Source of the DNA: Bacteroidales bacterium
GTDB taxonomy: Bacteria; Bacteroidota; Bacteroidia; Bacteroidales; UBA3824
Assembly (NCBI GenBank): GCA_016286055.1
Contig: JAEERW010000007.1
Span: 221,766 to 255,542 of the forward strand
Direction: 5' to 3'
Length of the DNA: 33,777 nucleotides
Numbering within the stretch: the stretch's first letter is position 1; the number at the start of each line of letters is the position of its first letter. The notes beneath the pieces were generated by a model. That model saw only the letters and a list, made by a program, of their open reading frames with translations. It ran no database searches and was not told where the DNA came from. Position numbers and translations under genes: made by a program. Shown here piece by piece: positions 1-33,777 of the stretch.

Positions 1-2
1 TG

Positions 3-1430
<1,428 letters not shown>

Positions 1431-1441
1431 ACGTCTGAAAG

Positions 1442-1675
1442 ATGAATGTAGAAATAATTTCACCCGACAAGCAAATCTACTCCGGCGAGGCAACCTTAGT
1501 AAGTCTTCCGGGTACAAAAGGCTCGTTTGAGATAGAGCAAAACCACGCCGCCATAATCTCCACCCTCGAAAAGGGCAAGATCAAAATCAAAAACGGCGAC
1601 AAAGAAGAGTTTTACGAAATCTCTGGCGGACTTGTGGAGTGCAGAAAAAATCAGATAAATATTTTGGTCAACTAA
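1442..1675 (+). CDS. atpC: ATP synthase F1 subunit epsilon, short form
   Basis: 77-aa epsilon subunit, which links the F1 rotor to the c-ring. It has the beta-sandwich domain (VEIISPDKQIYSGEA, LPGTKGSFEIEQNHA, GGLVECRKNQINIL). The usual protein is about 130-140 aa. This one stops after the sandwich and lacks the C-terminal helical hairpin that inhibits ATP hydrolysis in many bacteria; short versions are common in Bacteroidetes. It lies 11 nt after atpD and 21 nt before a strong terminator, so it is the last gene of its transcript. Confidence 0.93.
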   Translation: MNVEIISPDKQIYSGEATLVSLPGTKGSFEIEQNHAAIISTLEKGKIKIKNGDKEEFYEISGGLVECRKNQINILVN

Positions 1676-1696
1676 CAATAACTTGATAATTAACAA

Positions 1697-1745
1697 AATA
1701 CCCCGAAAGTTTCTTGTATACAAGAAACTTTCGGGGTATTTTTAT
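1697..1745. terminator. Bidirectional intrinsic terminator after atpC
   Basis: Perfect inverted repeat with 20-bp arms (1697-1716 and 1721-1740; core CCCCGAAAGTTTCTTG) around a TATA loop, followed by a T-rich run. It lies between atpC (+) and the convergent hydrolase gene (-) and can serve both strands. Confidence 0.9.
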
Positions 1746-1763
1746 CTTATATGCAAGAAAGAA

Positions 1764-2720
1764 TTACTTAATCCATCCGTGCATACGCATCCATTTTTCG
1801 CAGGCATCGTGCCAAAAGGCTTGTGTGTCGGTGGGTGCTTTTACCTGCAAACCGTGGTCGCCCTTGGCATAGAGATGAAGTTCTGCCTCAACACCATTTT
1901 TGCGGAGGGCGTCGGTATACATAACGCTGTTGGCGTAAGGCACAAGGTTGTCGTCGAGAGCGTGAGCAAGAAATGCCGGAGGAGTATCCTTAGTAACCTG
2001 CTTTTGGCTCGAAAACTTGTCGGTAAGAGCCTGATTAGCATCTTTGCCAATAAGGGCCTCGCGCGAACCCATATGTGTGGTTTCTGCCTCCATAGTAATT
2101 ACGGGGTAAATCAAGATAGAAAAATCGGGACGCGCGCTAACGTTGTATTCCGATTTGTAGACATTGTCGTTGTAATGCGTAGAGATTACCGAAGCCAAGT
2201 GTCCACCAGCCGAAAAGCCGATAACGCCAATCTTGTCGGGGTCGATGCCGTATTCCTTAGCATTGGCGCGAACATAGCGTACAGCCTGTTGAACGTCGAT
2301 AAGCGGACCAACGGAGCGGTCTTGCATAAATTGGTCTTCGGGAAGGCGGTATTTTAGCACAAAAGCGTTGATACCCACCGAGGCAAGCCACTCAGCGGTT
2401 TGCAAACCCTCAAAAAGGTAAGTTAATCCAGCATATCCGCCGCCGGGGATAACAATCACCGATGCGCCAGATGGTTCTTTGGCAGGGAAATAAGCAAGTT
2501 GCGGAGTAGACACGCAGCGCATAAAGAAAATGTTTGCGCTTTGTTCGTCGCACTTTTTAGGTTCGCCCTTAGCGCCGGGAATTTTGGTAAAAAGTTCGAT
2601 AGTTTTAGCCGGTTCGGGAGCCTTAGGCATCTGCGGACGCTGTGGCTGCTGAGCCATTGCTCCTCCGCCAATAATCATAGCCGTAGCAAACACGGCTGCA
2701 AAAGAATATAGTCTTTTCAT
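1764..2720 (-). CDS. Secreted alpha/beta hydrolase (acetyl-esterase/BD-FAE type)
   Basis: 318-aa alpha/beta-hydrolase, most like the carbohydrate acetyl/feruloyl esterases often annotated as endo-xylanase B in Bacteroidetes. Residues 1-23 form a signal peptide (MKRLYSFAAVFATAMIIGGG, then AMAQQ), so it is exported to the periplasm or envelope. The oxyanion-hole motif is IPGGGYAG (91-98), the nucleophile elbow is GFSAGG with Ser170, the acid is Asp256 or Asp257 (ALDDNLVPY), and the base is His289 (KGDHG). There is no lipobox and no carbohydrate-binding module. The DUF4143 ATPase ends 50 nt upstream on the same strand, so the two may be cotranscribed. A weak -7-like box (TATTATTG, minus strand 2759-2752) could give it its own promoter. 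The substrate cannot be told from sequence. Confidence 0.85.
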   Translation of the reverse strand: MKRLYSFAAVFATAMIIGGGAMAQQPQRPQMPKAPEPAKTIELFTKIPGAKGEPKKCDEQSANIFFMRCVSTPQLAYFPAKEPSGASVIVIPGGGYAGLTYLFEGLQTAEWLASVGINAFVLKYRLPEDQFMQDRSVGPLIDVQQAVRYVRANAKEYGIDPDKIGVIGFSAGGHLASVISTHYNDNVYKSEYNVSARPDFSILIYPVITMEAETTHMGSREALIGKDANQALTDKFSSQKQVTKDTPPAFLAHALDDNLVPYANSVMYTDALRKNGVEAELHLYAKGDHGLQVKAPTDTQAFWHDACEKWMRMHGWIK

Positions 2721-2770
2721 TTTCCTGTGATTTTAATAAGTTTATCAGCAGCAATAATACAAAAATTTTT

Positions 2771-3898
2771 TCACAACAAATAATCAAAATAATTTTCGGG
2801 GGTAACAACAACAGAATCTTTCACAGGGTACGACTGCAAAAAAGCGTCAGGGAATGGGGTACGACCCTTTTTAGCGTTCCATTTCATTTCAAAAATAGTC
2901 ATCTCCCCGTCAGACTCCTCTATATAATCGATTTCTTGTTGCGTTTTAGTTCGCCAAAAATATGTGTTGCAATAGTTTTGGAGGTAATGATTTCGTTTGA
3001 TACGCTCAGATATAAAAAAGTTCTCCCAAAGTGCGCCCATATCGTTGCGCATTTGTACAGGTGCAAACTGCTGAATCACAGCATTTCGTATTCCGTTGTC
3101 ATAAAAAAATACCTTTTTAGACTTTTTGAGTTCGTTGCGCAAATTACGACTGAGACCATTTAGACGAAAAATAATAAAACATTTTTCAAGCAGGTCGATG
3201 TAACGCTCTACTGTTTTGGCATCGCTACCAATTGTTTGTGCAATTTCGTTGTACGATACTTCGGAGCCAATTTGAAAAGCCAAGGCTTTGAGCAGACGGT
3301 CGAGAATCTCTGGACGGCGAAGGTTGTCGGATGCAAGAATATCTTTGTAAAGGTAACTATCAGCCAGAGTCCGCAATAATTCCTGAGAATTACCTACATT
3401 TGACAATATATCAGGATACGAACCATAGATGAGTCGTGTTTCTAAAAGATTCTGCACATTAATATAGCCTTCCGACTTGTAAATTTCGCCTGTGGAGATA
3501 GGGAACATCAGATACTCAAACTTTCTTCCCGTAAGAGGTTCGTTTAAACGATTTCTAAGTTCAAAAGCAGACGAACCAGTGGCAATAACCTGAACGTCAG
3601 GGAAATTATCAACCACAATCTTAATTGTAAGACCAATATTGTCCACTTTCTGAGCCTCGTCGATAATCATAACACGATTAGAACCAATTAGCATTTTTAA
3701 CTCCTTGATGTTTCGGTTAGTGAGGGCAACAACTGTTTGCGGCTCGTCGCAGTTTAGGTAAAGAACATCGTCTCTAAGATTGTTGGTAATATGTTTAAGC
3801 AAAGTGGTTTTACCAACTTGACGCGCTCCAAGCAATATAATCGCCTTGTTTTTAAAACAACGGTCGAGTATTATCTGATGTAAGTCTCTTTTAAACAT
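2771..3898 (-). CDS. AAA ATPase with C-terminal DUF4143 (AAA_14 family), copy 1
   Basis: 375 aa. The N-terminal ATPase has Walker A GARQVGKT (24-31), Walker B VMIIDEAQ and sensor-1 region ATGSSAFELRN. Then comes a winged-helix-like stretch (YNEIAQTIGSDAKTVERYI), and a C-terminal DUF4143 domain with EIDYIE (near residue 322) and FEMKWN (near 337), which resembles the D...ExK core of PD-(D/E)XK nucleases. This family is abundant in Bacteroidetes and other gut bacteria; its physiological role is not established. Its promoter (3924-3955) is built into the first unit of a 32-bp-period palindromic array, which points to dedicated regulation. A diverged second copy is at 8180-9331. Confidence 0.88.
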   Translation of the reverse strand: MFKRDLHQIILDRCFKNKAIILLGARQVGKTTLLKHITNNLRDDVLYLNCDEPQTVVALTNRNIKELKMLIGSNRVMIIDEAQKVDNIGLTIKIVVDNFPDVQVIATGSSAFELRNRLNEPLTGRKFEYLMFPISTGEIYKSEGYINVQNLLETRLIYGSYPDILSNVGNSQELLRTLADSYLYKDILASDNLRRPEILDRLLKALAFQIGSEVSYNEIAQTIGSDAKTVERYIDLLEKCFIIFRLNGLSRNLRNELKKSKKVFFYDNGIRNAVIQQFAPVQMRNDMGALWENFFISERIKRNHYLQNYCNTYFWRTKTQQEIDYIEESDGEMTIFEMKWNAKKGRTPFPDAFLQSYPVKDSVVVTPENYFDYLL

Positions 3899-3923
3899 AA
3901 TGTTGGTTAATGGATTTATTCTG

Positions 3924-3955
3924 CAAATATAAGAAGAAAATTATCGTAATCCAAA
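3924..3955 (-). promoter_or_regulatory. Bacteroidetes promoter of the first DUF4143 ATPase
   Basis: On the minus strand, TTTG (3955-3952), 20 nt, then TATATTTG (3931-3924). This matches the Bacteroidetes sigma consensus exactly. The -33 TTTG lies inside the first palindromic unit of the adjacent array, so a protein bound to the array would cover it. Confidence 0.75.
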
Positions 3956-4042
3956 AAAGTAATGTCTTTTTTGGATTATGATCCAAAAAAGTTATAACTA
4001 TTTTGGATTACGATCCAAAAAAGTAATATCTTTTTTGGATTA
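3947..4042. repeat. Three tandem 32-bp palindromic units upstream of the ATPase
   Basis: Three units begin at 3949, 3981 and 4013, an exact 32-bp period. Each contains ATCCAAAA and its complement TTTTGGAT. Arms: unit 1 3947-3958/3967-3978 (12 bp, 8-nt loop), unit 2 3981-3988/4001-4008, unit 3 4013-4022/4031-4040 (10 bp). Units 1 and 3 share the loop form GTAATRTC. There are no spacers of differing sequence, so this is not a CRISPR array. It fills most of the gene-free stretch 3899-4141. Probable operator array. Confidence 0.88.
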
Positions 4043-4077
4043 GCAAAGGATGAATAAACAAGACTGAAATATAATAT

Positions 4078-4108
4078 TTTGAAATTTCGGATAGAAATGT
4101 TTTCTTTG
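4078..4108 (+). promoter_or_regulatory. Probable promoter of the GT4 pair
   Basis: TTTG (4078-4081), 19 nt, TTTCTTTG (4101-4108; one mismatch to TAnnTTTG). Predicted transcription start near 4115, which rules out the in-frame starts at 4079 and 4097 and supports the ATG at 4142. Confidence 0.5.
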
Positions 4109-4141
4109 CGTACTAATTTTATTTACAGAATAAAATCAACT

Positions 4142-5206
4142 ATGCACAACATCCTCCTTGTTTGGGACCGTATCGGTGATTATCATCTTGCACGTGTAAG
4201 GGCGTTGCGGAAGGTGGTAGGCAATAGATTGGTGTTTACCGCCGACCTTGCCGCCGCCGACAACCTATATAAGTGGAAAACCGAAAACCTTGAAAACCAT
4301 TTTGTGCTTTCCTCTAAAACCGCCGAACAAAAGGATGTGCGCACAAGGTTGAAAAATTTTAAAAAGATTATCAAAACTCACAACATAAAATACTGCTGCC
4401 TTGCTGGTTACGGACGTATTGAATATCTGGGGATGATAATTGCCGCAAAACTTCGCGGATGCAAGGTGCTGATTTTTTCGGAGAGTTGGTACGGACGGCG
4501 CACACCTTTTAATATATTAAAGTCGTGGTTTTTAAAAATGTTTGCCGATGTGTTTTTGGTGTCGGGCATAAGGGCGAGAGATTTTACTGCTAATATTCTG
4601 AAAATCAAGCCCGAAAAAATAGCCATCCCCTACTCAGTGGTAGACAACGCGCATTTTGCAAACCCTGGCAATTATAATCCCGATACCAAGGTTATGCTCT
4701 GTATGGCGCGTTTTAGCAAGGAAAAAAATCAGGAATTTCTTATAAACGCATTTTTAAAATCCTCATTATCGGAGAGTTGGACATTAAAACTTGTTGGAGC
4801 AGGTCCGCTAAAAGAAGAATTAGAGCAAAAGTTTAAACAAAAACATAATATAACACTATGCAATTGGGCGGTTTACAACGAATTACCTACGATTTACCAT
4901 AACAGTTCGATGTTTGTTTTGGCAAGCACGTTTGAGCCGTGGGGATTGGTGGTAAACGAGGCAATGAGCGCGGGACTGCCGTGTGTGGTGAGTCGTGCCG
5001 TGGGTGCTATGCCCGATTTGGTGGATTCATCAGACGGTTTTACATTCGACGAAACCAACGAACAATCGCTCGTGGACGTTTTCAACTGCATTGCCACATT
5101 ATACAAAGAACAACTTATGCAGATGAGCCGCGCCGCCGTGGAGCGAATCAGCCGTTTTACCCCAGAAATTTGGGCGCAACAAGTTGTCAATTTGCTTAAA
5201 ATATGA
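4142..5206 (+). CDS. GT4-family glycosyltransferase
   Basis: 354-aa cytoplasmic glycosyltransferase of the GT-B/GT4 class, which moves a sugar from a nucleotide donor to a lipid- or glycan-linked acceptor. The N-terminal acceptor domain begins MHNILLVWDRIGDYHLARVR. The C-terminal donor domain has LCMARFSKEKNQEFL, LVGAGPLKEEL and the E-x7-E motif EPWGLVVNEAMSAGLP. The frame continues upstream to a TTG at 4079, but the promoter at 4078-4108 makes the ATG at 4142 the likely start. It overlaps the next glycosyltransferase by 4 nt (ATGA), so the two are translationally coupled. Donor and acceptor are unknown. Confidence 0.88.
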   Translation: MHNILLVWDRIGDYHLARVRALRKVVGNRLVFTADLAAADNLYKWKTENLENHFVLSSKTAEQKDVRTRLKNFKKIIKTHNIKYCCLAGYGRIEYLGMIIAAKLRGCKVLIFSESWYGRRTPFNILKSWFLKMFADVFLVSGIRARDFTANILKIKPEKIAIPYSVVDNAHFANPGNYNPDTKVMLCMARFSKEKNQEFLINAFLKSSLSESWTLKLVGAGPLKEELEQKFKQKHNITLCNWAVYNELPTIYHNSSMFVLASTFEPWGLVVNEAMSAGLPCVVSRAVGAMPDLVDSSDGFTFDETNEQSLVDVFNCIATLYKEQLMQMSRAAVERISRFTPEIWAQQVVNLLKI

Positions 5207-6273
5207 ACATTATCAACATTATAGACCGTATCGACAAGGTAAATTTCGGCATTTGGAACGCCGCCCTCCTACCCTGCACCACACTTTATAATATATATAA
5301 GGTGAAATGCTTTGCGGTTTTCCCTCGTATAAACGATTTGCCCGATGTTAAAACGCTCTATAATGTTGAACCAATTATTATAGATAACACTGACACTGAG
5401 GAATTTAGAAAATTTTTAGAGAGTTTTTCGCCCAAAGAGACCATAATTGTAACACACGGAAGTTGGCGTTTCCCTACACGATGGGGAAATTATGCCGCAA
5501 ATAACGGTTTCAAATGGGTTTACACACCTCACGGAATGTTAGAGCCGTGGAGCAAGAGGTTAAAATGGTTGAAAAAATTGCTTTATTTCCAATTTATAGA
5601 AAAACGGATGATAAAACGTGCGGCAACCATTAGGGCAGTTTCAAAACCTGAAATGGAAAATCTCAAAAAAGATTTCAAAAAAGTAGTTCACATACCCAAC
5701 GGAGCGGCAGTTATTAAAAGTTACTCAGCGGTAACAAAGCCTATAACCCTTTTGTTTCTTGGCAGGCTGAACTCCAAAAAATGCGTCTACGAGATACTCA
5801 GGGCGTGGATAGATTCCAATGGGTTTGGCAATGGAGATTATAGTTTAAAAATAGTTGGTCCCGACGATGGAGAGTTTCCTCGGCTTGATGCATTATACCG
5901 GACTTTACCCGAAAACAAAAACGTATATCTCAGCAACACACCCGTTTATGGCGCAGAGAAAGAGGCGTTGTTGGCAGAAAGCACATTTTTTCTCTTGCCA
6001 TCGCAGTCGGAGGGTTTTCCCACATCGGTGGTGGAGGCAGGAATGGCGGGATGCGTACCAGTTATCAGCGACGGTTGCAATTTTCCCGAACTTTTTGAAA
6101 ATCAACTTGGAATCAAAGTAGAAAGCAATTACAATTCGTTGCTGAAATTTTTCAATAATATTCCGCAACCATCTAACCGTAAGCAATATACCGATTATTT
6201 TGTGGAGAATTACTCCATAGAGGCAATTGCGGAAAAAATGGTTTCGCTATACAAACGGCTGTTAGAGCATTAA
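5203..6273 (+). CDS. GT4-family glycosyltransferase
   Basis: 356-aa GT-B glycosyltransferase, partner of the preceding gene, which it overlaps by 4 nt. Conserved features are YTPHGMLEPWSKRLKW (a HGM motif seen in many GT4 enzymes), RAVSKPEMENL, the donor-domain start FLGRLNSKKCVYEIL, and the E-x7-E motif EGFPTSVVEAGMAGCVP. No membrane segment is seen. The pair plausibly adds successive sugars to one surface glycan, but there is no polymerase or flippase nearby to define a capsule or O-antigen cluster. The 3' end overlaps the convergent radC gene by 12 bp. Confidence 0.88.
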   Translation: MNIINIIDRIDKVNFGIWNAALLPCTTLYNIYKVKCFAVFPRINDLPDVKTLYNVEPIIIDNTDTEEFRKFLESFSPKETIIVTHGSWRFPTRWGNYAANNGFKWVYTPHGMLEPWSKRLKWLKKLLYFQFIEKRMIKRAATIRAVSKPEMENLKKDFKKVVHIPNGAAVIKSYSAVTKPITLLFLGRLNSKKCVYEILRAWIDSNGFGNGDYSLKIVGPDDGEFPRLDALYRTLPENKNVYLSNTPVYGAEKEALLAESTFFLLPSQSEGFPTSVVEAGMAGCVPVISDGCNFPELFENQLGIKVESNYNSLLKFFNNIPQPSNRKQYTDYFVENYSIEAIAEKMVSLYKRLLEH

Positions 6274-6939
6274 ACCCTCGTCGCAAAAACTGTAATAACT
6301 ATCGCCGGCAATGATAATGTGCTCGGGAAGGTCGATATGCAGAAGTTTGCAAATCTTTTTTAAATCTTGGGTGAGCGAAATATCCTCTTGGCTTGGGCGA
6401 CAAGTGCCTCCGGGATGGTTGTGACACAGGATAATGCGTCCGGCATTGCACTCAAAGGCATAACGGAGAATCTCTTTAAAATCTACCACCACCACATTCG
6501 ACGCACCTTTGCTTATTTGCTGACGGCGTATAAACTGTCCGCTTATGTTGCAATATATCACCCAAAATTCCTCGTGAGGTTTTTCGCGAAGAAACTTCAT
6601 AGATTCAAACACATCTTTGCTCGATAAAAGTTTCACCTCGGTGGGCGGAGTGGCGGCGGCAATTCGGCGACCAAGTTCCTGAGCAGCACGGATAATGGTA
6701 GACTTTGCCGGACCGATACCTTCCACCTGCTCAATCTCCGAGCGGGTTAGGCGGGTAAACTTCATCAGGTTGTAGTCTGCCATCTTCATTACGTCGTTGG
6801 CAAGGTCGAGCGCCGAGCGATTTGCAGTGCCGTTAGTTATAAGTATAGCAATAAGTTCGGCAACGGAGCAAGCATCGGGACCATTGGCGATAAGTTTTTC
6901 GCGTGGGCGGTCGTCTTCGTTCCAATCTTTGATGGGCAT
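6262..6939 (-). CDS. radC: RadC/JAB-domain protein
   Basis: 225-aa RadC-family protein. A helix-hairpin-helix (EQVEGIGPAKSTIIRAAQEL, about residues 68-88) precedes an MPN/JAB domain with the metal motif HNHPGGTCRPSQED near residue 170 and an upstream acidic residue in EEFWVIYCN. The name implies DNA repair, but that role is not well supported and the JAB domain suggests a metallo-hydrolase. N-terminal MPIKDWNEDDRPREKL is typical of the family, fixing the start. It is downstream of rpsT but separated from it by a terminator. Its last 12 bp overlap the convergent glycosyltransferase. Confidence 0.93.
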   Translation of the reverse strand: MPIKDWNEDDRPREKLIANGPDACSVAELIAILITNGTANRSALDLANDVMKMADYNLMKFTRLTRSEIEQVEGIGPAKSTIIRAAQELGRRIAAATPPTEVKLLSSKDVFESMKFLREKPHEEFWVIYCNISGQFIRRQQISKGASNVVVVDFKEILRYAFECNAGRIILCHNHPGGTCRPSQEDISLTQDLKKICKLLHIDLPEHIIIAGDSYYSFCDEGLML

Positions 6940-6953
6940 AGGATAATGGAAAT

Positions 6954-6987
6954 AAAAAAAGGTCTCAACCGATTACCCGTCAAGACC
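6954..6987 (-). terminator. Intrinsic terminator after rpsT
   Basis: Minus strand: GGTCT (6987-6983), a 17-nt loop, AGACC (6965-6961), then seven T (6960-6954). The stem is short but the T run is clean. It separates rpsT from radC. Confidence 0.6.
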
Positions 6988-7015
6988 CTCTTTGCGTATT
7001 ATGACAACAAAATTA

Positions 7016-7267
7016 TTACAACTTGTTAACAAGTTTCTGCAACTTTGATTTCAAGTTAGCAGCCTTGTTCTGATGGATGATGTTTCTCTTGGCGAGTTTG
7101 TCAATCATTTTAACAACACCCGGAAGAGCCTTCTCGGCTTCTTCTTTCTCTTTTGTTGCACGGATTTTTCTTACTGCGTTACGCATTGTAACGGCATAGT
7201 AGCGGTTGCGAAGTCTGCGAACTTCGTCCTGTCTGATCTTCTTTTTTGCTGAATGATGATGAGCCAT
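7016..7267 (-). CDS. rpsT: 30S ribosomal protein S20
   Basis: 83-aa, very basic S20, which binds the 5' domain of 16S rRNA early in small-subunit assembly. It starts [20 protein letters not shown] and has the long helical body [20 protein letters not shown] typical of the family, at full length. It is monocistronic: its own promoter lies at 7326-7353 and a terminator follows at 6954-6987. The 5' UTR is about 50 nt; I see no clear autoregulatory structure in it. Confidence 0.95.
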
Positions 7268-7325
7268 TTCTCTTTTATTTAATGCTTTTGTTTATATTCA
7301 AATATTCTGTTTACAAATCAGAGCG

Positions 7326-7353
7326 CAAAGTAACAAAATATTCTTGATACCAA
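7326..7353 (-). promoter_or_regulatory. Probable rpsT promoter
   Basis: Minus strand: TTG (7353-7351), 17 nt, TTACTTTG (7333-7326). The -7 box has one mismatch and the spacer is slightly short. It is back-to-back with the glycosyltransferase promoter at 7362-7393. Confidence 0.5.
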
Positions 7354-7361
7354 CAAAAAAA

Positions 7362-7393
7362 TTTGCGGATTTAAATTTTAATTTTTACTATTG
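7362..7393 (+). promoter_or_regulatory. Probable promoter of the GT2 gene
   Basis: TTTG (7362-7365), 20 nt, TACTATTG (7386-7393; one mismatch). The predicted start near 7400 leaves a leader of about 11 nt before the ATG at 7411. Confidence 0.5.
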
Positions 7394-7410
7394 TACCAAG
7401 AAAAATAATT

Positions 7411-8163
7411 ATGAACAATCCAAAAATATCTGTTGTAACAGTGGTTTACAACAGCGCGGCACTTATAGAAAATACCGTTAAAAGTATTATAAATCAATCG
7501 TATAGCCACATAGAATACATAGTGGTGGACGGCGGAAGCACCGATGGCACTATTGACATTCTCAACCGTTACAAAAAAAATATTTCTACCCTCATATCCG
7601 AACCCGACCGCGGAATATACGACGCAATGAACAAGGGAATCAGCCTTGCCTCCGGCGATTTTGTGGTGTTTATTAATTCGGGCGACAAATTTTCTTCGCC
7701 AGACATTCTTGAAAAAATTTTTTCTAACCCCGATGCCGCACAAGCCGACGTTATCTATGGCGACACCGACATCACCGACTCAGATGGCAATATTATCCAT
7801 TCGCGCCGACACCGTCCGCCCGAAACACTCGATTGGAAAAGTTTTAAGCGAGGAATGTTGGTTTGCCATCAGAGTTTTATTGCAAGGCGCAATTTAATAG
7901 ATAGTTACGATTTAACATACCGTTACGCTGCCGATTTTGACTGGTGCATTCGCATTCTTAAAAAATCTAAGAGCGCGTACAACTCCCGTCAGGTGATAAG
8001 CCTTTTTCTCGAAGGCGGACAGACCCGCAAAACCATCGTCCCCGGCTTAAAAGAGCGTTTTAAGATAATGCGCCACCACTACGGACTTATTTCAGCCACA
8101 TTTTGGAATATAATATTAGGTGTGCGGTTTACGTGGTTTGTGATACGGCATAGATGGTTTTAA
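7411..8163 (+). CDS. GT2-family (GT-A fold) glycosyltransferase, WcaA-like
   Basis: 250-aa inverting glycosyltransferase. N-terminal ISVVTVVYNSAALIENTVKS and YIVVDGGSTDGTIDIL form the nucleotide-sugar site. EPDRGIYDAMNKGISLASGD is the family's highly conserved middle motif. The metal-binding acidic cluster is in GDTDITDSDG or INSGDKF. CHQSFIARR and ADFDWCIRI are typical of the WcaA-like subgroup of colanic-acid-type transferases. Probably cytoplasmic and membrane-associated in surface-glycan synthesis. It is monocistronic, with its own promoter, and convergent with the ATPase gene that ends at 8180. Confidence 0.9.
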   Translation: MNNPKISVVTVVYNSAALIENTVKSIINQSYSHIEYIVVDGGSTDGTIDILNRYKKNISTLISEPDRGIYDAMNKGISLASGDFVVFINSGDKFSSPDILEKIFSNPDAAQADVIYGDTDITDSDGNIIHSRRHRPPETLDWKSFKRGMLVCHQSFIARRNLIDSYDLTYRYAADFDWCIRILKKSKSAYNSRQVISLFLEGGQTRKTIVPGLKERFKIMRHHYGLISATFWNIILGVRFTWFVIRHRWF

Positions 8164-8179
8164 ACGGCATTAAAAACCC

Positions 8180-9331
8180 TTAGGCAAACAATTTTCCATT
8201 CCAAAGGCGCGACAAAAACTCTTTGGCAGGCCAAACCTCCACACCGTTAAACAATCGTGGGCGTTCCTCCAACGATACCACAATTAGTTTACAATCAGGA
8301 TATTCCTCTTTAAACGCCTTTAATCCTTTGAGATGAGAAGAAACCACATTTGCCGACGACTTGATTTCAATAGCCACTTCGGCATCGCCAATTATAGCAT
8401 CAACCTCGTAGGCATTGTTGAGAGTATGCCAAAATGAAAGTTTCTTATCAGATTCGGTATAATCGAGATATGCGGCAAGTTCTTGAATAATAAGATGTTC
8501 AAAAGCGTGACCATATTCAGAAGTTCCTCTGGTTAAACGTCCTCGGTGAAGCAAATGATTGGTAATACCCGTGTCGAAATAATAGAACTTGGGCGACAAC
8601 TGAACTTTACGCTTCAAAACCTTTGTGTAAGCAGGCAGAAACATACCAATAAGCGTCTCCTCCAAAATAGTAAAGTATTCTTTAACAGTTTTTGCCGACA
8701 CACCGCAATCGGTAGCAATTTTGGCGTAATTTACCATTTCAGAATCACTGAGAGCCGCAACCTCCAAAAACCGTGTAAAAGAATCCAAGTTTCGCACCAA
8801 TGCCTCGGCAATAATCTCTTGTTGAAGATAATCACCGATGTATGCTTGCAGACGTTTTTGCGGAGTGGTGGAAAGATAGTGGCGCGGCATCATTCCGTAA
8901 TTGACCGCACGGTCTAAATCAAAATCGGGTATTTCAGCACTAACCAACGGATGGAGAACCTTGCGAATAGCCCTTCCGCCAAGAAGGTTAGCCCCCGAAC
9001 GTTTTAATTTGCGTGCGCTCGACCCGCACAAGATAAAATTGATACCGCGGTTGGTAATAAGCCAATGAACCTCGTCGAGCAACGAAGGAATTTTTTGAAC
9101 CTCGTCGATAATAACGGTAGACCCTTCGTCAAGCATCATACACTCCTCGCGCAACTGCGACGGACGGAGTTTGTATTGAGCGTAAACATCAGATTTCAAC
9201 AAATCGTAATAAGGGGCATCAGGGAAAAGTCGCTTCAAGAGAGTGCTCTTGCCTGTCTGTCTCGGGCCCCACAGAAAAATACTATCTGTTTTGATATCGT
9301 TAAGCGAAAGAAGTCTATCTAACATACACAT
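8180..9331 (-). CDS. AAA ATPase with C-terminal DUF4143 (AAA_14 family), copy 2
   Basis: 383 aa. Walker A GPRQTGKS (22-29), Walker B TVIIDEVQ, sensor-1 region LCGSSARKLKR, and a DUF4143 domain ending in a nuclease-like core EVDAIIGD (near residue 307) with AIEIKSS (near 321). The same family as the gene at 2771-3898 but clearly diverged (GPRQTGKS against GARQVGKT), so not a recent duplication. The first two candidate starts are Met1 (9331) and Met3 (9325); both lie just inside the predicted transcript start near 9341. Role unknown; it could be a chaperone-like or defence-related ATPase. It has an upstream array with the same 32-bp period as copy 1. Confidence 0.88.
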   Translation of the reverse strand: MCMLDRLLSLNDIKTDSIFLWGPRQTGKSTLLKRLFPDAPYYDLLKSDVYAQYKLRPSQLREECMMLDEGSTVIIDEVQKIPSLLDEVHWLITNRGINFILCGSSARKLKRSGANLLGGRAIRKVLHPLVSAEIPDFDLDRAVNYGMMPRHYLSTTPQKRLQAYIGDYLQQEIIAEALVRNLDSFTRFLEVAALSDSEMVNYAKIATDCGVSAKTVKEYFTILEETLIGMFLPAYTKVLKRKVQLSPKFYYFDTGITNHLLHRGRLTRGTSEYGHAFEHLIIQELAAYLDYTESDKKLSFWHTLNNAYEVDAIIGDAEVAIEIKSSANVVSSHLKGLKAFKEEYPDCKLIVVSLEERPRLFNGVEVWPAKEFLSRLWNGKLFA

Positions 9332-9347
9332 TTAGTTTAGCATTTTG

Positions 9348-9379
9348 CAAAGTTACTAATAATAAAAATATTAAACAAA
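9348..9379 (-). promoter_or_regulatory. Bacteroidetes promoter of the second DUF4143 ATPase
   Basis: Minus strand: TTTG (9379-9376), exactly 20 nt, TAACTTTG (9355-9348), a full consensus match. The predicted start near 9341 leaves a leader of only 10-16 nt. The 32-bp repeat array begins 12 bp upstream of the -33 box. Confidence 0.75.
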
Positions 9380-9390
9380 AAATTTGAATG

Positions 9391-9450
9391 AAAAAATGGA
9401 GTACAACTTCCGATTTTATCGCAAAAAATGGAGTATCACTTCCGATTTTA
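9391..9450. repeat. Two tandem 32-bp-period units upstream of the second ATPase
   Basis: A 28-nt block at 9391-9418 is repeated at 9423-9450 with two mismatches, a period of exactly 32 bp. Each block runs from AAAAAATGGAGTA to ACTTCCGATTTTA and is an imperfect inverted repeat (AAAATGGAGT against ACTTCCGATTTT). A partial third block may start near 9458 (AAAAATGGTTTTA). The sequence is unrelated to the array at 3947-4042. Confidence 0.85.
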
Positions 9451-9528
9451 ACCAAACAAAAATGGTTTTAACATTCTTTAATTACCTTTTAAACCTCTTA
9501 ACAATAATAAGTTGTTTCTTTGCACCGT

Positions 9529-9618
9529 AATAAATCAGAAAAAAAAATTGTCTTTTTCATAAATACAGAGTTTAATAGTAACAACCAAAAGGGAGGCGCG
9601 CTGAGGCCTCCTTTTTTT
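9529..9618 (+). ncRNA. Candidate small RNA A
   Basis: Part of the 604-nt gene-free stretch 9332-9935. A -7-like box TTTCTTTG (9515-9522), without a convincing -33 box, predicts a start near 9529. The transcript would carry TTGTCTTTTTCATAA (9548-9562) and TAGTAACAAC (9576-9585) and end at the terminator 9587-9618. No ORF with coding character is present. The same two words in the same order occur in candidate B. I do not recognise the family. Confidence 0.5.
9587..9618 (+). terminator. Terminator of small RNA A
   Basis: GGAGGC (9592-9597), 8-nt loop, GCCTCC (9606-9611), flanked by A-rich and T-rich tracts, with a run of seven T after the stem. Confidence 0.8.
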
Positions 9619-9759
9619 GTTTTAAGTGTAGTTTTAACAATAAATCCAACTTATTTTTACAAAACGGTATAAATCAGCACTTCCACAGCCTCAATTTTTA
9701 ACGAAAATTCTTACTTTGTTTAATATCCATATAAAATAACCGCCATATCTTTGCAATCG

Positions 9760-9875
9760 GAAAAAGCGATGAGATATCGACTTTTTCAGAGTAAATAATT
9801 GTCTTTTCATAATATTAGGTTTAGGTTAAAAATTAGTAGCAACAATGGCAGGGAAACCTGCTTTTGTTGTTTTTA
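9760..9875 (+). ncRNA. Candidate small RNA B
   Basis: A perfect -7 box TATCTTTG (9746-9753), lacking a well-spaced -33, predicts a start near 9760. Exactly there begins an 11-bp hairpin: GAAAAAGCGAT (9760-9770), loop GAGAT, ATCGACTTTTTC (9776-9787) with one bulged base. A single-stranded section follows with TTGTCTTTTCATAA (9799-9812) and TAGTAGCAAC (9834-9843), then a terminator. The terminator ends before the promoter of the next gene (9886-9917), so this is not that gene's leader. The family is not recognised. Confidence 0.55.
9840..9875 (+). terminator. Terminator of small RNA B
   Basis: Stem GCAGG/CCTGC (9848-9852/9857-9861) with a GAAA tetraloop, extended by CAACAA/TTGTTG (9840-9845/9864-9869) across a 2x2 internal loop, then a T run. 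Confidence 0.85.
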
Positions 9876-9885
9876 TGGGTATAGG

Positions 9886-9917
9886 TTTGACAAGTTGACC
9901 AAAAAAAATTATCTTTG
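9886..9917 (+). promoter_or_regulatory. Bacteroidetes promoter of the GNAT-like/upp/rsgA operon
   Basis: TTTG (9886-9889), exactly 20 nt, TATCTTTG (9910-9917), a full consensus match. The predicted start near 9924 is 12 nt before the ATG. Confidence 0.8.
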
Positions 9918-9935
9918 TAGCCAAAACCAATCACG

Positions 9936-10814
9936 ATGGATTCCGAAATAATGCTTGTAAAAAACGAGGACATTGACCGCAAGCGATGGGACAGCGCCGT
10001 GTCGCAAACGCCTTATTGCTCGCTGTTTGGATATTCGTGGTATCTCGACAACGTTTGCACCACTTGGGACGCGCTCATTACCCAAAACTACCGCCGCATT
10101 ATGCCCATACCAGTGTTTGAAGGGCAGCACCAGCAAATGCAGCAATACCTTCTGTGGTCGGGAATCTATGGCAGCGAAATCACCACAAGTGCAATTGCCG
10201 AGGAGTTTATCAACCACATACCCGAAAACTACAACGGGCTTTACCTCAATTTCAACAAACTCTGCGACATATCTAACGTAGAAAACGGACTTATCCATCA
10301 CGAAAAAGTTTATCAAATCGACCTCTTGCAGCCTTACCGCAATAGAAGGTTTCAAACGCCCGCCACATCCAACAAAAAATACTCGGTAGACGCAAAACAA
10401 TGCGTGTCGTTCTTTTTGGTAAACAACTACAAAACCGAAAGCATACTTTATTTCCAACTTTTAAAAGAAGTAAAGCAGCGCGGACACTGCCTGATTTTTG
10501 CCCTTGCCAACACCGACAAAATAATTCTCGGATGCGCAGTGGTATTTATCTCACAAACAGAGATTTACCTAACCGACATCAGCATCAACAAAAACCAAAA
10601 AGACTACAAAGCCATCAAAAACGAACTTTTGGATACTATTATCAGTTACTTTTCGGGCAAAAACTTCACTCTTTATATTAAGACCAACAAACGGGGCGTG
10701 TACGACAGTTTCGACACCGAAACACTCGAACTTTTCGACGCCGTGCCATACCCACACATTTATTATATAAGAAACAATATTTCGAAACTATTTAATTTTT
10801 TTAATTTTAAATAA
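9936..10814 (+). CDS. GNAT/FemAB-like acyltransferase-fold protein, conserved in Bacteroidetes
   Basis: 292 aa, no signal peptide or membrane segment. The N-terminal part (KRWDSAVSQTPYCSLFGYSW, then YLDNVCTTWDAL) matches a pattern of Bacteroidetes-conserved proteins usually assigned to the acyl-CoA N-acyltransferase (GNAT/FemAB) superfamily. The C-terminal half, with ILGCAVVFISQTEIYLTDIS, fits a GNAT core (strand, bulge, helix). The catalytic function and substrate are unknown. It is the first gene of an operon behind a consensus promoter and is followed 2 nt later by upp. Confidence 0.6.
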   Translation: MDSEIMLVKNEDIDRKRWDSAVSQTPYCSLFGYSWYLDNVCTTWDALITQNYRRIMPIPVFEGQHQQMQQYLLWSGIYGSEITTSAIAEEFINHIPENYNGLYLNFNKLCDISNVENGLIHHEKVYQIDLLQPYRNRRFQTPATSNKKYSVDAKQCVSFFLVNNYKTESILYFQLLKEVKQRGHCLIFALANTDKIILGCAVVFISQTEIYLTDISINKNQKDYKAIKNELLDTIISYFSGKNFTLYIKTNKRGVYDSFDTETLELFDAVPYPHIYYIRNNISKLFNFFNFK

Positions 10815-10816
10815 CT

Positions 10817-11467
10817 ATGATACACACACTTACACAATATCCGTCGCCAGCCGACCTCTACATTGCCCAAATGCGCGACATCAATGTGCAGAAAGACCCG
10901 CAGCGCTTTCGCAACAATATCAAGCGTCTTTCGCACCTGCTCGCTTTTGAAATTGGCAAAACCCTCGACTACAAACCCACCGAAGTTACCACTCCGCTCG
11001 GCACTGCAAAATGCCGCGAACTCAACGACAAAGTGGTGATTGCCTGCATTTTTCGCGCAGCACTGCCTATGCACGAGGGATTTTTAGACGTGTTTGACTA
11101 TGCCGAAAGTTCATTTCTTGCCGAATACCGATCTTACAACTCAGACGGAGGTTTCGACATCAAATCAGGTTATGTGGCATCGCCCCGCTTAGACGGAAAA
11201 ATCCTCATAATGGCAGACCCGATGTTGGCCACAGGCGCAAGCATTGTTACCGCTATGGACCTCATCAAAAACCTCGGAACGCCCAAGCACATACATTTTG
11301 CCTCTATAATTTCGAGCAAAAAAGGTATCGAAACCGTTGAAAACCTTGCAAAACCTTGCAGCAGCGATATTTGGACAATTGCCACCGACGATACTCTCAA
11401 CAGTCACGGCTACATTGTGCCCGGACTTGGCGATGCTGGCGACCTCTGTTTTGGCGAAAAACTTTAA
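10817..11467 (+). CDS. upp: Uracil phosphoribosyltransferase
   Basis: 216-aa cytoplasmic enzyme of pyrimidine salvage: uracil + PRPP to UMP + PPi. The PRPP loop MADPMLATGAS is at about residues 132-142. The family motifs IFRAALPMHEGF and the uracil-binding C-terminus YIVPGLGDAGDLCFGE are present at full length. The start is 2 nt after the upstream stop, so translation is probably coupled; rsgA follows after 6 nt. Confidence 0.95.
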   Translation: MIHTLTQYPSPADLYIAQMRDINVQKDPQRFRNNIKRLSHLLAFEIGKTLDYKPTEVTTPLGTAKCRELNDKVVIACIFRAALPMHEGFLDVFDYAESSFLAEYRSYNSDGGFDIKSGYVASPRLDGKILIMADPMLATGASIVTAMDLIKNLGTPKHIHFASIISSKKGIETVENLAKPCSSDIWTIATDDTLNSHGYIVPGLGDAGDLCFGEKL

Positions 11468-11473
11468 CCGTTT

Positions 11474-12409
11474 ATGACACAAGGCTTAGTAATAAAATCA
11501 ACCGGCAGCAACTATTTGGTAGAAATTAATAATCAGATAGTTAACTGCAAAATACGCGGCAAAATCCGTCTCAGCGGAATACGCACCACCAATCCCGTGG
11601 CTGTGGGCGACAATGTGAGCGTGGAACTCTCAAACGATACAGAAGGCGTTATTACAGAGATACTTCCGCGCAAAAACTATATTGTGCGAAAATCTATCAA
11701 CCTAAGCAAAGAGAGCCACATAATAGCCGCCAACCTCGATCAATGTATGCTTGTGGCAACGCTAATATTGCCCGAAACGCCGTTGGAATTTATCGACCGT
11801 TTTCTTGTGTCGGCAGAGGCTTACAAAGTGCCTGCAATTATAGTATTCAACAAATCAGACCTTTACGGCGATTTACAAGAAGTGCTAAAAGATACGATGG
11901 ATATTTACACAAAAATAGGCTACAATTGCATAGCGGTGTCGGCACAAACAGGCGAAAACGTTGACACACTGCGCACTATGCTCAAAGACAAAACCACATT
12001 GATTTCGGGCAACAGCGGCACAGGCAAAAGCACATTGATAAACCGCATAAACCCCGGTCTTGGATTGCGCACGGGCGATATTTCGATGTACAGCCTTCAA
12101 GGAAAACACACCACCACATTTGCCGAGATGTTTCACCTCGATTTTGGCGGCAACATTATCGACACCCCCGGCATTAAGGGTTTTGGAATGGTGGGAATGA
12201 CCCAGGAAGACATTTCGCACAATTTTCCCGAAATATTTGCCCAATTAGAAAACTGCAAATTTTACAACTGCACCCACACCCACGAACCCGGTTGCGCCGT
12301 TAAAAAGGCTGTGGAAGATGGCACAATACACCCCTCACGTTATCATAGTTACATAAGCATAATATCCGACGACGAAACCCAAAAATATAGAAAATCGAGC
12401 CGTGAATAA
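11474..12409 (+). CDS. rsgA: Ribosome small-subunit-dependent GTPase RsgA
   Basis: 311-aa GTPase that checks late 30S subunit maturation. Domains in order: N-terminal OB-fold (about 1-75), a circularly permuted GTPase with G4 NKSD (near 126) before G1 GNSGTGKST (near 178-186) and G3 DTPG (near 229), then a zinc-binding tail CKFYNCTHTHEPGC (near 260). The permuted motif order is diagnostic. The last 8 nt overlap the start of the Wzi-like gene. Confidence 0.96.
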   Translation: MTQGLVIKSTGSNYLVEINNQIVNCKIRGKIRLSGIRTTNPVAVGDNVSVELSNDTEGVITEILPRKNYIVRKSINLSKESHIIAANLDQCMLVATLILPETPLEFIDRFLVSAEAYKVPAIIVFNKSDLYGDLQEVLKDTMDIYTKIGYNCIAVSAQTGENVDTLRTMLKDKTTLISGNSGTGKSTLINRINPGLGLRTGDISMYSLQGKHTTTFAEMFHLDFGGNIIDTPGIKGFGMVGMTQEDISHNFPEIFAQLENCKFYNCTHTHEPGCAVKKAVEDGTIHPSRYHSYISIISDDETQKYRKSSRE

Positions 12410-13841
12410 GTTTTTGAGACATATTGTTTTAATAATCATCATTGCAAGTTTTAGTTTAAACGGCAATGCGCAGAATTTGTTTAGATATCTTGATCAATTG
12501 TCTTCAAATAAAGGCTATTTCACTGTAAAGCCAGTTTTAGGAAACCAAAAAGTATTCTATTTTACTTGCGGAGTTGGTGATCCTGCTTATGACCACCCAG
12601 AAGAAGTTGATTTAGAAGCCCTTTACAGAGAAATTCACGACACCACAAAAATCCCGAAACGCAAAGTTGTTCTCGATTGGTGCAAAGACCATTTTTTTGA
12701 AACCAATTTTATAAGTATCGAAAAAAACGATTGTTGCATCAAAATCAACCCGCTTTTTATTTTTGAAGGCCGCAAAATGAAGGGCAACGACACCTTATCG
12801 CTATTCACCCGCAACACCCGAGGCATTGAGGCATTCGGCAAATTGGGCGGTCATATCGGTTATTACACATCGTTTTACGAAAACCAAGGCGGATTTTTCC
12901 CCTACGAAAAAGAGTACATTGATAAATACGACGTTATTCCCGGTCAAGGACACGGTAAGGAATTCAAAGACACTCAGTTAGATTGGGCTTGGGCAACAGG
13001 ACATCTCAACGTGCGTGTCAATTACAATTTAGAGTTAGTGCTTGGCTACGGCAAAAACTTTATCGGACACGGATACCGCTCAATAATACTCTCCGACCAA
13101 GCGTTCAACTATCCATATCTGCGCACGCAGTTGACCTTTTTTAATAATCGATTGTATTACAACTCAATTTGGGCGCAGACTCAGAGGTGGAACCACGATT
13201 CCGACTTTGTAAGCAACAACCATACATTCCACAATGCCTCCTACAATATTCTCGGGTGGAATCCACACGTGCTGCACGGGTTAAACATATCGCTAATAAA
13301 CGGAGTTACGTGGAAAAAGAGCCAACACAGCAACTTTTGGGCGGCAGATTTAAGAGTTTCGCCATTTGAATATTTAAACATCTATGCACAAGCACGTTAC
13401 AATAAAGACAATATCGATGACAACAAAGTTGGCTATCAGGTAGGATTTGAAATATTCGACGTTTTTGAGTTGAGTAAAATATATTATTTTAGGAATGTAC
13501 TAAAATGGCATATCCAAGCCGAATACAACAGCAATCCCTTAACGGGATTGAATCCTCTGCAAGACCAATGCTCTTTTAGCCATTACTCTGAGCCTCTGCA
13601 ATTTTCGTTAGAAAAAGAAAAACTATGGATTACCGACCTGACGCTTTACAATCGTTTTGAGGTGTCGTTAATGCACTCCGACTGCAACATCCGCAAATAC
13701 ACCGACATAAAACTCTCGCTCATAGCCAATCCCACCACCGGCTGGCGCATCTACGGCGGCGGCTACAAGCGCAACAACGAAAAGTACTTTTATGTTGGCA
13801 CAAGTATATGTCCGGAGAGGAGGTATGAGAGGGAGATGTAA
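12402..13841 (+). CDS. Outer-membrane beta-barrel protein, Wzi/RemB-like
   Basis: 479 aa with a signal peptide (MNKFLRHIVLIIIIASFSLN, cleaved near GNAQN). The body is rich in alternating aromatic and polar residues typical of beta-barrels, and has the segment VLGYGKNFIGHGYRSIILSD, which I associate with the capsule-assembly Wzi superfamily and the flavobacterial gliding protein RemB. In Wzi this family anchors capsule polysaccharide at the cell surface; here the role is inferred. It is the last gene of the 9936-13841 operon, overlapping rsgA by 8 nt. No terminator is visible before the convergent restriction gene that ends 4 nt away. Confidence 0.7.
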   Translation: MNKFLRHIVLIIIIASFSLNGNAQNLFRYLDQLSSNKGYFTVKPVLGNQKVFYFTCGVGDPAYDHPEEVDLEALYREIHDTTKIPKRKVVLDWCKDHFFETNFISIEKNDCCIKINPLFIFEGRKMKGNDTLSLFTRNTRGIEAFGKLGGHIGYYTSFYENQGGFFPYEKEYIDKYDVIPGQGHGKEFKDTQLDWAWATGHLNVRVNYNLELVLGYGKNFIGHGYRSIILSDQAFNYPYLRTQLTFFNNRLYYNSIWAQTQRWNHDSDFVSNNHTFHNASYNILGWNPHVLHGLNISLINGVTWKKSQHSNFWAADLRVSPFEYLNIYAQARYNKDNIDDNKVGYQVGFEIFDVFELSKIYYFRNVLKWHIQAEYNSNPLTGLNPLQDQCSFSHYSEPLQFSLEKEKLWITDLTLYNRFEVSLMHSDCNIRKYTDIKLSLIANPTTGWRIYGGGYKRNNEKYFYVGTSICPERRYEREM

Positions 13842-13845
13842 GGGG

Positions 13846-16218
13846 TTAACGTTTGCAATAATCCTTAAACTGTTCCCTTGTTAATGCCACACCAACCGCA
13901 GCATTGCGGTCCAAACCATAAACAAACGGTCGGGGCAAAGGTTTGTATTCTGATAGTTTTAAACAGATGCGGATGGGCTTTTCAAATCCTTTATACTGAG
14001 GTTCTTTGCCTGATTTGGGCAACGCGGCGAGTTGGGATTGCAACATCTCTTTCATATCAACGATTTTAACGGATTCCACACGGTAAAATCCTTTTACTTC
14101 GTGATTGGCAACAGGTGCAAAATATTTGATTTTTTGAAAGTTAACACCTGAAAGAAGTGTGTTGTATCCCGAAATAAATTCGTTTGCCTGACCATTGATA
14201 ATAAGTTGAGAGTCAGTATTAACCCGAGGGTCAATACTTGAAAGAAAATACGAACCCTTAATTACAGGCTCGTCGCTATATTCCAATCCCTTTTGCGGAA
14301 TTGAGGTTTGTAATAGAGTTTCATCGGCGTTGTCATCCTCCAACCATTGCTTAATCTGATTGTAAAGCACATCTTCTGATGATGCGGGGTCGAGGAGCAA
14401 ATCGTTGAAATCACCGTCTTGATTGTATAGAGAATACCAATGTCCGCCGGGTTTCAGCGGAAATGCACCAATATTCACCTCGTCAACACTGCGCTGATAG
14501 TACGAGCCTTGAAATTGTTGTTTCGACAGGTTGCCCGGATAAAGGACGTAACCGCCAATTACCTCGCGTTTTAGTTTATCGTCGTTGGATTTATTGTAAT
14601 AGATGGCGTCGCGGTAACGGTGCATTTGGTTGATGGCATCCACGGGCGGCACTTCAACACCATTAGAAGGGGGAATTGTGGTATCGCGAAGACGGTATTT
14701 GGCATCAAAAAGATATGTATATTGTATGCCGCCTTCGGTTTTGCAAAGGCGCAAGACAATGTCGGGACGCTGTTCGGTAGTTTTTGAAGTAGTGTCGGCA
14801 ATGTCGGTGTTAGGGCTTGCGGGCGATTCGTCGTGAACGTGCTCCTCGTTGTCGGTGGTGGCGTTGTACATCAGCGAAACCATTTGCAGTTCGGGACGGC
14901 TGTTGTCAAAAAATGTAATTTCCGACTTGCTGCCTTGCAAAAGTGTTTTCACAAAATCTCCTTCTGTTTTGCTGCCCTTGGATTTCATTGCCGCCTTGCC
15001 TCGCAAAATATGCTGAACAATGTTTTTCACCTTAATAAAGCACCATATTTCATAAAGTTCCGAAATATCCTTGACTTCGAGTTGCATTACGCCTTCCTGC
15101 AAGTCGTAGCCGCATTGAAGGATAATCCAATATTCGTAAACGTCGCGGTAGCCCGCAGCCTGTTTCATCACCAACGAATCCTGCGTAAAACCCTTAAACG
15201 TGCCAATGCCACGGAAAAAAGGGTCGTTGTTGAGGGCGTAAAGGCTGTCGTTCATTGTTCGTATCTGATTGAGGAGATCGATATTGTCGGCTTTCAAAAT
15301 TTTACGCACATTTTGATGCACTCGCTTAAATCTGTCATAAATATTTCGCAAGGCATATTTAAGAAAACGGTTTTCTACCGTGTCTTTGCTCAGAAACATC
15401 TCCTCCATACGGTAGAGATGCGACGGATTGTCTTTGAACTCCTCGTATTCGTTTTCTAAATCTGCCAGCATATAGGGCATACGCTCTGCGCGTTCGTAGC
15501 GGACGGTGGTTTGCAGGCGGCGTTTGGGATTGTTGATAATCTGACGTGCCGCATCAGTAATTTTATCAAAACAATCGCGGAATATCTGCCACCAAATCAA
15601 ATCGGGCGATTCGTGGTTGGAGGTGCGGAATGTCAAGTATGTTTGTTTTAGGAACGAATAACTCAACATCGCAAACTCCTCCTCAATGTCGCGGATTACG
15701 TTGCGCATATCGGTGCGGTAGTCCATCTTGTAACTCAAAACCTCGGTGGTAAAGGCAAGTGTTTCTTCTCGTCCGTTTTTTTCGTAAACAAGCCTGATGT
15801 CGGTGCGCCCAACTTGGTTTTTGAAATTGATAGTTCCAAAAATAATCGAATCTTCCGCCGCAACGTGTTGATTTCGTTCCTTGCCGATGGTAAGGCGCAA
15901 CAATCTGATGCTTGGGCTGTTAATATTGGCGTGGAGCGGATAGTCGGTATTTTCAAAGAAAAAAGCGTCCCAATCGGTAATGTCGTCCTCTAAAAGCCAA
16001 CCGTCGTTGTCGTCGGCAAACGAAGCACCTTTGCGAATCTGCACACCTTCCGACACCTGCCCATAAAAAGAACGCTTGCGGAGCAAAGTGTCGGGCTGTT
16101 GGCTGTCTATCAACAGATTGTCGGCACATTCTCTTATACGTTTGCCATAATTTGGGCAAGTGAAACACAATGTTACGTCCTCGTTGCGGACTTGAAGATG
16201 TTCTATCAAATTGCTCAT
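13846..16218 (-). CDS. DUF2357 nuclease subunit (McrC/LlaJI.R2-like)
   Basis: 790-aa partner of the McrB-like motor. It has a large N-terminal region rich in aromatic and charged residues, a helical middle, and near residue 500 the nuclease core DIVLRL...YLFDAKYRLRD, which fits the PD-(D/E)XK pattern (D, then DAK). This is the DUF2357-type nuclease found beside McrB-like ATPases, as in the LlaJI system. A C-terminal extension (about 560-790) has FVYGLDRNAAVGVALTREQF and may be a separate domain. It starts inside the stop of the McrB gene (ATGA overlap, 16215-16218), so expression is coupled. It probably cuts DNA translocated or remodelled by the motor. Confidence 0.85.
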   Translation of the reverse strand: MSNLIEHLQVRNEDVTLCFTCPNYGKRIRECADNLLIDSQQPDTLLRKRSFYGQVSEGVQIRKGASFADDNDGWLLEDDITDWDAFFFENTDYPLHANINSPSIRLLRLTIGKERNQHVAAEDSIIFGTINFKNQVGRTDIRLVYEKNGREETLAFTTEVLSYKMDYRTDMRNVIRDIEEEFAMLSYSFLKQTYLTFRTSNHESPDLIWWQIFRDCFDKITDAARQIINNPKRRLQTTVRYERAERMPYMLADLENEYEEFKDNPSHLYRMEEMFLSKDTVENRFLKYALRNIYDRFKRVHQNVRKILKADNIDLLNQIRTMNDSLYALNNDPFFRGIGTFKGFTQDSLVMKQAAGYRDVYEYWIILQCGYDLQEGVMQLEVKDISELYEIWCFIKVKNIVQHILRGKAAMKSKGSKTEGDFVKTLLQGSKSEITFFDNSRPELQMVSLMYNATTDNEEHVHDESPASPNTDIADTTSKTTEQRPDIVLRLCKTEGGIQYTYLFDAKYRLRDTTIPPSNGVEVPPVDAINQMHRYRDAIYYNKSNDDKLKREVIGGYVLYPGNLSKQQFQGSYYQRSVDEVNIGAFPLKPGGHWYSLYNQDGDFNDLLLDPASSEDVLYNQIKQWLEDDNADETLLQTSIPQKGLEYSDEPVIKGSYFLSSIDPRVNTDSQLIINGQANEFISGYNTLLSGVNFQKIKYFAPVANHEVKGFYRVESVKIVDMKEMLQSQLAALPKSGKEPQYKGFEKPIRICLKLSEYKPLPRPFVYGLDRNAAVGVALTREQFKDYCKR

Positions 16219-17702
16219 TTAGTCCAATACGACACAAACTGTTTGCTATTGAGTGTCTTTGACATTGAGTCAAGCACTTCGTAAGATTTTGGATAATCGG
16301 TACTGTTGATAACGCCTTTGAGATTTTCCAATAAATTGTCAATCGACCGTTTGTCACCCTCAATGCGCGACAGGATTTTCATCAATGTAAACTCGTCTAA
16401 GGCAGCGTTAGTGGCGGTTTCGGGATTGATGCTGTGCGCCGCACTCACATAGAGAAGTGCCTCGTTTGCAGCACGGTAGCCAAGTTTAAATGGAGTTTTA
16501 TCTAATATCGCATTGATGGATGTTAGGTAATTCTTCACGGCATCTGCATCGTTGTCTTTGGCCTCCAATCCGTTGATATGACGATTGATAATCAGTTGTT
16601 TAATACCTTCGTCCATTTCAGGAACGTTGTTTTCGCTCGTTCCGTTGAAATAACTTTCGTAATCCACATCGTCCATCACAATCGACATAGCGCGGTCCAA
16701 AACCTTTCGCGAAAACGAAAATGTGGTTTCGTCCATATTCACAGTGCCGAGGATTATGAGATTTTGAGGCAAAGTGAGGCCTTTGGTGCGAAATCGTTGC
16801 ACCAATTTGGTTTCCGGACTATTTGTCCCTACGTGTGCAGCATCCACTTTGCCCAAAAGATGATTAAGCATTTCGGTACAAACATCTTCGCCAAATTCAG
16901 CAAACGGTTTTATTATGGGGTCGGTTTCGTATTCGTTGTTTTCGATTGAGCGGCTTTCTATTGCGCTAAGGAACTCTGCAAAATACTGTTCAACAGGTGC
17001 GAGGTTCATCTCATCGAGACAAAGGAAGAACGGAGTTTCGGGATGTTTCCACGCCCTTGCCACAAATTCCACAAAAGGCGTAAATTCGTAATGCGCTCCG
17101 CCGATATTGCTCTTGTAGCCAACCACTTCCAAAGAGTTGTGCCAATTTGGCTTTACCTGTATCAACTCAAAATTTGCGGGCTTGTGAAGTTGCCATCTAT
17201 TGAATCCACCCTCCACGGATTTTGGGTCGTACATTTTTTGCAAATCCTCTGAAACAGAAGCCTGCGCAAGTTTTCTCACAATCCGACTCTTACCTGTGCC
17301 GGATATTCCGGCAAGAAGGATGAATGGCTTGGTGCGGATGGCGGTGAGGAGGGGGCGAAAGGTGTCGGGGATTACATTTATCTGAATGGGTTTAGAATAA
17401 TTATTTGAAAGCATTTTACGCATTTGAGCGTACAAATTATCACCCTTTTCAGTCAATGCCCAACCGTCATCTGTAACTTTGGCAAAGCCCAATTTCTCTA
17501 ACGTTTTATGCGCTTTCAGATTCCTTACTTTTTGAGAAAAATAAGTATCACTTCTGCCTGAAATGATATCAACATCTTCTCCGTCAGGTTGAAGCATTTC
17601 TGTCAATACAGAAATCAACTCAGTAGTGGACATCTCTCCTGAGTTTTTACCCAATGCAATTATCGCAGGGTAAACAAAATCGCTTTCAGAGTACTTAGAC
17701 AT
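16215..17702 (-). CDS. McrB-like AAA+ motor of a restriction system
   Basis: 495 aa. Residues 1-100 look like a winged-helix (Mrr-N-like) domain: FVYPAIIALGKNSGEMSTTE and GFAKVTDDGWALTEKGDNLY. The AAA+ core has Walker A GISGTGKS (132-139), Walker B FFLCLDEMN (Asp230, Glu231) and the McrB signature VNMDETTFSFSRKVLDRA (321-338, replacing MNTADRS of E. coli McrB). McrB proteins form GTP-dependent hexamers that recruit the nuclease subunit. It overlaps the methyltransferase by 8 nt and the DUF2357 gene by 4 nt. Whether it uses GTP or ATP cannot be told from sequence alone. Confidence 0.9.
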   Translation of the reverse strand: MSKYSESDFVYPAIIALGKNSGEMSTTELISVLTEMLQPDGEDVDIISGRSDTYFSQKVRNLKAHKTLEKLGFAKVTDDGWALTEKGDNLYAQMRKMLSNNYSKPIQINVIPDTFRPLLTAIRTKPFILLAGISGTGKSRIVRKLAQASVSEDLQKMYDPKSVEGGFNRWQLHKPANFELIQVKPNWHNSLEVVGYKSNIGGAHYEFTPFVEFVARAWKHPETPFFLCLDEMNLAPVEQYFAEFLSAIESRSIENNEYETDPIIKPFAEFGEDVCTEMLNHLLGKVDAAHVGTNSPETKLVQRFRTKGLTLPQNLIILGTVNMDETTFSFSRKVLDRAMSIVMDDVDYESYFNGTSENNVPEMDEGIKQLIINRHINGLEAKDNDADAVKNYLTSINAILDKTPFKLGYRAANEALLYVSAAHSINPETATNAALDEFTLMKILSRIEGDKRSIDNLLENLKGVINSTDYPKSYEVLDSMSKTLNSKQFVSYWTK

Positions 17703-18837
17703 AGTTGGTAATTAAAAGGTGAGTAACTTTTTTGTCATTTCTATTCATAAAACTTACGACATATTCTTTGTCGAAAGATTTTATATGAATGCCGCTATGA
17801 TTTGAGTAGAGGTCATATATAAAATCAGTGTTCTTGATAATCAGCATCCATTTTGCCTTACATTTGTTAATCATATAATTGGCAAGTCGGCTTTGGTCTG
17901 TTCTTGTGAAATCATTTTGCGCATAGGTACTAAATTCTGTGTCGTATGGCGGGTCAAGAAATACAAAGTCTGTTTCTCGTGGCTGATATTTTGATAAAAA
18001 TGCTTCAAAATCAATATTATCGATGGTTGTCTTTGATAGTTTATCTTGACAATTATCAGATTGGTAATAGTTTAATTTTTTTCGTGTTAGTTTTCCGTTA
18101 TAGGCGATTCCGCCATACGGAACATTAAACTCACCATTGGAATTGTATCTGAACATTCCACTATAAGCATAATTTCTCAGATAGTAAAACAATGTTATGC
18201 GCCATTCTTGTGACAATTCATAATCAGAATTATACAAGTATCTGTAATACATATACAAAGCGCCTTTGATAATGGTTTCGATATTGTCGAAAACGTCTTT
18301 CTCCGGCATCATTCCTTTTGTAAGTTCCAATTGTTTCATACGTTGCATTTTCCTTACAAAAGTTGTTTTCATTTCGTTTACAAAAAATGATTTGTCTATA
18401 TCCATCGTGTCAATGATAGACAATATATCGTTTTGATTATCAATTATAAATTTACTTATATTATCAATGAAGGTGTCGATATTAATAGTGTCTGCTCTAA
18501 AAGATTTGTATAGTTCGTTGATGGTTTTAAATTTTGCGGCAGCAAATAATCCTGCGTTATCTATTGACTTGTTTGTAGATTCGCAGTATTTGAAAAAAGA
18601 AGGATTTTGTGTTTTTATAAAGCCATATAATCCCATCAATTCAGTTGAAAAGTCGTTGATGTAATATTGTTTCGCGGAAATGCCCATAAACACAGAACCG
18701 CCACCCACAAATGGCTCAAAATAGTTGTCGAATGATTCGGGAAGATTTGGAATAATGTATTTAAGTTCCCTTTCTTTTCCTCCCGGCCATTTGATAATAG
18801 GTTCCAAACTTGCGGTTTCATCGGTATGTGCTTTCAC
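17695..18837 (-). CDS. D12-class DNA adenine-N6 methyltransferase
   Basis: 380-aa SAM-dependent methyltransferase. The SAM site is KWPGGK (16-21) and FVGGGSVF (43-50), and the catalytic motif is DPPYDTEF (near 297): order and spacing of the Dam/MboIIA (D12) class. It is about 100 aa longer than Dam; the extra lies between the two motifs (about 90-230), where target recognition sits. It heads the operon methyltransferase, McrB-like, DUF2357. The role is likely protection of host sites from the restriction subunits. I see no clear promoter in 18838-18903. Transcription may depend on read-through from the structured RNA upstream. Confidence 0.92.
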   Translation of the reverse strand: MKAHTDETASLEPIIKWPGGKERELKYIIPNLPESFDNYFEPFVGGGSVFMGISAKQYYINDFSTELMGLYGFIKTQNPSFFKYCESTNKSIDNAGLFAAAKFKTINELYKSFRADTINIDTFIDNISKFIIDNQNDILSIIDTMDIDKSFFVNEMKTTFVRKMQRMKQLELTKGMMPEKDVFDNIETIIKGALYMYYRYLYNSDYELSQEWRITLFYYLRNYAYSGMFRYNSNGEFNVPYGGIAYNGKLTRKKLNYYQSDNCQDKLSKTTIDNIDFEAFLSKYQPRETDFVFLDPPYDTEFSTYAQNDFTRTDQSRLANYMINKCKAKWMLIIKNTDFIYDLYSNHSGIHIKSFDKEYVVSFMNRNDKKVTHLLITNYV

Positions 18838-18903
18838 GTTATTGCCATATTATGCCGCCAAGCACCAAACGGATTGTATGTTTTTACCTTGTTAAACTGA
18901 CAT

Positions 18904-18989
18904 AAAAAAAGCGGGTGCTTTTACTTCCGTCTGTTCAAAATCAAGGTCTTAGGATACCTATTCACAAAACAGACAGAATAGCACCACGC
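18904..18989 (-). terminator. Terminator of the structured RNA
   Basis: The final two-part stem of the RNA (18911-18919 with 18980-18989, and 18926-18935 with 18968-18977) is followed on the minus strand by seven U (18910-18904). It ends 67 nt before the methyltransferase start codon. Confidence 0.75.
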
Positions 18990-19203
18990 TTTGTTAGTAT
19001 ATATACACCCGTAAAGTGTGCGAAAGGGTATAATATACCCTCAGCACACTACGGGACTGTAAATACACAACCCGTGGCGTCCTTTCTGCATTTGTTTTTG
19101 TGTGAATTTCAAAAGTTCCTAAGTTTTGATTTTCAAAAACAAAGCGCAAGTAACGCCTTTAAATATGTAGTTGCCCGCAGCCGTTTATGAAGGGCAGCGA
19201 TGC
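18904..19203 (-). ncRNA. Structured ~300-nt RNA upstream of the restriction operon
   Basis: Gene-free stretch 18838-19253. A -7 box TACCTTTG (19216-19209, minus) predicts a start near 19203. Three nested or long hairpins follow: (1) 10-bp stem TTTGTTTTTG/CAAAAACAAA (19091-19100/19134-19143) with an inner imperfect 11-bp stem; (2) 12-bp stem 19008-19021/19044-19055 (an AA bulge) capped by GGGTATA/TATACCC (19026-19040); (3) GCGGGTGCT/AGCACCACGC (18911-18919/18980-18989) enclosing TCCGTCTGTT/AACAGACAGA (18926-18935/18968-18977), then seven U on the minus strand. It does not look like tmRNA, RNase P RNA, SRP RNA or an obvious 6S hairpin. An ORF of 91 codons on the plus strand (18915-19190) crosses these stems and is probably spurious. 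Either an independent small RNA or an attenuator leader. Confidence 0.7.
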
Positions 19204-19233
19204 AAGGGCAAAGGTAAGGAGAATTTTTGGGAT
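19199..19233. repeat. 35-bp promoter repeat, copy A
   Basis: Begins GATGCAAGGGCAAAGGTA and ends GGAGAATTTTTGGGAT. Matches copy B (20414-20449) at all but two positions and one indel. It holds the -7 box of the structured RNA. The two copies bracket the DUF1016 gene as direct repeats. Confidence 0.85.
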
Positions 19234-19253
19234 GGGGAAGAAAAAGAGAAAAT

Positions 19254-20399
19254 TTATTTTTCAATTTTGCGCATATTCAGAAACGAGCAATATTCGTCCA
19301 ACGAGCGTTTCAAAACGTCCTGAGGAATGAGTTTGCGTTTGTATTCGGCGACCATTGTGGGGCTTAAAGAACGGCTCAATGTGTATTCAACTACGCTTTT
19401 GTCGGCTGATGGACAGAGGATTATACCTATCGACGGATTTTCGTTGTCGCGCTTGACATCACGGTCGAGGGCTTCGAGGTACATATCCATTTTGCCGACA
19501 AACTCAGGCTCAAAGTCCACCGCTTTAAGTTCCACGGCCACAAGACATTGCAGTCCACGGTGATAAAACAAAAGGTCAATCCTCTTGGACGAGCCTCCAA
19601 CCTGAACGGAGTATTCGCTGTCGATAAAGAGAAAATCCTTGCCGAGTTCAAGTATGAAATCTTTCATATGGTTCAGGAGTTCCTTGTGGAGTTTGTGTTC
19701 GTTGTGCTTTATCGGCAGGTTAAGGAAGTCGAGAACGGCCTTGTCTTTGAGCATAAATGCCGCATCAGGATATTTTTGGAGCAATGCAGGCGAAAATTTC
19801 TTTTCCTTGCTCATTACGGTTTCAAAAGTCTGCGAAACTATGCAACTACGCAGTTCTTCGGTTTTCAGCCTGTTGGCGTAAGCATATAGAATATAAAAAA
19901 TACGCTCCTCATAAGAATCACAGCGGTTGAATATTTCGAGATGAATAGAAAAAGTTGTTAGTTTAAGTAATTGAGGAATAGGTACAAACGTAAAATTGTC
20001 AAATTGTGCAGATGCCATCTGCACAATTTCATTGTTCGATTCTAATCGTGCAGTTGCCGACTGCACAAATTCAGGCAAAGGTAATCGCGCAACAATTTTA
20101 TCGAAATCTTCTGTTGAATATGTGTCGTAAAATTTCACCATATTGTAAAGATTTCTCTTGCCATATCCTTTCCGTTTTGGGTTCTGATGTTTGAGGTAAT
20201 CAGCCAAATCGGTTACAACCCTCTCACCCCAAGCGGATGATTTCAGACGATCAGAAATGTATTGCCCTACTTCCCAATATGTGTACAACATCTCCGTGTT
20301 GATGTTTTGTACAGCACGGTCAAGGTGTTTGTTGATTAACGCGTCAACAAACTCAAATTGCCTTTCTATATCGCTGTATTCTATGGTCGTAGGTTTCAT
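19254..20399 (-). CDS. DUF1016/YhcG-family PD-(D/E)XK nuclease
   Basis: 381 aa. The N-terminal DUF1016_N domain has YWEVGQYISDRL, WGERVVTDLADYLK and GYGKRNLYNMVKFYDTY. The C-terminal nuclease has RIDLLFYHRG (near 270) and VAVELKAVDF (near 288), a D...ExK catalytic set, then GKMDMYLEALD. The family is common in restriction and other defence clusters; its precise action is not settled. The frame extends to a TTG at 20426, but that codon lies inside the -7 box (20431-20424), so the ATG at 20399 is chosen. Flanked on both sides by near-identical promoter repeats, which suggests insertion or loss as a cassette. Confidence 0.88.
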   Translation of the reverse strand: MKPTTIEYSDIERQFEFVDALINKHLDRAVQNINTEMLYTYWEVGQYISDRLKSSAWGERVVTDLADYLKHQNPKRKGYGKRNLYNMVKFYDTYSTEDFDKIVARLPLPEFVQSATARLESNNEIVQMASAQFDNFTFVPIPQLLKLTTFSIHLEIFNRCDSYEERIFYILYAYANRLKTEELRSCIVSQTFETVMSKEKKFSPALLQKYPDAAFMLKDKAVLDFLNLPIKHNEHKLHKELLNHMKDFILELGKDFLFIDSEYSVQVGGSSKRIDLLFYHRGLQCLVAVELKAVDFEPEFVGKMDMYLEALDRDVKRDNENPSIGIILCPSADKSVVEYTLSRSLSPTMVAEYKRKLIPQDVLKRSLDEYCSFLNMRKIEK

Positions 20400-20413
20400 T
20401 TTATAATGATAAT

Positions 20414-20449
20414 GATGCAAGGACAAAGGTACGGAGAATTTTTGGGGAT
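20414..20449. repeat. 35-bp promoter repeat, copy B
   Basis: Begins GATGCAAGGACAAAGGTA and ends GGAGAATTTTTGGGGAT. Direct-repeat partner of 19199-19233. It contains the DUF1016 -7 box and the -33 box of the divergent membrane-protein gene. Confidence 0.85.
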
Positions 20450-20454
20450 TGCAA
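20424..20454 (-). promoter_or_regulatory. Promoter of the DUF1016 nuclease gene
   Basis: Minus strand: TTG (20454-20452), 20 nt, TACCTTTG (20431-20424). Full consensus; predicted start near 20417. Confidence 0.75.
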
Positions 20455-20471
20455 AAAAAGTTCTACCTTTG
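20441..20471 (+). promoter_or_regulatory. Divergent promoter of the membrane-protein/U32 genes
   Basis: TTTG (20441-20444), 19 nt, TACCTTTG (20464-20471). It overlaps the minus-strand promoter by 14 bp, so RNA polymerase probably cannot occupy both at once. Confidence 0.75.
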
Positions 20472-20494
20472 CCACCGGAAAAACAAAAATCAAA

Positions 20495-20944
20495 ATGAAG
20501 AGACTTTACGCTTTTGTAGAAAAACATTTCGATATCATTGAAACCATTTTGGCAGTGGCTATTATGGTGTCGCTGTTTTTGGTAACGCAACCTGTGCCAT
20601 ATTCGCTGCAAGTTACGTTCGGAATACTTATTGCCGCCGCGGTGCTCTATTGGCTGATGGCTGTGCGTCCGTTTGAAAAGAAAGTTTCGGTTTTTCGCAA
20701 CGTTACACGCCGCGTGGTGTGGAGTTCGTATATGATGTGGGCATTGTCGCTACTTATGAAACTTGGTTTTGAACAAAACGTTGACACCGACAAACTGTTT
20801 ATTATCACGATGGCAGTGCTTGGCGTGGGATTAATCTGCATTCTACTAAAAAGATTCAAACTCGGCGAAAAAGACCATTTTATGCCGATGCTTGCTAAAA
20901 CATTGATATTCATATTGATATTGGCTTGGCTGATGTCGTTTTAA
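20495..20944 (+). CDS. Small integral membrane protein, unknown function
   Basis: 149 aa with about five membrane helices (roughly 14-32, 38-57, 73-92, 101-121, 132-149) and short basic loops (RPFEKK, RNVTRR, LKRFK). No enzyme motif or signal peptidase site is seen, and I do not recognise a family. It is the first gene after a consensus promoter; the U32 gene starts 12 nt downstream, so both are probably cotranscribed. Confidence 0.8.
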   Translation: MKRLYAFVEKHFDIIETILAVAIMVSLFLVTQPVPYSLQVTFGILIAAAVLYWLMAVRPFEKKVSVFRNVTRRVVWSSYMMWALSLLMKLGFEQNVDTDKLFIITMAVLGVGLICILLKRFKLGEKDHFMPMLAKTLIFILILAWLMSF

Positions 20945-20956
20945 AAAGATAGAAAA

Positions 20957-22183
20957 ATGATAGAAATAATGTCGCCGGTGGGCAGTTTCGAGTCGCTTGC
21001 ATCTGCTATTCAGGCAGGGGCTGGCTCGGTTTACTTTGGACTCGGAAAACTTAATATGCGTGCGGGAAGTACCGTAAACTTTACCGAAGACGACCTCGAA
21101 AGCATTGTGTCGCTATGTCAGGAACACGGTGTAAAAACCTACCTTGCCGTCAACACCATTATGTACGACACCGACATTGCCGAAATGCACCGCATTATCG
21201 ACCTTGCCAAACAAAAACATATCACAGCAATAATTGCTTCTGATACAGCCGTTTTAGAATATGCATTAAAACAAGGTGTGGAAATTCACGCCTCCACTCA
21301 ATTAAATATCAGCAACATTGAGGCTGTAAAATTCTTCTCAAAATATTGCGACGTAATGGTTCTTGCCCGAGAACTCACTCTCGACAAGGTTGCCTACATT
21401 CATCAGCAAATCAAAGAACAAAATATCCGCGGACCTAAGGGCGAACTTGTGCGCATAGAGATGTTTGTGCACGGGGCATTGTGTATGGCAGTTTCGGGCA
21501 AATGCTACCTGAGCCTTCACGAACTCGGACGCAGTGCCAACCGAGGTGCGTGTCTACAAGTGTGCCGACGAGCCTACACCGTTAAAGACCGCGAATCTGA
21601 TATTGAACTCGACGTTGAAAACGAATACATAATGTCGCCCAAAGACCTCTGCACCATTGGTTTTATCGACAAGATACTTGCCGCCGGAGTGGAGGTGTTG
21701 AAAATCGAAGGTCGCGCCCGTCCGCCCGAGTATGTAAAACTCGTTACCGAGGTATATCACGAGGCAGTTAAGGCGGTAGAAGAAGGCAGTTTCTCCGCTG
21801 AAAAAGCCGAAAAATGGAAAGAGCGTCTCTCGGAAGTGTTCAACCGTGGATTTTGGGACGGATACTATCTTGGACAGCGTCTCGGCGAATGGAACAATAT
21901 GCACGGTTCAAAAGCCAAGTATCTCAAAGAGTTTGTAGGCACGGTAAACAACTTTTTCAGTCGTCTGAGCGTAGCCGAAATTTACATCAACAGCGGCAAA
22001 ATCTCCGTTGGCGAGCGGGTATTGATAATAGGACCAACCACCGGCACAATAGATATGACCATCAGTGAAATCCGTTTCGACGACCGCAAGTCCGACACCG
22101 CCGTAAAAGGCGACGTAATCTCCATCCCCGTACCAGAGAAAGTAAGACGAAGCGACAAGTTGTATGTGTTGGTGAAGAATTAA
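20957..22183 (+). CDS. Peptidase U32-family protein (RlhA/TrhP-like)
   Basis: 408 aa. N-terminal MSPVGSFESLASAIQAGAGS, YFGLGKLNMRAG and the signature EMFVHGALCMAVSGKCYLS, followed by RSANRGACLQVCRRAY, give the cysteine set of U32 proteins. Despite the name, characterised bacterial members (RlhA, TrhP) hydroxylate 23S rRNA or tRNA wobble uridine using prephenate-linked chemistry and an Fe-S cluster. The C-terminal small domain (about 320-408) is a beta-barrel-like extension. Which RNA is modified cannot be told here. Confidence 0.9.
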   Translation: MIEIMSPVGSFESLASAIQAGAGSVYFGLGKLNMRAGSTVNFTEDDLESIVSLCQEHGVKTYLAVNTIMYDTDIAEMHRIIDLAKQKHITAIIASDTAVLEYALKQGVEIHASTQLNISNIEAVKFFSKYCDVMVLARELTLDKVAYIHQQIKEQNIRGPKGELVRIEMFVHGALCMAVSGKCYLSLHELGRSANRGACLQVCRRAYTVKDRESDIELDVENEYIMSPKDLCTIGFIDKILAAGVEVLKIEGRARPPEYVKLVTEVYHEAVKAVEEGSFSAEKAEKWKERLSEVFNRGFWDGYYLGQRLGEWNNMHGSKAKYLKEFVGTVNNFFSRLSVAEIYINSGKISVGERVLIIGPTTGTIDMTISEIRFDDRKSDTAVKGDVISIPVPEKVRRSDKLYVLVKN

Positions 22184-22195
22184 TTTATTTTTTAC

Positions 22196-22203
22196 TACCT
22201 TTG
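22196..22203 (+). promoter_or_regulatory. -7 box of the ahcY promoter
   Basis: TACCTTTG, 28 nt before the ahcY ATG. The leader would be about 22 nt. No convincing -33 box at 19-21 nt. Confidence 0.5.
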
Positions 22204-22231
22204 CGCCCGTAACAACAAAAAACATATCATA

Positions 22232-23647
22232 ATGGAAAAATTCGACAACACCCTCCCCTACAAGGTTAAAGATATGAGTCTTGCCGCTTGGGGACGCAAA
22301 GAGATAGAACTTGCCGAGGCAGAAATGCCCGGTCTTATGGCTTTGCGCAAAAAATACGCCGCTCAGCAGCCTCTCAAAGGCGCTAAAATTATGGGCTCGC
22401 TTCATATGACCGTTCAAACAGCAGTCCTGATCGAAACCCTCACCGCACTTGGCGCACAGGTACGTTGGGCAAGTTGCAACATCTTCTCTACCCAAGACCA
22501 CGCAGCAGCAGCCATTGCACAAGGCGGCGTGCCCGTATTCGCTTGGAAAGGCGAAAGCCTCGAAGAGTATTGGTGGTGCACCGAGCAGGCTTTGACATTC
22601 GGCGACGGCGTTGGTCCCGACCTGATTGTTGACGACGGTGGCGACGCTACCCTTATGCTCCACCTCGGCGTTGACGCTGAGAACAACCCCAAAATGCTCG
22701 ACACACTGCCCAAAGGCGAAGACGCTGTGCAACTTTACAAACGCTTGAAATTTAACCTCGGCATCGACCCGCAGAAATTCCACAAACTTATCAAGAACGT
22801 TCGCGGTGTATCTGAGGAGACCACCACAGGCGTTCACCGTCTTTATCAGATGTTTGAGGCAGGCACACTCCGTTTCCCCGCCATCAACGTAAACGACTCG
22901 GTAACAAAGAGCAAGTTCGACAACCTCTACGGCTGCCGCGAGTCGCTCGCCGACGGTATCAAACGCGCCACCGACATTATGATTGCCGGCAAAGTGGCAG
23001 TAGTTTGCGGCTACGGCGACGTGGGCAAGGGCTGCGCTCGCAGTATGCGCGGATTCGGCGCAAGAGTAGTGGTTACCGAAGTTGACCCCATCTGCGCTCT
23101 CCAAGCCGCTATGGAAGGCTTCGAAGTGGTAACAGTAGAAGACGCCCTCCCCTACGGCGACATCTACGTAACCTGCACCGGCAACTGCGACATCATCACA
23201 GCCGAGCATATGACCGCTATGAAAGACAAGGCAATTGTCTGCAACATAGGCCATTTCGACAACGAAATTCAAGTTGCCGACCTCGAAAAAATCAAAGGCA
23301 TCAAAAAAATCAACATCAAACCTCAGGTAGACCAATACATCTTCCCCGACGGACACTCGATAATCCTCCTTGCCGAAGGACGTCTTGTTAACCTCGGATG
23401 CGCCACAGGTCACCCCTCGTTTGTAATGAGCAACTCGTTTACAAACCAAACACTCGCTCAGTTGGATCTTTGGACCAAGAAATACGAGACAGGCGTTTAC
23501 CGTCTGCCCAAGTATCTCGACGAGGAAGTTGCCCGCCTCCACCTCGACCACGTAGGAGCAAAACTCACCAAACTTTCGCAAAAGCAAGCCGACTACATCG
23601 GCGTTCACGTTGAAGGTCCCTACAAGGCTGAGCATTACAGATACTAA
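22232..23647 (+). CDS. ahcY: Adenosylhomocysteinase (SAH hydrolase)
   Basis: 471-aa enzyme splitting S-adenosylhomocysteine into adenosine and homocysteine, relieving product inhibition of methyltransferases. Substrate site motifs [16 protein letters not shown] and [17 protein letters not shown]-binding Rossmann motif [18 protein letters not shown]; and the C-terminal family end [18 protein letters not shown] are all present at full length. It is monocistronic: -7 box at 22196-22203 and a terminator at 23661-23698. The leader of about 22 nt is too short for an SAH riboswitch. Confidence 0.97.
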
Positions 23648-23660
23648 ACAATTACACAAT

Positions 23661-23698
23661 AAAAAACGGATAGCAAACATTTGCTGTCCGTTTTTTTT
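23661..23698 (+). terminator. Intrinsic terminator after ahcY
   Basis: CGGATAGCAA (23667-23676), loop ACAT, TTGCTGTCCG (23681-23690) with one G-T pair, then eight T. The A run before the stem mirrors the T run. Confidence 0.9.
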
Positions 23699-23753
23699 AT
23701 ATTTCAACCGCAAAAATCAAATAACCATTTTTTAATTATATTCGTTAAAATAA

Positions 23754-23784
23754 TTGCATTTGTAATACAAATGATATATATTTG
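23754..23784 (+). promoter_or_regulatory. Toxin-antitoxin promoter with operator palindrome
   Basis: TTG (23754-23756), 20 nt, TATATTTG (23777-23784). Between the boxes lies CATTTGT-AAT-ACAAATG (23757-23773), a perfect 7-bp-arm inverted repeat. Its place fits an operator bound by the ribbon-helix-helix antitoxin to repress its own operon. Confidence 0.75.
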
Positions 23785-23817
23785 CAATCTATTGTATCAC
23801 AATTAATCGTAAAAATT

Positions 23818-24072
23818 ATGACAACAGCAGCAATCAGAAAACCAGTTTCGTTTAGGTTAAAAGCCGACCTTATAGAAGAACTCAAAATTAAGGCTACCCG
23901 CGCCAACCGTTCGTTAAATAATTATGTTGAGAGTGTACTTCTCGAAGATGTTTACAACGAGCCCAACGAAGTAACCAAAGCGGCCATTGAAGAAGTAATG
24001 TCGGGTAAAAACCCTTCAAAAGAGTACACCAATATTGACGAAATGTTCAACGAGATACTAAACGAAGCATAA
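23818..24072 (+). CDS. Ribbon-helix-helix antitoxin (RelB/DinJ-like)
   Basis: 84 aa. The N-terminal strand-helix-helix KPVSFRLKADLIEELKIKAT, then RANRSLNNYVESVL, is a MetJ/Arc-type DNA-binding fold. The acidic C-terminal half (residues about 45-84) should wrap and neutralise the toxin. The frame runs back to a TTG at 23782, but that overlaps the -7 box (23777-23784), so the ATG at 23818 is chosen. It overlaps the toxin start by one base (TAATG). Confidence 0.85.
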   Translation: MTTAAIRKPVSFRLKADLIEELKIKATRANRSLNNYVESVLLEDVYNEPNEVTKAAIEEVMSGKNPSKEYTNIDEMFNEILNEA

Positions 24073-24350
24073 TGAAGATTATTAAAACATCTACCCAATT
24101 CCGCAAGGACTTGAAACGTTACAAACACAAACCGTTGAAATTACAAGCCTTGAAACAAATATTGGAAATGCTTGAATATGAAAAACCAATTCCATCCGAA
24201 TGCCACCCCCACATGCTCAAAGGAGAATACAAAGGCTGCATGGAATGCCACATCGAGGATGATTTCTTGATTATTTGGTTCGACGAGAAAAATAACGTAA
24301 TTGAATTAGTTCGTTTAGGCACTCACTCTGAACTATTTAAGAATAATTAA
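24072..24350 (+). CDS. YafQ-type mRNA interferase toxin (RelE superfamily)
   Basis: 92-aa ribosome-dependent RNase toxin. Residues that line up with E. coli YafQ are His47 (HMLKGEYKG), His60 (ECHIEDD), Asp64 and His85 with Phe89 (RLGTHSELF). The catalytic set appears intact, so the toxin is likely active. It is paired with the preceding ribbon-helix-helix antitoxin in the standard antitoxin-first order, and 4 nt separate it from the chorismate-mutase-like gene. Confidence 0.9.
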   Translation: MKIIKTSTQFRKDLKRYKHKPLKLQALKQILEMLEYEKPIPSECHPHMLKGEYKGCMECHIEDDFLIIWFDEKNNVIELVRLGTHSELFKNN

Positions 24351-24354
24351 ACCT

Positions 24355-24876
24355 ATGCACTGCAACAATTTAGACGAAGTACGCGCAAATATCGACCGAA
24401 TAGATAGCGCAATAATAGCCCTCATAGCCGAAAGGGGCGAATATGTGGCTCAGGCCGCTACCTTCAAAAAAAAAGAGGAAGGGGTAAAAGACTCATCACG
24501 AGTAGAGAAAGTAATTCAAAAAGTGCGATCCAAAGCCGAAACTCTTGGAGCAGACCCTGATATGGTAGAAAAACTCTACCGACAAATGATAGCATCGTTT
24601 ATCAAAAAAGAGATGGCAGAGTTTAACGAAAACCAACCGATAACCCTCTTAGACAATATCCACCGCATTTTTACCACACCTATGGGTGCACAGCGTATTG
24701 CCAAAAACCTTTCGCTTTCTGCCGACACCGACCCTGTGGATTATTGCAAACAAAAAATACAATCGTCCCAATGCACCATCACCCGCAACGGCAAAAACTA
24801 TTACTGCACTATCGACGGCATCACAATCACAGTTAACGCTAAAAGTTACACTATTATAACTGCGCATAAAATATAA
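24355..24876 (+). CDS. Chorismate-mutase-like domain fused to DUF3781
   Basis: 173 aa. Residues about 5-90 match the all-helical AroQ-type chorismate mutase fold (EVRANIDRIDSAIIALIAER, YVAQAATFKKK, then MVEKLYRQMIASFIKKEM), closest in feel to the PchB-like isochorismate lyases. Residues about 96-173 (LLDNIHRIFTTPMGAQRIAK, CKQKIQ, ITVNAKSYTIITAHKI) match the small DUF3781 domain as I know it. No aromatic-pathway gene is adjacent. It sits 4 nt after the toxin and 5 nt before the BspA-like gene, so it is probably cotranscribed with both. Enzyme activity is not established. Confidence 0.7.
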   Translation: MHCNNLDEVRANIDRIDSAIIALIAERGEYVAQAATFKKKEEGVKDSSRVEKVIQKVRSKAETLGADPDMVEKLYRQMIASFIKKEMAEFNENQPITLLDNIHRIFTTPMGAQRIAKNLSLSADTDPVDYCKQKIQSSQCTITRNGKNYYCTIDGITITVNAKSYTIITAHKI

Positions 24877-24881
24877 GCGTT

Positions 24882-26555
24882 ATGAAACACATTATTACAA
24901 TCATTGCAATTCTAATACTATCAACTGCATCAATCTCAGCACAAGAGGCTTATGCATTAATGTCACCCGACAGCACAACACTAACATTTTATTACGACAC
25001 ACAGAAAGCATCCCGAGAAGGAACTGCCTTTGAATTAAATCACAACGGAGAGTTACCTCAATGGTGTCAAATGGAAATGATGTTAGCAGCACCTTGGAAT
25101 CCTCATTTCACAAAAGTTGTCTTCGATAATTCATTCAAAGAAGCCCGTCCGAAATCGTGTTCCGATTGGTTTGCAGGTTTTCATAATCTTGTCGCAATAG
25201 AAGGTATCGAAAATCTCAACACTTCTGAGGTTACTACTTTTAGTAGTATGTTCTACCATTGTCAAAGCCTCAAAAACATAGACTTAAGCGGATTCAATAC
25301 AAATAAAGTAACAAATATGAATAGAATGTTTTCGTGTTGCGAAAATCTTACTAATCTTGATTTAAGTTCATTCAATACAGATAAGGTTGAAGATATTGAT
25401 TATATGTTCTATCGCTGTACACGTATCGAAACAATTGATTTAAGTAGTTTTAATACACAAAGTGTCAAAAAAATGAACGGAGTATTTATGAAGTGTACAA
25501 ACCTACAATACATTGATTTAAGTAGTTTCATGACCGCAAACGTGACTGACATTAGTGACATGTTTTCGAATTGTTACCATTTAAAAACCATTTATGTAGA
25601 TAAAGATAAATGGCTTTTGAATAATGATTTAATAACTAACGACGAAAATCTATTTTACAATTGTTTAAGTTTATATGGAGGAGAAGGTACTATCTATACC
25701 TCAGATAAAATTGGAGTCGACTATGCTTGTATTGATCAAGGTCCTTCAAAACCGGGATATCTTTCATCCAAAGAGCGCAAACCAAATAAACCAGTTTCAT
25801 CGGTTGCGGTACCTTATTTTGTATCTAAAAATGATGTATTTTATTTTCGATATAATAACCATATCCCTGATGATGCTTTTATAATATCGGGATTGTTTAT
25901 TTCGTTAAATGACATATCAGAAAACGTAACAAAGATTATAATTGAAAAATCGTTTGCCAATTATAAACCAATAGAGATAATACATTGGTTTTCATACTGT
26001 AAGAATCTTACTACAATAGAAGGACTTTCTAACCTCAATACTGATAGTATTACAGATATGCATTATATGTTTTATGGTTGTAGCAGCCTTACCACTCTTG
26101 ATTTATCACATTTCAACACAGAGAATGTTACTAATATGAGTAGTATGTTTGCATATTGCAGCAGTCTTGTTGATTTAGATATTTCAGGTTTTAATACACA
26201 GAATATTGAATCTACCTACACAATGTTTCTTGGTTGCAGCAAACTTACATCATTAGATCTCAGCAGTTTCAATACCGCCAAAGTTACAGATATGGATGGC
26301 ATGTTTAACGATTGTACAAATCTTAAAACCATCTTTGTGGGTGATGGATGGACTACTGCGCGTGCCCGTTATGGTAGAGAAGAGGTTGATGGAAGAATAA
26401 TCATTTACAATGAGAACGGTGGTATATTATTCACCAACTGCCACAGCCTCGTAGGCGGCAAAGGCACAAAATTTAGTCCTCGATACACCGAAAAAGACTA
26501 CGCCCACATCGACGGCGGAGAATCCGCACCGGGATATTTCACCGAGAAAAAATAA
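24882..26555 (+). CDS. BspA-like surface protein with DUF285 repeats (2 modules)
   Basis: 557 aa. Signal peptide MKHIITIIAILILSTASISA. Module 1 (about 21-295) has five, and module 2 (about 307-557) four, 26-residue repeats of the form MFxxCxxLxxLDLSxFNTxxVxxM. These belong to the DUF285/BspA leucine-rich-like family of adhesins. Each module ends with a conserved cap, xIDxGxSxPGYxxxK. There is no lipobox and no type IX C-terminal signal domain; it ends in APGYFTEKK, so the route to the surface is unclear. The start and end are nearly copied by the next gene: a tandem paralogue. Confidence 0.88.
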   Translation: MKHIITIIAILILSTASISAQEAYALMSPDSTTLTFYYDTQKASREGTAFELNHNGELPQWCQMEMMLAAPWNPHFTKVVFDNSFKEARPKSCSDWFAGFHNLVAIEGIENLNTSEVTTFSSMFYHCQSLKNIDLSGFNTNKVTNMNRMFSCCENLTNLDLSSFNTDKVEDIDYMFYRCTRIETIDLSSFNTQSVKKMNGVFMKCTNLQYIDLSSFMTANVTDISDMFSNCYHLKTIYVDKDKWLLNNDLITNDENLFYNCLSLYGGEGTIYTSDKIGVDYACIDQGPSKPGYLSSKERKPNKPVSSVAVPYFVSKNDVFYFRYNNHIPDDAFIISGLFISLNDISENVTKIIIEKSFANYKPIEIIHWFSYCKNLTTIEGLSNLNTDSITDMHYMFYGCSSLTTLDLSHFNTENVTNMSSMFAYCSSLVDLDISGFNTQNIESTYTMFLGCSKLTSLDLSSFNTAKVTDMDGMFNDCTNLKTIFVGDGWTTARARYGREEVDGRIIIYNENGGILFTNCHSLVGGKGTKFSPRYTEKDYAHIDGGESAPGYFTEKK

Positions 26556-26568
26556 ATATAACACCACT

Positions 26569-29500
26569 ATGAAACACCTTATCACCATCATCGCGGCACT
26601 AATACTATCCGCCACATCTGCCTCGGCACAGGAGGCGTATGCTTTAATGTCTACCGACAGCACCACTCTGACATTCTATTACGACACACAGAAAGCAACC
26701 CGAGAAGGAACTGCCTTTGAAATGAATGTTGGTGATTCTATCCCTCATTGGCTTTTTCAGGAATATTTTGGACAGAAATATACAAAGGTTATCTTCGACC
26801 CGTCGTTCAAAAATTACCGACCAACCACATGCGCTTATTGGTTCGGAGAGTTTAGAGATCTAACCAATATTGAAGGTATGAAAGAGAATCTCAACACGTC
26901 GGAAGTTACCAATATGTCCTATATGTTTGCCGGTTGCAACAATCTCCCCGAAATAGACCTCAGTGGGTTCAACACCAAAAATGTAGTGGATATGCATAAA
27001 ATGTTTTCAGGGTGCAACGAAATTACCACACTTGATTTTAGCACTTTTAATACAGCCAAAGTAACCACTATGGGAAATATGTTTCAAGGGTGCATAAATC
27101 TTACGGAACTTGATTTAAGCACTTTCAACACCGATAATGTAACAAGTATGCACAGCATGTTTATTTTGTGCAAGCAACTTAAAAAACTCAACATATCAAC
27201 CTTCAACACATCTAACGTTGAATCCATGGCGTATATGTTTGGCGATTGTCAAAGTCTCGAAACTCTTGATGTGAGCAAATTCAACACTGCAAAAGTTAAA
27301 AATATGTTCAAAATGTTTTGCGGTTGTAAAAATGTATTAGAATTGGATGTGAGCAAATTCAACACGCAACAAGTGATTAATATGCAAGATATGTTTGCTT
27401 GGTGTTACAAGTTACAGAGCCTCGACGTTAGTGGGTTTAACACTACAAATGTTACCAATATGAGTGGTATGTTTGCCGATTGTACAGTGTTATCTAGCAT
27501 TGATGTCAGCGGTTTCAATACCGACAAAGTTACTGATATGAATTGTATGTTTAGCAAATGCTATAAACTAACCAATCTCAACCTCAGTGGGTTTAAAACC
27601 GACAAAGTAAAAAGTATGAGATGGATGTTTAAAGATTGTCATAGCCTTGCAAGTATCGATTTAAGTAGTTTTTACACATTTAATGTTGAATCTATTGAGG
27701 GTATATTTGAGAATTGTAAAAAACTAAAAAAGATATACGTAGGAGATTTTTGGAAAATAAAAAAGGATGCTACATCAAACAATATGTTCAAAGGTTGTAT
27801 TTTTCTTTCGGGTGACAAGAAAACTAAGTACCACGAATCTCATACCAACATAGAATACGCCCGCGTAGATGGTGGCAAATCCGCACCAGGCTATTTCTCT
27901 TACAAAAACAACGTAATAAGTTATCCACCTTTCCCACGCGAGGCATATTATGTATTCAACAACGACACAATGTTTTTTTACTATAACTGCGACAGACCAG
28001 TAAAATCTTTTGATATAAAAGGCGACCGGTTGGTTTATGACCATAAAATTACAACCGTAGTATTCGACAAATCATTTAAAGATTACCGCCCCAAAAGTTG
28101 TCATTATTGGTTTCTCGGCTGTGAAAAACTTACAACTTTCATTGGAATGAACGAGTATCTAAATACCGACAGCGTTACCGATATGATAGGTATGTTCGAG
28201 TTTTGTGAGAATCTCAAAACACTTGACCTAAGCGGATTCAACACCGAAAATGTAGAGAACATGAACTCTATGTTTTATTCTTGCTCAAATCTTGAAACAA
28301 TCTACGTTGGCGACAAATGGATCATGAATAAAAATAACCGAAGCCAAAACATGTTCCAAAATTGTTACCAGCTGTGCGGAGAAAATGGTACAGATTATTA
28401 TCCCCAAAAATACAACGATTATTTTCGTGCCCAAATTGATGGTGAAGGCACACTTAAACAGGGATATTTCACAGCCAAGGGTCATACAGCATTGCGTCCA
28501 TACTCAGTTATAGAAAACGGAGTCCAGACATTTCGCTTCGACGGTCAAAAGCCCGAAAACGCATATAACATGCGTAAATCAAAACCCGAATGGAATGTTA
28601 ATGATATATACAAAATCGTATTCGACACATCGTTTTACAAGTACAAGCCACAATCATTGGAAAGTTGGTTTGAAGGTTACTCAAATCTCACCGAGATTGA
28701 GGGAATCGAATATCTCAACACTTCAAAGACTGCTACAATGGCTAATATGTTCAAAGGATGCAAAAACATCACAGTGCTGGACCTTACGGGGTTTAATACT
28801 TCGGGACTAACTTTTGGTTTTTGTTTTAAAGACAAATCAGAGGTACAAGCGGCGTTGGATGATCCTAATTTTTCTTGGCCAAATAGTTCTCCTTGCTTCA
28901 AAGGAACGTTTTCTGGCTGTTCCAAGCTTCAAACTATATATGTAGGTGATTATTGGAAAAGTAGTTACTTTTTTAGCAACACAGTAAAAATTAACGATAG
29001 CACATCTACATTCTACAAATGCGAACAACTTATCGGAGGCGCAGGAACTAAATACAAAAATGGCTGCGATTTATTTCAAATTGACGAAGGAGAGTCTTCG
29101 CCAGGATATCTCACTTATAAAAGTCCGTTTGATTACACCGACTCACAAGGCAACACGCCATACGCAGTAGTTAAAGACAGTACATTATATCTATATTTCA
29201 ACAACGACAAACCCTCCAACGCTATCAGAATAAGGGCTTGGGATGATAATGTCCGCAAAATTGTAACCAAAATTGTATTAGACAAATCATTCAAAAACTA
29301 TAAGCTCAAAAGTTGTAGTGGCTTGTTTGGATTTTTATATAATGTTAAAACGATAGAAGGCATTAACGAAAATCTCAATACCGAAAATGTATTTGATTTT
29401 GCAAATATGTTTAATAATTGTTACAATCTTACCGATTTAGACTTAAGTGGACTAAATACAGCAAAAGCAACAGATATGAGTGGAATGTTTGAAGAATGTC

Positions 29501-30594
29501 ATAAATTATCATCCATAGATATCAGTGGATTTAATACAACCAACTTAGAGAAAATTGTTGATATGTTCTATAATTGTCATAATCTTAAAACCATTTATAG
29601 CGATAACTTATGGAATGTTGATCATCTAGACTCTACCTACTCTATATTCCAAGGATGTGAAATGCTATTTGGTGAAAAGGGTTCAGAATGTAATATTGGA
29701 AAAGAATTGGTATCATTTGCACATATTGACGGTGGTGATTCAAATCCAGGATACTTTACACTAAAGGGTAATAATCCTTATGAGCCTACAATAGATTATT
29801 ATAAAGCATTACAGCCATACTTAGTGTTATTTAATGGAATATTGACATTTTATTACGATCAAAATAGACCAGTACAATCATTAGGATGGCCAAAATGGGA
29901 ACGAACATGGTTATCGTTTACTGATAGCACAATCGTAAAAGTAGTATTCGACAAATCGTTCGCAAATTATAGACCTACATCTACAGAATTATGGTTTTCA
30001 GATTGTAGCAATCTGAATTCTATCGAAGGTATGGAATACCTTAACACGTCTGAGGTTATAAATATGCGTTATATGTTTGCTAATTGTAGCAAACTCACAA
30101 ACATTAACTTAAGTCATTTCAATACACAAAAAGTTTATGATATGAGTTATATGTTTGCTAATTGTACAAAACTTACAAACATTGACCTTAGCCATTTCAA
30201 TACACAAAACGTTACCCATATGTTATATATGTTTGCCAATTGTACCAAGCTCTCAAAAGTTGACCTTAGTCATTTCAACACACAAAAAGTTACTCAGATG
30301 GATGGAATGTTTGCTCTATGTGAAAACATTACAGAATTAGACCTCAGTAGTTTCAATACTTCAGAAGTAATGTCTATGTATAATATGTTTCACGAATGTA
30401 AGAAACTGAAAACCATTTTTGTAAGCAACAAATGGGTTGACAATTTAATAAGAGGCGAGCATCCATTATTCACAAACTGTCCCAAACTCATAGGTGGCAA
30501 AGGCACAAAATTCACCCCCGAAAAAACTGACAAAGAATACGCCCGTATAGATGGCGGCATTTCCGCACCGGGATATTTTACAGAGAAAAAATGA
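26569..30594 (+). CDS. Large BspA-like surface protein with DUF285 repeats (5 modules)
   Basis: 1341 aa with signal peptide MKHLITIIAALILSATSASA. Five modules, each opening with a short beta-segment (xFYYDxxxPxxxxx), then a KxVFDxSFxxYRPxS strand, a run of DUF285 repeats, and closing ARIDGGxSAPGYFT-type caps near residues 446, 636, 847, 1065 and 1340. Repeat counts per module are about 11, 2, 1, 3 and 5. The first 50 residues are nearly identical to those of the preceding gene, 13 nt upstream. In module 5 the repeats are close copies at the DNA level (78-bp period near 30073-30230), a sign of recent expansion. Function inferred: surface adhesion. Secretion route uncertain. Confidence 0.88.
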   Translation: MKHLITIIAALILSATSASAQEAYALMSTDSTTLTFYYDTQKATREGTAFEMNVGDSIPHWLFQEYFGQKYTKVIFDPSFKNYRPTTCAYWFGEFRDLTNIEGMKENLNTSEVTNMSYMFAGCNNLPEIDLSGFNTKNVVDMHKMFSGCNEITTLDFSTFNTAKVTTMGNMFQGCINLTELDLSTFNTDNVTSMHSMFILCKQLKKLNISTFNTSNVESMAYMFGDCQSLETLDVSKFNTAKVKNMFKMFCGCKNVLELDVSKFNTQQVINMQDMFAWCYKLQSLDVSGFNTTNVTNMSGMFADCTVLSSIDVSGFNTDKVTDMNCMFSKCYKLTNLNLSGFKTDKVKSMRWMFKDCHSLASIDLSSFYTFNVESIEGIFENCKKLKKIYVGDFWKIKKDATSNNMFKGCIFLSGDKKTKYHESHTNIEYARVDGGKSAPGYFSYKNNVISYPPFPREAYYVFNNDTMFFYYNCDRPVKSFDIKGDRLVYDHKITTVVFDKSFKDYRPKSCHYWFLGCEKLTTFIGMNEYLNTDSVTDMIGMFEFCENLKTLDLSGFNTENVENMNSMFYSCSNLETIYVGDKWIMNKNNRSQNMFQNCYQLCGENGTDYYPQKYNDYFRAQIDGEGTLKQGYFTAKGHTALRPYSVIENGVQTFRFDGQKPENAYNMRKSKPEWNVNDIYKIVFDTSFYKYKPQSLESWFEGYSNLTEIEGIEYLNTSKTATMANMFKGCKNITVLDLTGFNTSGLTFGFCFKDKSEVQAALDDPNFSWPNSSPCFKGTFSGCSKLQTIYVGDYWKSSYFFSNTVKINDSTSTFYKCEQLIGGAGTKYKNGCDLFQIDEGESSPGYLTYKSPFDYTDSQGNTPYAVVKDSTLYLYFNNDKPSNAIRIRAWDDNVRKIVTKIVLDKSFKNYKLKSCSGLFGFLYNVKTIEGINENLNTENVFDFANMFNNCYNLTDLDLSGLNTAKATDMSGMFEECHKLSSIDISGFNTTNLEKIVDMFYNCHNLKTIYSDNLWNVDHLDSTYSIFQGCEMLFGEKGSECNIGKELVSFAHIDGGDSNPGYFTLKGNNPYEPTIDYYKALQPYLVLFNGILTFYYDQNRPVQSLGWPKWERTWLSFTDSTIVKVVFDKSFANYRPTSTELWFSDCSNLNSIEGMEYLNTSEVINMRYMFANCSKLTNINLSHFNTQKVYDMSYMFANCTKLTNIDLSHFNTQNVTHMLYMFANCTKLSKVDLSHFNTQKVTQMDGMFALCENITELDLSSFNTSEVMSMYNMFHECKKLKTIFVSNKWVDNLIRGEHPLFTNCPKLIGGKGTKFTPEKTDKEYARIDGGISAPGYFTEKK

Positions 30595-30640
30595 AATTAT
30601 ATATTAATTCTCATTATATTTGGAGAAAAAATAAAGAATC

Positions 30641-31318
30641 ATGGCTGACAACAATTTTTTACCACAACATGGCAATTATAGAAATCTTCGTGTGTATAAG
30701 GTCACAGAAATAATATACGACATAACCTACTATTTTGCGCAAAAATATTTATCTAAAGGTGATCGTACCGTTGACCAAATGGTACAAGCAGCCCGTAGTG
30801 GCAAACAAAACATAGCCGAAGGCAATCAAGCGGCTGCCACTTCAAGCGAGACAGAAATAAAACTTACAAATGTTGCCAAAGCCAGTCTTGAAGAATTATT
30901 GATAGATTATGAAGATTATCTTCGTGTTCGCAAACTAGAACAATGGAACAAATTGCATCCTAGATTTGAAACTATGCGTCAATATGCTAGAAGTGAGCAA
31001 ATAATGAAAGACTATGCTAAATACATCGTCCGTATGACTGATGAAGAAATAGCAAACTTATGTATCACTCTAATCCATCAAGCAATATTTATGCTCTTCA
31101 AACTTCTTGAACATATGCAAGAACGTTTTGTTAAAGAAGGTGGAATCAAAGAAATAATGTATAAAGCAAGAACAGAGTATAGAAATGAACAAAAGCATCT
31201 AAGTTCTCAGCAAAATCAGATTATTCAGAGTAAACAGAGTACTCAGAGTAATCAGAATAATCAGAATTATCAGAGTGATCAAATTTCCATAAACAATCAA
31301 AATCTCCATAAAAAATGA
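30641..31318 (+). CDS. Four-helix-bundle protein (23S rRNA intervening-sequence family)
   Basis: 225 aa. Residues about 8-190 hold the four-helix-bundle fold (NYRNLRVYKVTEIIYDITYY, VDQMVQAARSGKQNIAEGNQ, SLEELLIDYEDYLRVRKLEQ) known from proteins of rRNA intervening sequences and found as free genes throughout Bacteroidetes; their role is unknown. The tail from residue 190 is a Q-x-x low-complexity stretch coded by nine-base repeats. A -7 box TATATTTG (30615-30622) may give it a promoter. It ends ATGA, overlapping ogt by 4 nt. It is not inside an rRNA gene here, so it is a free-standing copy. Confidence 0.85.
   Translation: MADNNFLPQHGNYRNLRVYKVTEIIYDITYYFAQKYLSKGDRTVDQMVQAARSGKQNIAEGNQAAATSSETEIKLTNVAKASLEELLIDYEDYLRVRKLEQWNKLHPRFETMRQYARSEQIMKDYAKYIVRMTDEEIANLCITLIHQAIFMLFKLLEHMQERFVKEGGIKEIMYKARTEYRNEQKHLSSQQNQIIQSKQSTQSNQNNQNYQSDQISINNQNLHKK
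31208..31279 (+). repeat. Nine-base CAG-led coding microsatellite
   Basis: CAG begins at 31208, 31217, 31226, 31235, 31244, 31253, 31262 and 31271, then CAA at 31280: eight 9-nt units in frame, coding Gln at every third residue (QSNQNNQNYQSD). Confidence 0.85.
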
Positions 31319-31809
31319 CCTTTCTCTACCCTACTCCATCCCCCCTCTCCCCTATCCTCCTCTCATCCGATGACGAAGTACTTACAAATCTGCACTTTAT
31401 AAATTCAAGTGAGGCGGCTCTGGTGGAGAATGGTGGCACTTTGCCAATATTTAAGGATGTAACCAAGTGGTTAGATGATTATTTTGCGGGAAAGAGACCG
31501 AATTATATACCTGAATATCAAATTAATAATGCGACTCCGTTTCGCAGAGAAGTTTTAGAAATATTGAAGACCATACCATACGGCGAAACAATCACTTACG
31601 GCGAAATTGCCACTCAAATTGCCAAAAATCACAATATTACCAAAATGTCGGCACAGGCTGTGGGTGGTGCTGTGGGTTGGAATCCTATTGGAATAATTAT
31701 TCCTTGCCACAGAGTTTTGGGCGTTAGCAAAAAACTCACAGGTTACAGCGGAGGAATAGATAACAAAATTGGTCTATTGAATATTGAGGGGATAAAATAT
31801 GCTAACTAA
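31315..31809 (+). CDS. ogt: Methylated-DNA-[protein]-cysteine S-methyltransferase
   Basis: 164-aa suicide DNA-repair protein that moves the alkyl group from O6-alkylguanine to its own Cys. Helix-turn-helix FRREVLEILKTIPYGETITY, arginine-finger region AQAVGGAVGWNPIGIIIP and the active site PCHRVLG are present, with a typical C-terminus (SGGIDNKIGLLNIEG). The N-terminal domain is short and degenerate relative to Ada-C. It overlaps the upstream gene by 4 nt (ATGA). Confidence 0.92.
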   Translation: MTFLYPTPSPLSPILLSSDDEVLTNLHFINSSEAALVENGGTLPIFKDVTKWLDDYFAGKRPNYIPEYQINNATPFRREVLEILKTIPYGETITYGEIATQIAKNHNITKMSAQAVGGAVGWNPIGIIIPCHRVLGVSKKLTGYSGGIDNKIGLLNIEGIKYAN

Positions 31810-31827
31810 AAAAGTTTAACCGAGAAC

Positions 31828-31858
31828 TTGATTTTTTACAAATAATTCCATACGTTTG
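31828..31858 (+). promoter_or_regulatory. Bacteroidetes promoter of the lipoprotein gene
   Basis: TTG (31828-31830), 20 nt, TACGTTTG (31851-31858). Predicted start near 31865; the ATG is at 31903. Confidence 0.75.
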
Positions 31859-31902
31859 TAACTCACAATTATATACATTACCAACCATAAACAAATGCAA
31901 CA

Positions 31903-32571
31903 ATGAAAAAAATCTCGTTATTATTAGCCGTAGGGCTCACAATGCTTACCTTGTCGGCCTGCAACAACGGCGGCAACACCAACAACGCCACCGAATCTGC
32001 CAACAATTCTGCCACCACCACTGGTGATTCTCAAACCTCCAACAACAGCGGCAACGCTACAAAAGCCGATGCGCAAAAGGCTATGATTCCCGGCAAACTC
32101 AACTTCGTGAACCTCAAAGATGGCGAACAACCCGTTATGACCGCCTTGACGCTCAAAGGAAACCAAGTTGGCTCTGCGGAATGGAATGACCGAAAGCCAG
32201 CCACCGAAGGCATCCGCTGCATCTTTAATCTGAACGAGTGGATAGAGTTTTATCCCGTGACCAATGCAGAATACGGCATCAAGGTGTGGATTATCAAGCA
32301 CAAGGACGACCAGAGCTACTACCTGAAAAACAAGATGCGCGACATCACTCCCGGATTTGTGCAAGGCGGCGACATCCGCAAGGATCCCGATGCCGAGGAA
32401 GGCAGCCCCTGGGGAAGCATGTATGTTAATCCTGAAAACGCTGAGCCCGGCTACTACGACTTTGTATTCACATACGAAGACAAGGTATTTGCCACAATGC
32501 TCACAAAATTCTACAAAGTAGATGAACTCGACAAATCCGACGAAGAATTGGAAAAACTGATGAAGGAATAA
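31903..32571 (+). CDS. Lipoprotein, unknown function
   Basis: 222 aa with a lipoprotein signal (MKKISLLLAVGLTMLTLSAC; LSAC lipobox, Cys20). Residues 21-58 are a flexible Asn/Thr/Ser linker. The mature domain (about 65-222) has NLKDGEQPVMTALTL, FNLNEWIEFYPV and a short motif SYYLKN..., rich in acidic and aromatic residues. No known enzyme motif; family not recognised. It is monocistronic, between its promoter and the terminator at 32596-32633. Confidence 0.85.
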   Translation: MKKISLLLAVGLTMLTLSACNNGGNTNNATESANNSATTTGDSQTSNNSGNATKADAQKAMIPGKLNFVNLKDGEQPVMTALTLKGNQVGSAEWNDRKPATEGIRCIFNLNEWIEFYPVTNAEYGIKVWIIKHKDDQSYYLKNKMRDITPGFVQGGDIRKDPDAEEGSPWGSMYVNPENAEPGYYDFVFTYEDKVFATMLTKFYKVDELDKSDEELEKLMKE

Positions 32572-32595
32572 AACAGAATCATTTATATTAATTTT

Positions 32596-32633
32596 GCCCA
32601 TAGTGATGATAAAAATACACTATGGGCTTTTTT
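32596..32633 (+). terminator. Intrinsic terminator after the lipoprotein gene
   Basis: GCCCATAGTG (32596-32605), 12-nt loop, CACTATGGGC (32618-32627), then six T. Perfect 10-bp stem. Confidence 0.9.
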
Positions 32634-32665
32634 ATAACCACATTCATCATAACTACAAACATTAT

Positions 32666-32705
32666 GTGTAAAAAAATTTTACAGTGTTGTAAAATTTTTT
32701 TACAC
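32666..32705. promoter_or_regulatory. Perfect 17-bp-arm AT-rich palindrome, possible operator
   Basis: GTGTAAAAAAATTTTAC (32666-32682), 6-nt centre, then its exact complement (32689-32705). Inner core TTTTACA-GTGT-TGTAAAA; an extra TTTTACAC follows at 32705-32712. It lies between a terminator and the next gene. No T run follows as a clean terminator would need, so an operator is more likely than a hairpin terminator. Confidence 0.7.
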
Positions 32706-32793
32706 TTTTACACTATTGTTAAAACATTAAACTATTAATAATCAACAAAATATTCATAATGGTACGTTCTGTGATGAATAAAAAGGAGTTACT

Positions 32794-33777
32794 ATGTTTT
32801 CACTCAAAGCAACCATTATGAAAAAACTAACATTACTATCAGCAGCCCTGATTGCATCCAGTACAATTGTACATAGCGTTCATGCTCAGGACTTTATATA
32901 CATTATGCCCAGCAAAGAGATTGCCGAAACTGGCGAAGATCTATGGTTTAAGGCGTATCAAATTGATAAACAATCTTTTGCACTATCAGACCGCAGCCGT
33001 ACTCTCTACCTTCAAGTACGCACTGCATCCGACAGCGTGGTTTGGAGCGAGAAATACCCCTTAGTTTCGGGACGAGGCAATGGACATATTTATATAGGTG
33101 CTGATTGGCCTCAGGGTGAATACTTTATTGAAGGCTACACAAAGTCTTCGTTCACATCCGACAGCACACAAGCCATTCGTCCACGCCGTATCCGTGTGGT
33201 AGATCGTGTAACACAGATGGATTCTATTTCAAACCAAGCGATTAAGAATGATTCCGAACAAAAAATAAACTCAAAACATCGTTTCGACCTATTTCCCGAA
33301 GGGGGACATCTTGTCAATGAAATCTACTCAGTAGTAGCATTCAAAGCCACATACGGAAACGGTATTCCCGAAGAGGTATCTGGAAAAGTTTTTGAAGATG
33401 GCAAAGAAATAGCGTCTATACAAACCCTCCACGACGGTATGGGGCGGTTCTCCATTAATCCTATGCTGGGTAAAGAATACAAAGTAATCCTCGACGACGG
33501 CAGAACAATTCCATTCCCAGCAATTGAGCCCGAAGGTCTCTCTCTCCGTGTTTCTAACAACAATGCAAAAGGATTAACCTTATTGGTTTCGTCTTCCAAT
33601 AATACACCTCAAAATTTCTCAATCATCGCCAAGCAGAATGGTATAGAGTGCAGCACAGCCAAAGGCACAGTCAATGGTCAGCAGATAGTGAAACTACCAG
33701 CAGAATATTTTACCCTCCAAGGCATTGTGGAGATTACACTGTACGATGTCAACGAACGCCCTGTTGCCGAAAGATTG
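32794..33777 (+). CDS. Macroglobulin (MG2)-domain protein, C-terminus beyond window
   Basis: 328 residues seen; the frame is open at the window edge. Signal peptide ends at VHAQ (Met at 32818 begins MKKLTLLSAALIASSTIVHS). The following MPSKEIAETGEDLWFKAYQI, LYLQVRTASDSVVWSEKYPL, GDWPQGEY-like turn and FIEGYTKSSF match the MG2-type domain found before TonB-plug or carboxypeptidase-like domains in Bacteroidetes surface proteins. A rare Shine-Dalgarno (AAAAGGAG, 32781-32788) favours the ATG at 32794 over 32818. The full role cannot be judged without the rest of the gene. Confidence 0.75.
   Translation, partial: MFSLKATIMKKLTLLSAALIASSTIVHSVHAQDFIYIMPSKEIAETGEDLWFKAYQIDKQSFALSDRSRTLYLQVRTASDSVVWSEKYPLVSGRGNGHIYIGADWPQGEYFIEGYTKSSFTSDSTQAIRPRRIRVVDRVTQMDSISNQAIKNDSEQKINSKHRFDLFPEGGHLVNEIYSVVAFKATYGNGIPEEVSGKVFEDGKEIASIQTLHDGMGRFSINPMLGKEYKVILDDGRTIPFPAIEPEGLSLRVSNNNAKGLTLLVSSSNNTPQNFSIIAKQNGIECSTAKGTVNGQQIVKLPAEYFTLQGIVEITLYDVNERPVAERL

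Follow-up and report, generated by a model that had tools for sequence, protein, structure and literature searches.

Two nuclease-like ATPase genes and their upstream arrays

The window, i.e. the whole stretch of 33,777 nucleotides that was analysed (contig JAEERW010000007.1 of a Bacteroidales bacterium), carries two genes encoding proteins with AAA_14 and DUF4143 domains, both domains being over the Pfam cut-offs in each protein (Table 1). P0001 and P0002 are only 27% identical, in agreement with the first-pass annotation that regarded them as diverged paralogues. Both match PDC-S01, a PADLOC family of candidate phage defences (E 4.1e-162 for P0001 and a best E of 2e-52 for P0002).

Table 1. 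Genes, promoter boxes and repeat arrays in the window
Feature	Position	Strand	Description	Basis
ATPase 1 gene (P0001, 375 aa)	2771..3898	(-)	AAA_14 (17-139) + DUF4143 (185-341)	Pfam
-7 box of ATPase 1	3924..3931	(-)	TATATTTG, between array 1 and gene	read by eye
Array 1	3943..4046	.	three ~30-bp dyads ATCCAAAAAAGTnATnnCTTTTTTGGATTA, period 32	repeat search, shuffles, dyad test
ATPase 2 gene (P0002, 383 aa)	8180..9331	(-)	AAA_14 (17-133) + DUF4143 (172-326)	Pfam
-7 box of ATPase 2	9348..9355	(-)	TAACTTTG	read by eye
Array 2	9391..9454	.	2 copies AAAAAATGGAGTAyMACTTCCGATTTTA, period 32, imperfect dyad	repeat search, shuffles

We read P0001 as an AAA+ ATPase with a winged helix and a PD-(D/E)XK-like domain that includes D324, E337 and K339 (structure model: pLDDT 91.0, pTM 0.90). 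The Walker A and B motifs and these three residues are invariant in the 36 sequences of one subfamily alignment (A2). In the other (A3), E380 and K382 are invariant and D367 is nearly so, and the PD-(D/E)XK signature (a conserved acidic residue plus ExK) is present in both. A PDB sequence search with each protein as query returned nothing at E 0.01. Fold matches placed the archaeal ATPases 2QEN and 2FNA on top and NLR, CED-4 and Orc1/Cdc6 proteins lower; since residues after 284 are barely covered by these matches, the search is silent on the fold of the nuclease part.

Both arrays lie just upstream of their gene and share a period of 32, as had been proposed; the repeat search placed the three copies of array 1 at 3949-4042. 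Their self-similarities (69.1 for array 1 and 41.0 for array 2) were each reached by 0/50 dinucleotide shuffles, array 2 being absent from the TRF list. The annotation was also right that the arrays do not share their sequence: their similarity is 12.2, against a median of 13.8 for pairs from unrelated genes. However, the dyad symmetry that it attributed to both arrays holds for array 1 (25.2; 0/15 shuffles) and not for array 2 (8.5; 7/15), in a test whose shuffles, like those of the other dyad tests below, preserve base composition only. L133, a relative of the ATPase 2 gene in a congener, has a clear dyad that 0/15 shuffles reach. At both window genes, a TAnnTTTG box was seen by eye between array and start; both boxes were read against this motif, the Bacteroidota consensus.

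Distribution and privacy of the arrays

The genome that contains the window has 40 DUF4143 matches, 34 of them over the Pfam cut-off. A start and P-loop frame could not be assigned for L009 and L019, and these were omitted, leaving 38 genes to be scored. AAA_14 is found in 38/38 and DUF4143 in 37/38 of the encoded proteins (Pfam, E 0.001), and all 38 match PDC-S01 models (PADLOC, E 1e-5), two of them matching PDC-S27 as well. As start codon we took the last ATG that leaves 12 or more codons before the P-loop. Control ORFs were chosen mechanically, at 120 aa or more with overlaps removed in this genome and at 150 aa or more with overlaps kept in the wider sets. Of the 38 genes, 36 have upstream arrays, compared with 11/304 control ORFs (Fisher 1.7e-36); for L016, the array that was scored belongs to its divergent neighbour L014. 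When only lags of 31-34 are considered, the counts are 32/38 and 0/304. Within the genus, 110 of 133 genes have arrays, in a set that counts the L027/L028 gene twice (both misses) and includes at least three ATPases from control stretches. Together with the co-variation described below, these counts support the proposal of a conserved type of locus, with a cognate repeat for every ATPase.

Outside the genus, 43/77 genes are over the array threshold, after three genes with too short upstreams had been dropped. Two further sets gave 6/28 and 11/31, beside which 1/55 and 2/83 control ORFs pass. The genus part of the same wider run, which overlaps the earlier set, gave 28/29 genes, but 8/37 control ORFs passed too. 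Only 3/18 named plasmid and phage records are over the threshold. Among the genes below it, the best lag is 32 or 33 in 57/100, against 18/293 of the controls from the window's genome, and further subfamily genes from 25 genomes have a best lag of 31-34 in 36/36 cases. It had been suggested that arrays missing from most homologues would speak against the pairing: arrays are general in the window's genome and genus, whereas beyond the genus many genes fall below the threshold while the 32/33 lag persists. Five alphaproteobacterial relatives each carry, as judged by eye, one dyad without an array. These dyads are the top site under a model built from eight Bacteroidales genes, with weak scores (1, 24, 9, 35 and 1 per 300 shuffles that preserve base composition only). 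The surveyed sets are without archaeal members.

The family reaches 53 matches in a single genome (G005). Relatives of P0001 at E 1e-60 occur in only 10 of the 17 other genomes of the genus, with best identities of 46-90%. Plasmids and contigs from a viral collection also carry members of the family; with P0001 as sole query, a scan of viral contigs found no relative. As regards a conserved partner gene, such as a two-gene toxin-antitoxin system would have, the neighbours seen at the window genes and in 10 annotated named records differ in a case-by-case comparison.

In the whole 4.18-Mb genome, the array 1 word has three sites, all in array 1, and the array 2 word has two, both in array 2 (up to 3 mismatches); dispersed repeats are therefore rejected. 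Of the 36 arrays of this genome, one has no usable word; 32 of the 35 remaining words are unmatched elsewhere and three are matched, in a search of 586 kb of fetched sequence of the same genome (overlaps counted) that allowed 2 mismatches of 20. Words of paralogues in one genome mostly differ, related words (score 30 or more) being found in 7 of 917 same-genome pairs. The word of L007 is found in 7 of 18 genus genomes, its own included, and in six of these seven a pair of copies lies directly before an L007-type ATPase frame. It also precedes a GNAT gene in its own genome and a NADAR gene in G012, so that words are not strictly self-only. Repulsion between words within a genome appeared in one bin only (3/11 vs 50/69, Fisher 0.0056, on pairs that are not independent). 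In 99 matched pairs it was slight (mean 18.6 vs 22.3; cross-genome higher in 0.55), loci having been assigned to genomes by hand and the genome of L093 guessed.

Co-variation of words and proteins, and anatomy of the words

The first-pass annotation had proposed that protein subfamilies and repeats should co-vary, and they do so across species. In a set of 209 genes, of which the 153 with arrays were compared, word similarity follows protein similarity (Mantel r 0.358; reached by 0/1000 permutations), with r -0.042 for the flanks. Gene pairs about 54% identical share words in 0.18 of cases and flanks in 0.00; at about 81% identity, the values are 0.90 and 0.11. Since the flanks of the same genes do not co-vary, a similarity merely inherited with the locus is disfavoured. 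Moreover, adjacent copies are 0.89 identical in the word and 0.47 in the spacer (145 copy pairs), and the words look to be under selection. As they are near-private and change with the protein, this suggests that each protein recognises and controls its own gene. Among the options first put forward, a self-recognising operator has the best support.

In the subfamily of about 430 aa, 157 of 187 genes were usable and 106 fitted a motif, the word comprising a constant half (AAAAnTGTA) and a variable half. A word is fused, by its constant half, to the promoter box at offset 0 in 11/33 Bacteroidales genes and in 11/48 others. Sites thus overlap or flank their own promoter, as in autoregulatory operators; in the window, each array is found a short way upstream of its -7 box. 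Dyad symmetry goes mainly with the shorter proteins: below 412 aa, 37/41 arrays score above every one of 15 shuffles, against 28/112 for longer proteins. In the L001-like group, one large palindrome was seen by eye in the leader, downstream of the -7 box.

Residue-base tests were run on the 106 motif-fitting genes and domain-half tests on 118. Residue 388 (L008 numbering) lies six positions after the lysine of the nuclease ExK, and K or R there goes with T at motif column 4. With redundancy cut at 70% identity (71 representatives), no other of the 4,112 tests does better (p 1.1e-6). Stricter redundancy cuts weaken the link: on 47 representatives, the pair is the best of 2,407 tests and fails correction (9.0e-5), and on 31 it is no longer the best. 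His and Ser at 388 also go mostly with T (4/6 and 3/5). The winged helix is tied to the constant half (p 0.0002, 0.03 and 0.10 in three pairings) and the whole nuclease domain weakly to the variable half (p 0.21, 0.05 and 0.31), these domain averages being not significant in two of the three pairings.

Possible modes of action and comparison with known systems

We consider it probable, at roughly three chances in four and as judged from sequence, that each of these nuclease-ATPases binds its own words and represses the gene encoding it, with specificities numbering in the dozens within one genome. The locus type would be a single-gene ATPase-nuclease with cognate recognition words upstream. 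These usually come in 2-5 copies at a spacing of 32-33 bp, or three turns of the helix; in some cases the spacing is 23 or 51-53 bp, or there is one dyad. The protein would bind these words, most likely as a helically phased oligomer, and shut down its own promoter, a word copy often being fused to the -7/-10 box. We infer both that the ATPase itself is the binder and that repression works through this binding. Paralogues would mostly have moved to different words, so that dozens may coexist in one genome. The nuclease might be held in check at the array until a trigger such as phage infection.

In the subfamily of about 430 aa, the evidence points to a division of the reading, the constant half AAAAnTGTA going with the winged helix and the variable half with the nuclease-fold domain in the neighbourhood of its active site. 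A bolder version, less likely than not, extends this to the family: a nuclease domain would have become the reader of specificity for its own gene. In a self-marking array, the private half could be read by the PD-(D/E)XK domain and the common half by the winged helix, so that one genome would have dozens of self-recognition classes, and the nuclease could be parked on its own promoter and freed when the DNA or its occupancy is disturbed. If this is true, residue-base pairs such as 388/column 4 would be the first entries of a recognition code.

A survey (PMC12988326) ranks PDC-S01 fourth in abundance among the (candidate) defence systems of prokaryotes, counting 29,494 copies in bacteria and 9,986 in archaea. 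It describes the protein as an ATPase in fusion with a PD-(D/E)XK domain and gives validation as pending for most PDCs. The passages on PDC-S01 there make no mention of upstream repeats, self-recognition or specificity classes. Our literature search, whose scope left aside bioRxiv and most subscription papers, found neither a description of such an ATPase-repeat pairing nor an account of how the family works. The private words may be a first mechanistic handle on this family and a basis for sorting its members into specificity classes. The family would also constitute a large natural set of protein-DNA pairs for learning a recognition code. Binding, repression, cross-talk, cutting and phage response can all be addressed with constructs read straight from genomes.

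Private repressor-operator pairs such as phage immunity repressors, toxin-antitoxin autoregulation and the controller boxes of R-M systems are alike in having repeats at their own promoter and specificities that diverge so that relatives do not cross-regulate. However, the presumed recogniser is here an AAA+ ATPase that is encoded by one gene and bears a nuclease-like domain, with up to 53 matches per genome and a 32-33-bp spacing kept across phyla. Compared with Orc1/Cdc6 initiators and the archaeal ATPases SSO1545 and PABY2304, the words are promoter elements of single loci rather than known origins, and a nuclease-like C-terminal domain is added.

Rather than a repressor, the protein could be a self-addressed nuclease, with the array mainly as a resting site on which it is kept inactive. 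Loss of the array, through plasmid loss or phage attack on host DNA, would then set the nuclease free, in the manner of addiction or abortive infection. Consistent with this reading, both subfamily alignments conserve the nuclease motif, the residue associated with the variable half adjoins it, and the genes are present on plasmids and viral-collection contigs. Moreover, several copies seem beyond the needs of simple repression. We nevertheless find it rather unlikely, as an array in G012:C19 stands without an ATPase behind it and single-dyad versions exist (by eye).

It is improbable that another regulator, encoded elsewhere, binds the words and that the co-variation was inherited along with the locus. 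Repeats before genes are a common operator architecture, but the DNA that flanks these genes shows no co-variation, and one base of the word goes with an amino acid in the ATPase itself. Since the words of one genome mostly differ, dozens of extra regulators would be needed. In addition, 10 of the 18 named records list annotated neighbours, and these differ from record to record.

Still less probable is a mobile element whose ends or targets would be the arrays, moved by the ATPase in the manner of RAYT/REP or TnsC-like ATPases. Words do lie on both sides of L025 and L038 in the window's genome, a third gene (L097) has one downstream match, and turnover is strong, as seen from the patchy occurrence of P0001 relatives in the genus. 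However, downstream words occur in only 3/106, 0/41, 0/23 and 0/4 genes, which, as a rule, speaks against a repeat-bounded form of the selfish cassette suggested earlier; the window words are not dispersed; and the lag and, partly, the promoter fusion are conserved. REP/RAYT and CRISPR arrays also consist of short, evenly spaced repeats beside one protein gene. Unlike REP/RAYT, with its many dispersed copies, both window words are confined to their own array, and the unit is a word plus short linker, whereas that of CRISPR is a repeat plus stored spacer.

Least probable of all are RNA hairpins acting as attenuators or mRNA binding sites: the leader palindrome of the L001-like group would suit them, but Rfam has no match in the window, the majority of words, by eye, precede the promoter box or cover it, dyads are in the minority among the words of longer proteins, and words of the subfamily of about 430 aa occur in both orientations (120 one way and 37 the other among 157 genes).

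The two window ATPases

The window encodes two ATPases, P0001 and P0002, which share 27% identity and are diverged paralogues, as the first-pass annotation had proposed. Upstream of gene 1, a dyad of about 30 bp occurs three times with a period of 32 (array 1), and upstream of gene 2, a different word occurs twice, again with a period of 32 (array 2). None of 50 dinucleotide shuffles came up to either score. The annotation was also right that the arrays share period and upstream position and are unlike in sequence: no resemblance was found between them. The dyad symmetry that it attributed to both is strong in array 1, but within the shuffle range in array 2. By eye, a -7 box of the Bacteroidota type lies between array and gene at both loci.

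Location and domains of the two window ATPase genes
Feature	Position	Strand	Domain match
ATPase gene 1 (P0001)	2771-3898	minus	AAA_14 + DUF4143
ATPase gene 2 (P0002)	8180-9331	minus	AAA_14 + DUF4143

In the structure model of P0001 (pLDDT 91.0), the succession of secondary-structure elements reads as ATPase, winged helix and alpha/beta domain with the ExK strand. Its nearest solved structures are the archaeal ATPases 2QEN and 2FNA, followed by NLR, CED-4 and Orc1/Cdc6 proteins. AAA_14+DUF4143 proteins are described as an abundant candidate defence family, not validated (PMC12988326, PMC13356809). Elsewhere in the window, 78-bp tandem repeats (30062-30359) lie within an ORF (26569-30594) and are perhaps units of a large protein.

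Distribution of the arrays

The genome from which the window derives has 40 matches to DUF4143, 34 of them above the Pfam cut-off. Among the 38 genes with a placeable start that were scored, all encode proteins matched by PADLOC PDC-S01 models (two also by PDC-S27). When their upstream regions were printed side by side, most genes showed a word of their own, in two to five copies just 5' of the gene. Mechanical scoring placed 36 of the 38 above the array threshold, versus 11 of 304 control ORFs from twenty stretches; three of these 11 read as related-type ATPases and two are divergent neighbours of those. A lag of 31-34 alone characterizes 32/38 genes and 0/304 controls. Other lags occur: 51-53 bp (about five helical turns) instead of 32-33 for L031 and the GRRRxGKT-type ATPases (in this genome L037, L038, L058 and L060), and 23 bp (about two turns) in the L010-like group. 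By eye, ATPase genes L014/L016 (G000:C23) and those of L048 (G004:C35) form back-to-back pairs with one common intergenic region, which in L014/L016 contains two sets of unlike words. In control stretch L074 (14275-14920), a strong array with a 20-bp period lies upstream of a gene whose start presumably resembles that of a REP-associated transposase.

Arrays are not missing from most homologues in the genus either, where 110 of 133 genes pass (lags of 32-34 in 90 genes, 23-24 in seven and 51-53 in 13), and fewer genes pass further out. By eye, L001-like genes below the threshold carry a single palindrome of about 31 bp in the leader instead of an array. Genes pass in 43/77 cases (controls 11/254) in 80 loci drawn from a genome collection and ranging from Spirochaetes to Akkermansia, in 6/28 (controls 1/55) in wider Bacteroidota, in 11/31 (controls 2/83) on viral contigs and in 3/18 named plasmid and phage records (Segatella copri, Collinsella, Acinetobacter). 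Since the best lag is 32 or 33 in 57 of 100 sub-threshold genes versus 18 of 293 controls, the threshold overlooks weaker copies. Furthermore, each of the four sets has the peak of its mean lag spectrum at 32/33, and all 36 additional genes from further genomes have a best lag of 31-34, 28 of them passing. A Bacteroides thetaiotaomicron plasmid shows, by eye, two words spaced by 66 bp (2 x 33). Five alphaproteobacterial relatives of P0002 have one common dyad with the core CGGAA...CTCCAT, which may recall the array 2 word, a statistically weak likeness.

Co-variation of words and proteins

The expected co-variation was examined in 153 array-bearing genes (11,628 pairs) and was found: array similarity climbs with protein similarity and flanking DNA stays mostly flat. 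For instance, the fraction of pairs with shared words rises from 0.18 (flanks 0.00) at about 54% protein identity to 0.90 (flanks 0.11) at about 81%. The Mantel r between array and protein is 0.358, reached by none of 1000 permutations (flanks -0.042). Among closest protein neighbours with less than 70% identity, 55/145 fall within the top 5% when ranked by array and 13/145 when ranked by flank. Between adjacent copies, identity is 0.89 for the word versus 0.47 for the spacer; therefore, the words are more than recent duplicates. Clearly related words occur in 7 of 917 same-genome pairs. In one similarity bin, words are shared by 3/11 same-genome paralogue pairs versus 50/69 cross-genome pairs, a hint of selection against cross-talk, although the effect is slight over all matched pairs.

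In the longer subfamily (about 430 aa), a single bipartite motif, a variable left half followed by AAAA(A/G)TGTA, fits 106 of 157 usable arrays. The TA of this constant half is that of the -7 box in 11/33 Bacteroidales genes and that of the -10 box in 11/48 other genes. By mutual information, the two top-ranked pairs join residue 388 (L008 numbering), six residues past the nuclease-domain ExK lysine, to motif column 4 (first) and to column 2 (second). In the raw table, T in column 4 accompanies Lys in 26/29 cases, Arg in 16/19, Gln in 3/29, His in 4/6 and Ser in 3/5. Lys/Arg versus the rest at 388 tops 4,112 tests among 71 representatives below 70% identity (p 1.1e-6) and 2,407 tests among 47 below 60% (9.0e-5), and loses the top rank among 31 below 55%. 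Winged helix differences track those of the constant half (p 0.0002, 0.03 and 0.10 in three pairings). A tie between the whole nuclease domain and the variable half is only suggestive (p 0.21, 0.05 and 0.31).

Putative self-recognition and its exceptions

The simplest account would be self-binding and self-repression: each ATPase would form a phased oligomer on its own words and, once bound, repress its own promoter. In the boldest reading, the array site might keep the nuclease inactive until disturbed. Control of a gene through its own repeats is an already known kind of regulation. Our literature search found no description of such ATPases paired with their own upstream words and, as far as it shows, this pairing is the new element.

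Both window words have their own array as sole location in the whole genome. Among the 36 arrays of this genome, one lacks a usable word, and 32 of the 35 words compared are without a further match across 586 kb of its sequence. One exception is an L007-type word pair, 32 bp apart, before a GNAT acetyltransferase gene (G000:C30:25224-25275, L403, upstream of 5302), far from the L007 ATPase, that reflects either control in trans or the leftover of a lost ATPase. The L007 word is present in 7 of 18 genus genomes, this one included, and in six of them a pair at 32 bp directly precedes an L007-type ATPase frame (317 aa in G005). In G012:C19 (L411, 939-1552), such a pair precedes a NADAR-domain gene (PF08719, E 3.3e-53), with no ATPase in that place and an upstream neighbour that looks the same as at L007, as though the promoter's payload had been swapped from ATPase to NADAR. 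Finally, words flank the ATPase gene on both sides at L025 and L038 (G000:C24), with three direct copies about 100 nt or less past the stop at L025 and one similar dyad past the stop at L038.
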